Assembly: GCA_022428005.1 (NCBI GenBank)
Contig: JAKMDI010000002.1
Span: 1-64,000 of the forward strand
Direction of reading: 5' to 3'
DNA length: 64,000 nucleotides
From: Flavobacteriaceae bacterium
GTDB lineage: Bacteria > Bacteroidota > Bacteroidia > Flavobacteriales > Flavobacteriaceae
Shown here: one piece after another, positions 1 to 64,000 of the stretch
How the letters are laid out: each line of letters begins with the position of its first letter
Position numbering within the stretch: position 1 is the first letter of the stretch
Notes under the pieces: generated by a model
Databases searched by the model: none
What the model saw: only the letters and a program-made list of their open reading frames with translations
What the model was told of the DNA's origin: nothing
Translations under genes and position numbers: made by a program

Positions 1-8
1 ATATTCCA

Positions 9-464
9 ATGATTGCGCAGGAGCCCGAAAAATCTTCGCAAATTCGGCCCAACATCATATTTATACTTACCGACGACCAGCGTTTTGATGCCATAGGGAT
101 AGCGGGAAATCCCTATGTGAGGACCCCTGAGATGGATAATTTGGCCAGATCAGGTACTTTTTTTAAAACAGCAATGGTTACTACTCCAATATGTGCAGCC
201 AGCAGGGCCACGATTTTAACGGGACTCTACGAAAGAGCGCACAATTTTAATTTTCAAACGGGTAATATTCGTTCAGAATACATGAGAAGCTCTTATCCCG
301 TATTGCTTAAGCAGCAGGGTTATCACACTGGTTTTTTTGGTAAGTACGGTGTGAAATATGACGATTTGGACCAACAATTCGACACCTATGAGTCCTATGA
401 CAGGAACAATATAAGGATTATCTATTATCAGCAGGAGGGGCAAACCAAGGTAGACGTTCTTTAA
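9..464 (+). pseudogene. Sulfatase N-terminal fragment (broken)
   Basis: N-terminal part of a type I (formylglycine) sulfatase. The start of the fold is clear: [17 protein letters not shown] carries the metal-binding Asp pair, and CAASR within [14 protein letters not shown] is the formylglycine signature. Family members run to about 450-550 residues; this frame stops after 151. The homology ends near YESYDRNN (about base 410), after which the sequence belongs to another protein in another frame. The frame is open to the left edge, so the ATG at 9 may be internal and a signal peptide may lie outside the window. The active-site Cys is present, but most of the catalytic domain is gone, so it is inactive. 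It probably once removed sulfate esters from algal polysaccharide. Confidence 0.8.
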
Positions 465-943
465 TTGTTGCCAAACCCATTATGCTGTTTTTAAATGATA
501 GTGCATCTGATATGAAGGATACATTTCACATGTTTGGTCCTGGAGATAATTTTGTGGAATGGAATAATACGTGAGTTTATCAAGAATTTGCTTGCACTAA
601 GGGTAAAGTAAATATTCCCATTGGAAAACAAGCTATAATATCATCAGCTAATTGGCAAATATTTTCCATAACAGAAGATATCTTACTGGCTATCTACTCT
701 CAAAAGGGATTGGGCTTAATGGCAATATTCCGTTCAAATTCTGCTAAAAATGTTTTAGAAAAAATCATTAAAAATAATAGTGATGAAAAACAATTAAACC
801 ATTGTTTTTATCACCCCAATGGCAATAAGATTGAGTACGATCTTGAATCCCCGAAGGATCAATGGGTGATAACACGTGTAAATGATAACAATATGGATAG
901 GGATTTCTCAAAATGGGTATTTTTTGAAAGTCCATCTTTTTAA
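413..943 (+). pseudogene. C-terminal remnant of an unidentified protein, with one in-frame stop
   Basis: From about base 413 a second reading frame runs to the TAA at 941-943, interrupted once by TGA at 572-574. It begins [17 protein letters not shown], passes through SSANWQIFSITEDILLAIYS and ends DRDFSKWVFFESPSF. Residues on both sides of the TGA read as one globular protein, so this looks like a genuine relic and not noise. The upstream half is absent: the frame joins directly onto the sulfatase fragment, which suggests a deletion that fused two neighbouring genes. I do not recognise the family. Its position suggests a polysaccharide-locus protein. The last 77 codons could also be read from a TTG at 710, but this is unlikely to be a real gene. 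Confidence 0.55.
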
Positions 944-1075
944 AGATAAACAATATAATTATTTTACCCACAGGCATTACGCAACACAAATCCAATATAA
1001 ACCACTAAAATCATCGATATTATAATGCTTTTTGTTACGCTCTAAATCGGGGGTGTTTGTTTACGTATGTGTGGG

Positions 1076-2905
1076 TTATTGGTGGGTTTTAAAATTATCA
1101 ATGCAAACTTCTGTGGGTTCAACCGGTTGTTCAGCACCTTTCTCATCCCAGCCAACAACCCTCTGGTCTCCACTTTTGTACTCCTGAATTTTTCTATTTA
1201 ACCTATAAAACCCTGTTCTAAATTCAATACGTTGTGGAATACCCTCAGACAAAAAACAAAGGTCTTTTTTTTCTATTAGATTTTTAATTGTGATGTCATA
1301 GGAGGCATTATTGGCGTCGTACTTGATTTTGATAGGGTACCATTGCTTTCTTTTTAAAAATATTTTTTTGTTTTTATTTGCGCTAAGGCCCTCAATTGTA
1401 ATTTCATTTTTTTTATTTACCGAAAATCGGATTAAAGCTTGCCCAAGACTGTTATTCAGATCAAAAAAAAATGGTGCATTCATGGTTTCCAAAAAGAAAT
1501 CGAAAGAGATAGTGTTCTTTATTTTTTTTTCAAGTACCCTTACTGCCTTGGCATAATCCAAGGGATCAAAATCTTCAAGACATAATGATTTGTCGTTTTT
1601 TGTAGAGATTTTCCGAATGCTAACAGGACACCACTTCGGGCGATATATGTTCCAGCCTTTAATGATGTCCATTGAGGAAGCTTGATTAAAAGTATCTTCA
1701 ATTTTCCCATTTTGTAAACGTGATATCGGAACAGGAATTTTAGAAATCCATATATCTTCTTTGCTGACAGAGTAAACAACCCAAAGGTCATTTCCAGGTG
1801 GATTACCATTTCCCTCAGAGATTCCTCTTACATATTGTGGCCCAGGTCTTTTCTCTATTCCCCAATATCGTTTAACGGGGACTTCACCGTGTACAAGTGA
1901 AAGATTATTGAAGTTAAATCCATCATCACTAATTGCAACACCCAATGGGTGCCGATTTTTATTGTCAGTAGGATTATAAACCAAGGCATATTGGTTGTTG
2001 TCCAATTTTTGTCCCCAAATTTTTGCACCCCCGTATTTTAATGATGCTGTAGGTGAAGGTTCACTCCAACTTGTACCGCCATCCTTAGTGAAGATGGTCA
2101 TTCTAGATTTAAACAAACCAATTTTCAATGAATCTGATATGCTGTAAAAAGAGAATGCTTTTTGACGTTCATATGGAAGATAAAATGATTGCGCATCATG
2201 GGCCAAAAAGTCTTCCTCCCACCATTGTATTCGTCTTACAGGGTCACTTAAAAACGCATTGCATGCCTGAACAAATTCCTGATCAGAAGAGTCTTTGAAG
2301 AGGGGATAAGCTACATTTCCTTTCCAGTCATCATTGATTCTAATAAAATAAATGGGGCCAAAATTGAAATCATTTTTCACCTCCCTTACCACTCTTCCAA
2401 TACCATCTCCATCATTTCCTCCATAGTGACCGAAGACTAACAGCTTTCCGTTTGGAGCGACATAAAAAGCCATTCTCTGGTGCATAATTGTGTTTTTTAC
2501 TTCAACATATTTTTGAGCTTTTTCATAATAGAAATAAATTGGAAAAATAATTTTTGGTTTTTCCCAATGGACACCATCTTTTGATTTGGTAATCAAAGAA
2601 ATCCCAGGCGCTGAATGTTCTCCCATGGGTGTGGAAAGATACTGACACCAAAAAAAGCCATTCCAATAAGCCAAATTAGGTGCGTGATTGTAGGTCCAGC
2701 CCAAGTCATCTGCCAGGTCGGGGTAAGAACGATTTGCCCTTAAAATTTGGAAATTATGAGTGCCAATAGAAGGAAGCATTTGACCGTCGTGAAAATTGGT
2801 ATTGTAAGTGTGGTCATCTCCTACATATTCCAACTGTTGTTTTTGCCCTACTCCCCAAAAAAAAGTAAATAATAAAATAGAAAGATGTAGTATTATATTC
2901 TTCAT
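1076..2905 (-). CDS. Secreted sialidase-like (BNR) beta-propeller protein
   Basis: 609-residue protein with an N-terminal signal peptide (MKN, hydrophobic to about residue 18, cleavage near GVGQKQ). The middle has propeller-type repeats: SKDGVHWEKPKIIFP and TKDGGTSWSEPSPT are Asp-box/BNR-like turns, as in sialidases and several polysaccharide-active propellers. The last 200 residues look like a beta-sandwich that could bind carbohydrate. No lipobox and no obvious type IX secretion C-terminal domain are visible. It lies beside a broken sulfatase, so a role in degrading sulfated glycan is a reasonable inference, but the substrate cannot be read from the sequence. The AT-rich 205 bases upstream contain no gene and no clear promoter. 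Confidence 0.6.
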   Translation of the reverse strand: MKNIILHLSILLFTFFWGVGQKQQLEYVGDDHTYNTNFHDGQMLPSIGTHNFQILRANRSYPDLADDLGWTYNHAPNLAYWNGFFWCQYLSTPMGEHSAPGISLITKSKDGVHWEKPKIIFPIYFYYEKAQKYVEVKNTIMHQRMAFYVAPNGKLLVFGHYGGNDGDGIGRVVREVKNDFNFGPIYFIRINDDWKGNVAYPLFKDSSDQEFVQACNAFLSDPVRRIQWWEEDFLAHDAQSFYLPYERQKAFSFYSISDSLKIGLFKSRMTIFTKDGGTSWSEPSPTASLKYGGAKIWGQKLDNNQYALVYNPTDNKNRHPLGVAISDDGFNFNNLSLVHGEVPVKRYWGIEKRPGPQYVRGISEGNGNPPGNDLWVVYSVSKEDIWISKIPVPISRLQNGKIEDTFNQASSMDIIKGWNIYRPKWCPVSIRKISTKNDKSLCLEDFDPLDYAKAVRVLEKKIKNTISFDFFLETMNAPFFFDLNNSLGQALIRFSVNKKNEITIEGLSANKNKKIFLKRKQWYPIKIKYDANNASYDITIKNLIEKKDLCFLSEGIPQRIEFRTGFYRLNRKIQEYKSGDQRVVGWDEKGAEQPVEPTEVCIDNFKTHQ

Positions 2906-3110
2906 AATGTTAATTTAAAAATAATCTAAAATAAATTCAAAGTAGCGCTCCAATAGTTATTCTTTATTCGACATCTTCATTTGGATAATTACAGTACATC
3001 GTAATATGTGGTGTAAATTTATTAATTGTTATAAACCATTGATTTTCATATCCATATTTTGGGTTTAGCTATTATTTCATAAAGTAAATTAAACAAACTT
3101 GAACCTATAC

Positions 3111-4520
3111 TTACTTCCCAATACAAAACTTACTAAATATATTCCCCAACAATTCATCATTGGTAATGGCCCCAGAAATTTCACCCAAATAATGAAGGGC
3201 CTCGTTGATATCAACACTTAAAAGATCGCCACTGAGTTCCTCATCCATTCCATTTTGAATGTTTAAAATTGCCTTAAGAGCATTTTGTAACGCCTCAAAA
3301 TGTCGTGCATTAGAAACAATGACATCTCCTTGAACAGCCAGTTGGTTGACTTGATCAAAGAGGATGATTTTAAGTTGATCAATGGATTGTTTGTCGTAGG
3401 TTGATATTCCAAAAATCTTTTGATAAGGAATTGTTATTGCCAGCTGCTCAAGCTCTGGAATAAGTGATTTTCCTTTCCCCTTTATTATTAAATCATTTTT
3501 ATTTTCTACCAGTACAATCGACAAATCTTTCCTGGAGAATTGATTCAAAGATTGTTTAATTTCATCAGTGTTTGTATCTGTGGGGTCGTACAGGAAAATC
3601 AATAGTTTGGCAGTATCTATTTTTTCTATGGCCCTGGCCACGCCCACGGCCTCTATTTGATTTTGTGTTTCTCTAAGTCCCGCAGTGTCAATAAACCTAA
3701 ACTGAACTCCAGACAGGGTCAGCGTGTCTTCTATTGTGTCTCTTGTAGTCCCCGGTATGTCAGATACAATGGCGCGTTCCTCGTTAAGCATAGCATTGAG
3801 CAGTGATGATTTTCCCGCATTGGGCTTCCCTACAATGGCCACGGGGACCCCTTTTTTTATTACGCTTCCATATTGAAAAGAGTCAATCAACGTTTTTATC
3901 TTAGATTTTAAATCCTCCAGTAATTGTCTTAAGTCGGTGCGATCTGCAAAAGCAACATCTTCTTCAGAAAAATCTAACTCCAAGGTGATCAAAGACGCAA
4001 AATCCATTAGTTTTTGTCTCAGATGACCAATCTCTGCGGTATACCCTCCCCGCATTTGGTTGAGTGCTACCTCGTGTGCCGCTTTTGTTTCAGACATGAT
4101 AAGATCAGCGACAGCCTCTGCCTGGCTTAAGTCCATTTTTTGGTTTAAAAAAGCACGAAGGGTAAACTCCCCGGGTTTTGCCGGTTGGGCGCCTTGATCA
4201 ATGAACAGTCGCAGGATCTCCTCCTGAATGAAATTGGAACCGTGGGAGGATATTTCTACCACATCTTCACCGGTGTAAGAGTTAGGGTTTTTAAAAATAC
4301 TAACCAATACTTCATCTATGGGTGCCCCATCGCGGTGAAGTATTCCCAAATGTAGCGTGTGACTTTTCTGCTTTTTCCATTTCCGCTCTGATTTCGCGTT
4401 AAAACATCGAGAAACCATTGGAATAGCATTACTTCCCGAAAGTCTGAATAAGCAAATGGCAGCATTACCACCACCCGATGCTTTTGCTATAATAGTACCT
4501 TGGCTTAGCATTTCAGTCAA
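3111..4520 (-). CDS. mnmE: tRNA modification GTPase MnmE
   Basis: 469-residue GTPase that, with MnmG, installs the carboxymethylaminomethyl group on U34 of certain tRNAs. The N-terminal folate-binding domain covers roughly residues 1-120 (FTLRAFLNQKMDLSQAEAV lies at its junction with the helical domain). The inserted G domain has the P-loop GKPNAGKSS at 231-239, switch GTTRDT at 257-262, DTAG at 278-281 and NKND further on. The chain ends in CIGK, the conserved C-terminal motif with the catalytic Cys. Length is normal for the family. The gene stands alone, with AT-rich spacers on both sides, and marks where core genome resumes after the decayed carbohydrate locus. Confidence 0.97.
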   Translation of the reverse strand: MTEMLSQGTIIAKASGGGNAAICLFRLSGSNAIPMVSRCFNAKSERKWKKQKSHTLHLGILHRDGAPIDEVLVSIFKNPNSYTGEDVVEISSHGSNFIQEEILRLFIDQGAQPAKPGEFTLRAFLNQKMDLSQAEAVADLIMSETKAAHEVALNQMRGGYTAEIGHLRQKLMDFASLITLELDFSEEDVAFADRTDLRQLLEDLKSKIKTLIDSFQYGSVIKKGVPVAIVGKPNAGKSSLLNAMLNEERAIVSDIPGTTRDTIEDTLTLSGVQFRFIDTAGLRETQNQIEAVGVARAIEKIDTAKLLIFLYDPTDTNTDEIKQSLNQFSRKDLSIVLVENKNDLIIKGKGKSLIPELEQLAITIPYQKIFGISTYDKQSIDQLKIILFDQVNQLAVQGDVIVSNARHFEALQNALKAILNIQNGMDEELSGDLLSVDINEALHYLGEISGAITNDELLGNIFSKFCIGK

Positions 4521-4579
4521 TTAAATTGTTTACTGATTATCATATAATAAATAAATTAAACAAGAATGGGGGTATGTAA

Positions 4580-5734
4580 TTACAACATGGCTTCTTTTTC
4601 TATTTTCTTAGAAACCGTCAATCTCCTTTTATGCCTGCGGTGTTCATAATTCTTCCACAGGTTCTGGATAGAACTGTTTTCCTCTAATTCTGGATTGGTT
4701 TCTACAATATCGCATCCATGACGGTTAAAAGTTTTTTGCATTTCATTAAAAATGATGGCTGTTACCCCTTTATTTTGATATTTTGGATGGGTGCCAATCA
4801 GATAAAATGAGGCTTTTGAATTAAAATACAATGCTTTTATGATATATAGAAAACCAAAGGGAAATAGCTTGCCTTTTGCTTTCTTTAGGGCCTCGGTAAA
4901 GGAAGGCATGGTAATACAAAAAGCAATTAATTCATCGTTTTTATTGGTTACACATTTGATAAAGTCTGGGTGGATGTATCGGAAGTATTTTTTTTGGTAC
5001 AGTTGAATTTGTTTTTTGGGGATGGGAACAAATGTCTGCAGTCCTCCGTAAGTGTTTTCCATTAAGACAAACATTTTTTCAACGAAGGGGGTTATTTCTT
5101 TTTTTGATTTAAAATTGATGATGTTGAGTTGGTATCTTTTTGCCATTAAGTCAGAAAACTTTTTGACTTTTTCAGGGGCTTTTTCAAAAGGGGCAATTTT
5201 TATTTCGTACTCTATCCATACGGCAAAGTCCTTGTACCCCAATTTCTTGAAGTGCTCGTGGTAATAGGGGGCATTGTACCAGGTTATCATGGTATTACTT
5301 TCTTCAAAACCTTCTACCAACATACCTGCTTTATCCATATTGGAAAAACCGACTGGACCCTCTATATATTCCAAACCATTTTCATGTCCTACCTCATGAA
5401 CTTTTTTCATCATAGCAGCAGTAACATCAATATCATCAACAACATCAAACCAACCGAATCTCACCTTACTTTTTTTAAGTTGTTTGACCTCAGTCCAGTT
5501 AATCATAACAGCAACTCTACCTACAATTGTATTGTTTTTATAAGCCAAAAAATAACGGGCAATGGCCTCTTCAAACACAGGATTGACATTGGGGTCTAAA
5601 GTATCTATTTCTTCCTTTATAATAGGAGGGGTCCAATACGGGTTATCGCGATACAATTTAAAAGGAAATGTGACAAAACGCTTCAAGTCATTTCTTGAGC
5701 TGATTTCAATAATTTTTATGGTTTCACTATCCAT
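4580..5734 (-). CDS. GNAT-like acyltransferase family protein
   Basis: 384-residue cytoplasmic protein resembling the Bacteroidota family usually annotated as N-acetyltransferase. The N-terminus has RFVTFPFKLYRDNPYWTPP, typical of that family; LIGTHPKYQNKGVTAIIF near residue 315 looks like the acetyl-CoA-binding beta4-alpha3 segment of GNAT folds (Q-x-x-G pattern). The region around EGPVGFSNMDKAGMLVEGF is strongly family-like. The substrate is unknown. It starts directly after the stop of the upstream outer-membrane protein (TAA then ATG with no gap), so the two are probably co-transcribed. Confidence 0.7.
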   Translation of the reverse strand: MDSETIKIIEISSRNDLKRFVTFPFKLYRDNPYWTPPIIKEEIDTLDPNVNPVFEEAIARYFLAYKNNTIVGRVAVMINWTEVKQLKKSKVRFGWFDVVDDIDVTAAMMKKVHEVGHENGLEYIEGPVGFSNMDKAGMLVEGFEESNTMITWYNAPYYHEHFKKLGYKDFAVWIEYEIKIAPFEKAPEKVKKFSDLMAKRYQLNIINFKSKKEITPFVEKMFVLMENTYGGLQTFVPIPKKQIQLYQKKYFRYIHPDFIKCVTNKNDELIAFCITMPSFTEALKKAKGKLFPFGFLYIIKALYFNSKASFYLIGTHPKYQNKGVTAIIFNEMQKTFNRHGCDIVETNPELEENSSIQNLWKNYEHRRHKRRLTVSKKIEKEAML

Positions 5735-6778
5735 TTATATTCTTTTTGCTTTTCGAGCCCGCTTGCGCTCCGCTTTGGTATTTTTCTTCATTGTTTTTTT
5801 CAATTCTTTTTCTTCTTTCACAGACGCTTTGTACTGAATCTCGGCTGCACTGATAAAGTCTTTATGAAAATTTAAACGATAAGATACTCCTAAATTCACA
5901 AAAAAAGAACTGGGCAATACAGAATTGTTCACCCCAACAGAGCTCTCTATTTGTATTTCATCAGAAAATAAATAGGCAATTCCAGTTCTAAAAATTTGGT
6001 CTTTGTATCGCTCAGAAAATACGCCTTCATTTTCAAGATATACCGACCACAGTGGGTGAAAAGTGTGGGTGAGGGTGAGTATATAGCTTTGTGTAGTGTA
6101 ATCTGTGAGAAAACGATCATAGATAAAATTGGTAACAAAAACCCAGCGGCCCAAAAAGTGAGATTGGGTGGCCAAGACCCCCCTTAGGGATAAAAAGGGC
6201 TCCCGTTCGGTTTGGATGTTTAAATTTTGGAAAAAGAGGGGACGGTAAACGATATCATATACATCTCCAAAAGGGTAGGGGTGGCTGCTGTCAAAAATAA
6301 AATTAGCCCCTGCTGTAAATGATACTGCGGGAATAAGCTGTTTTAATTTAAAACCATTGTTCGCCTTCCAGCTGTATACATTCACTTTTTCTTCCTGTTT
6401 GAAAGGGTCATAAATTAGATATTTAATGCCCATAAAATTTTGAAGGAATCCCTTTCTTTTTGAAATAATTTCTTGGCTGGATATTTTGTTGGTGAATTTG
6501 TCAAACATATAGGATCCTTGATAGGTCAGTTCCAACCGCTCGGACAAAAAGCCCCAGCGAACTGAGAGGAATGCAATATTTCCAGAAATGGTAGAGAAGT
6601 TGTATCCTTGGTGCTTGTATTTTCTGAATTCATAGCCCCCTTCGAATTGAACGATTCCTTTCCCTACGGCATATGCTCCGATGGATGCACCTGGTCGATT
6701 GGAATTGATTTGATCGGTGTATTGGCCCTGAAGGAGGCATGAAAAAAAAAGAAGGAACAATGCAGGGCGCCTTAACAT
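5735..6778 (-). CDS. Outer-membrane beta-barrel protein of the transporter / phenol-degradation-like type
   Basis: 347 residues with a signal peptide (hydrophobic LFLLFFSCLLQGQ) and then alternating aromatic/hydrophobic strands typical of an outer-membrane barrel. The opening QINSNRPGASIGAYAVGKG followed by QFEGGYEFRK matches the Bacteroidota barrels often annotated as 'transporter' (related to PF13557). The last 25 residues form an unusual Lys/Arg-rich tail (KKNTKAERKRARKAKRI), which would lie in the periplasm or outside. A soluble C-terminal extension after a barrel is odd, and I cannot assign a role to it. It is the first gene of a two-gene unit with the acyltransferase-like protein. Confidence 0.6.
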   Translation of the reverse strand: MLRRPALFLLFFSCLLQGQYTDQINSNRPGASIGAYAVGKGIVQFEGGYEFRKYKHQGYNFSTISGNIAFLSVRWGFLSERLELTYQGSYMFDKFTNKISSQEIISKRKGFLQNFMGIKYLIYDPFKQEEKVNVYSWKANNGFKLKQLIPAVSFTAGANFIFDSSHPYPFGDVYDIVYRPLFFQNLNIQTEREPFLSLRGVLATQSHFLGRWVFVTNFIYDRFLTDYTTQSYILTLTHTFHPLWSVYLENEGVFSERYKDQIFRTGIAYLFSDEIQIESSVGVNNSVLPSSFFVNLGVSYRLNFHKDFISAAEIQYKASVKEEKELKKTMKKNTKAERKRARKAKRI

Positions 6779-6866
6779 TTATTTTTTTTTGCAAGTTAAA
6801 TTTAATTTTATTCCTATCACTCTGCACCTTCAAAAACATCTTCATAGTCATAAGTTTTAATTACTT

Positions 6867-7106
6867 TTGAATCTAAATGATTATCTAATTATTGTGATCG
6901 GGCTGCTTAAGTTTTTATTGATTTTGACGGTGGGCACTTATCTGTTTAGGTTGATTTCCCCTTTTATATTAAAATACCTAATCCATCGGCTGAAAAAAAA
7001 GTTTAACGATAGCAACCCCGAAAACCCGCAGCCTTCTCCAAAAAAAGAGCCCAAAAAAACCGATAAAGAAATGGGGGAATACATAGATTATGAAGAAATT
7101 GATTGA
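6867..7106 (+). CDS. DUF4834 family small membrane protein
   Basis: 79 residues: one N-terminal membrane helix (about residues 6-35) followed by a charged cytoplasmic tail with Lys/Glu/Pro-rich sequence and the closing GEYIDYEEID. This tail motif is characteristic of the DUF4834 family of Bacteroidota. The only plausible start is TTG at 6867, because an in-frame TAA lies at 6858 and the nearby ATG at 6877 is out of frame. The gene overlaps the start of the YfhO-like gene by 17 bases, indicating translational coupling. Function is unknown. Confidence 0.75.
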   Translation: MNLNDYLIIVIGLLKFLLILTVGTYLFRLISPFILKYLIHRLKKKFNDSNPENPQPSPKKEPKKTDKEMGEYIDYEEID

Positions 7107-9525
7107 TTACTTTTTTAACTTTCATTTCTTAAAGCATTTGGCCATTCTCTTTGGGTTTGGTGTATTTTCTGTTCTTTTCTTTTATCCGGTGATTTCAGGA
7201 AAGAAATTAATTCAGTCTGACATTCAACAGTATACTGGAATGGCCAGGCAAGCGCAAGAATTCAGAGAAAAAAACAATGAGGAAATTTATTGGATAGACA
7301 ATGCCTTTGGAGGAATGCCTACCTATCAATTGGGTGCCCGTTATCCTTACGACTTTTTGACGCCCATTCACAAGGTTTTCCAACTTATTCCACAGCCCGC
7401 AGAGATCCTTTTTCTTTACCTTTTTTCTGCTTATATTTTTTTGCTGATCATCAATATGCCCATTCCGATTGCGGTTTTTGGAGCATTTGCCTATGCACTT
7501 TCTACCTATCTGCTCATCATCTTGCAAGTAGGTCACAACACCAAGGCGCAAGCTTTGGCCTATATGCCTTTGGTAATCGGTGGTATGTTCATGCTGCTCA
7601 ACAAGAATACCTTTAAAGGGTTTGTGCTCACGGTCATAGCTTTGGCCCTACAAATCAGGGCCAATCACTATCAGATGACTTATTATATGTTACTATTGAT
7701 GTTAGTGATGGCGATTGTTTACACCATTCATGCTGTAAGAACAAAAACCTTAGGTATTTTTTCACGACGTATTTTGGTTTTGGTCATAGCAGGTATTTTT
7801 GCTTTGGGCCTTAACGCCCCGCCTCTTCTTGCTACCGCGGAGTATACCCAGTTCAGTACCCGTGGAAAAAGTGAGCTCACATTACATCCAGACGGTAGTA
7901 AAAAAGAGAAGTCCACAGGTCTCAGTTCAGCCTATATCACCCAATTTAGCTATGGTATTTTTGAAAGTTTTAACCTGATAGCACCCAGGATACAAGGGGG
8001 TGGATCCTCTGAAAATATAGGGGAGGAATCAGACCTTTACCAGTTTTTATTACAGAACGGATTACAGCGATCACAGGCAAAGCGATTTGTTGCCAATGTC
8101 CCAACCTATTGGGGCAGTCAGCCCATTTTGGAGGCACCAGCTTATGTTGGAGTAACCGTCGTTTTCTTGGCCTTTCTCGCCTTGTTTCTCGTTAAAGGTC
8201 GATTGCGAAATACCCTTTTTATTGGGATTGTTATGTCATTGGTTCTCTCTTGGGGGAAAAACCTGTCTTTTGTAACGGATTTTTTCATTAACTATTTCCC
8301 GCTCTACAATAAATTTAGGGCGGTGAGTTCTATACAAATAATTTTAGAATTTTGTTTTCCAGTATTGGCTTGTCTTGGGATATACCATTTGTCTCAAAAT
8401 CCAACGCGCAACAGCAAGAAATATTTATTAAAACCAGCCCTGGGCTTTATCTCTGTTATAGTGATTTTGTTTTTTTCAAAGGGATTTTTGAGTTTCTCGG
8501 GAAGTATAGACCCTTATTTACAGGAGGCCTATGGTCCCGTTTTAATGGATGAAATTGTCGCAGCCAGAAAATCAATTTTCAATCAAGATCTTATTAGGGC
8601 AGGCTTATTCTGTTCTTTAATCACCGTGCTTATTTATTTTTTTACAGAAAAAAAAGTATCAAAAACAATATTTATTTCGGCCTTGTTTCTCCTAATGATT
8701 ATAGACCTTATGGGTGTTTCCCAACGCTATATGGATCGGGAGTTATTTGTAACTCCACGACAGAAATCCAATCTTTTTCAAGCGCAATCTGGGGACCAAT
8801 TAATTTTAAAAGACACTTCCCGTTTTAGAGTATATGAACCCGGTTTAAAACTCTCAGGGGCTCGAACCTCCTTTTTTCACAATGCTATAGGAGGCTACCA
8901 TGGTGCCAAACCCAGGCGATTCGAGGAATTATACGAATATTTTAGTATCCACCAGATCTCGGGCGTAATGGACATGCTAAATGTTAAGTATTTGCTCATT
9001 CAGGAGGAGCAACAACAAAAGTTGATCGAGAATCCAAATGTGTTGGGGGCTGCTTGGGCGATCGATTCACTTATTGCGGCCCCCAGTGCAGACGCTGTAC
9101 TGAGTAACATGAAAACCATGGATTTTTCAAAAAATGGGGTGGTTTTAAAGTCCGAATTTCCAAACCCGGGAGAAGTCAAATTCAATTCAGACCAATTAAC
9201 ACACTTAGAATTGGTAAAAAGTCACCCAACTCAGCTCGTTTACAGTTTTGAGGCCAAAGAAGAGCAACTGGTGGTTTTTTCTGAAATGTATTACCCCAAT
9301 GGATGGACAGCTACCATCGATGGAGAAAAAACACCAATTTTTCCTGTAAATTATGTCCTAAGGGGCTTAAAGATCCCCGCGGGAAATCATACCATTGAAT
9401 TTGTGTTTGATCCGCCCGTCGTTAAATTAGGAGGAACCATCAGATTGATTACCCTGTTTTTGTTCATTGCGATGGTTATTTCTTTTTTTGTAAAACGACA
9501 ATACAAACTCAAATCTGAAAACTAA
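7090..9525 (+). CDS. YfhO-family polytopic membrane protein
   Basis: 811-residue integral membrane protein with about a dozen hydrophobic helices, the first at residues 15-35, and a C-terminal soluble beta domain before a last helix near residue 785. The luminal segment after helix 1 (SDIQQYTGMARQAQEF) and the C-terminal FSEMYYPNGWTATIDG with VLRGLKIPAGNHTIEF are hallmarks of the YfhO family (PF09586). YfhO proteins resemble GT-C glycosyltransferases; YfhO of Bacillus takes part in lipoteichoic acid glycosylation. Here it lies between DUF4834 and a polysaccharide flippase, suggesting a role in building or decorating a surface glycan. The actual substrate is unknown. Confidence 0.85.
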   Translation: MKKLIDYFFNFHFLKHLAILFGFGVFSVLFFYPVISGKKLIQSDIQQYTGMARQAQEFREKNNEEIYWIDNAFGGMPTYQLGARYPYDFLTPIHKVFQLIPQPAEILFLYLFSAYIFLLIINMPIPIAVFGAFAYALSTYLLIILQVGHNTKAQALAYMPLVIGGMFMLLNKNTFKGFVLTVIALALQIRANHYQMTYYMLLLMLVMAIVYTIHAVRTKTLGIFSRRILVLVIAGIFALGLNAPPLLATAEYTQFSTRGKSELTLHPDGSKKEKSTGLSSAYITQFSYGIFESFNLIAPRIQGGGSSENIGEESDLYQFLLQNGLQRSQAKRFVANVPTYWGSQPILEAPAYVGVTVVFLAFLALFLVKGRLRNTLFIGIVMSLVLSWGKNLSFVTDFFINYFPLYNKFRAVSSIQIILEFCFPVLACLGIYHLSQNPTRNSKKYLLKPALGFISVIVILFFSKGFLSFSGSIDPYLQEAYGPVLMDEIVAARKSIFNQDLIRAGLFCSLITVLIYFFTEKKVSKTIFISALFLLMIIDLMGVSQRYMDRELFVTPRQKSNLFQAQSGDQLILKDTSRFRVYEPGLKLSGARTSFFHNAIGGYHGAKPRRFEELYEYFSIHQISGVMDMLNVKYLLIQEEQQQKLIENPNVLGAAWAIDSLIAAPSADAVLSNMKTMDFSKNGVVLKSEFPNPGEVKFNSDQLTHLELVKSHPTQLVYSFEAKEEQLVVFSEMYYPNGWTATIDGEKTPIFPVNYVLRGLKIPAGNHTIEFVFDPPVVKLGGTIRLITLFLFIAMVISFFVKRQYKLKSEN

Positions 9526-9531
9526 GCTGAT

Positions 9532-11001
9532 ATGGGTGTCGTCGCCAAACAATCTTTCTACAACAGCATCACCATTGGATTGGCTTTTGTGATAGGCGCC
9601 TTAAATACAGTTTTTTTGTACCCCACCCACATGGGAAGTAAGCTTCAAGGTCTGGTGGTTGCACTGCTGGCATTGTCAAATTTAGTTCAGCCTTTTATAT
9701 CTTTTGGAGTTCAACATGCCGTTATAAAATTTTATAGCAATCTACAGACCAAAGAAGAAAAAGACAAACTCCTGAGTTTTTCCCTGTTTCTTCCTCTTTC
9801 AGTTTTTGTTGTTCTCTTGGCTATCAGTTCTGTTTTTTATTCTGAAATAGTAGATTTTATCGCTTCAGAAAATAAAGAAATGGGTAAATACGCCTATTTG
9901 ATCTTGACTATTGCTTTTGCTACGGCGCTTTTTGAAGTATTTTACAATTGGCTGAGAATACAATTCCTTTCAGTTTTTGGGAACTTTTTAAAAGAGTTTT
10001 TTCCACGGGTCTTGATATTTGTTTTGTTGTTGCTGTATGCTTTTGAGGTAGTGGATTTTGACGGTTTTGTTGTGGGGTTAATCACGGGGTATTATCTGCG
10101 GTTACTTTTAGTGATAATTTACAGTTTGTCGAAATACACTCCGAGATTTTCGCTGGCTTTACCCGATCAGTTCAAAGTCATTCTTAAATACAGTCTTTTA
10201 ATTTTCATGTCTGGAACGGCGGCGAGTTTGATTTTGGATATTGATAAATCCATGATTTCTACTATTCTAACGGTGGAAAATGTTGCCTTCTACAGTGTGG
10301 CCATTTTTATTGCAGCTGTAATTGAATTTCCAGGCAGGGCGATGTTCCAAATCATTAGTCCACTGGTGGCCAAAGCCCTCAATGAGGGGGATGACATTAC
10401 ACTGAAACGCTTGCTCAAAAAAAGTGCAAATAACTTACTGCTCATTTCTGGATTGCTTTTTTGTTTGATCAATCTCAACCTTAGCGATTTTTATAATTGG
10501 ATTGATTTAGGCGATTATGCTGTTGCTTTGGAAGTGGTACTTATCGTATCATTAGGAAAACTATTTACCATGTCCATGGGTTGTTTGAACAACATCATCA
10601 CCAATTCAAAATACTATGTTTATGTGTTTTGGTTTTCAACTATTTCTGCCCTATTGGCTGTCGTTTTAAACCTATACCTTATTCAGTGGTATGGAATTAC
10701 AGGAGCAGCCTACGCTACCCTTATGGTGATCGTACTGATTAACATATTAAAAATATTATTGGTACAGTTCCGCTTTAAAATAAACCCTTATAGCAAGGCG
10801 TCAATATTAACGGTGACACTTATTTTATTGGTCAACCTCATTTTTACATTTATAGAATTCGACTTGTCGCCGTTTATGGCATTGGCAGTGAGGTCAATAC
10901 TGATCTTTTTGGTTTTTGCTGTTATTGCACACCTGATGAAGCTCACCACAGACATTCAACCCGTATTAAAGAGAATTCTTTCTTCCTTTCAAAAAACTTA
11001 G
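9532..11001 (+). CDS. Polysaccharide flippase (Wzx/MOP superfamily)
   Basis: 489 residues with about 12-14 predicted membrane helices spread evenly over the chain, as in oligosaccharide flippases of the MOP superfamily (polysaccharide biosynthesis protein). The start AKQSFYNSITIGLAFVIGALN and SGTAASLILDIDKSMI around residue 225 fit the family. It would move a lipid-linked glycan across the inner membrane. It begins 6 bases after the YfhO-like gene and ends in a TTAG tetranucleotide shared with the stop of uvrA on the other strand. Confidence 0.85.
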   Translation: MGVVAKQSFYNSITIGLAFVIGALNTVFLYPTHMGSKLQGLVVALLALSNLVQPFISFGVQHAVIKFYSNLQTKEEKDKLLSFSLFLPLSVFVVLLAISSVFYSEIVDFIASENKEMGKYAYLILTIAFATALFEVFYNWLRIQFLSVFGNFLKEFFPRVLIFVLLLLYAFEVVDFDGFVVGLITGYYLRLLLVIIYSLSKYTPRFSLALPDQFKVILKYSLLIFMSGTAASLILDIDKSMISTILTVENVAFYSVAIFIAAVIEFPGRAMFQIISPLVAKALNEGDDITLKRLLKKSANNLLLISGLLFCLINLNLSDFYNWIDLGDYAVALEVVLIVSLGKLFTMSMGCLNNIITNSKYYVYVFWFSTISALLAVVLNLYLIQWYGITGAAYATLMVIVLINILKILLVQFRFKINPYSKASILTVTLILLVNLIFTFIEFDLSPFMALAVRSILIFLVFAVIAHLMKLTTDIQPVLKRILSSFQKT

Positions 11002-13778
11002 AAAACGAGCTTTTTTGATAAATATGCTGCAGTAAAGGAACTGGACACAGCAGCCACTTTTTCTGGCGTGCCCATGGCCACCAATTGACCACCGTTTTTT
11101 CCTCCTTCAGGACCCAAATCAATAATGTGATCTGCACACTTAATGAGCTCTAAGTTGTGTTCTACAACAATGACAGTATGGCCTTGATCAATCAGCGCAT
11201 TGAATGAAAGCAGGAGTTTGTTTATATCGTGAAAATGAAGACCAGTGGTCGGTTCATCGAAAATAAAGACAATTTTGTCACGGGTGGTTCCTCTTCCAAT
11301 AAATGAAGCCAACTTTATTCTTTGGGCTTCACCTCCAGAGAGGGTAGTAGAGGGCTGCCCCAAAGCTACATACCCCAACCCTACGGCTTGTAATGGTTTT
11401 AATTTTTGAACCATTTTGTTGTGGTTTTCCTTTTTAAAGAAATCAATGGCTTCATCTACACTCATTTCCAACAAAGCATCCAACGATAGCCCGCCGTATT
11501 TCACTTCTAAAATTTCCTTTTTAAACCGTTTTCCCTTGCAGTGTTCGCATTCTAATACGACATCTGCCATAAATTGCATTTCGATGGTGGTATTTCCATC
11601 TCCTTTGCAATGCTCACAACGTCCTCCGTCTACATTAAATGAAAAGTGTTTGGCCTGGTATCCTCTGTTCTTGGACAGGGATTGACTGGCAAATAGGGTT
11701 CGGATCTCATCATATGCTTTGATATAAGTCACTGGATTTGACCTGGAGGACCTCCCTATGGGGTTTTGATCTACAAATTCAACACTGTTTATTTTTTCGA
11801 TGGGGGCTTTGAGTTGATCATATTGACCTGGTTTATCATTAAATATTCCCTTTTCTCTTTGAAGTGAAGGATAGAGAATCTTCTTTACCAAAGTTGATTT
11901 ACCACTTCCAGACACGCCGGTGACCACTGTCATACAACCCAAGGGAAAGCTTACTTTTATATTTTTTAAGTTGTTTTCTCTACAACCACTCAAAATAATT
12001 TCCCCTGATTTTTTTCTTCTCTTAGTAGGCACTGGGATAAACATTTCCCCGCGTAAATATTTAGCGGTCAAGCTTTCGGATTTAGTGATATCGGTTAATG
12101 GGCCAACCGATACAATTTCTCCTCCGTAGATGCCAGCTTCTGGTCCCATATCCACTATGGTATCCGCAGCGTGCATAATTTCTTCGTCATGTTCGACTAC
12201 AATCACGGTGTTACCCAGATCTCTGAGCTTTTTAAGTACTTTAATTAATTGATCATTATCATGGGAATGAAGACCAATAGAAGGCTCGTCCAAAATATAC
12301 ATAGACCCTACCAAAGCACTGCCCAATGAGGTGGCCAAGTTAATACGCTGGGACTCCCCTCCTGAGAGTGTATTGGCTTTTCTGTTCAGGTTGAGATATC
12401 CCAGTCCAACATCTTTAATAAACTGTATTCTGCTGGTAATTTCTTTTAGAATTCGCTCTGCGACTTTGGTGTCATGAGCATCGAGTTGAAGATGATTAAA
12501 AAAATCTCCCAGATCGTCAATGGAAAAATGGAGAAGGGTAGAGAGGGAATGGGCACCCACCTTAACGTAATCACTATCTTTTCTCAGGCGGGAACCACCA
12601 CATTCATCGCAGGCAGTCTTACCCCTGTATCTCGATAACAATACACGATTTTGTATTTTATAATTTTTAGCCTCAATTTTTTTAAAAAATTTATTGATTC
12701 CAGTAAAATAGGAATTTCCCTCCCACAAGGTTTGGATGTGCTCCTCACTCAATTCAAAATAAGGCTTGTGAATTGGAAAATCAAATTTGAAGGCATTTTC
12801 AATAAGCTGTTTGTGAAATTTACGCATTCCTGCGCCCCGCCACGGAGCAATAGCCTCGTCATATATTGACCTGCTGGTATCGGGGACGACCAATTCAGGG
12901 TCAATGCCGATGATATCGCCAAATCCTTCACATTTTTTACATGCACCAAATGGATTGTTAAAACTAAAAAAGTGAACATTGGGAACGACAAAATCCATTC
13001 CGTCCAACTCAAATCGGTTGGAAAATGAAACACGCTTCTCTTCCGCCAAGGACCAGAGAGAGCAAGTCCCTTTACCCTCATAAAAAGCAATTTCTATAGC
13101 ATCCGCTACACGCTGATAAAAATCTTCTTCATGTCGGACTACGATCCGATCAACAACCAGGTCAAATTTAGAAGGGAGTTTTTCAATTTCATCTATTCGA
13201 ATTACTTTTTCTTTAGCAAAAATTCGAGCGAATCCTTGCTGTTTTAATACCCCCAAACGGTCTTTAGAGTCATTTTTATCGACTGTAATTGGTGCTAATA
13301 AGAGTATTTTATCCCCGTTTTTATACTGTTCTTTTAGGCAATTTATGACATCCGTTACGTTGTCGCTCTTAACTTGCTTTCCGGAAATAGGGGAGTAGGT
13401 CTTTCCGATACGAGCATAGAGCAGTTTGAGGTAATCGTAAACCTCAGTTTTGGTACCCACCGTTGAACGTGGGTTGGAGGAAGATACTTTTTGTTCTACA
13501 GCAATGGCGGGAGCAATTCCTTTAATCTCATCAACTTTGGGTTTGTTGAGCTTTCCCATAAACTGCCTGGCATACGAGGAGAGGCTTTCCACATAGCGCC
13601 GTTGTCCTTCGGCGTAGAGGGTGTCAAAAACCAAAGATGATTTACCAGAACCTGATAATCCTGTTACCACAGTCAGTTTATTTCTTGGAAATACAACATC
13701 AATATTTTTTAAATTATGAAGTTGCGCCCCCTTAATAATGATGTACTTTTTGGGATCTAAATCTAGTGTTTTTGCCAT
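10998..13778 (-). CDS. uvrA: Excinuclease ABC subunit A
   Basis: 926-residue damage-recognition ATPase of nucleotide excision repair. Two ABC modules are visible: Walker A GLSGSGKSS at 40-48 with signature LSGGESQRINLA, and a second GVSGSGKST with LSGGEAQRIKLA and VFIFDEPTTGLH. The C-terminal zinc module is intact (CEHCKGDG ... CEHCKGKR). The first zinc module is not: CKKC at 280-283 is present, but the usual upstream FACPxC half is replaced by FELDGMDFVVPN around 256-267, leaving two of four Cys. This appears to be a lineage trait (see findings). A TAATTTTG -7 box on the minus strand at 13795-13802 predicts a very short mRNA leader. Confidence 0.97.
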   Translation of the reverse strand: MAKTLDLDPKKYIIIKGAQLHNLKNIDVVFPRNKLTVVTGLSGSGKSSLVFDTLYAEGQRRYVESLSSYARQFMGKLNKPKVDEIKGIAPAIAVEQKVSSSNPRSTVGTKTEVYDYLKLLYARIGKTYSPISGKQVKSDNVTDVINCLKEQYKNGDKILLLAPITVDKNDSKDRLGVLKQQGFARIFAKEKVIRIDEIEKLPSKFDLVVDRIVVRHEEDFYQRVADAIEIAFYEGKGTCSLWSLAEEKRVSFSNRFELDGMDFVVPNVHFFSFNNPFGACKKCEGFGDIIGIDPELVVPDTSRSIYDEAIAPWRGAGMRKFHKQLIENAFKFDFPIHKPYFELSEEHIQTLWEGNSYFTGINKFFKKIEAKNYKIQNRVLLSRYRGKTACDECGGSRLRKDSDYVKVGAHSLSTLLHFSIDDLGDFFNHLQLDAHDTKVAERILKEITSRIQFIKDVGLGYLNLNRKANTLSGGESQRINLATSLGSALVGSMYILDEPSIGLHSHDNDQLIKVLKKLRDLGNTVIVVEHDEEIMHAADTIVDMGPEAGIYGGEIVSVGPLTDITKSESLTAKYLRGEMFIPVPTKRRKKSGEIILSGCRENNLKNIKVSFPLGCMTVVTGVSGSGKSTLVKKILYPSLQREKGIFNDKPGQYDQLKAPIEKINSVEFVDQNPIGRSSRSNPVTYIKAYDEIRTLFASQSLSKNRGYQAKHFSFNVDGGRCEHCKGDGNTTIEMQFMADVVLECEHCKGKRFKKEILEVKYGGLSLDALLEMSVDEAIDFFKKENHNKMVQKLKPLQAVGLGYVALGQPSTTLSGGEAQRIKLASFIGRGTTRDKIVFIFDEPTTGLHFHDINKLLLSFNALIDQGHTVIVVEHNLELIKCADHIIDLGPEGGKNGGQLVAMGTPEKVAAVSSSFTAAYLSKKLVF

Positions 13779-13794
13779 CGATTAAAATAGAAAG

Positions 13795-13802
13795 CAAAAT
13801 TA
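13795..13802 (-). promoter_or_regulatory. Predicted -7 box of uvrA (TAATTTTG)
   Basis: Read on the minus strand, TAATTTTG matches the Bacteroidota -7 consensus TAnnTTTG exactly. It lies 17 bases upstream of the uvrA start codon, so transcription would begin roughly 10-13 bases before it. No convincing -33 element was found at the usual distance. Confidence 0.45.
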
Positions 13803-13862
13803 CAACTAATCTTCGCAAAGCCTGTGTGCTGGTAATTAAAAATTGATTGAAATGGTCTATTT

Positions 13863-13893
13863 TTTGATTTTAAACATAATACTCCTATATTTG
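13863..13893 (+). promoter_or_regulatory. Predicted promoter of the ECF sigma gene
   Basis: TTTG at 13863-13866 and TATATTTG at 13886-13893 match the Bacteroidota -33 and -7 elements with a 19-base spacer. Transcription would start near 13898-13900, giving a leader of about 80 bases before the ATG at 13978. That is long for this genome, where other predicted leaders are 0-15 bases. Confidence 0.65.
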
Positions 13894-13918
13894 TAATATA
13901 AACAATACCTATAGCACA

Positions 13919-13977
13919 AAACTACTTTTAGCCTTTAAGGTTTTTTTTAACTCAGCTTCGCTGATAAAAAGTAGTTT
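13919..13977 (+). promoter_or_regulatory. Structured mRNA leader of the ECF sigma gene
   Basis: AAACTACTTTT at 13919-13929 is the exact reverse complement of AAAAGTAGTTT at 13967-13977, which ends at the base before the ATG. Between them TCAGC-TTC-GCTGA (13952-13964) forms a 5-bp hairpin, and CCTTTAAGG (13932-13940) is a near-palindrome. Folded, this is an outer 11-bp stem enclosing one or two hairpins, with the start codon immediately outside. Such a stem would hinder ribosome access, so regulated translation is likely. The pairing is seen directly; the function is inferred. Confidence 0.6.
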
Positions 13978-14571
13978 ATGCAAATTTCCAACTTCAACAA
14001 CATTACTGATGCTCACTTGGTGCACGAATACACCCAGGGGAGCGAAAAGTCTTTAGAAATACTTATTTACAGACATAAGTCAAAAATTTATAATTTTATT
14101 TTTTCTAAGGTCTTAGACCAAGAAGTGGCGGAGGACATCTTCCAAGAAACTTTTATAAAAGTCATCAAAACCCTTAAAGGCGGACTTTACAACGAGGAAG
14201 GTAAGTTTGTATCTTGGGTAATGCGTATCTCTCACAATCTCGTGATAGATTACTTTAGAAAATCGAATCGTATGCCCAAGTTTGAGGCCAGTGACGATTA
14301 TGACGTCTTTCAATTCATTACCGACAATGCCCCCAACGCAGAAAATAATCTGATCAATGATCAGGTCGTAAACGATCTTCAACAGCTAATAGCTGAATTA
14401 CCTGATGATCAAAAAGAGGTATTGAGTATGCGATTGTATCGTGATATGAGTTTTAAGGAAATTGCAGAAATAACGGGTGTAAGCATAAATACTGCCTTGG
14501 GTAGAATGCGCTATGCCATCATCAATATTCGAAAAATGGTTGAAGAACACCAAATCGTTTTGACCCACTAA
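13978..14571 (+). CDS. ECF-type RNA polymerase sigma factor
   Basis: 197-residue sigma-70 family factor of the extracytoplasmic-function group. Region 2 covers about residues 25-90 (ILIYRHKSKIYNFIFSKV, then DIFQETFIKVI and FVSWVMRISHNLVIDYFRK). Region 4 is at about 140-190 (LPDDQKEVLSMRLYRDMSF, then the helix-turn-helix EIAEITGVSINTALGRMRYA). No gene for a membrane anti-sigma factor follows; the next gene is a 44-codon ORF. The long structured leader suggests that the sigma factor is controlled at translation. It is divergent from uvrA. Which regulon it serves cannot be told. Confidence 0.93.
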   Translation: MQISNFNNITDAHLVHEYTQGSEKSLEILIYRHKSKIYNFIFSKVLDQEVAEDIFQETFIKVIKTLKGGLYNEEGKFVSWVMRISHNLVIDYFRKSNRMPKFEASDDYDVFQFITDNAPNAENNLINDQVVNDLQQLIAELPDDQKEVLSMRLYRDMSFKEIAEITGVSINTALGRMRYAIINIRKMVEEHQIVLTH

Positions 14572-14614
14572 ACAATTTATTGGTTTTTTTTTCGTTCTAA
14601 GGTAAATGCAATTT

Positions 14615-14749
14615 ATGGAGCAAAATTACTTTGAAAAAAAACATTCTGAACACGGTCCTAGGCCCATTGTTATTAAACGTATACTGGCTTATTCCAAGTA
14701 TTTTAATTCAACAAACACTTTCCAAAAGTACCCTGAGGACAAGGCTTAG
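14615..14749 (+). CDS. Small basic protein of unknown function (44 aa)
   Basis: Short open frame directly downstream of the ECF sigma gene: it begins MEQNYFEKKHSEHGPRP, continues VIKRILAYSKYF and ends FQKYPEDKA. An in-frame ATG at 14606 would add three residues. It is basic in the middle with no membrane helix or Cys. Its TAG stop shares the tetranucleotide TTAG with the nth stop on the other strand, the same arrangement found at several other convergent gene pairs here, which supports it being a real gene. The sequence has normal amino acid composition. It could affect the sigma factor, but nothing shows this. A partial echo of its 3' end lies near 60590-60616. Confidence 0.5.
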   Translation: MEQNYFEKKHSEHGPRPIVIKRILAYSKYFNSTNTFQKYPEDKA

Positions 14750-15393
14750 CGCTGTAGTTTATTGATTACTGATCTCCTTCCAATTTTTTGGGTAATGCTA
14801 TCATTTTCTATTTTCCAGCCTCTCGCAGGACAATATTCCCTTCCATACCAGATAATTTGAAGGTGCAAGTCATTCCATTTATCCTCAGGAAAAAGGCGTT
14901 TGGCATCCTTTTCGGTTTGGGTTACATTTTTTCCATTGGACAATCCCCAGCGGTACATCAGACGGTGTATGTGCGTATCAACAGGAAAGGCGGGCACACC
15001 AAAAGCTTGTGACATCACCACACTCGCGGTTTTGTGACCAACAGCAGGGAGTCTTTCAAGTGCCTCAAAACTTTGAGGTACCTTGCCGTCGTGTTCCTCG
15101 ATCAATATTTTAGATAGGCCGTGAATACCTTTTGATTTCATTGGTGATAGCCCCACGGGTCTGATGATGGCCCTGATTTCCTCAACGCTGAGTTGTATCA
15201 TTTTTTGAGGGGTATCTGCTTTTTTAAACAATAGAGGTGTTATTTGATTTACCCGAATGTCTGTGCTTTGAGCAGACATTAAAACTGCAATTAAGAGGGT
15301 ATAGGGGTCTTTGTGATCCAATGGAATGGGAATTTCGGGATACAGTTGATCCAATTTTTCAATTACAAACGAAACCTTTTCCTTTTTAGTCAT
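14746..15393 (-). CDS. nth: Endonuclease III-type DNA glycosylase, without the iron-sulfur cluster
   Basis: 215-residue base-excision repair glycosylase/AP lyase. The helix-hairpin-helix and catalytic site are clear: LPAVGHKTASVV with the Schiff-base Lys121, and FPVDTHIHRL with catalytic Asp139. ISAQTTD-like LMSAQSTDIRVN at 39-49 is the substrate-pocket motif. Escherichia coli Nth carries a C-terminal [4Fe-4S] cluster bound by four Cys; here the matching region IIWYGREYCPARGWKIEND keeps only Cys188, so no cluster can form. The chain ends about where the cluster loop would be. Activity is still expected from the intact active site. Confidence 0.9.
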   Translation of the reverse strand: MTKKEKVSFVIEKLDQLYPEIPIPLDHKDPYTLLIAVLMSAQSTDIRVNQITPLLFKKADTPQKMIQLSVEEIRAIIRPVGLSPMKSKGIHGLSKILIEEHDGKVPQSFEALERLPAVGHKTASVVMSQAFGVPAFPVDTHIHRLMYRWGLSNGKNVTQTEKDAKRLFPEDKWNDLHLQIIWYGREYCPARGWKIENDSITQKIGRRSVINKLQR

Positions 15394-15433
15394 TAGAATT
15401 TTTTGTTATTTCGACTCAAATTAAAGAATAATA

Positions 15434-15892
15434 ATGAAAACATTAATTACAGGATCGGTCGTTCCGTCATTCGAAACCCAAGATCAGGACCAAAATAGGG
15501 TGACCAATAAAGATCTAATCGGGAAAAAAAGTATTGTTTTTTTCTACCCCAGGGCCAATACCCCCGGTTGTACAGCAGAAGCTTGTAACCTCAGGGATCA
15601 TTACAAAACCCTACAAGATAAAGGATACCAATTGTTTGGAGTCAGTGCAGACAGCTCTAAAAAGCAAAAGAGCTTTGCAGATAAATACGACTTACCATTC
15701 CCTTTGCTCGCCGATGAAGACAAATCGGTAATTAATGCTTTTGGGGTCTGGGGGCCTAAAAAGTTTCAGGGCAGGGAATACGATGGCATTCACAGGACGA
15801 CTTTCTTAATTGATGAGGAAGGTAAAGTGGAAAAAGTGATCAGCAAAGTCAAAACCAAGGACCACGCCGCACAAATTTTGGAGGAAAGTTAG
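15434..15892 (+). CDS. bcp: Thiol peroxidase, bacterioferritin comigratory protein type
   Basis: 152-residue peroxiredoxin of the BCP/PrxQ group, reducing hydroperoxides with thioredoxin. The peroxidatic Cys is in PRANTPGCTAEACNLRD, with the resolving Cys five positions later, as in atypical two-Cys BCP enzymes. FGVWGPKKFQGREYDGIHR is the usual C-terminal family signature with the structural Arg. No signal peptide, so cytoplasmic. It is divergent from nth with about 40 bases between them, and its stop overlaps that of the convergent gene by four bases (TTAG). Confidence 0.95.
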   Translation: MKTLITGSVVPSFETQDQDQNRVTNKDLIGKKSIVFFYPRANTPGCTAEACNLRDHYKTLQDKGYQLFGVSADSSKKQKSFADKYDLPFPLLADEDKSVINAFGVWGPKKFQGREYDGIHRTTFLIDEEGKVEKVISKVKTKDHAAQILEES

Positions 15893-17337
15893 ACTTTTAC
15901 TTTTTTCTCCTCCCAGCCAAACATTTTGTTTTTCATGATCATTTCGGCAATACCCTCTGGGAGTTGGTCTTTCCATCCGTTTTTACCTTCTTTTATATTG
16001 GAGAGTATGTCCCTTGAAAAGATCGATAAATATTCGTTTTCAAAATCAAAAATATCGACAATCTTCCCATTGTATTTAAAGAACTTGTAGAAGTCTTTCA
16101 TTCTGGGATGAAGCTTTAGGTTATTAGAGTTGATGATCTCACCCGTTTCAGGATGTTTCATCGGATAGAGATAGACTTTTAGGTTATTGTGGAACATTTT
16201 ACCAAAGGCCCCGAGTATTCCTCCTTTTACGTCTTTGTAGTATTGCTCGTCAAAGACTTCAACAAAATTGCTCACCCCCATAGTGAGACCAATCTGCTCT
16301 TTGGTATACTCAGAGAGATAATCAACCATCCTGTAGTATTCTTTAAAATCTGAAATCATAACGGTATGGCCCAGAGAACAGAGGAGTTTTGCACGATCCA
16401 TAAAGTCCGATTCATCAATTTCACCCTGTGCCGTAAGGTTGGAGAGCGTGATTTCGAAAATGACCTCAGTTTTGTGTTCATTGACATTATTTTCCTTGAT
16501 AAAAATATCATATGACTTTTTGAACATGTCTATATTTACTTTAGTTACTGGTCTAAAGCTTCCTCTTAAAACTAAAATATTTTTCTTGTAGAGCACCCTT
16601 GCTGGCAAAACATTGTTTCCCTGAGGGTTAAACATAACAGCTTCTGTCATTTTATTTTTCAACAACAGTAAGCTCATGATCCTGTTGTCCACTCCCTTAA
16701 ATACGGGACCTGAAAAATTAATGGTATCAATTTCTATGGCAGATCGATCGATGTGGTCATAGAGGTGTTTGATTATCTTTTTAGGTTCATCATAGTTATA
16801 AAAAGCGCCATAAACCAAGTTGACGCCCATGATTCCGATGGCCTCTTGCTGAAGCCGAGCCTCTGTTTGATGAAAACGAACATGAATCATGATTTCATTG
16901 TAAGGCTCCTCTGGAGATATGTGGTAGCGGATGCCCATCCACCCATGGCCTTTGTACTTTTTTGCAAAATCAATAGTGGCAACCGTATTGGCGTAAGCAA
17001 AAAACAATTTATTCGGATGATTTTCTTCTGGAATACGGGTTTCTAACAACATAATCTCCCGCTCCAGCATTTTATGCAAACGGGTTTCGGTGACATACCT
17101 GCCATCGTCTTCCTCACCATAGATGGTGTCGCTGAAGTTTTTGTCGTAGGCACTGATTGTTTTTGCGATGGTCCCCGAAGCACCACCTACCCTAAAAAAA
17201 TGCCGAACAACTTCTTGACCTGCACCAATCTCAGCGAATGTTCCATAAATATGATCATTGAGATTGATCCTTAGTGCTTTTCTTTCGGTGGAGGGCCTTT
17301 TTTCAAATTCTTTATCTCCTGGGAGGGTCGTTGGCAT
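15889..17337 (-). CDS. Conserved protein of unknown function (482 aa), cytoplasmic
   Basis: A full-length, well-formed protein without signal peptide or membrane helix. Relatives in Bacteroidota, Cyanobacteria and Planctomycetes are, as I remember, often mislabelled as a TonB-dependent receptor or a nicotinate-nucleotide adenylyltransferase; neither fits, because there is no barrel and no nucleotidyl-transferase HxGH motif. Visible landmarks are GTFAEIGAGQEVVRHFFRVG near residue 35, GASGTIAKTISAYD, MLEREIMLLETR, NPQGNNVLPARVLY and FGKMFHNNLKVYLYPMKHP. It stands as a single gene, divergent from the MBL hydrolase. I do not assign a function. Confidence 0.6.
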   Translation of the reverse strand: MPTTLPGDKEFEKRPSTERKALRINLNDHIYGTFAEIGAGQEVVRHFFRVGGASGTIAKTISAYDKNFSDTIYGEEDDGRYVTETRLHKMLEREIMLLETRIPEENHPNKLFFAYANTVATIDFAKKYKGHGWMGIRYHISPEEPYNEIMIHVRFHQTEARLQQEAIGIMGVNLVYGAFYNYDEPKKIIKHLYDHIDRSAIEIDTINFSGPVFKGVDNRIMSLLLLKNKMTEAVMFNPQGNNVLPARVLYKKNILVLRGSFRPVTKVNIDMFKKSYDIFIKENNVNEHKTEVIFEITLSNLTAQGEIDESDFMDRAKLLCSLGHTVMISDFKEYYRMVDYLSEYTKEQIGLTMGVSNFVEVFDEQYYKDVKGGILGAFGKMFHNNLKVYLYPMKHPETGEIINSNNLKLHPRMKDFYKFFKYNGKIVDIFDFENEYLSIFSRDILSNIKEGKNGWKDQLPEGIAEMIMKNKMFGWEEKKVKV

Positions 17338-17410
17338 ATCGAAGTTTATGATATAAAATTACAAAGTTTGTTTAATTTTTCCCTATATATTTACCGTTGA
17401 ATTATTCAGG

Positions 17411-18181
17411 ATGTTAAAAATCACTTTTCTCGGTACTGGAACCTCACAGGGAATCCCTATTATTGGAAGTAAACACCCAGTATGTCTGAGTGAAAACCCC
17501 AAGGACAAAAGGCTTCGGACATCTGTTTTAATCCAATGGGAAGCTTTTAATATTGTGGTGGATTGTGGTCCTGATTTTAGACAGCAAATGCTCCAAGCAA
17601 ATTGCGATCATTTGGAGGCCATACTTTTTACGCACGAGCATGCAGATCACACTGCCGGAATTGACGATATACGGCCTTTTTTTTTCAGACAAGGGGACAT
17701 CCCGATATATGGCTCCCAAAGAGTAGTTCAGAACCTAAGCGATCGTTTTTCCTATATTTTTAAAACGGAAAATAAATATCCAGGAGCCCCAGCCGTTATT
17801 TCCAATATTATTGAAAAAAATACAGATTTTAAAATAGGCGAAAAAAAAATCATACCGGTCGAAGTACTCCACAATCGTCTGCCCATAATGGGCTATAGAA
17901 TAGATAACTTTTGTTATTTAACCGATGTGAAATCAATTGAGGAGGATCAAATCGAAAAACTTAGAGGCTGTGAGGTTTTAGTGCTGAATGCTCTCAGAGT
18001 AGAACCCCACCCCACTCATCTTAATTTGGAGGAGGCCCTGGAGATGGTGACGCAAATTAAACCCAAAAGGGCATATTTCACTCATATTAGCCATTTGTTG
18101 GGCTTTCACGATAGCGTTTCTGAAACATTACCAGAAAATGTTTTTTTGGCCCATGACAATCTTCAAATTCACACTCACTGA
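17411..18181 (+). CDS. MBL-fold metallo-hydrolase (PhnP/RNase Z-like)
   Basis: 256-residue metallo-beta-lactamase-fold hydrolase. FLGTGTSQGIP at the N-terminus and FTHEHADHTAGIDDIRPFF (the HxHxDH metal site) are diagnostic; VVDCGPDFRQQM precedes it, and DVKSIEEDQI and the late FTHISHLLGFH supply further metal ligands. The layout resembles PhnP and RNase Z-like phosphodiesterases, and cyclic phosphodiester or phospho-ester substrates are likely. Three bases separate its stop from the next gene, so the two form an operon. Confidence 0.85.
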   Translation: MLKITFLGTGTSQGIPIIGSKHPVCLSENPKDKRLRTSVLIQWEAFNIVVDCGPDFRQQMLQANCDHLEAILFTHEHADHTAGIDDIRPFFFRQGDIPIYGSQRVVQNLSDRFSYIFKTENKYPGAPAVISNIIEKNTDFKIGEKKIIPVEVLHNRLPIMGYRIDNFCYLTDVKSIEEDQIEKLRGCEVLVLNALRVEPHPTHLNLEEALEMVTQIKPKRAYFTHISHLLGFHDSVSETLPENVFLAHDNLQIHTH

Positions 18182-18184
18182 TTT

Positions 18185-18682
18185 ATGAAAAAAAACATCT
18201 TACTCTACCTATTTTTATTTACTGCATTGATACTAATTTTTCAACTGGTCAATGCCAAGCGGGTTTTTGCAGATTTTGAACAGAAGATAAATACCATCAA
18301 GTCATCCAACAGTAAATTAAAAGATTCTATATTTCAAATACGCAATCGTTTAGAAGAAGAAACTGAGTTTGTTTTGGAGGGAAATGAGTATGCGATGCGG
18401 GTTTTTGAAAACTACCCTTTTCAGGACATATCCAGCAGGGTGATGGACGCATTGTATGAAACCAATCTTTTGAGGGATAAAAACAACTTGATTCCCTATG
18501 CCAAAATGGACCGAACCTTTTTGATCAATAATGTTAGAGTATTGAATCACCGCTGGGCAGTGGCCGATTTCACTGATGGTAATTATTGGGGGGAAATATT
18601 TTTAACCTATGAGATCGATCGGGTAGGAGAGGTGAATTTTGAATTAAAAGAACATTTTCTTTATCCTAATCCTGATCAGTAA
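18185..18682 (+). CDS. Membrane-anchored protein of unknown function (165 aa)
   Basis: N-terminal hydrophobic segment (residues 4-22, LLYLFLFTALILIFQLVNA) that is either a signal peptide or an anchor, then a coiled-coil-like stretch (INTIKSSNSKLKDSIFQIRNRLEEE, residues 37-61) and a globular C-terminal domain rich in aromatic residues (HRWAVADFTDGNYWGEIFLTY). The C-terminus overlaps the convergent esterase gene by 17 bases. Co-transcribed with the MBL hydrolase. Family not recognised; probably periplasmic. Confidence 0.65.
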   Translation: MKKNILLYLFLFTALILIFQLVNAKRVFADFEQKINTIKSSNSKLKDSIFQIRNRLEEETEFVLEGNEYAMRVFENYPFQDISSRVMDALYETNLLRDKNNLIPYAKMDRTFLINNVRVLNHRWAVADFTDGNYWGEIFLTYEIDRVGEVNFELKEHFLYPNPDQ

Positions 18683-19313
18683 TCTTTAACCAGTTCAGCA
18701 AATCTCTAAAGTTTTCTGGGGAAACATTGTGGCCCTCTGGGTAAGTGTTAAAAGTTACGCCAGTGTTGTTTTTTTGAAGGGTTTTAACACTCGACGCTGC
18801 CCAAGCAAAAGGGACTGTAGCGTCTTGTGTCCCATGTGAGGCAAAGGCCAAAACATTGTGATACGCTTCCAAGGGATGCTGCAACAATTCTGAATTGACA
18901 TATCCACTCATACACACCGCCCGACGGAATTTTTCGGGGTGATCCAAGAGAAGGGACCAGCTTAAAATAGCACCTTGACTGAAGCCCATCAGACTAATGT
19001 CTTTTGGGTTAAGGTCGTAAGCGGTTAAAAAATAGTCCCATTGATGTACTAATTTGTCTAATGATTTTTTGGCCTCCTCCAAATCGGACCATTTGTTTTG
19101 GTCGGCATCAAAATTAATTGAATACCATGCTTTTCCTCCGTATGGGTTAGCAAGTGGCGCTTCCAATGAAATAATGGTGTATTGTTCTGGGAGGTAATCA
19201 GCAAATGTAAATAGATCATCTGCATTACTTCCATAACCGTGTAGAAGCAGAATTGCAGGGTGCGGGGCTGTACCTTGTGCTGCTTTTTTTATTTTATAAT
19301 TTAAAGAGGACAT
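18666..19313 (-). CDS. Carboxylesterase/phospholipase-family alpha/beta hydrolase
   Basis: 215-residue alpha/beta hydrolase of the carboxylesterase/thioesterase group. LLLHGYGSNADDLF forms the oxyanion-hole strand, GFSQGAILS carries the nucleophile Ser, and HGTQDATVPF and YPEGHNVSPE supply the catalytic Asp and His. No signal peptide, so cytoplasmic. It starts in the TGATG that also holds the stop of the upstream dihydroorotase-like gene, so the two are translationally coupled. The substrate is unknown. Confidence 0.88.
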   Translation of the reverse strand: MSSLNYKIKKAAQGTAPHPAILLLHGYGSNADDLFTFADYLPEQYTIISLEAPLANPYGGKAWYSINFDADQNKWSDLEEAKKSLDKLVHQWDYFLTAYDLNPKDISLMGFSQGAILSWSLLLDHPEKFRRAVCMSGYVNSELLQHPLEAYHNVLAFASHGTQDATVPFAWAASSVKTLQKNNTGVTFNTYPEGHNVSPENFRDLLNWLKITDQD

Positions 19314-20569
19314 CAGTCGTTTATTGTAAGTTTTCCATTGTTAAAACTCCCGATTACTTTTCCTTGTAGCTCTTGACCGAGGAAAGCGCTGTTTTTGGAT
19401 GTAGATTTTATGTCAGCTGCTGAAAACTGAAAATTCTGGTGGGGATCAAAAAAGGTGATGTCTGCAGCAGCACCCACTTCTAAATTTGGTGCGTCGATTC
19501 CAAAACGACCTGCTCCACGCGTTAAAAAGTTGATCACGTGGTCCAAAGGGAAAAGTTTATTTAAGATTCCAAAACAGCTTTCCAAGCCGATACTTCCGGG
19601 TTCGGCGTGCTCAAACTCCAGCTGTTTGTGTTCAATATTCATGGGTTCGTGCATACTGCTGACCATGTCAATGGTTCCCTCCAATAAACCTGCCTGTAAG
19701 GCCTTTTGGTCTGTTTTAGAACGAATGGGTGGGAATATCTTGAGATTGGGATTGTAGCCCTCCATATGACTGTCATCAAAAAATAAATGAGGAAGACCCA
19801 CACTGCAACTGACGTTAAGCCCTATTTTTTTAGCATCCCTAACCAAATCAACTCCCCGTTGGGTGCTCAGGTTGGGAATGTGGAGTTTCCCCCCCGTGTA
19901 TTTTAATATTTCCAGATCTCTGGCTACTTGGATGGATTCTGCCATTTCAGGAATCCCTTTTAAACCAATACCTGCACTGGTTGCCCCCTCGTGCATCACC
20001 CCATTTCCAGCGATCTCAAGGTGCTGGGGGTAAGAAAAAACAGTACCTCCAAAACTTTGACAGTACTGTAAAGCAATTTTTAAAAGGTTACTTCTATCAA
20101 TAGATTTTTTGTGATCGCCAAAAGCGATGGCTCCTTGGGTGTGCATGTCAAAAAGAGAGGCCATTTGTTTTCCCTTGCTTCCCACCGAAAGGGTTCCAAT
20201 AGGAAATAAAGAGGTGGTGTGGCCTTGCCCCATTTTAATCAAGTGACCGATATTAGAACTGGAATCGGGAAGTGGATCAGTGTTGGCGTTTAGCAATATT
20301 TTTGTGAAACCCGATTTTGCTGCTACCTCAAGTCCATGGCTGATCGTTTCTCTTTCCTCATACCCTGGTTCTCCAAAAGACACCCCACAATCTGTCCACC
20401 CATTGGATACGTGTAGGTTCTCGTGCGCAATGATTTTAGTGTCGCGGTCAGGTTTAATCCCTTCTCCAATTTCACCAATGGTTCCATTTACAATTAAAAT
20501 GTCTTTGAGGGAGGAATGATGGGGACTCGAGGGATTTAGAAGGGTAGCATTTTTTAGAAGTATCTTCAT
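19313..20569 (-). CDS. Dihydroorotase homologue lacking catalytic residues
   Basis: 418-residue member of the dihydroorotase (multifunctional complex type) family, started at the ATG at 20569, three bases inside a possible TTG. The fold is well preserved, but the active site is gone: the usual DxHxHxRxPG is here DCGVSFGEPG (residues 60-69), losing both metal-binding His and the substrate Arg; the HxED segment reads SYPQH; and the late Asp of TDHAPH is replaced within VSSMHEPMN. Such noncatalytic PyrC-like chains (PyrC') can hold aspartate transcarbamoylase in a complex. A true dihydroorotase must be encoded elsewhere if pyrimidines are made. Most software would name this pyrC. Confidence 0.85.
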   Translation of the reverse strand: MKILLKNATLLNPSSPHHSSLKDILIVNGTIGEIGEGIKPDRDTKIIAHENLHVSNGWTDCGVSFGEPGYEERETISHGLEVAAKSGFTKILLNANTDPLPDSSSNIGHLIKMGQGHTTSLFPIGTLSVGSKGKQMASLFDMHTQGAIAFGDHKKSIDRSNLLKIALQYCQSFGGTVFSYPQHLEIAGNGVMHEGATSAGIGLKGIPEMAESIQVARDLEILKYTGGKLHIPNLSTQRGVDLVRDAKKIGLNVSCSVGLPHLFFDDSHMEGYNPNLKIFPPIRSKTDQKALQAGLLEGTIDMVSSMHEPMNIEHKQLEFEHAEPGSIGLESCFGILNKLFPLDHVINFLTRGAGRFGIDAPNLEVGAAADITFFDPHQNFQFSAADIKSTSKNSAFLGQELQGKVIGSFNNGKLTIND

Positions 20570-20637
20570 CAATCAATTGCTGTTCTACAAAAGTATAAAA
20601 TCAAAAGGAATAAAGCCCTTTGAAATGGTATTCTGAA

Positions 20638-21396
20638 TCAGAATTTTTCAAATGCACCCAATCCAAAAAGCGCAAAATCATATTTGACAGGATCGTCTGG
20701 ATCAAACTTTCGTAGGCTGAGATCTAGGGATTGTAGGGCTTTGGCATCATTTTGTTTTCTTTTTAGTAGCTTTAGTTTGCGGGCTACATTCCCTGTATGA
20801 ACGTCCAAGGGAATGGAAAGCATAGACGGAGAGATTTTTTTCCAAAGACCAAAATCAACGCCTTTTTCATTTGACCTCACCATCCACCTCAGAAACATAT
20901 TAATGCGTTTTGCTGCAGAGCCCCGAAATGGATCCGAAACATGTTTTTGAGTTCTGGGGAGGTGATTGAGCTTAAAAAATATTTGTTTAAAGCGGTGGAT
21001 ACGTTCTTGGATTTGTATCTCGCCATCGCTAAAAACACCCTCCAAACCACCGTGATGTTTGTAGATATTGCTCAATGAACGAATAAAATACTGGATGTCT
21101 TCCTCATTGAACGTTCGGTGAACAAAACCACGAAAATTGTTCAAGTCTTTTGTTTTGTGATGCAGCACAAAATCATGTGGTGCACCCTCCATGATGTCCA
21201 TCATTTTCTCAGCACTTTTTAATATACTCACGCGGTTTCCCCAAGCAATGGTTGCAGTGAGAAATCCGGCTATTTCAATGTCCTCCTTTTTGGAAAATTG
21301 ATGTGGAATTTGAATGGGGTCGTGCGCAATAAAAAACTCCGATTCATAGTGTTGAGACTTGAAATCTAAAAAGGATTTTAGCTCTTGTTTATTCAT
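20638..21396 (-). CDS. TIGR02757 family protein
   Basis: 252-residue protein from the ATG at 21396, which overlaps the lolD stop (ATGA); a longer reading frame back to 21483 runs through the lolD coding region and is not used. Conserved features are the start [51 protein letters not shown] and IPLDVHTGNVARKLKLLKR. These match the TIGR02757 group of Bacteroidota and spirochaetes. The LRWMVR / DVHTGNVAR arrangement recalls helix-hairpin-helix DNA glycosylases, but catalytic assignment is uncertain. Confidence 0.8.
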   Translation of the reverse strand: MNKQELKSFLDFKSQHYESEFFIAHDPIQIPHQFSKKEDIEIAGFLTATIAWGNRVSILKSAEKMMDIMEGAPHDFVLHHKTKDLNNFRGFVHRTFNEEDIQYFIRSLSNIYKHHGGLEGVFSDGEIQIQERIHRFKQIFFKLNHLPRTQKHVSDPFRGSAAKRINMFLRWMVRSNEKGVDFGLWKKISPSMLSIPLDVHTGNVARKLKLLKRKQNDAKALQSLDLSLRKFDPDDPVKYDFALFGLGAFEKF

Positions 21397-22064
21397 AAAA
21401 CAATGTGCCCATCTTTGAGTATGATCTTGCGATCGGCCATATCGGCCAGGCGGTCGTTGTGGGTAACAATAACAAAAGTACAACCCGTTTGATCCCTGAG
21501 TTCAAAGAAAGACTCGTGTAGGGCATCCGCATTTTGACTGTCCAAATTGCCGCTGGGTTCATCAGCAAAAATAACTTTAGGGTCGTTTATCAACGATCGT
21601 GCCACAGCAACGCGCTGCTGTTCTCCCCCCGATAGTTGTTGGGGTTTATGACCCATTCTGTCCTCAAGCCCCAATTGGGTTAACAATTGGGCTGCCTTCT
21701 TGTTTATACCTTTATTTTGATTATTTGCGATCCATCCGGGCATACATACATTTTCTAAGGCCGTAAATTCGGGAAGCAATTCGTGAAATTGAAAAATAAA
21801 TCCAAGCCGTTGGTTTCTGAATTGTGCTATCTCGGCCGCGCCCATTTCACTCATTGAAACCCCCTCTATCTGCAGTTGCGATTTTTCATTGGAATCGGCC
21901 CTGTCTAAAGTACTTAGAATATGAAGTAATGTTGTTTTTCCAGCTCCAGAGGGACCCACAATTGCAACGACCTCTCCAGCTTTAATCTGAAGATTAATGC
22001 CTTTTAAAACTGTTAAGTCTCCATAACTTTTATGGATATCACTACAAGAGATAATGTGTCCCAT
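21393..22064 (-). CDS. lolD: Lipoprotein-releasing ABC transporter ATPase LolD-like
   Basis: 223-residue ABC ATPase. Walker A is GPSGAGKTT (about residues 37-45), the signature [15 protein letters not shown] and Walker [13 protein letters not shown]. The compact single-domain layout and the EP-SGNLDS sequence match the LolD/MacB subfamily, which drives extraction of lipoproteins from the inner membrane. The partner permeases (LolC/E) are not in the window, so the assignment to lipoprotein export is by family only. Confidence 0.85.
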
Positions 22065-22157
22065 TTTTCAAAATTACCCTTTTAAATTTACATCGCTAAA
22101 TCATTTATAGAGAATAACATTTTGTTTAATCTTTAATTAATTTGTTTATGAAATTCC

Positions 22158-22165
22158 TATATTTG
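22158..22165 (+). promoter_or_regulatory. Predicted -7 box of msrA-folE (TATATTTG)
   Basis: A perfect TAnnTTTG 17 bases before the TTG start codon of msrA. Transcription would start near 22170. No TTG lies at the best -33 spacing, so the promoter may be weak or may need an activator. Confidence 0.5.
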
Positions 22166-22182
22166 CTAAACAAAACTATAGA

Positions 22183-22719
22183 TTGATTAAAAAAGCTTAT
22201 TTCGCAGGTGGTTGTTTCTGGTGTACAGAATCTGTATTTCAACGTGTAAAAGGTGTTATTGAAGTAACCCCTGGCTATATGGGGGGCCATGTAAAAAATC
22301 CAGCCTACCGCGAGGTTTGCAACGGAATTACAGGGCATACAGAAACCATAAAAATTACATACGATCAAGATATAGTCCCTTACAGTTCGCTTTTGGAAAT
22401 ATTTTTTTTATTCCATGATCCCACCACCCTAAACCGACAAGGCAACGATATTGGCACCCAATATCGCTCTGCTATATTCTACAACAATCTGGAGGAAAAG
22501 AATCAAATTCATGCTTGTATAGATCAATTTGAGAAGGATAAAATCTACAGTGACCCCATTGTTACTGAAATAAATATCGAATGTCCTTTTTATCCTGCAG
22601 AAGTCGAACACCACAACTATTACAACCGCAATTCAGAACAACCCTACTGTCATTATGTCATCACGCCCAAGATCAAAAAATTAGAATCATTATTTAAACA
22701 ATACACTATATTAGAATGA
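22183..22719 (+). CDS. msrA: Peptide-methionine (S)-S-oxide reductase MsrA
   Basis: 178-residue reductase for methionine-S-sulfoxide in proteins. The catalytic motif [12 protein letters not shown] is at residues 9-20; [22 protein letters not shown] and the [23 protein letters not shown] segment are the usual family blocks. No fused MsrB and no signal peptide. The start must be TTG at 22183. The stop overlaps the folE start (ATGA), so these two genes form an operon. Confidence 0.95.
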
Positions 22720-23309
22720 ATGAAAGTTTTAACATCGATACCCTTCCTATCACGGACGAGATCAAACGTAATTTTTCAAAAATTATTGACCTCCTCGGGG
22801 AGGACACTGCGAGAGAGGGCCTGGTGAAAACCCCTGCCCGAGCTGCAAAAGCCATGAAATTTCTCACGGAAGGATATGAAAAAGATCCAAAGCAAATACT
22901 TCAGAGTGCCATGTTCAGTGAAGATTATAATGAAATGGTAATTGTTAAAGACATTGAGCTTTACTCGTTGTGTGAGCACCACATGCTGCCCTTTTTTGGA
23001 AAAGCGCACATCGCTTATATTCCCAATGGTAAGATTGTGGGTCTGAGTAAAATTCCAAGGGTGGTCGACGTTTTTTCGCGCCGCCTACAAGTTCAAGAGC
23101 GTCTGACCGAACAAGTACTGGATTGTATAAACGATACTTTAAAACCAAAAGGTGTAGGAGTGGTCATTGAGGCTTCCCATATGTGTATGATGATGCGGGG
23201 TGTTCAAAAACAGAGTTCAACCACTACAACCTCGGGCTTCAGAGGAACATTTCAACACACCGATACTCGGAATGAGTTTTTAAAACTGATTACTTCCAAA
23301 TTGGGTTAA
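22716..23309 (+). CDS. folE: GTP cyclohydrolase I
   Basis: 197-residue enzyme that converts GTP to dihydroneopterin triphosphate, the first step of folate synthesis. The zinc-binding [18 protein letters not shown] is complete (Cys and His ligands; the third ligand, Cys, is in [12 protein letters not shown]). [20 protein letters not shown] and QERLTEQV are the family signatures. It follows msrA with a four-base overlap. Its TAA stop shares TTAA with the stop of the convergent DUF6787 gene. Confidence 0.97.
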
Positions 23310-23641
23310 CTGGTTTTTTTGTCTTTAAACAAAAAGCTAAAACCAATCTTTTTAAGAATTTTTTTTTCAAATTCCCAGAAGAATTTGAATTGAAAAAACA
23401 AGGTGGCGATGACAATCAGAAGTACCTGATAGATAGGGAAAATGATTAGTATCCTCAGTAATACGTACAGGAGGGTTCCAAGTGGCAGTCCATCAAAAGC
23501 ATCGGATTGTATTCCTATAAAGAGCAATAGGGGCAGTGCCAGTTTTGCACTTAGGGAGCCCGTAATCGCAAATACAATGAATATCACTGTTAACTGGGCA
23601 TTGGATTCAACTCCCCACTTTTTCTTCAGGCCCTTAAACAT
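23306..23641 (-). CDS. DUF6787-like small integral membrane protein
   Basis: 111 residues with a start [11 protein letters not shown], two hydrophobic segments (about 15-45 and 58-85) and a basic end with the motif [17 protein letters not shown]. This pattern resembles the Bacteroidota family DUF6787. It probably shares a transcript with the serA-like gene upstream, 6 bases away on the same strand. Function is unknown. Confidence 0.65.
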
Positions 23642-23647
23642 GGTGTT

Positions 23648-24601
23648 TTATCCTAAAATTGAAATAATTTGTTCTCCTAATTCAACGCCTATTCTGTCTT
23701 GGGCTTCCAAGGTGGCTGCTCCAATGTGTGGCGTTAGGGAAATTTTAGGATGCATCAACAATTTAATCTCGGGCTTAGGTTCGTTTTCAAAGGTATCCAA
23801 GCAAGCAAATGCCAATTTATTGTTGTCCAAGGCCTCAACAAGAGCTACCTCATCTATGACCCCGCCTCGTGCGGCATTTATTATGGCAGCGCCTGATTTC
23901 ATTTTACCAAACTCTTTTTTTCCTATAACGTAATCCTTTTGAGCAGGAACGTGAAGGCTGATATAGTCCGATTGCTCTAAAACATCCGCGACAGGAATTG
24001 TTTCAATTTTTATGGACAAAGAGCTGCCATCGAACAGTTCTACGGACAATTCGGCCGCGTCCATGTACTTGTCGGCAGCAATTACTTTCATTCCCACTCC
24101 TAAGGCGATTTTGGCCACTTCCTGTCCAATCCTTCCAAATCCAATAATACCTATGGTTTTCCCTCGGAGCTCGATTCCTTTAGCATACGCTTTTTTAAGC
24201 CCTTTAAAATTAGATTCACCTTCCAAGGGCATGTTGCGATTGGAATCGTATAAAAAACGCACCCCACCAAAAAGATGGGCAAAAACCAACTCAGCCACAG
24301 AGGAAGAGGAAGCCGCGGGTGTGTTGATTACACTTAGACCTTTTTCTCGGGCATAGGCAACATCAATATTGTCCATTCCTACACCCCCTCTACCGATTAC
24401 CTTTAGGTCAGGACAGGAATCGATGAGATCTTTGCGGGCAGTGGTAGCACTTCTGACCAAAAGAACAGCAATTTTGTTTTCGTTGATATAACTGATGAGT
24501 TGCTCTTGCGCTACATTTGTTGTGATGACTTCATATCCCGCCGCTGTTAAAACGTCAATTCCTGACTGGGAGATACCATCGTTGGCTAATATTTTTTTCA
24601 T
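23648..24601 (-). CDS. serA: D-3-phosphoglycerate dehydrogenase (short form)
   Basis: 317-residue D-2-hydroxyacid dehydrogenase. The NAD site is GIIGFGRIGQEVAK (about residue 143), and the catalytic Arg, Glu and His are in NAARGGVIDE, CLDTFENEP and LTPHIGAAT. There is no C-terminal ACT domain, so feedback by serine is not expected by the usual route. It lies immediately downstream of serC on the same strand, which supports assignment to serine biosynthesis. It catalyses oxidation of 3-phosphoglycerate to 3-phosphohydroxypyruvate. Confidence 0.9.
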   Translation of the reverse strand: MKKILANDGISQSGIDVLTAAGYEVITTNVAQEQLISYINENKIAVLLVRSATTARKDLIDSCPDLKVIGRGGVGMDNIDVAYAREKGLSVINTPAASSSSVAELVFAHLFGGVRFLYDSNRNMPLEGESNFKGLKKAYAKGIELRGKTIGIIGFGRIGQEVAKIALGVGMKVIAADKYMDAAELSVELFDGSSLSIKIETIPVADVLEQSDYISLHVPAQKDYVIGKKEFGKMKSGAAIINAARGGVIDEVALVEALDNNKLAFACLDTFENEPKPEIKLLMHPKISLTPHIGAATLEAQDRIGVELGEQIISILG

Positions 24602-24624
24602 TGCTTTTTTTTATTGCTAATGGG

Positions 24625-25689
24625 TTAAGCTTTTCTTTCAAACTCTTGCATACAATCTACCAACACCTGAACACTGTCCTTGGACATGGCATTGTAGATG
24701 GAGGCGCGGTATCCACCGACAGAGCGGTGTCCTTTCAATCCGCTAATATTTGCCTCATTCCACATGGGGTCAAAAACACCCGCCATAGCATCGTCTGATA
24801 AATTAAAAGTGGCGTTCATATCACTTCGATCATCCTGGTGGGCAAACCCTTGGAATAAGGGGTTTCGATCAATTTCGTCATAGATTAAAGCTGCTTTTTC
24901 AGCGTTCCGTTTACCGACCCCTTCCAAACCACCGTGTTGGGCAATCCATCGAAGGTTGAGCAGCAAAGTATATACTGGAAACACGGGTGGCGTATTGAAC
25001 ATACTTCCCCCATTGGCATGCACCTCATAGCTTAGCATAGATGGGATTACCCGACTTACCTTGTTAAAAGAAGATTCTTTGATCACGACCAAAGTTACCC
25101 CTGAGGGTCCCATGTTTTTTTGAGCACCGGCATAGAACAAATCAAATTTGGAGTAATCAAAAGGTCTCGAAAAAATATCAGAACTCATATCCGCTACCAA
25201 AGGAACATCTGTTTTGGGAAGGTCCTTGAATTGGGTACCAAATATGGTGTTATTGGTCGTTAGGTGTAGGTAATCGAGATCAGAGGGAATGTCGTAGCCT
25301 TTTGGGATATAATTAAAGTTTTGATCCTTAGAGGAAGCCAATTCAACTACTTCACCAAAATTATTAGCCTCTTTTATGGCTTTGGTGGACCAAGTCCCGG
25401 AGTTGACATAGCCCGCCTTATTTTCCAATAAGTTGTAGGCGGTCATCAAGAACTGTAAGCTGGCCCCTCCTTGCAGAAATAAAGCTTGGTATCCTTTTCC
25501 TTCTAAACCCAAAAGCTGAAGCGAAAGTGTACAAGCCTCCTCCATAATGGCCTTGAATTCAGCGCTACGGTGAGAGATTTCAATCAGTGACAATCCGATG
25601 TTGTCCAATTCCTTCACGGCTTGTGCTGCCCCTTCTATCACCTCATGAGGGAGGATGGCAGGACCTGCACTAAAGTTGTGTTTTTTCAT
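24625..25689 (-). CDS. serC: Phosphoserine aminotransferase
   Basis: 354 residues from the ATG at 25689 (MKKHNFSAGPAILP, the standard family start); a TTG four codons earlier is less likely. PLP-dependent transamination of 3-phosphohydroxypyruvate with glutamate. The PLP Lys is in YAGAQKNMGPSGVTLV, and FLQGGASLQFLMTAYN and HRSVGGYRASIYNAM are typical. A -7-like box on the minus strand (GATATTTG, 25706-25713) suggests a leader of about 10 bases. It forms an operon with serA, 23 bases downstream. Confidence 0.97.
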   Translation of the reverse strand: MKKHNFSAGPAILPHEVIEGAAQAVKELDNIGLSLIEISHRSAEFKAIMEEACTLSLQLLGLEGKGYQALFLQGGASLQFLMTAYNLLENKAGYVNSGTWSTKAIKEANNFGEVVELASSKDQNFNYIPKGYDIPSDLDYLHLTTNNTIFGTQFKDLPKTDVPLVADMSSDIFSRPFDYSKFDLFYAGAQKNMGPSGVTLVVIKESSFNKVSRVIPSMLSYEVHANGGSMFNTPPVFPVYTLLLNLRWIAQHGGLEGVGKRNAEKAALIYDEIDRNPLFQGFAHQDDRSDMNATFNLSDDAMAGVFDPMWNEANISGLKGHRSVGGYRASIYNAMSKDSVQVLVDCMQEFERKA

Positions 25690-25793
25690 ATCTAATTGCA
25701 ATGTGCAAATATCAAAAGTTCAGTTTAAATACCAATCCAATGCAGGTATAATTTTATATTTTTTTTTAACAAATTCATCAACGAAATATATCG

Positions 25794-26813
25794 CTACAGA
25801 GATTTCAAAAAAGCTAAGGTATCGGTGCCATCTGCATAATCCCAAAGTGCGGGATTTTGAGCCTCACCAAAAGGGAAAGCGCCGGGGAGGGAAAGCTTTG
25901 AAACAATGCACTGGAGCTTGTCTTTTTCTTCCTCCAACTGTTTCATTAATACGTCTATGTCATCGTAATATTCATAATGGGCGGTGGCTATGGGAGAAGC
26001 AAAGGACTTTTCCTCGCGCAACATAAAAAAGCCATTTTCCAAAAAATCATACTCACTCATCAGGTGTACGGCCTTGTTGTAGTCGTAATTGTTGGCGTAT
26101 TTATTGTGATCAATGATATTTGCATGGGGGTACAAGCCTCCAAAAATCAGATTAAAGTCGTAATTTCTGGGCACATACAACTTTGAAACATTTCGGCAAC
26201 CCAGACCATAGTATTGGAGAATGTCATTCCCCAAAGCTTCCAATTCCTTTGGAGTCTCATTTCCATTCAATACAGCAACACCATTTTTATTTTTGCGAAT
26301 TATGTGTGGATACTTTGAAAAATAGTGGTCAAAATACCGTGCTGCATTGTTACTCCCCGTAGCGATGACAGCATCAAATCCTTCCAACTTCCCTTCGCTA
26401 ATTGAGCTAAGAGATTTAAAAACAGGAAAAGTATCTATTAAAAAAGGAATTAAAATTGTGTCTTTACTGGCGCATTTTACCAAAGCACGGTGTCCAGCAA
26501 TCCATATGGTGATGAGATCGTGTAAACCTACCAATGGAATATTTCCAGCCATAATTACGGCTATGGTTTTGGGATTTTTTTGTTCCTCATACCCATAGGG
26601 AAGGAGCCATTTTTCAATACGCTCAAGTCGAAGTGTTTCCCCCCAAGCCTCAAGAGCCAGAAGACAAGCAGTTTTTTGAAACCAACCATTTTGGGTTTGC
26701 GCTTGTTCAATGGCATTGAATAAAGGAGTATAAGTGCTGTCCTTTTCGGAAATATGTCTAAAAAAGTGACCCATTTCCGATAATGCTTTTATTCTGTCTT
26801 TGAGTGGACTCAT
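25794..26813 (-). CDS. LuxC-like acyl-CoA reductase family protein
   Basis: 339-residue protein of the LuxC/acyl-CoA reductase family (PF05893-like), which belongs to the aldehyde dehydrogenase superfamily. KTIAVIMAGNIPLVGLHDL near residue 80 and ATGSNNAARYFDHYFS are family blocks; LQYYGLGCRNVSKLYVP contains the probable catalytic Cys. The substrate in Flavobacteriia is unknown; there is no lux operon here. It is divergent from the ferredoxin gene, a pairing that may be functional because both handle redox chemistry. Confidence 0.75.
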   Translation of the reverse strand: MSPLKDRIKALSEMGHFFRHISEKDSTYTPLFNAIEQAQTQNGWFQKTACLLALEAWGETLRLERIEKWLLPYGYEEQKNPKTIAVIMAGNIPLVGLHDLITIWIAGHRALVKCASKDTILIPFLIDTFPVFKSLSSISEGKLEGFDAVIATGSNNAARYFDHYFSKYPHIIRKNKNGVAVLNGNETPKELEALGNDILQYYGLGCRNVSKLYVPRNYDFNLIFGGLYPHANIIDHNKYANNYDYNKAVHLMSEYDFLENGFFMLREEKSFASPIATAHYEYYDDIDVLMKQLEEEKDKLQCIVSKLSLPGAFPFGEAQNPALWDYADGTDTLAFLKSL

Positions 26814-26815
26814 TA

Positions 26816-26847
26816 TTTGTAAAGAATATTAATAGGTCTTACTTTTG
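26816..26847 (+). promoter_or_regulatory. Predicted promoter of the ferredoxin gene
   Basis: TTTG at 26816-26819 and TACTTTTG at 26840-26847 are exact -33 and -7 elements with a 20-base spacer. Transcription would start near 26853, leaving a leader of about 23 bases before the ATG at 26876. The -33 element is only a few bases from the divergent LuxC-like start codon. Confidence 0.6.
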
Positions 26848-26875
26848 TATTCAAATTTAAGCAAACCTAAGCATT

Positions 26876-27226
26876 ATGGCGATCATCATTACCGACGAAT
26901 GTATTAATTGCGGCGCATGCGAGCCCGAATGCCCGAATACCGCAATTTATGAAGGGGCCGATGAATGGCGCTACCAAGATGGAACCAATTTAAAAGGCGA
27001 CCTGGTCTTGCCCAACGGAAAAGCTGTAAACGCAGAGGAGGTGCAGATTCCCGTTTCAGACGAATTCTATTACATCGTTCCCGATAAATGCACCGAGTGC
27101 AAGGGCTTTCACGACGAACCTCAGTGTGCTGCAGTATGTCCAGTAGACTGTTGTGTACCCGATGAAGACAATGTAGAATCAGAAGAAGTGCTGTTGGGGA
27201 AACAACGCTTTATGCACAACGACTAA
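26876..27226 (+). CDS. Ferredoxin with two [4Fe-4S] clusters
   Basis: 116-residue acidic electron carrier. Cluster motif I is [12 protein letters not shown] at the N-terminus; motif II is [18 protein letters not shown], with the extended spacing seen in Allochromatium-type (Alvin) ferredoxins. About 50 residues lie between the motifs, more than in clostridial ferredoxins. The C-terminus is acidic and ends in RFMHND. It has its own strong promoter and is 11 bases from ychF. Confidence 0.93.
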
Positions 27227-27237
27227 CCTTATTTTTT

Positions 27238-28332
27238 ATGAAAGCAGGAATTGTAGGCTTGCCCAATGTGGGCAAATCCACTTTATTTAATTGTCTCTCC
27301 AACGCAAAAGCGCAGAGCGCTAATTTTCCTTTCTGTACCATAGAACCCAATGTAGGGGTAGTCAATGTACCCGACCCGCGGCTGGACCGACTGGCTGATT
27401 TGGTAAAACCTGAAAAGGTAATTCCCGCCACAGTTGAAATTGTTGATATCGCTGGACTGGTAAAAGGCGCCAGTAAAGGGGAGGGGCTGGGCAATCAGTT
27501 TTTAGGAAATATCCGTGAGACCGACGCCATACTACACGTGTTAAGATGTTTTGATGACGACAACATTGTTCATGTTGATGGGGCTGTTGACCCACTACGA
27601 GACAAGGAGACCATTGATATGGAATTGCAGCTAAAAGACTTGGAAACGGTGGAAAAACGCCTGGAAAAAATCAACCGTGCGGCCAAAACTGGAAATAAAG
27701 AAGCCCAAAAGGAATTGGAGGTGCTGGAAAAAATAATATCAGGATTGGAAAGCGCTCAGAATGTTAGGTCTGTAGAACTCAGTGATGACGACCGGCTTTC
27801 CCACGTAAAATCCCTACAACTAATTACAGACAAACCTGTTTTGTACATCTGTAATGTCAGTGAGGACGCCGCTGTAGCGGGTAATCACTATGTGGATCAG
27901 GTAAAAGCTGTTGTGGCAAAAGAAAATGCTGAAGTCTTGGTGTTGGCGGTGAGTATTGAAGCCGATATCAACGAATTGGAGTCCTACGAAGAAAGACAAT
28001 TGTTTTTAGAAGACCTGGGGCTTTCTGAGCCGGGATCGGCTAAATTGATCCGAGCGGCATATAACCTATTGACACTACACACCTATTTTACAGCAGGTGA
28101 AAAAGAAGTTCGGGCGTGGACTATTCCTCAAGGGGCATCTGCTCCCCAAGCAGCGGGGGTTATCCACACCGACTTTGAAAAAGGCTTTATTCGTGCAGAA
28201 GTCATCTCTTATTCAGATTACGAAACTTTTGGGAGTGAGCTCAAGGTCAAAGAAGCCGGTAAAATAAGGGTGGAAGGAAAAGAGTATATTATAAAGGACG
28301 GAGATGTGATGCATTTTAGATTTAATGTTTAA
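27238..28332 (+). CDS. ychF: Ribosome-associated ATPase YchF/OLA1
   Basis: 364-residue TRAFAC P-loop ATPase. The P-loop is [12 protein letters not shown] at the N-terminus and [19 protein letters not shown] is the G3/switch region. NVSE replaces the usual NKxD, which is the known basis for ATP rather than GTP preference in YchF. The C-terminal TGS domain is present ([21 protein letters not shown] and a final VMHFRFNV). Full length. Probably co-transcribed with the ferredoxin. Confidence 0.97.
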
Positions 28333-28344
28333 TCGAAATAATAC

Positions 28345-28989
28345 ATGCGCCCCAATACACAGCTATTCCTTATAGGCCTCTCAGGTCTTATGGCAATTAT
28401 TTTTGATTTTTTTAATTTTTCTATTGGATTTTACGTAACAAAACCCCTAACGACCCTATTGATTCTTGGGTTTCCTTTGCGTTTTCCTAACGATCTACTG
28501 AAAGACTACTCAAGAATAATATGTTGGGGTTTGTTGTGCTGCCTGATTGGGGACAGTCTTTTGCTTTTTGACTCTTTTTTTCTTTTTGGACTCAGTTCTT
28601 TTTTATTGGGTCACCTGTGTTTTTTATACGCTTTTGTGAGACAACAGGGATTTCAATGGCCATTAGTACCAGGTGTTCTACTGATAGGATTTGCGGTAGC
28701 GATTATTTTCCTTTGTTATGATAATTTAGGAGCGCTGTTTATCCCCGTTCTTTTATACATCAGTGTAATTTTGATGATGAGTTGGCAAGGAATTGCTTTG
28801 CAAAGAAATAATTACCACTTTTCTTCACGAAATATCGGTTGGGCCGTAGTTTTGTTTTTATTTTCTGATGCAATACTCGCTCTGGATAAATTTTACATTC
28901 CTTTTGCCTATTCAGGAGTATTTATTTTAAGCACGTACTGGATGGCGATCACTATAATAGCCGTCTCGGGTTCGTCTGAGATGAAATAA
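28345..28989 (+). CDS. Lysoplasmalogenase / YhhN-family membrane protein
   Basis: 214 residues, almost entirely hydrophobic, with about eight predicted membrane helices. The charged pair patterns LIGDSLLLFDSFF and LFSDAILALDKFYIPF are the conserved Asp-containing helices of the YhhN/TMEM86 family, which hydrolyses the vinyl-ether bond of lysoplasmalogens in animals; the bacterial substrate is unproven. It starts 12 bases after ychF. Confidence 0.85.
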   Translation: MRPNTQLFLIGLSGLMAIIFDFFNFSIGFYVTKPLTTLLILGFPLRFPNDLLKDYSRIICWGLLCCLIGDSLLLFDSFFLFGLSSFLLGHLCFLYAFVRQQGFQWPLVPGVLLIGFAVAIIFLCYDNLGALFIPVLLYISVILMMSWQGIALQRNNYHFSSRNIGWAVVLFLFSDAILALDKFYIPFAYSGVFILSTYWMAITIIAVSGSSEMK

Positions 28990-29026
28990 CCCAAATGTTC
29001 GACAATGCCTATTTTACATTAAAATC

Positions 29027-29419
29027 TTACTCTGAAATAGAATCGTAAACGACCACCTTATCCCAAAGGGCTTGGGCTTGTTCAACAAACAAAAGATGGG
29101 TAGGGTCAACCTGGTAGGCGTTTTGGGTGGCCAAATCTGGAAAGCTAACCACCAAGCTATAGGTGTAAGAGTTGTCAATCACTGGGCGGTTTGTTGGAGC
29201 TGGTTGCCCAATGTGGGTACTGATCACCTGTGGATTGGTCTCCATAAATTGATTTAAAGCTTTTTTAAAAGATTCCCGGTCGGTATTCCTTTCAGGGTTT
29301 TTGAGCCAAAAGAAGACCATGTGAACAAATTTACCTTCAATAGGTGTTGATTGCGCTTGTGCTTTCATGGGCAAGGATACTATAAAACTGACAAATAGGG
29401 TGAGATATAATGATTTCAT
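29027..29419 (-). CDS. Secreted Dabb-domain protein
   Basis: 130 residues from the ATG at 29419; a TTG four codons earlier is the only alternative. A signal peptide (MKSLYLTLFVSFIVSLPMKA, cleavage after AQA) precedes a ferredoxin-like alpha/beta barrel of the stress-responsive Dabb family: KFVHMVFFWLKNPE, then ISTHIGQPAP, YSLVVSFPDLATQNAYQ and HLLFVEQAQALWDKVVVYD. Dabb proteins are usually dimeric and cytoplasmic, so export is a little unusual but known in Bacteroidota. The ligand is unknown. Confidence 0.85.
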   Translation of the reverse strand: MKSLYLTLFVSFIVSLPMKAQAQSTPIEGKFVHMVFFWLKNPERNTDRESFKKALNQFMETNPQVISTHIGQPAPTNRPVIDNSYTYSLVVSFPDLATQNAYQVDPTHLLFVEQAQALWDKVVVYDSISE

Positions 29420-29573
29420 TTTTTTTGGCAATCTATAAAATATTTCTTCAAAAGCCTTGTAAACAGCGACAGTATTTAAAACTTCTCAACAATCAAAGTT
29501 TGAATTTTGTTAATTTCTTTGAAGGCATTGGACCCTTAAATTAATCCTCAAATTTTAATTTAGCATAGACTTT

Positions 29574-31436
29574 ATGGCCAAACCGACCCAATATACCGAA
29601 GAGAACATACGCTCCCTCGACTGGAAGGAGCATATCCGTATGCGGCCTGGAATGTATATTGGTAAGCTCGGCGACGGTTCCTCCCCAGATGACGGTATTT
29701 ACATTCTGCTCAAGGAGGTTTTGGACAACTGTATCGATGAGTTTGTCATGGGCGCAGGGAAAACCATTGAGATTGTTATCAAAGACAGTAAAGTCAGTGT
29801 TCGTGATTTTGGACGGGGGATACCACTGGGAAAGGTGGTAGACGTGGTTTCCAAAATGAATACGGGGGGTAAATACGATTCCAGAGCTTTTAAAAAGTCT
29901 GTAGGGCTCAATGGAGTAGGGACCAAAGCGGTGAATGCGCTCTCTTCTATGTTTAGGGTTGAGTCTGTTCGTGATAACCAAGCGACAGCTGCGGTATTCG
30001 AGTTTGGCAACCTCATTACTGAAGAACCCATAGGTTCCAGTTCCAAACGCAGAGGAACTCGGGTGATATTCGAGCCCGATTCAACGATTTTTAAAAATTA
30101 TAAATACCGATTAGAGTATGTAGAACGCATGCTCAAAAACTACGTTTACCTCAACCCGGGGCTCACCATAGATCTCAATGGAGTAAAATTCTATTCTGAA
30201 AATGGGTTGCGAGATTTGTTGGAGGATCAAACAAATGCCACTGATTTGCTCTACCCCATCGTTCACTTGAGGGGAGAGGACATCGAAATTGCGATAACCC
30301 ACAGCAGGTCTCAGTATAGTGAGGAATACCATTCCTTTGTCAATGGGCAAAACACCACCCAGGGGGGAACACATCAGGCAGCTTTCAGAGAAGCTTTGGT
30401 AAAAACCATAAGAGAATATTTTGGAAAAAGCTTTGATGCTTCTGACATTCGCAAATCCATTATCTCTGCCATCAGCATCAAGGTGATGGAGCCTGTTTTT
30501 GAGTCCCAGACCAAAACCAAGTTGGGCTCTACAGAGATGGGAGGTGGAATGCCCTCTGTGCGGGCCTACATCAATGATTTTCTCGGTACCCAGTTGGATA
30601 ATTTTCTTCACAAAAATACAGAGACTGCTGAGGCCATCCGAAAGAAAATCCTGCAAGCAGAAAAAGAACGAAAAGAGCTTTCTGGGATCCGTAAATTGGC
30701 ACGTGAACGCGCCAAAAAAGCAAGTTTGCACAACAAAAAACTAAGGGACTGCAGGGTACATCTCGGTGACTTAAAAAAAGACAGGCGTTTAGAATCTACG
30801 ATTTTTATTACCGAGGGGGATTCTGCCAGCGGTTCCATTACCAAGTCCCGTGACGTCGACACCCAAGCCGTTTTTAGTTTGAGAGGAAAGCCTTTGAACA
30901 CCTATGGTATGACCAAGAAAATCGTTTACGAAAACGAAGAATTCAACCTGCTACAAGCTGCCTTAAATATTGAAGACAGCATGGAGGATTTGCGTTACAA
31001 CAACATTGTGATTGCCACCGATGCAGATGTTGACGGCATGCACATACGATTGCTGTTGATTACTTTTTTTCTGCAATTTTTCCCAGAGCTGATCAAAGAA
31101 GGCCATTTATATATTCTGCAGACACCGCTGTTTAGGGTAAGGGATAAAAAACAAACATTTTATTGTTACAGCGAACAAGAAAAGCAAAACGCCATTACAA
31201 AATTGGCTGGTAAACCCGAGATTACCCGTTTTAAAGGATTGGGGGAAATCTCTCCGGATGAGTTTAAGTTCTTTATTGGCGAGGATATTCGGCTGGATCC
31301 CGTTATGTTGGACAAAGCCACTACTACTGAGGATCTACTGCAATTTTATATGGGAAAAAACACCCAAGATCGTCAGAAGTTTATCATCGACAATCTAAAG
31401 GTGGAGTTGGATGTAGCAGAGGAAATTGTGGAATAG
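29574..31436 (+). CDS. parE: DNA topoisomerase IV subunit B
   Basis: 620-residue type IIA topoisomerase ATPase subunit. GHKL motifs are [22 protein letters not shown] and [14 protein letters not shown] in the first 120 residues; the TOPRIM domain has [11 protein letters not shown] and [10 protein letters not shown]. The length lacks the long TOPRIM insert of many GyrB proteins, and the adjacent parC supports topoisomerase IV over gyrase. It is separated from parC by no bases (TAG then ATG). The enzyme decatenates daughter chromosomes. Confidence 0.93.
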
Positions 31437-34022
31437 ATGGAGGAATTAGAAAACGACCACATACCCAAACATCCCGACCAAGGAGACACCTTAGTCAAGG
31501 TCACTGGCATGTACAAAGACTGGTTTCTGGACTATGCCTCCTATGTAATCCTAGAACGGGCTGTTCCTGCCATATACGATGGACTCAAACCTGTGCAACG
31601 CAGGATCCTCCATTCGATGAAAGATTTGGACGATGGTCGTTACAACAAAGTAGCCAATATAGTAGGTCATACCATGCAGTACCACCCACATGGAGATGCC
31701 AGTATCGCCGATGCCATGGTTCAAATCGGTCAAAAGGAACTGTTGATCGACACCCAAGGGAACTGGGGAAATATACTTACGGGCGACCGGGCCGCCGCCT
31801 CCCGATATATCGAAGCACGACTTTCTAAATTTGCGCTGGAGGTGGTCTTCAGCCCCAAGGTCACCGATTGGCAATTGTCCTATGACGGCAGAAAAAAAGA
31901 GCCAGTTCACCTCCCAGTAAAATTTCCACTGCTGCTGGCACAAGGAGCAGAGGGAATCGCTGTTGGTTTATCAACCAAAATTTTACCCCACAACTTTATC
32001 GAGTTACTCAAAGCGAGTATTCAACACCTAAAAGGAAAAAAGTTTACCCTTTATCCCGACTTTCAGACGGGAGGGATTATTGACGTTCAGAACTATAACG
32101 AAGGGCACCGTGGTGGAAAAGTAAGGGTCAGGGCCAAGATTGATCAATTGGATAAAAACACCTTAGTCATTCATGAGATTCCCTATGGTACCACTACTAC
32201 AGCTTTGATTGAGAATATCCTTAAGGCCAATGAAAGGGGTAAAATAAAGATTAAAAAAATTGAAGACAACACCGCCGCTCAGGTGGAAATACGGGTTCAC
32301 CTGCCAGCAGGTATCTCCCCGGACAAGACCATAGACGCTCTTTATGCTTTCACCGACTGCGAGAGTTCTATATCCCCGTTGGGCTGTGTGATCATCGATA
32401 ATAAACCCCATTTTATTGGGGTGAGCGAAATGCTGAGGCTTTCTACTGACCATACGGCAGTGCTGTTGCGAAAAGAATTGGAGATCCAATTACAAGAGTT
32501 GGAAAACCAGTGGCATTTCGCCTCCTTGGAACGAATTTTTATTGAAAATAGAATTTATAGAGATATCGAGGAGGAATCTACTTGGGAAGGTGTACTTCAA
32601 GCCATTCAAAAAGGATTGGAACCACATCTGACCAAACTCAAACGCGAAGTAGTGGAGGAGGATCTGGTCCGTCTTACAGAAATCAGAATTAAGCGTATCT
32701 CCAAATTTGATATAGACAAGGCCCAGCAAAAAATAGAGGCATTAGAAGGAGATATTGCAGAAGTAAAAAATAACCTTAACCACCTCATCGATTATGCTAT
32801 TAGGTATTTTGATCACCTTATTATGGCCTATGGAAAGGGCAAAGAACGAAAATCTGAGATTAGAATTTTCGACGATGTCGATGCTAAGAAAGTAGTTGTA
32901 AGGAACCAAAAATTATTCATCAATCGGGCAGAGGGCTTTATTGGGACCTCTTTAAAACGGGAGGAGTACATCTGTGATTGTGCCGATATTGACGATGTCA
33001 TTGTTTTTACACAAGAAGGAAAGATGCAGGTCGTTCGGGTAGACAGCAAGGTTTTTGTCGGTAAAGACATCATTCACGCCGGTATATTCAAAAAGAACGA
33101 TACCCGGACCATTTATAACATGATTTACCGCGACGGTAAAAAAGGAAGTTCTTTTATCAAAAGGTTTGCCGTAAAGGGAATCACCCGTGATAAGGAATAC
33201 GACCTCACACAAGGTGCCGCCAATTCGTCTGTTCTTTATTTTACGGCCAACCCCAACGGAGAAGCAGAGATTGTGTCCATCTTACTGAGGAATACAGGAA
33301 AAATAAAAAAACTAAAATGGGATTTAGACTTCGCCGATCTACAGATCAAAGGTCGAGCAGTACGAGGGAATACCGTAACGAAATACAATGTCCTTCGGGT
33401 TGAACTAAAAGAAAAGGGCGTTTCTACTCTAAAACCCAGAAATATTTGGTTTGATGATACCATAAAAAGGCTCAATACCGACGATAGAGGTACTTTGCTG
33501 GGCGCTTTTAAAGGAGAGGATAAAATTTTGTTGATCAACAAAGATGGGGACGCAAAAGTGGTTACCCCTGAGCTGTCGCTTCACTTTGAAGAAAAAATGA
33601 TTCGCATTGAAAAATGGATTCCTCAAAAACCCATAACTGCAGTATATTTTGACAAAGAAAAAGAAAGATATTTTATCAAAAGATTTCTTATCGAAAGTAC
33701 CACAAAGGAAGACCGATTCGTCAAGGCTGAGGGTGAATTGATATTTGTAAATACTGATTGGCGACCTGTTATCACCATCAACTTTGTAAAGCCAAGAGAC
33801 AGAGATCCTTTGGCCCCAATGGAAATCAATGTAGAGGAATTTATTGCTGTTAAAGGGTTTAAAGCCCTCGGTAATCAGTTGACCACTCAGAAAATTAAAA
33901 ATATTGTCTTAAAAGCTGCGCTGCCTTATGAAATGGTGGAAAAATCAGTAGAGGAAATTGAAGTAAATGACCAAGAGGAGTTGGGAGGGACGGGTGAGTC
34001 ACAAATCAAATTAAATTTATAG
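31437..34022 (+). CDS. parC: DNA topoisomerase IV subunit A
   Basis: 861-residue DNA-cleaving subunit. The N-terminal breakage-reunion domain is clear (YASYVILERAVPAIYDGLKP, then QRRILHSMKDLDDGRYNKVA), with the catalytic Tyr in GDRAAASRYIEARLSKFA. A coiled-coil segment follows at about residues 420-470, then a C-terminal propeller-like DNA-wrapping domain; I did not find a canonical GyrA box, which fits ParC. The extreme C-terminus is acidic. Cotranscribed with parE. Confidence 0.93.
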   Translation: MEELENDHIPKHPDQGDTLVKVTGMYKDWFLDYASYVILERAVPAIYDGLKPVQRRILHSMKDLDDGRYNKVANIVGHTMQYHPHGDASIADAMVQIGQKELLIDTQGNWGNILTGDRAAASRYIEARLSKFALEVVFSPKVTDWQLSYDGRKKEPVHLPVKFPLLLAQGAEGIAVGLSTKILPHNFIELLKASIQHLKGKKFTLYPDFQTGGIIDVQNYNEGHRGGKVRVRAKIDQLDKNTLVIHEIPYGTTTTALIENILKANERGKIKIKKIEDNTAAQVEIRVHLPAGISPDKTIDALYAFTDCESSISPLGCVIIDNKPHFIGVSEMLRLSTDHTAVLLRKELEIQLQELENQWHFASLERIFIENRIYRDIEEESTWEGVLQAIQKGLEPHLTKLKREVVEEDLVRLTEIRIKRISKFDIDKAQQKIEALEGDIAEVKNNLNHLIDYAIRYFDHLIMAYGKGKERKSEIRIFDDVDAKKVVVRNQKLFINRAEGFIGTSLKREEYICDCADIDDVIVFTQEGKMQVVRVDSKVFVGKDIIHAGIFKKNDTRTIYNMIYRDGKKGSSFIKRFAVKGITRDKEYDLTQGAANSSVLYFTANPNGEAEIVSILLRNTGKIKKLKWDLDFADLQIKGRAVRGNTVTKYNVLRVELKEKGVSTLKPRNIWFDDTIKRLNTDDRGTLLGAFKGEDKILLINKDGDAKVVTPELSLHFEEKMIRIEKWIPQKPITAVYFDKEKERYFIKRFLIESTTKEDRFVKAEGELIFVNTDWRPVITINFVKPRDRDPLAPMEINVEEFIAVKGFKALGNQLTTQKIKNIVLKAALPYEMVEKSVEEIEVNDQEELGGTGESQIKLNL

Positions 34023-34095
34023 CCACTTGTTTTTACATTTTTTTCAACAACACTTTTATAGGAATAATGTTGGCATGAATGACTGTGGACAGCAG

Positions 34096-34524
34096 TTATT
34101 TTGCATCTGTAACAGTCTCATCGATTTTCTTGATTGTTCCCCGATTTTTGTTGTCACTTTTTCCCACCATGGAATACTCAAAAGTATAGGAATTACCTTC
34201 CGTTGATAGGATTTTTATTTGAACAGGACGCTTGTCTTGGTTGGAAACAGGGTTGATTTTGGTCAGAATGCATTCACAGTCGTTTACCCAACGTATTTGG
34301 GCGGAATCAATTTTCCCCTCATAGGTTTCTATTTCTAAAGCTTTGGTTCGCTTAAAGTAGGAAGTTTTTATTTCTCCATTTATTACGGTACTAAAAGAAT
34401 AGGAACCGGTATGAAATTTTTTGCAATCCCGTTCGACAGAATAACAGGAAAAAAGGCAGAATGATCCCAATAAAAAAAAGGACAAAAGACATTTACCTAG
34501 GCCTGTATATCTCAAAACTTCCAT
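34096..34524 (-). CDS. Lipoprotein of unknown function (often misnamed DNA topoisomerase IV)
   Basis: 142 residues. The hydrophobic segment LLSFFLLGSFCLFSC ends in a lipobox-like LFSC, so Cys27 may be lipidated. The mature part begins RDCKKFHTGSYSF and carries WVNDCECILTKINP and IKILSTEGNSYTFEYSMVG, a compact beta-rich domain. In my memory Flavobacteriia relatives sit next to parC and have inherited its name in databases; the protein has nothing to do with topoisomerase. The start overlaps the end of the upstream XRE gene by 32 bases, so the two are coupled. Confidence 0.65.
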   Translation of the reverse strand: MEVLRYTGLGKCLLSFFLLGSFCLFSCYSVERDCKKFHTGSYSFSTVINGEIKTSYFKRTKALEIETYEGKIDSAQIRWVNDCECILTKINPVSNQDKRPVQIKILSTEGNSYTFEYSMVGKSDNKNRGTIKKIDETVTDAK

Positions 34525-34921
34525 CTTTGTAAAGATACAGGATTTCTTTTGGAGTAGCCTTCAGTCGTTCGTCATTATTGTCCTTCACGGACGTAGCTTT
34601 TTGTTTTACTTCCAGTTCGAGTTGCTCAGGAAATGTTGAACTTGTGTTTTCATCGGAACTGTCTTCTTCAAGGCCGGCTTGTGAAACTTCTCCTTTGGCC
34701 AGGGAAGGGGAGGTCCCCAAAAGTAGCCACTGAAGATCGATGTCCTCAAAAGCATCGTAAACTTTTATGAGAAATTCTAAACTCGGTTTGTTCCTGCCAG
34801 ACAGTATGTGTGACATGGCCGAACGTTGTACACCTATTTTATTAGCAAAAGCACTGGCCGACAACTGATGAATCGACCTGATCTGCTCAATTCTATCGAT
34901 AATTTCATTTGTGTTTAACAT
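34493..34921 (-). CDS. XRE-family transcriptional regulator
   Basis: 142 residues from the ATG at 34921; a TTG three codons earlier would lie within the operator and is less likely. The N-terminal helix-turn-helix is clear (SASAFANKIGVQRSAMSHILSGRNKPSLEFLIKVYDAF, residues about 20-57, quoted here in part), followed by the usual WLLLG segment. The rest is a low-complexity acidic region and a C-terminal YLYKDGSFEIYRPR. The start codon lies inside a dyad TGTTTA-N6-TAAACA, and more copies lie upstream, so autoregulation is likely. It is divergent from an M14 peptidase gene. Confidence 0.85.
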   Translation of the reverse strand: MLNTNEIIDRIEQIRSIHQLSASAFANKIGVQRSAMSHILSGRNKPSLEFLIKVYDAFEDIDLQWLLLGTSPSLAKGEVSQAGLEEDSSDENTSSTFPEQLELEVKQKATSVKDNNDERLKATPKEILYLYKDGSFEIYRPR

Positions 34922-34929
34922 TGTAAACA
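34912..34929. promoter_or_regulatory. Operator-like dyad over the XRE start codon
   Basis: TGTTTA-acattg-TAAACA, a perfect 6-bp dyad with a 6-base spacer. The regulator's ATG (minus strand, 34919-34921) lies in the spacer. Bound protein here would block initiation or elongation, which fits negative autoregulation. Confidence 0.6.
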
Positions 34930-35077
34930 ATCATAAATCAAATCTAAATTATAAAAAAAGATAGGGGCTCACAAATTAAAATACATCTAATTTTTTTTAT
35001 AGCAAACATTTAATTTTCTTTATTAAGATACTCAATTATAATGTTTTATGAAATTATGTAATTAGAAAAACGCCAAT

Positions 35078-35175
35078 TGTTTACAATATTAACCGAAAAT
35101 AGATGCAAAACGTATAACTATGTAAACTTTTGGTGTTTAAAGTTGTAAACTTTCTCTTGTTTACATTTGTAATAT
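35078..35175. promoter_or_regulatory. Cluster of four operator-like sites between the XRE and M14 peptidase genes
   Basis: Four further sites share the layout of the dyad at 34912: TGTTTA-caatat-TAACCG (35078-35095), CGTATA-actatg-TAAACT (35111-35128), TGTTTA-aagttg-TAAACT (35134-35151) and TGTTTA-catttg-TAATAT (35158-35175). The half-sites are imperfect, but the 6-base spacer is kept in all four. The left edges are 33, 23 and 24 bases apart, so the last three lie about two to two and a half helical turns apart. The last ends 11 bases before the ATG of the peptidase gene. The rest of the 34931-35185 spacer is AT-rich without a gene. Confidence 0.6.
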
Positions 35176-35185
35176 ATTTAATTGT

Positions 35186-36253
35186 ATGATATCTAAAGAG
35201 CGTTACCTGTCGCCTGAAAAGTGGGGGTTGATACTTAATGAGCTACCCTTTCAATTACAGACATCGATTATCGGACAATCTGTACTCAACCAACCCATTG
35301 CTGCGCATCGCATTGGTAATGGGCCTGTCAAGGTACTTATGTGGTCTCAGATGCATGGAAATGAATCTACCACAACAAGGGCGCTTTTTGACGTAATCAA
35401 GCACTTGTATTCCTCCGATGGAAATAGTCTATTAGAAAACCTCAGTTTGATGGTTATACCTCAGCTGAACCCCGATGGAGCCGCAGCTTATACCCGTTTA
35501 AACGCTAACGGTATCGATCTTAACCGAGATGCCATTGTACTCTCTCAGCCCGAGAGCACCGCTTTGAAAGGGGTTTTTGATGCCTTTACCCCTGATTTTT
35601 GTTTTAATCTTCACGGTCAACGCAGTATATTTTCCGCAGGAAAAAAAGGTAAACCTGCAACCTTATCATTTTTATCCCCTGCTGCTGACACAGCTTTGAC
35701 CATAACCCCCGCTCGGACTAAGGCCATGCAACTTATCGGCAGTATAACGGGGGCACTCCAGCCTGATCTTCCTCATCAGATGGGCCGTTATGACGATACT
35801 TTTAACCCCAATTGTGTGGGGGATAGCTTTACCGCTCACGGGGTTCCCACCGTTTTATTTGAAGCTGGGCACCATGGTTTGGATTACGACCGTAATTTCG
35901 CCAAAGAGATGGTTGTTAAAGCGCTGATGGCTGGTTTAATTGGTATATCTTCCGAAAAGTACTTGGAAAATTCGGTAGAGGACTACCAGGCTATTCCTGA
36001 AAACGAGAAAGATTATGTGGATCTTATCATCAAAAATGTTACTGTTGAAACCGATTCGGGAATTTTTAAAAATCAAGAACTGGCAGTCATCTTTCAAGAG
36101 GTGAAGAAGGAGAAATCGGTGGCTTTTATCCCAACTTGTTTCGCTTTTGCAAAAAAAATCAATGTATTGGCCCATAAAACTGTCAGAGCAGACGAAGTAA
36201 TGAACACGAATTCAATAAAATACAGTCCTGGAAAAAGTATTGATATCTTCTAA
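35186..36253 (+). CDS. M14-family zinc carboxypeptidase-like protein
   Basis: 355 residues without signal peptide, so probably cytoplasmic. The metal site is WSQMHGNESTTTRALF (HxxE) with the third ligand His in FCFNLHGQRSIF; LNANGIDLNRDA carries the substrate-binding NR pair and VLFEAGHHGLDY the catalytic Glu of the M14 fold. The C-terminal hundred residues are variable. It faces the XRE regulator across the operator array and is the obvious candidate target. Its substrate, perhaps a cell-wall or cytosolic peptide, is unknown. Confidence 0.85.
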   Translation: MISKERYLSPEKWGLILNELPFQLQTSIIGQSVLNQPIAAHRIGNGPVKVLMWSQMHGNESTTTRALFDVIKHLYSSDGNSLLENLSLMVIPQLNPDGAAAYTRLNANGIDLNRDAIVLSQPESTALKGVFDAFTPDFCFNLHGQRSIFSAGKKGKPATLSFLSPAADTALTITPARTKAMQLIGSITGALQPDLPHQMGRYDDTFNPNCVGDSFTAHGVPTVLFEAGHHGLDYDRNFAKEMVVKALMAGLIGISSEKYLENSVEDYQAIPENEKDYVDLIIKNVTVETDSGIFKNQELAVIFQEVKKEKSVAFIPTCFAFAKKINVLAHKTVRADEVMNTNSIKYSPGKSIDIF

Positions 36254-36347
36254 AAAAGGCAATTTAAATACAAGAAAATTAATAGAAACACCTAATTGCT
36301 GAATATAATTAAATTATTTTCCGTATTTTAGCTTAAAACTAACAATT

Positions 36348-36827
36348 ATGAATAAAGTAAAATTAGATGAAGTAGATCATCAAATTTTGGATATTCTAAT
36401 CGATAACACCAGGGTCCCTTTTACAGACATCTCCAAAAGATTATTTATCTCTGCAGGAACTGTCCATGTAAGGGTTAAAAAGATGGAAGAAGCTGGAATA
36501 ATTAAAGGTTCTTCACTCAACTTGGATTATGTAAAATTAGGATATTCTTTTATCGCCTACATTGGGATTTTCTTGGAGAAAACAAAAATTATAGGGGAGG
36601 TGATCAAAAGTTTAAATGAAATTCCTTTTGTAACTGTTGCCCACATTACAACTGGAAAGTTTAATATATTTTGCAAGGTCCGTGCTCATGACACCAAACA
36701 CGCCAAGGATATCATTTTTATGATTGACGACATCGAAGGTGTTTCCAGAACAGAGACCATGATTTCTTTGGAAGAGAGTATCAATGACAAAAAAAGATTA
36801 ATGCATAGAATTTTTAATGAATTATAA
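36348..36827 (+). CDS. Lrp/AsnC-family transcriptional regulator
   Basis: 159 residues. The N-terminal helix-turn-helix spans about residues 8-50 (EVDHQILDILIDNTRVPFTD, then LFISAGTVHVRVKKMEEAGII), followed by the RAM ligand-binding domain (YSFIAYIGIFLEKTK and VTVAHITTGKFNIFCKV). A -7-like TATTTTAG lies at 36324-36331, 17 bases before the ATG. It is followed after 25 bases by PEP carboxylase on the same strand, so a shared transcript is possible. The ligand is unknown. Confidence 0.9.
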   Translation: MNKVKLDEVDHQILDILIDNTRVPFTDISKRLFISAGTVHVRVKKMEEAGIIKGSSLNLDYVKLGYSFIAYIGIFLEKTKIIGEVIKSLNEIPFVTVAHITTGKFNIFCKVRAHDTKHAKDIIFMIDDIEGVSRTETMISLEESINDKKRLMHRIFNEL

Positions 36828-36852
36828 ATTGGATTAAATCGTTTATAACCTA

Positions 36853-39441
36853 ATGGCTCGAAAACCAAAAATCGAGAGATTTAACGAAAGTGTTCTCTCA
36901 AAATTTCAAATTTATAACAGTCTTTTTCTTACACTTCCATTTGATTCCATCCGCAATACCTCTGTTTTACTACCGCTGTTCACCGACCATTGTAAAAATG
37001 GGTATGATGAAAAATTAGACCCCAAAGAAATCACCTCTACCTTTTTCAGTAAGTATTTGCCCGACTACGATGAAAAAGAGCAAATAGATCTTCTTTTCCG
37101 ATTTATACAGTACATCGAGCGACAAGTGGTGTTATTTGATGCCATTGAGGACGCCGCTTTTGGTTACGTCAACAACATGCACGGAAGGGGGACCCTCCGA
37201 CACATAAAAGAGGATGTGTCCAACAATCAAAAAATTAAGGAGCTCAAAGACTACCTCAATAGATTCAAAGTCAGGATTGTACTCACCGCGCATCCCACCC
37301 AATTTTACCCCGGAAGCGTGTTGGGGATCATTAACGATCTTTCCAAGGCGATCGATAAAGGGCAGCTCGAAAAAGTTAAACTCTTGCTCATCCAACTGGG
37401 AAAAACAAAGTTTTACAACAAAACAAAACCCACTCCTTTCGATGAGGCCATCAGCCTTATCTGGTATTTAGAAAATGTTTTTTATCCCTCTGCTAGCACC
37501 ATCTATACTTACATCAAAAGACAAGTTTTTGATAAAGGTGAATTGGACAATTCTATTTTTGATTTTGGTTTTTGGCCCGGAGGCGACCGCGACGGCAATC
37601 CTTATGTGACGCCAGAGATCACCCTTAAAACTGCAGAAAGACTTAAATTTACCATTCTCAGGAATTATTTTAGGGAAGTCAGAAAACTCAAGCGCAAGCT
37701 TACTTTCAATGGCTTGGAGGAACGCTTAGATGATTTGGAAAAAGACCTCTATGATTCCCTTTTTTCTAAAAAGAAACCACAGCACTTTAATATAGCCTTC
37801 TTTGAAAAAGCATTAGATGAAATCCACGAGATCATTGTCAATCAATGTGATGGTCTCTATGAGTCGATGATATTAGATTTAAAGCACAAAGTAAAAATAT
37901 TTGGATTTCACTTTGCCAGTTTGGACATCCGACAAGATTCAAGGGTACACAAACAAGTGTTCGATGAAATTTTCTCACATCCCAAGATCAACGATTACGT
38001 AAAGGGCTTACCCAAGAACTTCAATCAACTGGAATCGGCCGAACGCCATAGAGTTTTAACATCACTTACTGGCGACGTACCTTCCGATCTTTTTGATGCC
38101 CTGATAACAAGGGAGACTCTGGACAGCATCAGGGCGATGAGGGTGATTCAAGAAAAAAATGGGGAGCGGGGATGTAATCGATATATCATCAGTAATTGTC
38201 AGAGTATAGACAATATTTTGGAATTATATGCCATGCATAAAATTTGCAACTGGGAGGCACCCAAGGTTGATATTATTCCGCTGTTTGAAACCATACCCGA
38301 TCTCGAAGTATGTGAAAAAATAATGAAAACCCTTTACGAGAATGAAGTGTACAGAAAGCATTTGAGTGCAAGGGGAGACAAACAGACAGTCATGCTCGGT
38401 TTCTCGGATGGAACCAAGGATGGTGGCTACTTTATGGCCAATTGGAGTATTTATAAAGCCAAAGAGGACTTGACCCGCCTATCTCAGCAGTACGGGATCA
38501 GTATCGCCTTTTTTGATGGCAGGGGAGGACCTCCAGCGCGAGGCGGAGGAAATACCCACGAATTTTATGCCTCCATGGGAAAAAACATTCAAGCAGACGA
38601 CATACAACTGACCATTCAAGGGCAAACCATTAGTTCGAATTTTGGAACCAACGATTCTTGTCAGTATAACTTAGAACAACTTCTGAGTTCGGGTATTCAG
38701 AATCAGGTTTTTAACTCTGAACGGAATGTACTGTCTGAGGAGGATAGAAAAACAATGAATCAGCTGGCCTACAGCAGTCATAAGGCCTATCAAGATTTTA
38801 AGGCCCGTCCAGAATTCATGCCCTATCTGGAGGAGATGACCACATTGAAATATTACGCCAAAGCAAATATAGGAAGTCGTCCTTCCAAGAGAGGGTCTTC
38901 CAAAAAACTCGAATTTTCTGACCTCAGGGCCATTCCATTTGTAGGAAGCTGGAGTCAATCAAAACAAAACGTACCTGGTTTTTACGGGGTAGGAACAGCA
39001 TTAAAGGCTTTTGAAGACAATAATCAGTTCGATAAAGTTATTCAACTTTACAAACAGTCCTCTTTTTTTAGAACTCTGATTGCCAATAGTATGATGAGTT
39101 TGACAAAGTCTTTTTTCCCGTTGACATCTTATATGGAAAACGACAAGCGATTTGGAGATTTCTGGAAATTAATATACCATGAAAATTTACTCACGCGTGA
39201 AATGATCCTAAAACTCACTGGTTTTGAATCCCTTATGGAGAATGAAATTGCAGGAAAAGCATCGATCAAAATTCGTGAAGAAATCGTACAACCTCTGCTG
39301 ACCATTCAGCAATCTGCCTTAATGCACATCCTCGATGCAAAGAATTCAGATGATACTACCGATGCAACCACAGCCTTGTATCAGAAAATGGTGACCCGCT
39401 CGTTGTTTGGAAATATCAATGCCAGTAGAAACTCTGCCTAA
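36853..39441 (+). CDS. ppc: Phosphoenolpyruvate carboxylase
   Basis: 862-residue anaplerotic enzyme converting PEP and bicarbonate to oxaloacetate. The catalytic His is in VLTAHPTQFYPGS (around residue 146), with GFWPGGDRDGNP, the lysine-containing SDGTKDGGYFMANW and the Arg-rich FFDGRGGPPARGGG. The sequence is a divergent PEPC of the Bacteroidota type: YSSHKAYQDF and AIPFVGSWSQSKQN match the C-terminal family blocks. It is slightly shorter than proteobacterial PEPC (about 880). It ends in CTAA shared with the convergent aroB stop. Confidence 0.93.
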   Translation: MARKPKIERFNESVLSKFQIYNSLFLTLPFDSIRNTSVLLPLFTDHCKNGYDEKLDPKEITSTFFSKYLPDYDEKEQIDLLFRFIQYIERQVVLFDAIEDAAFGYVNNMHGRGTLRHIKEDVSNNQKIKELKDYLNRFKVRIVLTAHPTQFYPGSVLGIINDLSKAIDKGQLEKVKLLLIQLGKTKFYNKTKPTPFDEAISLIWYLENVFYPSASTIYTYIKRQVFDKGELDNSIFDFGFWPGGDRDGNPYVTPEITLKTAERLKFTILRNYFREVRKLKRKLTFNGLEERLDDLEKDLYDSLFSKKKPQHFNIAFFEKALDEIHEIIVNQCDGLYESMILDLKHKVKIFGFHFASLDIRQDSRVHKQVFDEIFSHPKINDYVKGLPKNFNQLESAERHRVLTSLTGDVPSDLFDALITRETLDSIRAMRVIQEKNGERGCNRYIISNCQSIDNILELYAMHKICNWEAPKVDIIPLFETIPDLEVCEKIMKTLYENEVYRKHLSARGDKQTVMLGFSDGTKDGGYFMANWSIYKAKEDLTRLSQQYGISIAFFDGRGGPPARGGGNTHEFYASMGKNIQADDIQLTIQGQTISSNFGTNDSCQYNLEQLLSSGIQNQVFNSERNVLSEEDRKTMNQLAYSSHKAYQDFKARPEFMPYLEEMTTLKYYAKANIGSRPSKRGSSKKLEFSDLRAIPFVGSWSQSKQNVPGFYGVGTALKAFEDNNQFDKVIQLYKQSSFFRTLIANSMMSLTKSFFPLTSYMENDKRFGDFWKLIYHENLLTREMILKLTGFESLMENEIAGKASIKIREEIVQPLLTIQQSALMHILDAKNSDDTTDATTALYQKMVTRSLFGNINASRNSA

Positions 39442-40520
39442 GCGCCCAGATAGAAATCAAAAGCCGCATTTAAATTCTCTGCGCTGACTTCAATATCAAT
39501 GGCAGGCTGTCCAATCTCGTGCAGCAGAACAAATTTGGTTTTCCCGTGGCTGTTTTTTTTGTCGTATTTTAACAATGCCAAGATTGCTTCTCTGTCCGAT
39601 TTAGAGAAATCTACCTTTGGAAAAATGCCCAGAAACACCCTTCTGATTTCTTCTGCTGAATCGATGGCAAACCCACAATGTTGGGAGGCAAGATAGGCCT
39701 CCATTACCATTCCTACGGCAATGGCTTCGCCATGGAGCAGATTTTCTTTGTGGGGTTGGGTCAGGCAATAGGTTTCGATGGCATGCCCTAAGGTATGACC
39801 ATAATTCAATATTTTCCTGAAGTTGGATTCGTTGAGATCCTGTTGGACCACCTTGTTTTTTATGGCGACAGAATGGTGTATATGGTCCACTATGGTAGAC
39901 TGGTCCAGCGGCTTGAATTCAGAAAGCTCGCTGAAGTAATCAGGATCTTGTATGATCCCGTGTTTCAGCATTTCAGCATAGCCACTTCTGTACTCTTCAG
40001 CGGGTAAGGTATTGAGGTATTGAGTGTCGATGAGCACTAATTTTGGGTGGGTGATAACACCAATTTGATTCTTCAGCCCGTTGAAATCAACCCCTGTTTT
40101 TCCTCCAACAGAGGCATCCACCATGGACAAGAGACTTGTGGGTACATTTACAAAATCGATCCCCCTTTTAAAAGCGGCAGCCACAAATCCTCCCAGATCA
40201 GTTACCACTCCGCCCCCTACATTGATCAATAGACTTTTACGATCGGCTCCCAGGTCTGAAAGTTGTTGCCAAATTTTTTCACAGCTGCCAAGGTGCTTGT
40301 ACTCCTCTCCAGCTTCCATACAAAGGACAGGGGCATCTTCTAAATCTGGAAAATGCTCCAAAAAAAGTGCGAGACAGTGTTTTTTGGTATTATTATCTAC
40401 TAAAAAAAAAATGGAGGAATAAGAAGTAGAAGCCAAATGGGCCTGCAGTGAATCATAGGCTTTTTTGGAAAAAACAATCTCATATCCAGAGCCCGAGATG
40501 GAAGACGCATCATTTTTCAT
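39438..40520 (-). CDS. aroB: 3-dehydroquinate synthase
   Basis: 360 residues from the ATG at 40520; an in-frame ATG at 40538 would add six residues (MFYFCS) of unlikely sequence. Second enzyme of the shikimate pathway. The glycine-rich GGGVVTDLGGFVAAAFKRG binds NAD; the zinc ligands are in GYAEMLKHGIIQD (Glu), NYGHTLGHAIE (His) and HGEAIAVGMVMEA (His). TSLLSMVDASVGGKTGVDF is a further signature. Complete and apparently monocistronic. Confidence 0.95.
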   Translation of the reverse strand: MKNDASSISGSGYEIVFSKKAYDSLQAHLASTSYSSIFFLVDNNTKKHCLALFLEHFPDLEDAPVLCMEAGEEYKHLGSCEKIWQQLSDLGADRKSLLINVGGGVVTDLGGFVAAAFKRGIDFVNVPTSLLSMVDASVGGKTGVDFNGLKNQIGVITHPKLVLIDTQYLNTLPAEEYRSGYAEMLKHGIIQDPDYFSELSEFKPLDQSTIVDHIHHSVAIKNKVVQQDLNESNFRKILNYGHTLGHAIETYCLTQPHKENLLHGEAIAVGMVMEAYLASQHCGFAIDSAEEIRRVFLGIFPKVDFSKSDREAILALLKYDKKNSHGKTKFVLLHEIGQPAIDIEVSAENLNAAFDFYLGA

Positions 40521-40564
40521 GCTGCAAAAGTAAAACATTAGATTGAAATGGGAACGGATTTATT

Positions 40565-40927
40565 TTAATCAGTACGATAAATCAATTGCAGCAAAAATAC
40601 ACTATTGTCACAGTTTTCTACTTTGACAGCTATAGGCTTGTCGGACCAATAGCCATTGAGAAAGTAGGTTTTACAATCTTCTTTTTGGGTATCACTTTTA
40701 CTAAAATCTACACGGGACTTATCTAAAAAGTTCTGAAACGCAATGGAATCAAATGCCGTGGGGATCATTGGGTTCTGTTTCCAAGTCTTTTTGGAAATAT
40801 TATTGATTACCCTATCATTTGGACCGTAGTTGCAGCTTGTCTTTTTGCCCTTAAAAATAATGGCCAAAAAAATCAAACCGATAGAAAAGCCCACCAAATA
40901 AAAACCAAGACGGTAAAGTAATTTCAT
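40565..40927 (-). CDS. DUF4258-like single-pass membrane protein
   Basis: 120 residues: one N-terminal helix (YRLGFYLVGFSIGLIFLAIIF) followed by a small soluble domain with NYGPNDRVINNISKKTW, VDFSKSDTQKEDCKTYFL and VENCDNSVFLL. These blocks resemble a Bacteroidota family annotated DUF4258. The start overlaps the tsaE stop (ATGA). Function unknown; probably periplasmic. Confidence 0.6.
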   Translation of the reverse strand: MKLLYRLGFYLVGFSIGLIFLAIIFKGKKTSCNYGPNDRVINNISKKTWKQNPMIPTAFDSIAFQNFLDKSRVDFSKSDTQKEDCKTYFLNGYWSDKPIAVKVENCDNSVFLLQLIYRTD

Positions 40928-41337
40928 CTGTTTGTAATATTAAGGGTTCTGGATTGATCTTCATTGATCTGAAGATCAACGCTGCTGTGCGCAATCGGCA
41001 ATAGTTTTTCTATTCTTTCTCCCCATTCTATCAAACAAGGGTTTGGGTTGTCCAAATATTCATTAACCCCAAAATCCAAGGCTTCATCCGGGTGGTTGAG
41101 GCGATAAAAATCAAAGTGAAAAATACTCCCCTTAGATGGACTTTCGTAGTGGTTTACCAAAGAAAAAGTTGGGCTGGATACAGGATCTGTAACTTTCCAC
41201 TTTTTACACAGACTTGAAATAAGGGTGGTTTTCCCTGATCCCATGGGCCCGTTAAAACATATGATGGAATGCGTTGTGTTATTTTCAACAAAGGCTACTG
41301 CCTCGTTGATTTGGTCCAAATGATATCGAAATTCCAT
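40924..41337 (-). CDS. tsaE: tRNA threonylcarbamoyladenosine synthesis ATPase TsaE
   Basis: 137-residue P-loop ATPase required for t6A37 in tRNA with TsaB and TsaD. Walker A is FNGPMGSGKTTLISSL, followed by the family signature PVSSPTFSLVNHYE and IFHFDFYRLNHPDEA, and by CLIEWGERIE. Full length. It lies downstream of porX, 15 bases away on the same strand, and is co-transcribed with the membrane protein that follows. Confidence 0.95.
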   Translation of the reverse strand: MEFRYHLDQINEAVAFVENNTTHSIICFNGPMGSGKTTLISSLCKKWKVTDPVSSPTFSLVNHYESPSKGSIFHFDFYRLNHPDEALDFGVNEYLDNPNPCLIEWGERIEKLLPIAHSSVDLQINEDQSRTLNITNR

Positions 41338-41352
41338 GCTGCAAATTTAACA

Positions 41353-42906
41353 CTATCTCGGACGCATTACAACAAATGGAATGATCATTTCTTCCATAGA
41401 TATACCGCCGTGCTGAAAGGAGTTTCGGTAGTAATTCGCATAATGGTTAAAATGGTTTTGATATACAAAATACTGTTGTCCTCTTGCAAAAATAAACTTA
41501 CTGTTTAAATTGGGTGCTGGCAGTTTTATTTCTTCGGGTGAGGTGACCTCCATCACCGATTTTTGATCATAACTGAGACTGGCGCCAGTTTTATACCTCA
41601 GGTTAGAGCTCAAATCACGGGTTCCCTTCACTTCTATGGCTTGGTCAACATTGATGGTACCGTGGTCTGTGGTCACAACCAGATTGAACCCTAATTTTTG
41701 GGCTTGTTGAATAATTTCCAACAGGGGAGAGTTTTTAAACCAGGAGAGTGTCAGTGATCTAAACGCTTTGTTGTCGGGAGCGAGCTCTTTTATCATTTCC
41801 ATTTCCGTTTTGGCATGGGAGATCATGTCCACAAAATTGTAAACCACCACCAACAGCCCGTCATTTTGGTAGTTGTGAAGTGATTGGCTGAGTTCTTTCC
41901 CCGCTTTTAAACGGGTAATTTTTGAATAGTTTAAAGGGGAATTAATATTATTCCGCTGCATATGGGCCTTTAGAAACTCAGCTTCATTGAGATTTTTACC
42001 CCCTTCTTCGTTTTCATTGACCCACCAATCAGGGTGTTTTTTTTGCATTTCTAAAGGCATCATACCCGAAAAAATAGCATTGCGGGCGTAATGGGTAGCA
42101 GTAGGAAGAATACTGTAGTAAGCCATTTCTTCTTCTTTTTGATAATAATTCTCCATGATCGGAGCAATCACCTTCCACTGGTCGTAGCGCAAGTTGTCGA
42201 TGACCAACATCAATGTAGTCTTTCGGTTTTCAGGCTTTAGCAAGGGAAAGACTTTTTCTTTGAGCAGCCGATGGGACATCAGCGGTCCAGAGTTGTCCTT
42301 TATCCATGACGGATAATGATTCTCAACAAACTTGGAAAAAAGCCGGTTGGCTTCCTTCATTTGATCTTGAAATATTTCCAACATGGCCAAGTCTTCCAAT
42401 CCCTCCAGCTCCATCTCCCAATAGAGCATCTTAATGTAAAATTCAGTCCAGTCCCCGTGGGTTTCCAACTCATTCAATGACAAAGAGATGTGCTGAAAAG
42501 CCTGTTGGTAATTGACAATGGTTTTTTCTGCGATTAAGTTTTTGTGTTGGAATAACTTTTTAAGGGCCAAAAGAATTTGATTGGGATTGACCGGTTTGAT
42601 CAAGTAATCTGAAATTTTAGCGCCAATGGCCTCCTCCATAATGTGTTCCTCCTCGTTTTTGGTAATCATGATAACAGGAAGCTCAGGGGAACGCAATTTT
42701 ATTTCATTCAGTGTTTCCAGACCGCCCAAGCCGGGCATGTTTTCATCCAACAATACAACATCAAAGCTTTGATCATCGATCATCAACAAGGCATCCTGTC
42801 CGTTGTTACAGGGGGTGGACTGATAGCCTTTACCTTCTAAAAATAAAAAATGCGGCTTCAGTAAAGCTATTTCGTCGTCAACCCACAGAATTTTAATTGG
42901 ACTCAT
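41353..42906 (-). CDS. porX: PorX-type response regulator with PglZ domain (type IX secretion)
   Basis: 517 residues. Residues 1-120 are a CheY-like receiver: acidic pair D10-D11, phospho-acceptor D54 in VVLLDENMPG, conserved Thr in VIMITKNEE and Lys in YLIKPVNP. After a helical linker (about 130-205) comes an alkaline-phosphatase-superfamily PglZ domain with MLVIDNLRYDQW, YSILPTATHYARNAIFSGMM (nucleophile Thr) and VVTTDHGTINV. This architecture is PorX, which with the kinase PorY controls the type IX secretion system in Porphyromonas gingivalis. The kinase is not in the window. Its promoter overlaps that of the HD gene on the other strand. Confidence 0.9.
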   Translation of the reverse strand: MSPIKILWVDDEIALLKPHFLFLEGKGYQSTPCNNGQDALLMIDDQSFDVVLLDENMPGLGGLETLNEIKLRSPELPVIMITKNEEEHIMEEAIGAKISDYLIKPVNPNQILLALKKLFQHKNLIAEKTIVNYQQAFQHISLSLNELETHGDWTEFYIKMLYWEMELEGLEDLAMLEIFQDQMKEANRLFSKFVENHYPSWIKDNSGPLMSHRLLKEKVFPLLKPENRKTTLMLVIDNLRYDQWKVIAPIMENYYQKEEEMAYYSILPTATHYARNAIFSGMMPLEMQKKHPDWWVNENEEGGKNLNEAEFLKAHMQRNNINSPLNYSKITRLKAGKELSQSLHNYQNDGLLVVVYNFVDMISHAKTEMEMIKELAPDNKAFRSLTLSWFKNSPLLEIIQQAQKLGFNLVVTTDHGTINVDQAIEVKGTRDLSSNLRYKTGASLSYDQKSVMEVTSPEEIKLPAPNLNSKFIFARGQQYFVYQNHFNHYANYYRNSFQHGGISMEEMIIPFVVMRPR

Positions 42907-42937
42907 ATTGTATATCTTTACACTAAGATTAACAATT

Positions 42938-44167
42938 TTGAAAACAAAAAAGGTAACCCTTTTAAACGATCCAATTTACGGATTTATTAGCATTCGCTCT
43001 CCTTTAATATTTGAGGTCATTTCGCATCCTTGGTTTCAGCGATTGCGGCGCATCTCACAAATGGGATTCTCCCACTATGTATATCCTGGGGCCCGACATA
43101 CTCGTTTTGAACACGCCTTGGGTGCGATGCACCTCATGCAAGAAGTGATTCGGGTATTGACCAACAAAGGGACTAAAATCAGTGAGGAGGAATCCGAGGC
43201 CATGCAGTTGACCATTTTATTGCACGACATTGGACACGGTCCTTTTTCCCATTCCACGGAAGCGCTGCTGACCACACAAGTGATGCACGAGGAAATCTCT
43301 TTAAAAGTGATGCGGAAATTGAATGATACGTTCTCAGGAGCATTGGATCTCGCCATCGCCATTTTTACCAATAAGTACCACCGAAAATTTATGCACCAGC
43401 TTATCGTAGGACAAATTGACTTGGACCGCATGGATTATCTGAAACGCGACAGTTTTTTTTCTGGTGCCAACGAGGGCAATATCAACAGCAATAGAATCAT
43501 AGAAATGATGGTGGTGGTGGACGATCAATTGGCTTTTGAAGAAAAAAGCCTCTACTCTATAGAAAAATTTTTGATGGCCAGAAGATTGATGTATTGGCAA
43601 GTTTATCTTCACAAAACCAGTCTGACTGCAGAGTTGTTGCTTTCAAAAATCCTAAAGAGAATTCGTTATTGCTACCAAAAAGGTACCCCGCCACAATTAT
43701 CTAAACCACTGGGTCATTTCTTGGCACAGTCAAAATTTGACATGCCTTTTACTGATGGACAGCTCGAAATGTTTCTCCAATTAGATGATGCTGATATCAT
43801 TCAGGGTTTAAAAGGTTGGCAGAAAGAGGAAGACCGAGTTTTGTCCAAGTTATCTGGGATGCTTATCAATAGAAAGCTACTTAAAATAAAAGTGCAAAAC
43901 GATCCTTTTTTACCTAAAACATTGGAGCGGAAATACGCGCGGCTTTCAGGCAACGGATTTTCTCAAGAAGCTTTTGATTATTTTGTGTTTACTGGAGAAA
44001 TATCAAATCAAACGTTTGTTCCCCTTGACAAAGAAATTTTTATTCTCAACAAAAAGGGGAAATTAAAGAGAATACAAGAGGTGGATCCTTTTTTTAATTC
44101 GGCAGAACTTTCACAACTTCAGCAGAAGTATTTTTTATGCTTTCCAAAAGTGAAGCACTTATTGTAA
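42938..44167 (+). CDS. HD-domain phosphohydrolase
   Basis: 409 residues from TTG at 42938 (MKTKKVTLLNDPIYGFI); the frame reaches back to 42908 but that would place the start in the promoter. The HD motif is LTILLHDIGHGPFSHSTEA near residue 95, preceded by HPWFQRLRRISQMGFSHYVY and YPGARHTRFEHALGAMHLM, as in dGTPase/SAMHD1-like enzymes of Bacteroidota. No membrane segment. The likely substrate is a (deoxy)nucleoside triphosphate, from family knowledge only. A -7-like TATCTTTA at 42913-42920 fits a leader of about 12 bases. Confidence 0.85.
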   Translation: MKTKKVTLLNDPIYGFISIRSPLIFEVISHPWFQRLRRISQMGFSHYVYPGARHTRFEHALGAMHLMQEVIRVLTNKGTKISEEESEAMQLTILLHDIGHGPFSHSTEALLTTQVMHEEISLKVMRKLNDTFSGALDLAIAIFTNKYHRKFMHQLIVGQIDLDRMDYLKRDSFFSGANEGNINSNRIIEMMVVVDDQLAFEEKSLYSIEKFLMARRLMYWQVYLHKTSLTAELLLSKILKRIRYCYQKGTPPQLSKPLGHFLAQSKFDMPFTDGQLEMFLQLDDADIIQGLKGWQKEEDRVLSKLSGMLINRKLLKIKVQNDPFLPKTLERKYARLSGNGFSQEAFDYFVFTGEISNQTFVPLDKEIFILNKKGKLKRIQEVDPFFNSAELSQLQQKYFLCFPKVKHLL

Positions 44168-44178
44168 TTATAAATTTA

Positions 44179-44186
44179 TATTTTTG
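44179..44186 (+). promoter_or_regulatory. Predicted -7 box of lpxD (TATTTTTG)
   Basis: An exact TAnnTTTG ending six bases before the lpxD ATG at 44192. Transcription would begin at or within a base or two of the start codon, so the mRNA may be leaderless. No clear -33 element. Confidence 0.5.
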
Positions 44187-44191
44187 CAACA

Positions 44192-45214
44192 ATGAAATTT
44201 ACAGCCCAGCAAATAGCCACACAATTAGAGGGCACCGTAGAGGGAGACCCTGATGTGGAGATTTTTCAGCTTTCAAAAATTGAAGAAGCCAAGGAGGGTT
44301 CGCTTACCTTTTTGTCAAACCCCAAGTACACCCCTTTTATTTACAAGACAGAAGCCTCTGTAACGATTGTAAATCAAGACTTTGTTGCTGAAAACGATTT
44401 ATCAACCACTTTGGTCCGGGTTCAAGATGCCTACGGTTCCTTCTCTGTTCTTTTGGATTATTACAATAAAATTCAAACCGATAAAGTCGGTATAGAAAAG
44501 TCTGCAATTATTGACCCTTCTGTTGAAATGGGGGAAAACTGTTTTACAGGCCATATGAGTATTATAGAAGAGGGTTCTATAATTGGAGATGACGTTAAGA
44601 TATTTTCCCAAGTTTACATTGGCCACAATGTCTCCATTGGTTCCGGAACTGTACTGTTAGCGGGTGCTAAAATTTTAGACGGCACGCAAATAGGTAAAAA
44701 TTGCGTAATCCACAGTGGAGCGGTTATAGGTTCAGAGGGCTTTGGATTTGCCCCTCAAGAAAATGGTGCATACAAAAAAATTCCCCAAACAGGAAACGTA
44801 TTGTTGGGTGACAACGTCAACGTTGGCGCCAATGCTACCATTGACCGTGCCACTTTGGGGACCACTACCATAGCAGATGGCGTAAAGCTCGATAACTTAA
44901 TACAAATAGCACACAATGTCTCCATCGGTAAAAACACGGTTATTGCTGCCCAAACAGGAATCGCAGGTTCTACCAAAGTTGGTGAAAACTGTGTGATTGG
45001 CGGTCAGGTTGGAATCGGTGGACACATCACCATTGGTGACAATGTTAAAATTGGTGGCCAAGCTGGGGTCATCAGTGATATCGACAACAACGCTATTATC
45101 CTTGGAACCCCTGCCTTTTCATATACAGCATACAACAAATCTTATGTATATTTTAAAAACCTACCCAAATTGGTCAAAGAAATAGATCAAATCAAAAAGA
45201 AACTTGACCTATGA
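44192..45214 (+). CDS. lpxD: UDP-3-O-acylglucosamine N-acyltransferase
   Basis: 340-residue third enzyme of lipid A synthesis. The N-terminal uridine-binding domain (residues 1-100) includes LSKIEEAKEGSLTFLSNPKY; the rest is a left-handed beta helix of hexapeptide repeats, with the catalytic His in IQIAHNVSIGKNT and the acyl-chain site in GSEGFGFAPQENG. Ends in a short helical tail. First gene of lpxD-lpxC/fabZ-lpxA-efp; its stop overlaps the lpxC start by four bases (ATGA). Confidence 0.97.
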   Translation: MKFTAQQIATQLEGTVEGDPDVEIFQLSKIEEAKEGSLTFLSNPKYTPFIYKTEASVTIVNQDFVAENDLSTTLVRVQDAYGSFSVLLDYYNKIQTDKVGIEKSAIIDPSVEMGENCFTGHMSIIEEGSIIGDDVKIFSQVYIGHNVSIGSGTVLLAGAKILDGTQIGKNCVIHSGAVIGSEGFGFAPQENGAYKKIPQTGNVLLGDNVNVGANATIDRATLGTTTIADGVKLDNLIQIAHNVSIGKNTVIAAQTGIAGSTKVGENCVIGGQVGIGGHITIGDNVKIGGQAGVISDIDNNAIILGTPAFSYTAYNKSYVYFKNLPKLVKEIDQIKKKLDL

Positions 45215-46611
45215 ACACCAAATTAACCTACCAAAAAACCCTAAAAAACAAAGTTGCGCTCGATGGAGTAGGGCTCCATACCGGTAGGAAAGTAAAATTA
45301 ACTTTTAAACCTGCCCCAGTCGACACTGGCTTTGTTTTTATCAGAACAGACATTACCCCTGCGGTTGAGATTCCAGCAGATGTCCAATACGTAAACAATA
45401 CCGATAGGGGAACTAACTTAAAAATTGGAGATACTACAATTCAGACCACTGAACACGTACTCGCTTCATTGGTGGGTATGGGCGTTGACAATTGCTATAT
45501 TGAATTGGATGCCCCCGAATCTCCTATAATGGACGGATCCTCCAAGTTTTTTGTCGAAGCGATAGAGTTTGCAGGAATAGAAGTACAGGATAAACCCAGG
45601 GATGAGTATATAGTAACAGAACTGATTTGTTTTAAAGACGATGAGACGGGGAGTGAAATCACACTAATCCCCTCTGACGAATTCCAAGTCACCACCATGG
45701 TTGATTTTGAAACCAAAGTTTTGGGAACACAGAATGCATCTATGGAAAGCATCAGCGAGTTTAAAGACAATATTGCCCCCTCACGAACTTTTAGTTTTTT
45801 GCATGAGTTAGAAACATTACTCGAGAATGGCCTTATAAAAGGTGGTGATTTAAACAATGCCATTGTCTATGTAGACAAGCCCTTGTCGGAGAGCAATATG
45901 GATCGACTAAAAGAAGCTTTTGGAAAAGAAAATATTTCGGTAAAACCCAATGGAATCCTCGACAATTTAAGTTTGCACTTTTCCAACGAGGCAGCGCGAC
46001 ACAAACTGCTGGATGTGGTGGGAGATATGGCCCTTGTTGGGGTTCCCATTCGCGGTAAAGTATTTGCCCACAAACCAGGGCATAAAGTCAACACCGACTT
46101 TACCAGGAAACTTTCTCAGGTAATCAAGTTGGAGCGGCGTCAGAATGCTCCCAAGATTGACATCAATTCTGAGCCCCTGATGAATGTCGATGATATCATG
46201 AAAATGCTGCCTCATAGAACTCCGTTTCTATTGGTCGACAAAATATTTGAGCTGTCTGAAAATCACGTTGTAGGGCTTAAAAATGTCACCATGAATGAGC
46301 CGTTTTTTCCAGGTCATTTCCCCGGCGCACCTGTGATGCCTGGAGTACTCCAAATTGAAGCCATGGCGCAGGCAGGAGGCGTATTGTTATTGAATACAGT
46401 CCCTGATCCTGAAAACTACCTGACCCTGTTTATGAAAATGGACAATGTGAAATTTAAAAGGCCGGTAACACCAGGAGACACCCTCATATTTAAATTGGAG
46501 CTCATTTCGCCCATAAGAAGAGGAATTTGTCATATGAAAGGTTCTGCTTTTGCCAATGGAAAGTTAGTAACCGAAGGCGAGCTCATGGCGCAAATTGTAA
46601 AACGTAAATAA
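45211..46611 (+). CDS. lpxC-fabZ: Bifunctional LpxC deacetylase / FabZ dehydratase
   Basis: 466-residue fusion typical of Bacteroidota. Residues 1-300 are LpxC: GVGLHTGRKVKLTFKPA, the zinc ligands in TTEHVLASLVGMGVD and the HKLLDVVGDMAL motif. Residues about 315-466 are FabZ: MLPHRTPFLLVDKIFE and the active-site PGHFPGAPVMPGVLQIEAMAQ (quoted here to its end at Ala). LpxC commits UDP-acyl-GlcNAc to lipid A; FabZ dehydrates 3-hydroxyacyl-ACP, the same pool that LpxA and LpxD draw on. The fusion may balance fatty acid and lipid A synthesis. Confidence 0.97.
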   Translation: MNTKLTYQKTLKNKVALDGVGLHTGRKVKLTFKPAPVDTGFVFIRTDITPAVEIPADVQYVNNTDRGTNLKIGDTTIQTTEHVLASLVGMGVDNCYIELDAPESPIMDGSSKFFVEAIEFAGIEVQDKPRDEYIVTELICFKDDETGSEITLIPSDEFQVTTMVDFETKVLGTQNASMESISEFKDNIAPSRTFSFLHELETLLENGLIKGGDLNNAIVYVDKPLSESNMDRLKEAFGKENISVKPNGILDNLSLHFSNEAARHKLLDVVGDMALVGVPIRGKVFAHKPGHKVNTDFTRKLSQVIKLERRQNAPKIDINSEPLMNVDDIMKMLPHRTPFLLVDKIFELSENHVVGLKNVTMNEPFFPGHFPGAPVMPGVLQIEAMAQAGGVLLLNTVPDPENYLTLFMKMDNVKFKRPVTPGDTLIFKLELISPIRRGICHMKGSAFANGKLVTEGELMAQIVKRK

Positions 46612-46615
46612 TCTA

Positions 46616-47401
46616 ATGAAACAACCATTAGCATACATCCATCCTGAAGCTAAAGTGGCAAAAAACGTCGTTATTGAGCCGTTTACTTCTATAGACAATA
46701 ACGTAGAGATTGGTGAAGGCACTTGGATTGGATCCAATGTGACCATTATGGAAGGCGCAAGAATCGGTAAAAACTGTAGTGTTTTCCCAGGATCTGTTAT
46801 TGCCGCTGTTCCGCAAGATCTCAAGTTTAAAGGAGAAGACACCCTTGCTGTAATTGGGGACAATACCACCATCCGGGAGTGTGTGACCATCAACAGGGGC
46901 ACTTCCGATCGACAGATGACCAAAATAGGTAGTAATTGTCTCATTATGGCCTATTGCCACGTTGCACACGATTGCTTTATCGGAGATAATTGTATTTTTT
47001 CTAATAGCAGTACACTTGCTGGACACATCAGCATTGGGAATCATGTTATTCTCGCTGGATTGGTCGCAGTTCATCAATTTTCTACCATTGGTGACCACGC
47101 ATTTGTTGCTGGTGGATCACTGGTTAGAAAAGATGTCCCGCCATTTGTAAAAGCAGCAAGAGAGCCGCTTTCCTATGTTGGAATCAACTCTGTGGGACTC
47201 AGACGAAGAGGGTTTTCTTCAGAAAAGATCACCGAGATTCAGAACATCTACAGAATCCTGTATCAAAAAAAATTAAATAACACCCAAGCCGTTGATATTA
47301 TCGAAGCCGAAATGGTGGCCTCTCCTGAAAGAGATGAAATTTTGCAATTCATCAGGAATTCGCAAAGGGGGATCATGAAAGGTTATTTCCAAAAAAACTA
47401 A
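46616..47401 (+). CDS. lpxA: UDP-N-acetylglucosamine acyltransferase
   Basis: 261-residue first enzyme of lipid A synthesis. It is a left-handed beta helix from residue 5 on, with the catalytic His in MAYCHVAHDCFIGDN, VAVHQFSTIGDHAF as the acyl-binding region, and a C-terminal helical domain (GLRRRGFSSEKITEIQNIYR). Full length. Four bases separate it from lpxC/fabZ and 10 from efp. Confidence 0.97.
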   Translation: MKQPLAYIHPEAKVAKNVVIEPFTSIDNNVEIGEGTWIGSNVTIMEGARIGKNCSVFPGSVIAAVPQDLKFKGEDTLAVIGDNTTIRECVTINRGTSDRQMTKIGSNCLIMAYCHVAHDCFIGDNCIFSNSSTLAGHISIGNHVILAGLVAVHQFSTIGDHAFVAGGSLVRKDVPPFVKAAREPLSYVGINSVGLRRRGFSSEKITEIQNIYRILYQKKLNNTQAVDIIEAEMVASPERDEILQFIRNSQRGIMKGYFQKN

Positions 47402-47411
47402 TTTTTAAAAA

Positions 47412-47978
47412 ATGGCATCTACATCAGACATCAGAAAGGGTTTGTGCATTAAATACAGCAACGATATTTTTAAAATTGTGGAATTCCTTCACGTAAAACC
47501 AGGTAAGGGGCCAGCTTTTGTCAGAACCAAGCTCAAAAGTGTCACCACAGGTAAAGTGATAGACAACACCTTTTCTGCAGGCCATAAAATTGATGAGATC
47601 CGGGTAGAAACCAATAAATACCAATACCTCTACAGTGAAGGGGAGGATTTTAATTTTATGAATGTGGATGATTACAATCAAATTGTCGTCAACATAAATT
47701 CGATTGATAACCCTGGATTGATGAAAGAGGGAGAGATTGTCAGTATTTCTATCAACACAGAAGACGGCCTTCCTTTGTCTGTAGACATGCCCGCCAGCGT
47801 TGTTCTTGAAGTTACCCATACCGAGCCGGGTGTAAAGGGAAATACCGCTACCAATGCTACAAAGCCTGCGACAGTTGAAACAGGCGCAAAAATAAATGTT
47901 CCCCTTTTTATCAACGAAGGAGACAAAATTAAAGTAGATACCGCTAAAGGAAGTTATCAAGAAAGAATCAAAGAATAA
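47412..47978 (+). CDS. efp: Translation elongation factor P
   Basis: 188 residues, three OB-like domains. The modification loop FLHVKPGKGPAFVRTKLKS contains the conserved Lys that is modified in some bacteria. EVTHTEPGVKGNTATNATKPA and VPLFINEGDKIKVDT are C-terminal family signatures. EF-P rescues ribosomes stalled at polyproline. Its place directly after lpxA is common in Bacteroidota; in several relatives an extra lpxD-like gene lies between efp and sucD, and it is absent here. Confidence 0.97.
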   Translation: MASTSDIRKGLCIKYSNDIFKIVEFLHVKPGKGPAFVRTKLKSVTTGKVIDNTFSAGHKIDEIRVETNKYQYLYSEGEDFNFMNVDDYNQIVVNINSIDNPGLMKEGEIVSISINTEDGLPLSVDMPASVVLEVTHTEPGVKGNTATNATKPATVETGAKINVPLFINEGDKIKVDTAKGSYQERIKE

Positions 47979-48027
47979 CACATCACATTCCTACCTATTA
48001 ATCATATCTTTATATCAATAAAATACT

Positions 48028-48900
48028 ATGAGTGTATTAGTCAACAAAGCGTCTAAAATAATTGTACAGGGATTCACAGGCAGTGAAGGAACTTTTCATG
48101 CAGAACAAATGATTTCCTATGGTACGCAAGTTGTTGGAGGTGTTACTCCTGGAAAAGGAGGGCAAACCCATTTAAACAAGCCTGTTTATAACTCTGTTGC
48201 GGAAGCAGTGGCCAAATCTGGAGCGGATACATCGATTATTTTTGTTCCTCCAGCCTTTGCCGCCGACGCCATTAAAGAAGCCGCCGATGCTGGTATTAAG
48301 GTCATCATTGCCATTACAGAAGGCATTCCCGTGGCCGATATGATCAGCGTCTCTGACTATATCAAAAACAGAAATTGCACCCTGGTAGGACCCAATTGCC
48401 CTGGCGTGATCACCCCAGACGAAGCCAAAGTTGGAATAATGCCGGGATTCGTCTTTAAAAAAGGAAAAGTGGGCATCGTCTCTAAGTCTGGGACATTGAC
48501 CTACGAAGCTGCAGACCAAGTGGTAAGAGAAGGTTTGGGCGTAACAACGGCCATTGGCATTGGTGGGGATCCCATCATTGGCACCACAACCCGAGATGCT
48601 GTAGAGCTCTTTATGAACGACGCCGAAACTGAGGCCATTGTGATCATTGGAGAAATTGGCGGACAGCTGGAATCTGACGCCGCGCATTGGATCAAAGAAA
48701 ATGGCAATAAAAAACCTGTAATTGGTTTTATCGCTGGAGAGACAGCACCAAAAGGAAGAACTATGGGCCATGCTGGTGCAATAGTGGGGGGTAAAGACGA
48801 CACGGCAGAAGCCAAGAAAGAGATAATGAGGTCTTGTGGGATTCACGTCGTTGATTCACCCGCAAAAATAGGTCAAAAGGTAGCTGAAGTTTTAGCATAG
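48028..48900 (+). CDS. sucD: Succinyl-CoA ligase, alpha subunit
   Basis: 290-residue TCA-cycle subunit. The N-terminal CoA-binding domain has [19 protein letters not shown] and [16 protein letters not shown]; the phosphorylated His is in [18 protein letters not shown]. Only the alpha subunit is here; sucC is elsewhere, as usual for this phylum. A -7-like TATCTTTA lies at 48005-48012, so the gene probably has its own promoter despite its short distance from efp. Confidence 0.97.
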
Positions 48901-48906
48901 AAACAC

Positions 48907-49656
48907 ATGAGTAAACTACTCGAAAATAAAACAGCCATCATTACTGGAGCTACTCGGGGCATTGGTAGGGGCATAGCGCTCACTTTTGCACAACAGGGTT
49001 GTGATGTTGCTTTTACTTATAACAGCTCCACTGCGGCAGCCGAAGCACTCGTAAAAGAACTTACTGCCCAAGGAGTCAAAGCAAAAGCCTACCAAAGTAA
49101 CGCTGCCGATTTTAAAGCAGCTCAAGGATTGGTAGATGCGGTGCTTGAAGATTTTAAAAAAATTGACATACTGGTCAATAATGCTGGCATTACCAAAGAC
49201 AATTTGATGATGCGAATGGGCGAAGAAGATTTTGACGCCGTCATCGAAGTGAACCTAAAGTCTGTTTTTAACATGACCAAAGCCATACAGCGTACTTTTT
49301 TAAAGCAAAGACATGGAGCATTGATCCACATGAGTTCTGTTGTGGGAATTAAAGGCAATGCTGGGCAAACAAATTATGCCGCCTCAAAAGCTGGAATCAT
49401 CGGCTTTTCAAAAGCCGTAGCCCTCGAATTGGGTTCCAGGAATATAAGAAGTAATGTTATTGCCCCAGGATTTATAGAAACCGAAATGACAGACAGTCTT
49501 CCGGAAGATGTGGTTCAAGCGTGGCGTGATGGGATTCCCTTAAAAAGAGGGGGACTTCCTGAGGATGTTGCCAATGCTTGTGTTTTTCTGGCATCAGATT
49601 TATCGAATTATATAACCGGCCAAGTCCTTCAAGTAGATGGAGGAATGCTAACTTAA
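48907..49656 (+). CDS. fabG: 3-oxoacyl-ACP reductase FabG
   Basis: 249-residue short-chain dehydrogenase. The cofactor site is TGATRGIGRGIALTF; NNAGITKDNLMMRM is the Asn motif, and the catalytic Ser-Tyr-Lys are in HMSSVVGIKGNAGQTNYAASKAG (quoted in part). The C-terminal VLQVDGGMLT is diagnostic of FabG. It reduces 3-ketoacyl-ACP in fatty acid synthesis. It starts six bases after sucD and is probably in one transcript with it. Confidence 0.95.
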   Translation: MSKLLENKTAIITGATRGIGRGIALTFAQQGCDVAFTYNSSTAAAEALVKELTAQGVKAKAYQSNAADFKAAQGLVDAVLEDFKKIDILVNNAGITKDNLMMRMGEEDFDAVIEVNLKSVFNMTKAIQRTFLKQRHGALIHMSSVVGIKGNAGQTNYAASKAGIIGFSKAVALELGSRNIRSNVIAPGFIETEMTDSLPEDVVQAWRDGIPLKRGGLPEDVANACVFLASDLSNYITGQVLQVDGGMLT

Positions 49657-49668
49657 AAATTAATTATC

Positions 49669-50487
49669 ATGCAAAAATTACCTAAAATTGGATTGCCCAT
49701 TATCATTTTAGCCTTTGTGCTTATTGTTTTCGTTTCAAAATCTTCTATCAATATTGGGTATGGAGAAGCTGGCGTTCTATTTAAAACCTTTAGTGGAGGG
49801 GTTGTAACAGAGCAACCACCCCTTGGGGAGGGTTTTCACGTCATTGCCCCTTGGAATAAGGTTTTTATTTACAACGTAAAACAACAAGAATTTTTTGAAG
49901 GCAACATGCAAGTGCTTTCTTCCAACGGTTTGGAAATATCCTTGGATGTATCCGTATTGTATCAGCCCAAATACGATGAACTGGGGTTGTTACACCAAAC
50001 CAAAGGGGAAAACTATGTGAATATAGTCCTGATTCCTCAAATTCGTGCGGTGGCCCGTTCTGTGGTTGGACGTTACACCCCAGAGCAGCTGTATTCTACC
50101 AAGCGAGATGCCATTCAAAATGAAATTTTTGAAGAAACCATTAAAAACGTTCAATCGCAACACATTCAGGTCAATGCCGTGTTGGTTAGAGACGTAACAT
50201 TGCCCTTGGCGATCAAAGAAGCCATCGAACGTAAATTAGGACAAGAGCAAGAGTCTTTGGAATATGAGTTCCGTCTTGAAAAAGCAAAACAAGAAGCAGA
50301 ACGTCAGCGAATTGATGCGGAAGGAAAGGCAACTGCCAACCGTATTCTAAGTGCTTCACTAACCGATAAAATCCTACAAGAAAAAGGGATAGAAGCGACC
50401 TTAAAGCTTTCTGAATCCCCCAATTCTAAGGTTATTGTTATTGGCAGTGGAGATTCTGGATTGCCCATCATATTAGGGAACCAGTAA
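49669..50487 (+). CDS. Prohibitin / SPFH-domain membrane protein
   Basis: 272 residues: one N-terminal membrane helix (residues 8-26), the SPFH domain (VLFKTFSGGVVTEQPPLGEG to about residue 190) and a long charged coiled coil (LEYEFRLEKAKQEAERQRID). Membership in the prohibitin subgroup is supported by GEGFHVIAPWNKVFIYNVK and VARSVVGRYTPEQLYSTKR. Such proteins form large ring or cage assemblies in the membrane and often cap FtsH. 12 bases after fabG. Confidence 0.9.
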   Translation: MQKLPKIGLPIIILAFVLIVFVSKSSINIGYGEAGVLFKTFSGGVVTEQPPLGEGFHVIAPWNKVFIYNVKQQEFFEGNMQVLSSNGLEISLDVSVLYQPKYDELGLLHQTKGENYVNIVLIPQIRAVARSVVGRYTPEQLYSTKRDAIQNEIFEETIKNVQSQHIQVNAVLVRDVTLPLAIKEAIERKLGQEQESLEYEFRLEKAKQEAERQRIDAEGKATANRILSASLTDKILQEKGIEATLKLSESPNSKVIVIGSGDSGLPIILGNQ

Positions 50488-50498
50488 AATTGATTTTA

Positions 50499-50526
50499 TT
50501 GCTATTTGAAAAAATTGTTATATTTG
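50499..50526 (+). promoter_or_regulatory. Predicted promoter of the his operon
   Basis: TTG at 50499-50501 and a perfect TATATTTG at 50519-50526 with a 17-base spacer, fitting the Bacteroidota -33/-7 pattern. Transcription should start near 50531, which coincides with the GTG of the leader peptide. Confidence 0.7.
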
Positions 50527-50530
50527 CAGA

Positions 50531-50584
50531 GTGAAAAAATTGATTCATCATACACATTCCTTTTTAACCGATCAAATGAGGTAA
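50531..50584 (+). CDS. hisL: His operon leader peptide
   Basis: 17-codon frame starting with GTG: VKKLIHHTHSFLTDQMR then TAA. Three His codons lie within four (CAT CAT ACA CAT, 50546-50557). Directly downstream come a terminator hairpin and hisG, the standard design of an attenuator: with scarce charged tRNA-His the ribosome would stall here and favour an antiterminator. It has only three His codons, fewer than the seven in E. coli. The start may be at the first transcribed bases, which would make the mRNA leaderless. Confidence 0.75.
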   Translation: MKKLIHHTHSFLTDQMR

Positions 50585-50608
50585 AGGTGATGTATTGTCC
50601 ATACTTAA

Positions 50609-50641
50609 AAACCCGTTTGATTTTCAAACGGGTTTTTTTTT
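50609..50641 (+). terminator. Intrinsic terminator of the his attenuator
   Basis: AAACCCGTTTGA (50609-50620), loop TTT, TCAAACGGGTTT (50624-50635): a perfect 12-bp stem followed by a run of T. It ends 14 bases before the hisG start. ATCAAA at 50571-50576, at the end of the leader gene, can pair with TTTGAT at 50616-50621 inside the left arm, a candidate antiterminator. Confidence 0.85.
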
Positions 50642-50654
50642 AATATTTATTTAA

Positions 50655-51506
50655 ATGATAAAAATTGCAATTCAAAAATCAGGCAGACTCAATGAGGAGT
50701 CACTGGGGATCCTCAAAAAATGTGGGATATCTATTGATAACGGCAAAGATCAGCTAAAAGCTGCTGCGAGAAACTTTCCATTGGAAGTGCTGTACTTAAG
50801 AAACGGTGACATCCCCCAATATTTAAGAGATGGGGTAGTGGACTTGGCCATCATCGGTGAAAACCTAATCCACGAAAAGGGGAAAGACCTTCAAGTGATT
50901 GAAAAACTGGGATTTTCTAAATGTAGGGTGGCCATGGCTGTACCCAAGGAAACGGTTTTTAACGACATTAGAGAGCTCAATGATAAGCGCATCGCAACTT
51001 CCTATCCCAATACAGTCAATCAGTTTTTGGAGGAGAATAATATTTCCGCGGAATTACACATCATCAACGGCTCCGTTGAGATTGCGCCAAACATAGGATT
51101 GGCAGACGCCATATGTGATATTGTTTCCAGTGGCAGCACCCTTTTTAAAAACAACTTAAAAGAGGTGACCAAAATCCTTGATTCGGAGGCAGTGCTGGTC
51201 CAAGCACCTACAATGGATGCAGAAAAAACAGCGATTATAGATAAATTACTTTTTCGCTTGAGGACTGTCTTACGGGCCAAAAAACTAAAGTACATTTTAC
51301 TCAATGCCCCCAATGATAAAATTGAAGAGATCAGCGCCATACTCCCCGTGCTAAAAAGTCCGACGGTACTGCCATTGGCGCAGGCCGGATGGTCTTCCTT
51401 GCACTCTGTGATCGACGAAGCTTCTTTTTGGGAAGTCATCGATGCCCTAAAAGCTGCGGGCGCTGAAGATATATTGATTTGTCCTATCGAAAAAATGGTA
51501 TTATAA
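50655..51506 (+). CDS. hisG: ATP phosphoribosyltransferase (long form)
   Basis: 283-residue committing enzyme of histidine synthesis. The catalytic domains cover residues 1-210 (IAIQKSGRLNEESLGILKKC, ADAICDIVSSGSTLFKNNL for PRPP binding). The last 75 residues form the HisG_C regulatory domain (SPTVLPLAQAGWSSLHSVID), so this is the long, histidine-inhibited form that does not need HisZ. The stop TAA overlaps the hisD start (TAATG). Confidence 0.97.
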   Translation: MIKIAIQKSGRLNEESLGILKKCGISIDNGKDQLKAAARNFPLEVLYLRNGDIPQYLRDGVVDLAIIGENLIHEKGKDLQVIEKLGFSKCRVAMAVPKETVFNDIRELNDKRIATSYPNTVNQFLEENNISAELHIINGSVEIAPNIGLADAICDIVSSGSTLFKNNLKEVTKILDSEAVLVQAPTMDAEKTAIIDKLLFRLRTVLRAKKLKYILLNAPNDKIEEISAILPVLKSPTVLPLAQAGWSSLHSVIDEASFWEVIDALKAAGAEDILICPIEKMVL

Positions 51507-52792
51507 TGAAAAGATACATAACCCCCCCCGAGGCAGAATGGCAATCCCTTTGCCAGCGCGGATCGGCATCATATGAGGCGCTGGAGCCCCTTGCCAAGGA
51601 AGTTTTTGAGGCGGTCACCAACAAGGGGGACCAAGCCCTTTTTGAATACACCGAAAAATTTGATGGTGTCAAAACAGAAAGTTTAAGCGTAACAACCGAT
51701 GCCATTGCTGCTGCAAAAAACAGGGTATCACCAGCATTAAAGTCGGCCATACAAAAAGCAAAAGACAACATCCTGCGTTTCCACGAAGCACAAAAGACCC
51801 AAGAAGTGCATGTAGAAATAATAAAAGGGGTCAATTGTTGGCAAAAGAAGTTGCCCATTGAAAAGGTAGGCCTTTATATTCCAGGAGGTTCTGCTCCGCT
51901 TTTCTCCACCATACTTATGTTGGCTGTTCCGGCACAAGTTGCAGGCTGTAGTGAAATCGTGTTGTGCTCACCACCAAGTGATAACGGAAGTCTTGCTGAT
52001 GTAATACTATATACAGCAGATTTGTGTGGCATTTCAAATATCTACAAAGTGGGCGGCATGCAAGCCATTGCAGGAATGACCCTGGGTACGGCCACCGTTC
52101 CCAAAGTAGACAAGCTCTTTGGTCCAGGCAATCAATATGTAACCGTAGCAAAACAATGGGCTACCCAATACCAAGTCGCTATAGACATGCCTGCAGGACC
52201 CAGTGAGCTGATGGTAGTGGCGGATGAAACGGCCGACCCTTCCTTTGTGGCGGCCGATTTGCTCTCTCAGGCAGAACACGGGCCCGACAGTCAGGTGTTG
52301 TTTGTCACCACCAACATGGAGATGATGGACAAGGTAGATGCTGAAGTGGAAAATCAGCTGGTGGTTTTGTCACGACAGGCAACGGCTGTCAAAGCACTGA
52401 ACAACTCCAAAATCATTTACTTCGAAAAAAGGGAAGAAGCGTTGTCCTTTACCAATTATTACGGGGCTGAGCACCTGATCGTCTGCTTAGAAAATGAAGA
52501 TGATTTTGTATCGAAAATCAAACACGCAGGATCGGTTTTTGTGGGTAATTATACCCCAGAAAGTGCTGGTGATTATGCCTCTGGCACCAATCACACCCTG
52601 CCCACCAATGGATATGTAAGGCAATACAGCGGAGTAAACTTAGACAGTTTCCTCAAAGCCATTACCTACCAAAAAATAACCGCTGAAGGATTACAAGCCT
52701 TAGGGCCTGTGGTAGAGGAAATGGCCACGGCAGAAGGCCTGCAAGCGCACAAAAACGCTGTGTCTATTCGGCTTAATAAACTACAGTCATGA
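51506..52792 (+). CDS. hisD: Histidinol dehydrogenase
   Basis: 428 residues from the ATG at 51506 (MKRYITPPEAEW), which overlaps the hisG stop; a TTG nine codons earlier lies inside hisG. Zinc- and NAD-dependent four-electron oxidation of histidinol to histidine. Signature blocks are GLYIPGGSAPLFSTILMLAV, FGPGNQYVTVAKQ, IDMPAGPSELMVVAD, LSQAEHGPDSQVLFV and SAGDYASGTNHTLPTNGY. The stop overlaps hisC by four bases (ATGA). Confidence 0.97.
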   Translation: MKRYITPPEAEWQSLCQRGSASYEALEPLAKEVFEAVTNKGDQALFEYTEKFDGVKTESLSVTTDAIAAAKNRVSPALKSAIQKAKDNILRFHEAQKTQEVHVEIIKGVNCWQKKLPIEKVGLYIPGGSAPLFSTILMLAVPAQVAGCSEIVLCSPPSDNGSLADVILYTADLCGISNIYKVGGMQAIAGMTLGTATVPKVDKLFGPGNQYVTVAKQWATQYQVAIDMPAGPSELMVVADETADPSFVAADLLSQAEHGPDSQVLFVTTNMEMMDKVDAEVENQLVVLSRQATAVKALNNSKIIYFEKREEALSFTNYYGAEHLIVCLENEDDFVSKIKHAGSVFVGNYTPESAGDYASGTNHTLPTNGYVRQYSGVNLDSFLKAITYQKITAEGLQALGPVVEEMATAEGLQAHKNAVSIRLNKLQS

Positions 52793-53838
52793 CACCAGCG
52801 ATCATAGATCAATTGCTACGTCCAATGGTCAAATCCTTAGCACCCTACCGTTCGGCCAGGGACGAGTTTGAGGACTTTGAGGCCCAAAAAATATTTTTGG
52901 ATGCCAACGAAAACCCCTTTGGTGACGGGATCAATCGTTACCCTGACCCGCTACAGAGAAAGTTAAAACGGGCTTTGGCGAAAGTCAAAGGGGTGCAACC
53001 CGAACAGATTTTATTGGGCAATGGAAGTGATGAAGTGCTGGATTTGATTTTCCGTACTTTTTGTGAACCTGGAGCGGAGGAGGTACTGCTGTTGCCCCCT
53101 ACCTACGGGATGTATGGCGTTTTGGCAAAACTCAACAACATACAAATCAAGGAAGTTCCCTTGAATCAAGACTTTTTACCCGACATCAATGGCATCCTAA
53201 CGGCAATAAGTGCGACCACCAAAATCATATTTGTTTGTTCCCCAAACAATCCTTCTGGTAATGCGGTGCCCCTGGAACTCATCAAAACGCTTTTAGACGG
53301 GTTTAACGGTATTGTTGTCGTTGATGAGGCCTACGTTGACTTTTCTGAGGAAGAAAGTGCTCTAAGTCTATTAAAAGATTATCCACAGCTTTTGGTCTGC
53401 CAGACCTTTTCCAAGGCCTATGGATTGGCGGGGATTCGACTCGGGATGTGTTTTGCTCACCCCTCGGTCATTGATTATTTTAATAAAATCAAGCCGCCTT
53501 ACAACGTCAATGCCCTCAGTCAAGAACAAGCCCTGGCTCGGTTGGCGGACTATAAAACCGTACAGGAACAGGTTGGCCTGCTCATCGAGGAACGAAAAAA
53601 GTTGGACAAAGCCTTAATACAATTTGATTTTATTGTAAAAATTTATCCCAGCGATGCCAATTTTCTGCTGATGGTAGTGGACGATGCCGACAAACGCTAC
53701 AACCAATTTTTAGCGGCCGGAGTGGTCCTCAGAAACCGTTCGCGTTTACAAGGCTGTAAAAACACCCTGAGGGTGACTGTAGGTACCCCTGAGGAAAATA
53801 GTAACTTTATCGAGATTTGTAAAACTATAGATCAATGA
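52789..53838 (+). CDS. hisC: Histidinol-phosphate aminotransferase
   Basis: 349-residue PLP enzyme, fold type [19 protein letters not shown] near residue 38 is the family start block; the PLP Lys is in [33 protein letters not shown] and [14 protein letters not shown] carry the Asn and Asp that hold PLP. It overlaps hisD upstream and hisB downstream by four bases each. Confidence 0.97.
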
Positions 53839-54965
53839 AAAAAGTACTTTTTATAGACCGTGACGGCACCCTGACCATAGAACCTGGAGATTACCAGTTG
53901 GATGCCTACGAAAAATTGGTTTTTTACCCCAATGTATTTCGTTATCTCAGCAACATCGCCAAGGAGTTGGACTACGAATTGGTGATGGTCACCAACCAAG
54001 ATGGCTTGGGAACGGATAACTTTCCTGAGGCAGACTTTTGGCCCTATCAAAACCTTTTGATCAAGTCTTTTGAAAACGAGGGGGTTGTTTTTTCTGAAGT
54101 ATTTATCGACCGAACATTCCCTGAGGAAATGGCCGATACCCGCAAACCGGGAACAGCCATGCTGACCGCCTATATAGACAACCCCGACTATGACCTGGCC
54201 GGTTCCTATGTGATCGGCGATCGGTTGACCGATATGCAGTTGGCCAAAAACCTGGGGGCCAAAGGAATTTTTATCGACAACAATATAGCACTCGGAGCGG
54301 ACGAAGTAACCGATGACGAACTCGAGGACACCATTGCCCTAAAAACCAAGAGCTGGGAGGACATCTACCGCATGCTTTTGCTTAAAGATCGCGCGGTACG
54401 TTTAGAACGCAATACCCATGAAACACAGATCAGTATAGCGCTAAACTTAGAGGGCAGCGGAAAGAGCACTATCGATACTGGTATTGCTTTTTTTGATCAC
54501 ATGCTGGACCAATTGTCAAGACACGGTGGGGTCGATCTGAACATCGAAACAAGGGGAGATTTGCAGGTGGATGAACACCACACCATCGAGGATACTTCCA
54601 TTGCCTTGGGAGAAGCGTTTGCCAAAGCCTTGGGAGACAAAAAAGGAATCGAGCGCTATGGCTTTACCTTGCCCATGGACGACGCATTGGCACAAGTAGC
54701 GATTGATTTTGGCGGCAGAAGCTGGCTGGTATGGGAAGCATCGTTTAAAAGAGAAATGATCGGGCAAATGCCTACAGAGATGTTTTACCACTTCTTTAAG
54801 TCATTTTCCGACGGCGCCAAGGCCAATATCAATATCAAAGCCAGTGGTGAAAACGAACATCACAAAATAGAAGCCATTTTTAAGGCCTTTGCCAGAGCCA
54901 TAAAAAGCGCAGTAAAACGAGACGTCAACAATATGGTATTGCCTTCTACCAAAGGAACCCTATAG
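53835..54965 (+). CDS. hisB: Bifunctional histidinol-phosphatase / imidazoleglycerol-phosphate dehydratase
   Basis: 376 residues. The N-terminal HAD domain (1-165) has [16 protein letters not shown] with the nucleophile Asp and [14 protein letters not shown] at the end. In E. coli HisB a Cys/His loop binds zinc; here the matching stretch [20 protein letters not shown] has no Cys or His, so the loop is metal-free. The C-terminal dehydratase domain is complete: [42 protein letters not shown] and [17 protein letters not shown], with all metal-binding His. Confidence 0.97.
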
Positions 54966-54966
54966 C

Positions 54967-55548
54967 ATGAAAACTGTAATAATTGATTACGACGCAGGAA
55001 ACGTCAAAAGCTTAGAGTTTGCGCTAGAGCGCTTGGGGGTGTCCACGGAAATTACTGACGAAAGCACAAAAATCGCTGCGGCCGACAAAGTGATTTTTCC
55101 CGGGCAGGGAGAAGCTGCCAGTGCCATGAACAAATTGCGGTCAAAAGGATTAGATGTATTGATCCCTCAGCTAAAGCAGCCCGTTTTGGGCATCTGTTTG
55201 GGCATGCAATTGCTCTGTGAGCTGACGGAGGAAGGCGACACCACAGCCTTGGGGATACTCCCCCTTAAAGTAAGGCGCTTTCCCAATACCGTCAAAGTAC
55301 CTCAGATGGGATGGAACCAAGTCAATCACCGCCAAAAGGGAATATTTAAAGGCATAAAACAAGATTGTTATATGTATTTGGTGCATTCCTATTTTGTTCC
55401 ATTGGACAATGCCACAGTGGCGCAGAGTGACTACGCCTGCCGCTATAGCGTTGCCGTGGAGAAAGACAATTTCTACGGGGTGCAATTCCACCCCGAAAAG
55501 AGCAGTAAGGACGGACAAAAGCTTTTAGAAAATTTTTTAAATTTTTAG
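54967..55548 (+). CDS. hisH: Imidazole glycerol phosphate synthase, glutaminase subunit
   Basis: 193-residue class I glutamine amidotransferase. The nucleophile Cys is in [19 protein letters not shown]; the catalytic His and Glu are in [32 protein letters not shown] and [10 protein letters not shown] are family blocks. It supplies ammonia to HisF. One base separates it from both hisB and hisA. Confidence 0.97.
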
Positions 55549-55549
55549 A

Positions 55550-56275
55550 ATGAGAATCATACCCGCCATAGATATCATAGAAGGAAAGTGCGTGCGCCTG
55601 ACCAAAGGCGACTACAGCACCAAAAAAATATACAACGAAGACCCCTTGGAGGTGGCAAAATCCTTTGAAGACAGCGGGATCACCCATTTGCATTTGGTAG
55701 ATCTCGACGGTGCCAAGGCCCAAAACATTGTCAACCACAAGGTGTTGGAAAAATTGGCATCCAAAACCCAGCTAAAAATTGATTTTGGAGGGGGATTAAA
55801 ATCCGATGACGATCTTAGAATCGCCTTTGAATCGGGGGCCAACCAAATCACCGGGGGCAGTATTGCCGTTAAAAATGCGGAAGTCTTTAAAAAATGGCTG
55901 TCCCAATACGGTGGCGAAAAAATCATTTTAGGGGCCGATGTAAAAGGCATGCACATTGCCGTAAACGGATGGACGGAAACCTCCGATGATGAATTGATCC
56001 CTTTTATCAAGGACTACATGCAAGAGGGGGTGCAATATGTGATCTGTACCGACATCCAAAAGGATGGGATGTTGGCAGGTCCCGCCATTGCGCTATATCA
56101 GCAATTGTTGGCCGACTGTCCCCAGCTCAAGCTGATCGCCTCTGGGGGCGTTTCTGAGGAAGCTGAGCTGCCGAAGTTGGCAGCCATAGGCTGCGAGGGT
56201 GTCATCATAGGTAAAGCGATATATGAGAATAAAATAAGCTTAAAAAGCTTGGAAAAATATATTTTAAACAACTGA
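55550..56275 (+). CDS. hisA: ProFAR isomerase
   Basis: 241-residue TIM barrel isomerising N'-ProFAR to [24 protein letters not shown] carries the catalytic Asp8; [35 protein letters not shown] (second catalytic Asp) and [13 protein letters not shown] complete the phosphate-binding sites. The codons are markedly more GC-rich than in the surrounding genes. Confidence 0.97.
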
Positions 56276-56278
56276 TCT

Positions 56279-57040
56279 GTGCTGACCAAAAGAATCATAC
56301 CCTGTTTGGACGTAAAAGACGGAAGGACCGTAAAAGGCGTTAATTTCGTTGATCTTCGCGATGCTGGAGATCCAGTGGCATTGGCAGAACGCTATACCGA
56401 AGAGGGAGCCGACGAATTGGTGTTTTTAGACATCTCGGCGACAGAGCAAAAACGAAAAACCCTGGCAGCGCTGGTGTTGAAAGTGGCAGCGGCGTTGGAC
56501 ATCCCTTTTACCGTAGGGGGGGGAATCAGCAGTGTAGCAGATGCCAAAACCCTGCTGCGGAATGGGGCAGACAAAGTATCCATCAACTCCGCCGCCGTGC
56601 GGCGCCCTGCATTGATCAATGAACTGGCAGAAGCTTTTGGACGACAATGTGTGGTCGTGGCCATAGACGCTAAAAAAATTAAAGACCAATGGCGGGTGCA
56701 CCTGGTAGGGGGGAAGGTCCCCACAGACATTGACCTGTTTGAATGGGCGCAAGAGGCCGAAGCCCGCGGTGCAGGGGAGCTACTTTTTACCTCCATGGAC
56801 CACGACGGTACCAAAAATGGCTTTGCCAACACCGCTTTGTCAAAGCTATCTGAGCTCGTTAATATCCCCATCATCGCCTCTGGTGGGGCGGGGAACATCA
56901 GCCACTTTGCCGACAGTTTTACCCTCGGAAAAGCCGACGCTGCCTTGGCCGCCAGCGTTTTTCACTTTGGTGAAATCGCCATACCCACGCTAAAAAGTAA
57001 GTTAAAAGAAAAAAATATCGCCATTAGAATCATCTCATGA
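56279..57040 (+). CDS. hisF: Imidazole glycerol phosphate synthase, cyclase subunit
   Basis: 253-residue TIM barrel started with [23 protein letters not shown] holds the catalytic Asp11; [40 protein letters not shown] (Asp130 region) and [14 protein letters not shown] complete the active site. It partners HisH. The stop overlaps the hisIE start by four bases (ATGA). Confidence 0.97.
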
Positions 57041-57636
57041 AAACACCAAATTTTAAAAAAGACCCCAACGGACTCTTGCCCGCCATCGTTCAGGATTCAA
57101 AAACCCTCAGGGTTTTGATGTTGGGCTATATGAATGCAGAAGCCTTGGAAAAAACCCAAGCAACAGGACGCGTAACCTTTTACAGCCGTTCCAAAGGACG
57201 TTTATGGACCAAAGGGGAGGAGAGTGGTAATTTTTTAATCTTTAGCGCCTATAAGTTAGACTGCGACCAAGACGCACTCTTGGTCTATGCCCAACCCCAG
57301 GGACCTACCTGTCATACTGGTGCCGATAGCTGCTGGGAAGAGGAAAACAGCAGCCGTTATGGGTTTCTTTCCGAACTGGAAGAAACCATCGCCCAACGTA
57401 AAAATGCGGATGCCGATACCAGCTATGTCGCTTCGCTCTTTAAAAAGGGCATCAATAAAATTGCCCAAAAAGTAGGGGAGGAAGCCGTGGAAACCGTGAT
57501 TGAAGCCAAAGACGATAATTCCGAGCTTTTCCTAAACGAAAGTGCCGACTTGCTTTTTCACTACCTGATCCTGCTCCAAGCCAAAGGATTTTCCTTAAAA
57601 GACATCGAAGCGGTGTTGGAAAACCGAAAGCGGTAG
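57037..57636 (+). CDS. hisIE: Bifunctional phosphoribosyl-AMP cyclohydrolase / phosphoribosyl-ATP pyrophosphatase
   Basis: 199-residue fusion of HisI and HisE, last gene of the operon. HisI part (1-105): [59 protein letters not shown] with the zinc-binding Cys and Asp residues. HisE part (110-199): [35 protein letters not shown]. The operon thus encodes every enzyme from PRPP and ATP to histidine in the order GDCBHAF(IE). No terminator is visible directly after the stop. Confidence 0.97.
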
Positions 57637-57725
57637 TGAGCGGGTAAAGGACGATTAGCTTTAGTAGGTTTGTTTTGTGGGGCTTTTGTGGGGTTTGGGC
57701 TTACTATATTTATAGATGTTTGTTT

Positions 57726-57852
57726 CAACGGTCTGTATATGATTTCGGCGTGGACCAATCCGCAGGATTTGTCCAGAGTATAAATCAGCTATAACTAAGT
57801 TAGGGATTTTGTTTAAAAGTTAAAAAGTAGCGCTGAATTATAGCCATTGTTG
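57726..57852. repeat. Inverted-repeat element beside the toxin gene
   Basis: The outer ends CAACGGTCTGTATAT (57726-57740) and TTATAGCCATTGTTG (57838-57852) are imperfect inverted repeats (9 of 15 positions). Inside, GGACCAATCC-GCA-GGATTTGTCC (57752-57774) is a 10-bp hairpin with one mismatch and no T-run after it. The 225-base spacer between hisIE and the toxin gene holds no gene. As far as I remember, similar sequences ending in GCCATTGTTGGCAAC occur near mobile genes in Flavobacteriaceae; this needs a search. The integron core motifs RYYYAAC/GTTRRRY do not fit well. Confidence 0.4.
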
Positions 57853-57861
57853 GCAACTGTA

Positions 57862-58158
57862 TTATTTTAATCTGTTATCAATGTCTATTCTTTGATAGAG
57901 GATACGAATTATCTCAATTTTATTATCAACTTTATTGATTTTGTAAAATATAAAATGAGATTTCATTTTCGATCTATAATATCCCTCTCTTAAAAAACTG
58001 AAATCTATTCCAGAGTTTGGGTTCTTAAAGATATAATCAATCTCATCAAAAATTAAATTAATGTATCTGTCAGTTTGTTCAATAGACCATGTTTCGAAGG
58101 TGTAACTCCAGATTTTTTCTAAGTCTACTCCAGCTTCATTACTTAATTTGAAATTCAC
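57862..58158 (-). CDS. ParE/RelE-family toxin
   Basis: 98 residues with a GTG start directly after the stop of the antitoxin remnant (TAAGTG). LSNEAGVDLEKIWSYTFETW is the typical N-terminal helix pair of ParE toxins, IFKNPNSGIDFSFLREGYYR the middle, and KSHFIFYKINKVDNKIEIIRILYQRID the conserved beta strands (quoted in part elsewhere) ending in the RILYxRID-like signature. No frameshift or missing segment. Targets of ParE toxins are gyrase or other factors. The antitoxin upstream is truncated. Confidence 0.85.
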   Translation of the reverse strand: MNFKLSNEAGVDLEKIWSYTFETWSIEQTDRYINLIFDEIDYIFKNPNSGIDFSFLREGYYRSKMKSHFIFYKINKVDNKIEIIRILYQRIDIDNRLK

Positions 58159-58262
58159 TTATTTAGAGGCCCTAAGATGCATTTTTTTAACAAACTCACG
58201 CTTGTCAAAACTATCTGAGAAACCAGACTGTTCGCCTTTTATTAATGCCTCAAAAAAAAAAA
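58159..58262 (-). pseudogene. Truncated ParD-like antitoxin remnant
   Basis: Upstream of the toxin on the same strand, the frame EALIKGEQSGFSDSFDKRE, ending KKMHLRASK and a TAA adjacent to the toxin GTG, is the C-terminal half of a ParD-type antitoxin. There is no DNA-binding N-terminal part and no start codon: going upstream, the frame passes an 11-base run of A (58252-58262, plus strand) and a few more codons before stops (TAG, TAA). The homopolymer marks the break. The C-terminal part of ParD is the toxin-binding region, so a partial function cannot be excluded if any start is used. Confidence 0.6.
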
Positions 58263-58330
58263 CAGGGAAACTTTGTATTGAGTTTTACTAATAATTTGGG
58301 GCAAATCGTATTCTAATATACAAAAAAACC

Positions 58331-59185
58331 TTAGTATTGGACCTTATAGAGCATAGGATGGCCAATGCCTTCATCTTCACTGGTGATCCAAAAAGTATGG
58401 GCATCGATAATTTTAATGGCTTCAATTTGTTTGCCTTCTAAGGGCAGTTCTATCCGTTGCATTTTTACCTGGTCCAGCCCGTTTAAATCAAAGTCCTGGA
58501 GTATAAATAGATATTGGGTTCCATCGGCGCGATAGCCCACCAAAGCCGCGAGTTGTAGTGCTTGCTTATAATCCCCTCCAGTGATCAGCGCTTGGGCATC
58601 AAAGGACTTGATGGCGCTTAGTTGATAATCTCCGGGCTGTTTTGGAAGCAAATACAATTCGGTGGTCAGCGCTGCCCGGTTTTTTGAAAACAAAACCAAA
58701 TGGTCGTTGACTGCCATCAGGGCTTCGGCGTCATAGGGATGTTTTTTTCGTTTATTAAAATCGTCCTGTAGGGCATAGCTAAAATTGATTACCCCGACTT
58801 TCTCAAACCCCACTGCCGGATCGGTGATGATAATTTTAAGGTTTTTTCTGTTGCCAAAATTGTTTCCACTATCGCTGATGTAGAGGTAGCGATCGTCCAT
58901 GGCAATGTCCTCCCAGTCGTGGTTTTCCGCATCTTCTACAACATAGGTTTCTAACAGCGCGCCGGTTTTGGAAAACCCGTAGAGTAGGGCATCGTCTCCA
59001 GAGTCGTTGTGGGTTATCAGCTGACCGTCAAAGTATTCTAAGCCAGAAGTTTCATTTATTTTTTTGGGAAGTTGGGTGGCAAAAACTACGGTGTTATCTG
59101 TCGTGTTACTGTTGGTTTTTTTATTTTCGGAGCAGTTGCTGAACAGCAACAAAAACAACAGGCCAGGGTAGATTTTATACAACAT
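58331..59185 (-). CDS. Lipoprotein with a beta-propeller-like domain
   Basis: 284 residues. The signal LLFLLLFSNC ends in a lipobox (FSNC), so Cys18 is probably lipidated. The mature protein reads as a propeller: ETSGLEYFDGQLITHNDSGD, DWEDIAMDDRYLYISDSGNN, YDAEALMAVNDHLVLFSKN and IEAIKIIDAHTFWITSEDEG. DWEDIA with ISDSGNN recalls the esterase-like/SdiA-regulated propeller groups, but enzymatic function is unproven. It starts 2 bases after the phosphodiesterase gene and is co-transcribed with it. Confidence 0.7.
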   Translation of the reverse strand: MLYKIYPGLLFLLLFSNCSENKKTNSNTTDNTVVFATQLPKKINETSGLEYFDGQLITHNDSGDDALLYGFSKTGALLETYVVEDAENHDWEDIAMDDRYLYISDSGNNFGNRKNLKIIITDPAVGFEKVGVINFSYALQDDFNKRKKHPYDAEALMAVNDHLVLFSKNRAALTTELYLLPKQPGDYQLSAIKSFDAQALITGGDYKQALQLAALVGYRADGTQYLFILQDFDLNGLDQVKMQRIELPLEGKQIEAIKIIDAHTFWITSEDEGIGHPMLYKVQY

Positions 59186-59187
59186 TG

Positions 59188-60288
59188 TTATGGGGTAGAT
59201 ACAGAGAAGTTTAGGTATTGCTTGGCGCCAACGATGCCGTTCAACAGCGTAAAAGGAAGATCCAGGCGGGTTTTTCGGGTCAAGGTTTTTATCTGTAGGG
59301 TTTTTTCACTGTAGGGCGGGATGATAAATACGCTGCTGTCCTCATGAAAAGTATAAGGCCCCTTATAATGCAGGTGGAGTGGGGCAGCGGCGTGGTTTTT
59401 TAATTTTACTTCCCCGATAATTTCATCTTCATTATAAGAAATATTTGAGGCCGTGAGGTTGGCTTGGATAATATTTGACAATAGGGCTGCTTTTCCGATC
59501 ATCAGGTCCTTAAACCAAACCATGGTATTCCCCTGGAATAGGGCTTTTTTTATCGCTGCATTGCTGCTGTCCTCTGATAAAACAAAAGTGATGGGTCGGT
59601 GCCCCCCCTCCGGGATTTTAAATTCCCATGTGGTCAATCCGTGTATGTCGGAAGTCCCCAGCACGGTCAAATTGTTGTCCAAAGCCAGGGTTAAGGCCTC
59701 TTCAGAAAAGGTAGTGTGATTGGCAACTTCAATTCCGTGGAGTAAATTTTCCCTGATGAGTTCCTTGTGCAGGGGATCCAGCCTGGCAATGCCGTCGGGG
59801 CGTTGTCTCTCCCAGTTGGGGTGGTTCCAAAACACAAAGCCCCCTTGGTTGTTGGCTTCTACAATCGCCGCTTTGGCATCGTCGGGAAATAAGAGCTTAT
59901 TGGCGTCTTTTATAAATACAGCATTGATGTGTCCAGGGGGCATGGAACGGGTGATTTCTGCCCCTTTGATCACAGTCAGCTCACTGTTGCTGGCACGGTC
60001 GATAGCGATGTCAAAGGACCTGTTTCGGTCGGGGTGGGGGATGTCCTCCTTGTGGGGTTGGTATTCGAGGTGATCGGTGATGGAGATCAAGTCCAGTCCT
60101 TCTTTTAAGGCTTCGTCCACCCTGATATTGGGCCAAACGGAGCCGTCGGAAAAAGCCGTGTGGATGTGAAGATCCGTACTGGTCACAGCATAGCCCGCAG
60201 GGGGCTTAAAAAAAACTTGATTTTGTGCGTTTAAGAATAGCGCACAAAAGGGTAGTAGGAAGTAGCCTAATAGATATTTTAAATTCAT
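59188..60288 (-). CDS. Secreted PHP-domain phosphodiesterase (Sb-PDE family)
   Basis: 366 residues with a signal peptide (LLGYFLLPFCALFLNAQNQ). The PHP site is clear: STDLHIHTAFSDGSVWPN (HxH), LISITDHLEYQPH (DH), VIKGAEITRSMPPGHINAVF, FVFWNHPNWERQRPDG and LGTSDIHGLTTWEF supply the remaining metal ligands. The C-terminal hundred residues are a beta-sandwich (LKNHAAAPLHLHYKGPYTF). Database relatives carry the name Sb-PDE. Likely periplasmic with an organophosphate or phosphodiester substrate. Shares a transcript with the propeller lipoprotein. Confidence 0.85.
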   Translation of the reverse strand: MNLKYLLGYFLLPFCALFLNAQNQVFFKPPAGYAVTSTDLHIHTAFSDGSVWPNIRVDEALKEGLDLISITDHLEYQPHKEDIPHPDRNRSFDIAIDRASNSELTVIKGAEITRSMPPGHINAVFIKDANKLLFPDDAKAAIVEANNQGGFVFWNHPNWERQRPDGIARLDPLHKELIRENLLHGIEVANHTTFSEEALTLALDNNLTVLGTSDIHGLTTWEFKIPEGGHRPITFVLSEDSSNAAIKKALFQGNTMVWFKDLMIGKAALLSNIIQANLTASNISYNEDEIIGEVKLKNHAAAPLHLHYKGPYTFHEDSSVFIIPPYSEKTLQIKTLTRKTRLDLPFTLLNGIVGAKQYLNFSVSTP

Positions 60289-60298
60289 ATTGTTCTAT

Positions 60299-60508
60299 TT
60301 ACCAATTATTTAAATCGTGAAGCAAGGTATGCATAGAAGTGTCTAAAACTTCTTTGTAATCGTCCTCCATTTCGTCAGTGTCGGTATAAGTTATTTTTTT
60401 TCGTTTACAATAAGTTTTAAATTCTTCCCGTATAAGATACTCAATCTTTTTTTGAATATTGGCATTGTTCAATAAGCAAATTTTGTAGTGGTCAATATCG
60501 ATTTTCAT
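60299..60508 (-). CDS. Small hypothetical protein (69 aa)
   Basis: 69 residues from ATG at 60508, ending 10 bases before the phosphodiesterase start. Helical and charged: IDIDHYKICLLNNANIQKK, IEYLIREEFKTYCKRKK and DTDEMEDDYKEVLDTSMHTL. No signal, membrane helix or known motif. Composition looks like real protein, and the position suggests it is the first gene of the operon. Family unknown. Confidence 0.5.
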   Translation of the reverse strand: MKIDIDHYKICLLNNANIQKKIEYLIREEFKTYCKRKKITYTDTDEMEDDYKEVLDTSMHTLLHDLNNW

Positions 60509-60718
60509 TTTTTGTTTTAAAGAAACAGAACAATTGTTAAGTTAAAATAAAATAAATATTAAGCCTGTGTTTTTCTATTAACACACTGTAAACAAGTGCC
60601 TGAGGATAAAGCTTAAGCCTTGGTTTTTAATAAAAAAATACAGCCTCCAACACATTAATTTTGGTATTATTGACTGAAAAAACAGTAATTTGTGGGAAAG
60701 AAAACATCATTCATTACC

Positions 60719-61390
60719 ATGTCTGGAATTGATCCGCAAGTATTAAAGTTTTTTAAAACACTTTCCAAAAATAACAATCGTGATTGGTTTGAAGCCCACA
60801 AGCCTGAATTTAAGGCATTAGAAGCTGATATCAAGGGATTTGTAAAAACCATAGCGGCGGGACTTCAAGATCACGATAAAATTGAGAAAGCAAAATTATT
60901 CCGTATCTACCGTGACGTCCGCTTTTCAAAAAACAAAACCCCCTATAAAATCCATTTCGGGATGGCTTTTCATCGGGAAAAACCGGCACTGCGCGGGGGA
61001 TACTATGTCCATTTGGAACCCGATAACAGTTTTCTCGGGGTTGGATTTTGGGGGCCCAGTCCTGCGGATTTATTCCGTATCAGGAAGGAGTTAGAAGTCG
61101 ATGCGGCAGAATTCCGAGCGATTATGGCGGATCCGACGTTTAAAAGTTATTGGGGGACTTTGCAAGGAGATGAGGTCAAAACCGCCCCAAAGGGATTTAA
61201 CAAAGAACACCCCAATATCGATTTGATCAAAAAGAAACAATATACATTCCATCACCGTTTGAGCGACCAGGAGGTCTGCGATCCCAATTTTTCCAAGCTA
61301 ATAGATGATCATTTCCAAAATATTCGTCCTTATTTTGACTATATGAGTAGTGTGCTCACCACCGATCTTAATGGTGAAAGTATCCTTTAA
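60719..61390 (+). CDS. DUF2461 family protein
   Basis: 223 residues from ATG at 60719; the frame extends nine codons to a GTG at 60692. DUF2461/TIGR02453 blocks are FFKTLSKNNNRDWFEAHKPE near the start, FRIYRDVRFSKNKTPYKIHF, GGYYVHLEPDNSFLGVGFW and TAPKGFNKEHPNIDLIKKKQ. The role of the family is unknown. It is a single gene: 60509-60718 and 61391-61574 hold no other convincing gene. Confidence 0.88.
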   Translation: MSGIDPQVLKFFKTLSKNNNRDWFEAHKPEFKALEADIKGFVKTIAAGLQDHDKIEKAKLFRIYRDVRFSKNKTPYKIHFGMAFHREKPALRGGYYVHLEPDNSFLGVGFWGPSPADLFRIRKELEVDAAEFRAIMADPTFKSYWGTLQGDEVKTAPKGFNKEHPNIDLIKKKQYTFHHRLSDQEVCDPNFSKLIDDHFQNIRPYFDYMSSVLTTDLNGESIL

Positions 61391-61574
61391 TAAATTGTTG
61401 AGGCTGAGGATAACTTAAAGGCGCGGGGAGCAAACACATTGCTTTGTTCTATCTTGTAGGTAAGGCTGAAAAGTCGTTTATTATGTATTTTCTTACGCAC
61501 AAATGTCTTTATTTAGGTACGCATTCAATTCCATATCAAGAATTATACTTAATTTTATAAGCAATTAATCACTT

Positions 61575-62099
61575 ATGACCCATAAAAAACAAGCCATCCT
61601 TGACAGCGCCCAATATTTGATTGCATCGCAAGGATATGATGCGACTTCAACCCGATCTATTGCCAAAAGAGCAAAGGTTTCAGAAGGTCTTATCTTCCGA
61701 CACTTTGAAAATAAGGAGGGATTGATGCAAAGTTTATTAAAAAGGGGGGAAGTCACCATGGAAGAACCCATTTTAAATATTGAATCGTTGACCCATCCTA
61801 AAGTAATAATGAAGCACCTTATTGGTTTGCCCTTTAACCTAAATGAAGTTCAAAGGGATTTTTTGAAAATCTATTATCCATTGATGTTTAAATTTAAATA
61901 TGATCAACTCGAGTTTCTTTCCCGCATCCACGATAAAGCATTAGCTGCCTTTAAAGCACTGGATTATTCAGATCCTAATGCTGAAGCAGAAACGTTTATG
62001 ATGATATTGGAAGGCGCTTTTGTTTATATGCTGCTCGAGAAGTCCAGTCAGCCCTTTATACTGTTCGAAACCTTGTTATTAAAATACGAGTTATCTTAG
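61575..62099 (+). CDS. TetR-family transcriptional regulator
   Basis: 174 residues. The N-terminal helix-turn-helix is complete (AQYLIASQGYDATSTRSIAK, then AKVSEGLIFRHFENKEGLM); the remaining part is the helical ligand domain. Members of this family normally repress neighbouring genes. ATAAG-N10-CTTAT (61557-61576) overlaps its own start codon, and the palindrome AAGTAATTACTT lies just after it at 62114-62125, before the DUF2911-amidohydrolase-YbjQ genes. Confidence 0.92.
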   Translation: MTHKKQAILDSAQYLIASQGYDATSTRSIAKRAKVSEGLIFRHFENKEGLMQSLLKRGEVTMEEPILNIESLTHPKVIMKHLIGLPFNLNEVQRDFLKIYYPLMFKFKYDQLEFLSRIHDKALAAFKALDYSDPNAEAETFMMILEGAFVYMLLEKSSQPFILFETLLLKYELS

Positions 62100-62113
62100 A
62101 TCTTATTATATAC

Positions 62114-62125
62114 AAGTAATTACTT
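62114..62125. promoter_or_regulatory. Palindrome AAGTAATTACTT, candidate TetR operator
   Basis: A perfect 12-base palindrome 15 bases after the tetR stop. The related AAGCAATTA lies at 61559-61567, just before the tetR start codon. A -7-like TACTTTTA at 62208-62215 is the likely promoter of the downstream genes, about 80 bases away, so direct repression from this palindrome alone is not obvious. Confidence 0.3.
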
Positions 62126-62233
62126 ACTTTTTATATTACAAATCATTTTTGTTCTATAATTAATATTATGTAAAATAGAAATTTACTTAAACCAAATCTT
62201 TTTATTGTACTTTTAAGAAAAATCTACCATATC

Positions 62234-62767
62234 ATGAAAGCATTAAAAGTTATTATCGGTGCAGTGATTGGCCTTATAATCATAGCGGGCTTATTCTTTG
62301 TTTATGCACTCTACATCAATCCGACGAGCCCAAAAGGAAAAGCGAGCTATAAAAATGGAGACAAATCCATCCATGTGCGTTACTATCGCCCATTTAAAAA
62401 AGAACGTTTGATTTTTGGTGAAGCTGCTCAGGGTGCTTTAGTTCCCTATGGAACTTACTGGCGTTTGGGCGCTAATTTGACCACTAAATTGAGTACCAAT
62501 CAAGATTTAATTATTGAAGGTCGTACACTCCCCAAAGGATCTTATGGGCTCTACACCTATCCTTATGCGGACCACTGGGAGGTTTTTGTGCACAACAAAA
62601 CATGGGGCATCAGTTATAAAGAACCAGCAGCAGACGGCATTGTAATGAAGTTTAAGGTTGCTGTACAGTCATCAGAGGAAACCGTTGAGCAATTTACAAT
62701 CGATTTTGTTGAGTCCTCCCTGCGAATGCGCTGGGATACAACCAAAGTTGTAATACCGATCAATTAA
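62234..62767 (+). CDS. DUF2911 family membrane-anchored protein
   Basis: 177 residues: one N-terminal helix (IGAVIGLIIIAGLFFVYAL) and a DUF2911 domain (SIHVRYYRPFKKERLIFGEA, VPYGTYWRLGANLTTKLST, LPKGSYGLYTYPYADHWEVF and KFKVAVQSSEETVEQFTIDF). The domain is common and often multi-copy in Bacteroidota; function is unknown. TAATG overlap with the amidohydrolase gene shows coupling. Confidence 0.88.
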   Translation: MKALKVIIGAVIGLIIIAGLFFVYALYINPTSPKGKASYKNGDKSIHVRYYRPFKKERLIFGEAAQGALVPYGTYWRLGANLTTKLSTNQDLIIEGRTLPKGSYGLYTYPYADHWEVFVHNKTWGISYKEPAADGIVMKFKVAVQSSEETVEQFTIDFVESSLRMRWDTTKVVIPIN

Positions 62768-63906
62768 TGCGAAGGTTTTTTTCTCAGCTTTTTTTCCTTT
62801 TTAAAATTATTTTGGCATTGCTTTTTATTGGGGGTATTTCCTATTATATCATCGATAAAATTCAAGAAAAAAACAACCTGATGGACATAGAGGAATACAG
62901 TCCAAAATCTACCTTAATCGTCCCTGAAACTTCGATTAAGCGGGCGAAGTTCCCCTTTATCGACGTCCACAACCACCAATTTGATATGCCGCTGAAGGAC
63001 CTGTCCAAACTGACGGCGGAAATGGACAGCTTAAACATGGCGTTTATGATCAATCTCAGTGGGTTTCGGGGGTTGTATCTGCAGCAATCCCTAAAAAATG
63101 TAAAAGAAAACGCCCCTACCCGCTTTGGCTTGTTTGTTAACATCGATTTTGAAACCATAGATGAGGCTGATTTTGCTACTGAGCAAGTTGCCTTGATTGA
63201 CCAAGCGGTGCAAGACGGCGTGATGGGTCTAAAAGTGTACAAGTCACTGGGACTCACCGACCGAGATGAAAACGGGACTCGGATCGCGGTTAACGATCCC
63301 CGTTTGGACCCTATTTGGAAGGCCTGTGGGGACAATAACATTCCTGTTTTGATTCACAGTGGAGAACCCGCTTCGTTTTGGCATCCAAAAGATAAGTTTA
63401 ACGAACGCTGGTTGGAATTGCGCCAAAAACCCAACCGTTATCGCGATCCCGAAACCAATCCCTCCTTTGAGGAAGTCCTTGCGGAACAACACGACATCTT
63501 TCGGAAGCACCCCAACACCACTTTTATCAATGCGCATTTGGGATGGATGGGAAATGATTTAGACCGACTGGGCGCTCATCTTGACACCTACCCCAATGTG
63601 GTAACCGAAATTGGAGCTGTTTTGGCAGAGTTGGGCCGACAACCCAAACGCGCCCGACAGTTTTTTATCGACTATCAAGACCGGATTCTTTTTGGGAAAG
63701 ACAGCTACCGAGTCAGTGAGTATTACACCTATTTTAGAGTCTTAGAAACTGACGATGAATATTTTGACTACTACCGAAAACGACACGCCCACTGGAAAAT
63801 GTACGGCCTGGCCCTCCCCGACTCCATCTTAAAAAAACTGTATTACAAAAATGCGTTGCGTTTGTTTCCCAAAATTGATAGAACACCTTTTAAAACTGAA
63901 TTATGA
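62767..63906 (+). CDS. Membrane-anchored amidohydrolase-family protein
   Basis: 379 residues with one N-terminal helix (LFFLFKIILALLFIGGISYY). The TIM-barrel metal site is complete: FPFIDVHNHQFDMP (HxH), MGLKVYKSLGLTDRDENG (Lys), IPVLIHSGEPASFW (His), FINAHLGWMGNDLDRLG (His) and RILFGKDSYRVSEYYTYFR (Asp). It matches the amidohydrolase-2 type (PF04909), which includes decarboxylases and lactonases. Probably periplasmic or extracytoplasmic. It overlaps the following gene by four bases (ATGA). Confidence 0.88.
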   Translation: MRRFFSQLFFLFKIILALLFIGGISYYIIDKIQEKNNLMDIEEYSPKSTLIVPETSIKRAKFPFIDVHNHQFDMPLKDLSKLTAEMDSLNMAFMINLSGFRGLYLQQSLKNVKENAPTRFGLFVNIDFETIDEADFATEQVALIDQAVQDGVMGLKVYKSLGLTDRDENGTRIAVNDPRLDPIWKACGDNNIPVLIHSGEPASFWHPKDKFNERWLELRQKPNRYRDPETNPSFEEVLAEQHDIFRKHPNTTFINAHLGWMGNDLDRLGAHLDTYPNVVTEIGAVLAELGRQPKRARQFFIDYQDRILFGKDSYRVSEYYTYFRVLETDDEYFDYYRKRHAHWKMYGLALPDSILKKLYYKNALRLFPKIDRTPFKTEL

Positions 63907-64000
63907 TTATTGTAAATACACCCGAAATCCACAATAAAAAAATTACGGAAACCCTGGGTATTGCCAGAGGCAGCACGGTACGTGCCCGCAATGTAGGGCA
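63903..64000 (+). CDS. YbjQ-family protein, N-terminal part only
   Basis: The frame MIIVNTPEIHNKKITETLG continues IARGSTVRARNVG to the window edge. The opening and the GxxxGSTVRARN block match the YbjQ/UPF0145 family of small (about 105 aa), possibly pentameric, heavy-metal-binding-like proteins. Not visible past 64000. It overlaps the amidohydrolase stop (ATGA) and so closes the same operon. Confidence 0.65.
   Translation, partial: MIIVNTPEIHNKKITETLGIARGSTVRARNVG

Follow-up and report, generated by a model that had tools for sequence, protein, structure and literature searches.

A conserved structured leader across class Bacteroidia, probably a translational lock on an ECF sigma factor gene

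We found a structured leader, distributed across class Bacteroidia, before one ECF sigma factor gene that lies between uvrA and nth. It is very likely that this leader genuinely controls production of the sigma protein and is no chance hairpin, and it is probably a cis-acting translational lock on the gene. The fold, its conservation, its link to the gene and the occlusion of the start are in silico results. The features discussed below lie in the window, by which we mean the whole 64,000-nucleotide stretch of Flavobacteriaceae DNA that was analysed:

10998..13778, minus strand: uvrA, divergent neighbour
13886..13893, plus strand: -7 promoter box TATATTTG of the Bacteroidota sigma-A type, read from the sequence
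13898..13977, plus strand: predicted 5' leader, its start placed from the -7 box; a covariance model matches 13905-13983
13907..13914, plus strand: 5' box ACCTATAG (consensus GCCUAUAG), conserved and mostly unpaired, from alignment and pairing probabilities
13914..13916, plus strand: GCA, forming the outermost predicted pairs with TGC at 13979-13981 across the start codon (RNAfold)
13919..13929, plus strand: arm 1 of the putative lock helix, AAACTACTTTT, read from the sequence and present in the predicted fold
13952..13964, plus strand: inner hairpin, TCAGC (13952-13956) with GCTGA (13960-13964) and loop TTC, from sequence and fold
13967..13977, plus strand: arm 2 of the putative lock helix, AAAAGTAGTTT, its last base adjoining the ATG, from sequence and fold
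13978-13980, plus strand: start codon ATG of the ECF gene
13978..14571, plus strand: ECF sigma factor gene, 197 aa (Pfam Sigma70_r2, r4_2 and r4; TIGR02937)
14606..14749, plus strand: conserved small ORF, 47 aa (..RILAYSK..), directly after the ECF gene and absent from the ORF list
14746..15393, minus strand: nth-like DNA glycosylase gene, convergent neighbour

The gene product carries sigma-70 regions 2 and 4 and matches the ECF profile TIGR02937 with 93.5 bits (cut-off 42.9), which identifies it as an ECF sigma factor; among the NCBIfam matches listed, the superfamily model alone passes its cut-off, PRK12513 reaching 159 bits against a cut-off of 206. An earlier sequence-only reading of this DNA had proposed an 11-bp stem, a TCAGC/GCTGA hairpin, a promoter box and the ATG, all of which lie where it placed them. 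Its estimate of a leader of about 80 bases also agrees with ours: setting the -7 box (13886-13893) at -12 to -5, a spacing taken from passages of PMC9723704, would put the transcription start at about 13898 and give a leader of 80 bases.

The same plan, consisting of a -7 box, a spacer, GCCTATAg, an arm, a variable hairpin, a second arm and the ATG, is shared by most Flavobacteriaceae upstream regions, and the inner hairpin is kept in relatives with a different sequence; its pairs are counted below for another leader type. TAnnTTTG occurs no more than 75 nt upstream of the 5' box in 50 of the 76 Flavobacteriaceae leaders in which the box was found, the gap ranging from 0 to 59 nt (median 24.5). 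Two other kinds of element were considered and rejected: a terminator or attenuator, since the small hairpin and U-run at 13930-13942 are lost in relatives (by eye), and a leader peptide, since the window leader has no ATG and its AUA-GCA-UAA is lost in relatives.

The minimum-energy structure of 13895-14040 contains both helices (RNAfold, -26.5 kcal/mol, z -2.10), and 5 of 200 shuffles fold as well. The structural signal predicted from the window's own sequence is thus only moderate, and we therefore examined relatives; it is the comparative evidence that is decisive.

Of 199 Flavobacteriaceae genomes, 191 contain an ECF ortholog at E<=1e-30 and 8 have none at that threshold. We fetched 80 named Flavobacteriaceae loci for upstream comparison; a regular expression applied to start-upstream regions kept 73 of 110 (the window being counted twice), and the rows of three alignments were taken from the fetched loci (A1, 38; A2, 20; A3, 16). 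TATA, the two As after it, TACTTT, AAGT and the ATG are invariant in the 38 aligned leaders, the TATA of the 5' box thus standing in 38/38, and the box has a mean predicted unpaired probability of 0.80 (n=72 model-selected rows). Being conserved yet mostly unpaired, the box GCCUAUAG suggests a recognised handle. The core UACUUU/AAAGU is invariant in Flavobacteriaceae and so gives no information on pairing there; on a plain MAFFT alignment the RNAalifold signal is weak (-2.21 kcal/mol, 8 pairs), with double changes in two pairs (U-A to C-G or A-U; U-A to A-U). With a helix over the start and covariation, the window leader fits, in its structure, the general kind of start-sequestering cis leader, the covariation being weak on this plain alignment.

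A covariance model, R1, was built from 20 Tamlana/Algibacter-type leaders, none of them from the clade of the window; of 84 sources searched with it at E<=10, 81, the window among them, give a match at the leader position and three (L020, L046 and L047) do not. On the window the match spans 13905-13983 (35.4 bits, E 0.0037 in 518 kb). For alignment A4 we searched 76 of the 84 sources, leaving out L005, L008, L017, L020, L047, L054, L068 and L094, and kept 74 matches at E<=0.9, of which 73 are distinct. Across these distinct rows 87.1% of cells are paired and double changes occur in 15 of 23 pairs, adding up to 104 cells against 28.3 in shuffles; none of 500 shuffles reaches the paired share, the double-change pairs or the double-change cells of A4, and sliding the partner by 1-3 columns lowers pairing to 34-55%. 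In helix 1, which holds the start-codon pairs, 77.2% of cells are paired and both sides have changed in 4 of 6 pairs. The sequence-only reading had staked its case on compensatory changes and retained arms in relatives, and it survives this comparison, in which the changes are present and the arms are kept. These strong pair counts come from an alignment that was selected by and fitted to the covariance model; we therefore added independent tests on whole genomes and on class orthologs.

A second model, R2, was trained on the 74 A4 rows, the window among them; it scores 47.4 bits on the window (E 1.2e-4, whole genome) and at E<=1 matches 177 of 199 Flavobacteriaceae genomes, the remaining 22 giving no match. 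Among its best 100 places, the 88 in genomes with a listed ECF position could be checked (12 fall outside that set): 87 are directly upstream of the ECF gene, one is 1215 bases upstream of it, and none is elsewhere. R2 finds only the window place in the window's own genome, to which R1 adds two weak matches (E 4.1 and 6.5) that lack an ECF gene. Four weak model matches (L118, L124, L125 and L126), with no ECF gene in the fetched stretch, were discarded as false. The apparent absence of the leader in Maribacter, Eudoraea, Zobellia and Muriicola arises because their ECF genes are tandem pairs, the copies lying about 1.1 kb apart in the 24 loci checked; the 8 tandem loci searched with R1 all match just before the first copy, and we rejected leader loss in these genera. 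In L057, the tandem copies occupy 1854-2414 and 3001-3567.

Beyond the family, the ECF gene is present in 172 of 198 genomes of a class Bacteroidia sample, and five of ten genomes that gave no match at E<=1e-35 hold diverged copies (E 1e-30 to 1e-32). In L299-L301, which hold diverged ECF copies (35-36% identity), GCCTATAAG is kept close upstream at a shorter distance. At E<=0.1 the leader model matches 36 of 196 genomes of an order sample, 8 of them outside Flavobacteriaceae, and 10 of 198 genomes of the class sample, 5 of them outside the family. We opened 10 of these 13 outside loci (L173-L175, L177, L180 and L184-L188), and the ECF gene adjoins the match in 9 (tblastn). In L174 (order sample, E 0.0018) a box and arm (GCCTATAGCACACACTTACTTTTT..; reverse strand, about 1570-1430) stand before a non-ECF gene; this may be a relocated leader, a second client or chance.

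We then compared 104 of the 166 class orthologs outside Flavobacteriaceae; they represent 43 other families and comprise 24 loci and a further 80 that were fetched. Of the 80 fetched orthologs, 52 carry the box with YTAC after it and 28 do not; among 80 mock stretches, 1 carries it. A leader's pairing with its own start region is stronger than its pairing with start regions from other families (-2.87 kcal/mol on average, 104 orthologs): own-start pairing ranks in the best 5% in 33/104 and in the better half in 79/104, and it is no better than the median swap in 25/104. The best 5% holds 31/96 when partners are GC-matched and 34/104 against dinucleotide shuffles. The start codon is also predicted to be less accessible than with shuffled leaders, both in the class set (mean unpaired probability 0.264 against 0.465; lower in 79/104, not lower in 25/104) and among 77 distinct Flavobacteriaceae leaders chosen by the box regular expression (0.223 against 0.402; lower in 56/77). 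Double changes can be read directly from individual leaders, as in GATAGC/GCTATC (L205), TAAGCA/TGCTTA (L219), TAGCGC/GCGCTA (L248), GCAAAC/GTTTGC (L239), GCAT.GGCAAA/TTTGCC.ATGC (L222) and GCATAAAACTACCCTGTTTT/AAAACGGGTAGTTTATGC (L253); in L205, L219, L239 and L248 the 3' partners span the start codon into codons 2-3. Among the leaders listed, L280, L286 and L295 have weak single-sequence folds. Outside class Bacteroidia, the box pattern occurs in none of 20 ECF orthologs (7 families; 20 fetched of 33 found), and we saw no comparable fold in them.

Post-transcriptional control, which the sequence-only reading had proposed, is the best reading because the structured leader abuts or partly covers the start codon and compensatory changes are kept; the control itself we infer. 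In silico, the 5' box GCCUAUAG is followed by an arm that pairs with the region of translation start, a small hairpin lying between the two strands. The resulting helix covers or abuts the start codon; in some genomes it takes in codons 2-3, and in many families of other orders it includes a Shine-Dalgarno (SD) sequence. In the proposed lock, this fold would keep ribosomes off, so that little sigma factor is made by default; a factor that reads the unpaired box, be it a protein, a small RNA, a ligand or the ribosome itself, would then open the helix when the regulon is needed. This trigger step, taken by itself, we regard as about equally likely to hold or to fail. The window has the Flavobacteriaceae form, a putative start-codon lock with no SD.

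Several other explanations were weighed against this lock. That the fold is a chance hairpin in AT-rich DNA has the 5 of 200 shuffles in its favour, but the covariance-model searches, pair counts, own-start pairing, AUG accessibility and gene link all oppose it, and its probability is negligible. A static brake, in which the fold holds sigma factor levels low and no signal ever opens it, would agree with a fold predicted to be closed throughout our temperature series, yet it needs no class-wide conserved unpaired box of the kind counted above; we think it unlikely. The same series bears on the RNA thermometer that the sequence-only reading had suggested, for which a helix over the start region (and over an SD in other orders) and an AU-rich stem would speak. 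Purely computational predictions with the standard high-salt energies keep arm 2 of the window paired between 4 and 55 °C (unpaired probability 0.015 to 0.076; 0.04 at 37 °C), with a value of 0.12 at 65 °C. The AUG, at the helix edge, is 0.36 unpaired at 37 °C and changes little between 4 °C (0.354) and 65 °C (0.445); in 59 relatives of 66% identity or more, the values are 0.19 at 10 °C and 0.26 at 55 °C. The predictions thus show no opening within the physiological range. Because arm 2 remains closed far above any likely growth temperature, and because a thermometer needs no conserved unpaired box and leaves it unexplained, we disfavour a plain thermometer and hold it to be very unlikely.

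The inverted repeat could instead be a DNA operator or part of the promoter, an explanation that draws on the conservation of the arm core and box as sequence and on sigP of P. gingivalis, at most a candidate ortholog of the window gene, for which passages of PMC8265659 place a response-regulator site at -97 to -75. SigP (PGN_0274) is an ECF sigma factor of 193 aa, and in a porX mutant its protein is barely detectable with mRNA at 40% of wild type, which the authors ascribe to protein instability (PMC4800418 and PMC8265659, in the parts consulted). Both genes encode ECF sigma factors, and SigP, like SigH-1 of B. thetaiotaomicron, is at most a candidate counterpart of the window protein; a 26-base sigP pattern matched 0 of 17 genomes, all from one guessed family. 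Against an operator, the double changes in the inner hairpin and at codon level and the bulged arms favour RNA, and the varying distances from the box to the -7 box (gap 0-59) and between the partner arms fit RNA better; we consider an operator very improbable.

A further possibility is a special case of the lock, a switch that responds to ribosome state: in many families the arm would hide a very strong SD that only ribosomes lacking bS21, and so having a freed anti-SD, could win, and the sigma factor would be made when bS21 is short. Passages of PMC9976891 report that Bacteroidia ribosomes occlude their anti-SD and that SDs are present at certain ribosomal genes, among them rpsU and rpsR, with exceptionally strong ones marking rpsU; according to the same passages, scans of whole Flavobacteriales genomes typically single out one gene. 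In our class orthologs, AGGAGG lies at -18 to -3 in 26/104 (16 families) against 1/806 mock windows, and GGAGG in 31/104 against 3/806; the GGAGG is mostly buried (mean predicted unpaired probability 0.18, n=31). Pairing with the 16S tail is -13 kcal/mol or stronger in 21/104 and reaches -10 kcal/mol in 18 of 43 families, a level attained once in one set of mock stretches from the same 104 leaders and never in a second set; the tail used is one generic sequence, so these values are not exactly the published ones. The absence of the box from all 20 orthologs outside the class also agrees with this switch. On the other side, 73 of 104 class orthologs lack GGAGG, and the Flavobacteriaceae leaders at the examined loci have no SD: neither AGGAGG nor GGAGG occurs in 109 upstream regions (104 distinct, the set including second tandem copies and near-duplicates), none of these pairs at -7 kcal/mol or below, and the window itself reaches -2.3 kcal/mol. 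A ribosome-state switch therefore cannot explain the window, and we regard it as an improbable reading overall.

GGAG also occurs within 18 nt 5' of the box in 12 of the 72 class leaders with a box, six of them with GGAGG; this second GGAG(G), as in L204, L237, L244, L275 and L279, could pair with arm 1 and free the start region, which is a lead only. In its fullest form, which we consider unlikely, the leader would be a class-wide switch reporting ribosome state to transcription: the arm would imitate the 16S 3' tail and hide an exceptionally strong SD, the sigma factor would be made only at bS21 shortage, the second GGAG present 5' of the box in several families could pair with the same arm as a release strand, and Flavobacteriaceae would have dropped the SD and kept the start-codon lock and the box.

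The proposed lock resembles several known systems in part. RNA thermometers of the rpoH, ROSE and FourU types sit on sigma-factor or stress genes with the start region in a helix, and in translational riboswitches the leader has unpaired bases that are conserved and a helix that sequesters the start. The likeness to thermometers is the start region held in a helix, but the leader's stem is predicted not to melt near growth temperature, and it has a conserved unpaired box and no Rfam match. With riboswitches it shares conserved unpaired bases and a helix sequestering the start, but it shows no aptamer-like junction and no Rfam match, and no ligand is known; the unpaired box is compatible with a riboswitch and is not evidence of a ligand. 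At curated cut-offs Rfam gave no match in the window, in 18 Flavobacteriaceae loci or in 10 loci outside the family, and at E<=10 it gave only chance-level snoRNA matches. The closest SD parallel is rpsU of Flavobacterium johnsoniae, whose SD is likewise exceptionally strong in a class that rarely uses SDs (PMC9976891, in part), whereas the gene here encodes a sigma factor and not a ribosomal protein, the SD is buried in a conserved helix, and the window form has none. Passages of PMC9723704 list 64 structured 5' regions in F. psychrophilum, some without an Rfam match and conserved in other genera; this is the same family, the named examples are pheA, hisG, ftsY, acsA, alaS and rimP, and the sigma leader may or may not be among the 64 regions of its Table S7. 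We found no description of the leader in the titles, abstracts and passages covered by a search of the open-access literature.

The surroundings of the gene are themselves conserved. The order uvrA, ECF, nth, bcp (window 10998-15892) is kept in nearly all of 72 long Flavobacteriaceae loci, with uvrA in 72/72 (on the opposite strand in 71), nth in 71/72 and bcp in 67/72; these DNA-repair and peroxide genes may hint at the regulon. The sequence-only reading had described a sigma factor gene without an anti-sigma neighbour, which was incomplete: there is no recognised anti-sigma gene, but the conserved small ORF follows at 14606-14749. A loose pattern finds a relative of it in 103 of 111 Flavobacteriaceae loci (the window counted twice, some near-duplicates), the printed copies mostly reading ..FLLNYSKAL..LN, and it is present by eye in 10 of 18 class loci; for the copies tried, Pfam, NCBIfam and PDB yielded nothing at E<=1. 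The small protein may be a partner and candidate regulator of the sigma factor.

If the lock operates as proposed, with repression that we infer and a factor that would act through the box, it could be the means by which an ECF sigma factor with no recognised anti-sigma gene beside it is kept inactive. Were the ribosome-state switch true, the sigma factor would be a non-ribosomal client of ribosomes with an exposed anti-SD, and in part of the class the leader offers a strong, conserved, non-ribosomal SD where ribosomes hide the anti-SD, which makes SD use there directly testable. The leader is very likely a conserved regulatory RNA, without an Rfam name, that spans a bacterial class and is attached to a sigma factor present in most of the sampled Bacteroidia genomes.
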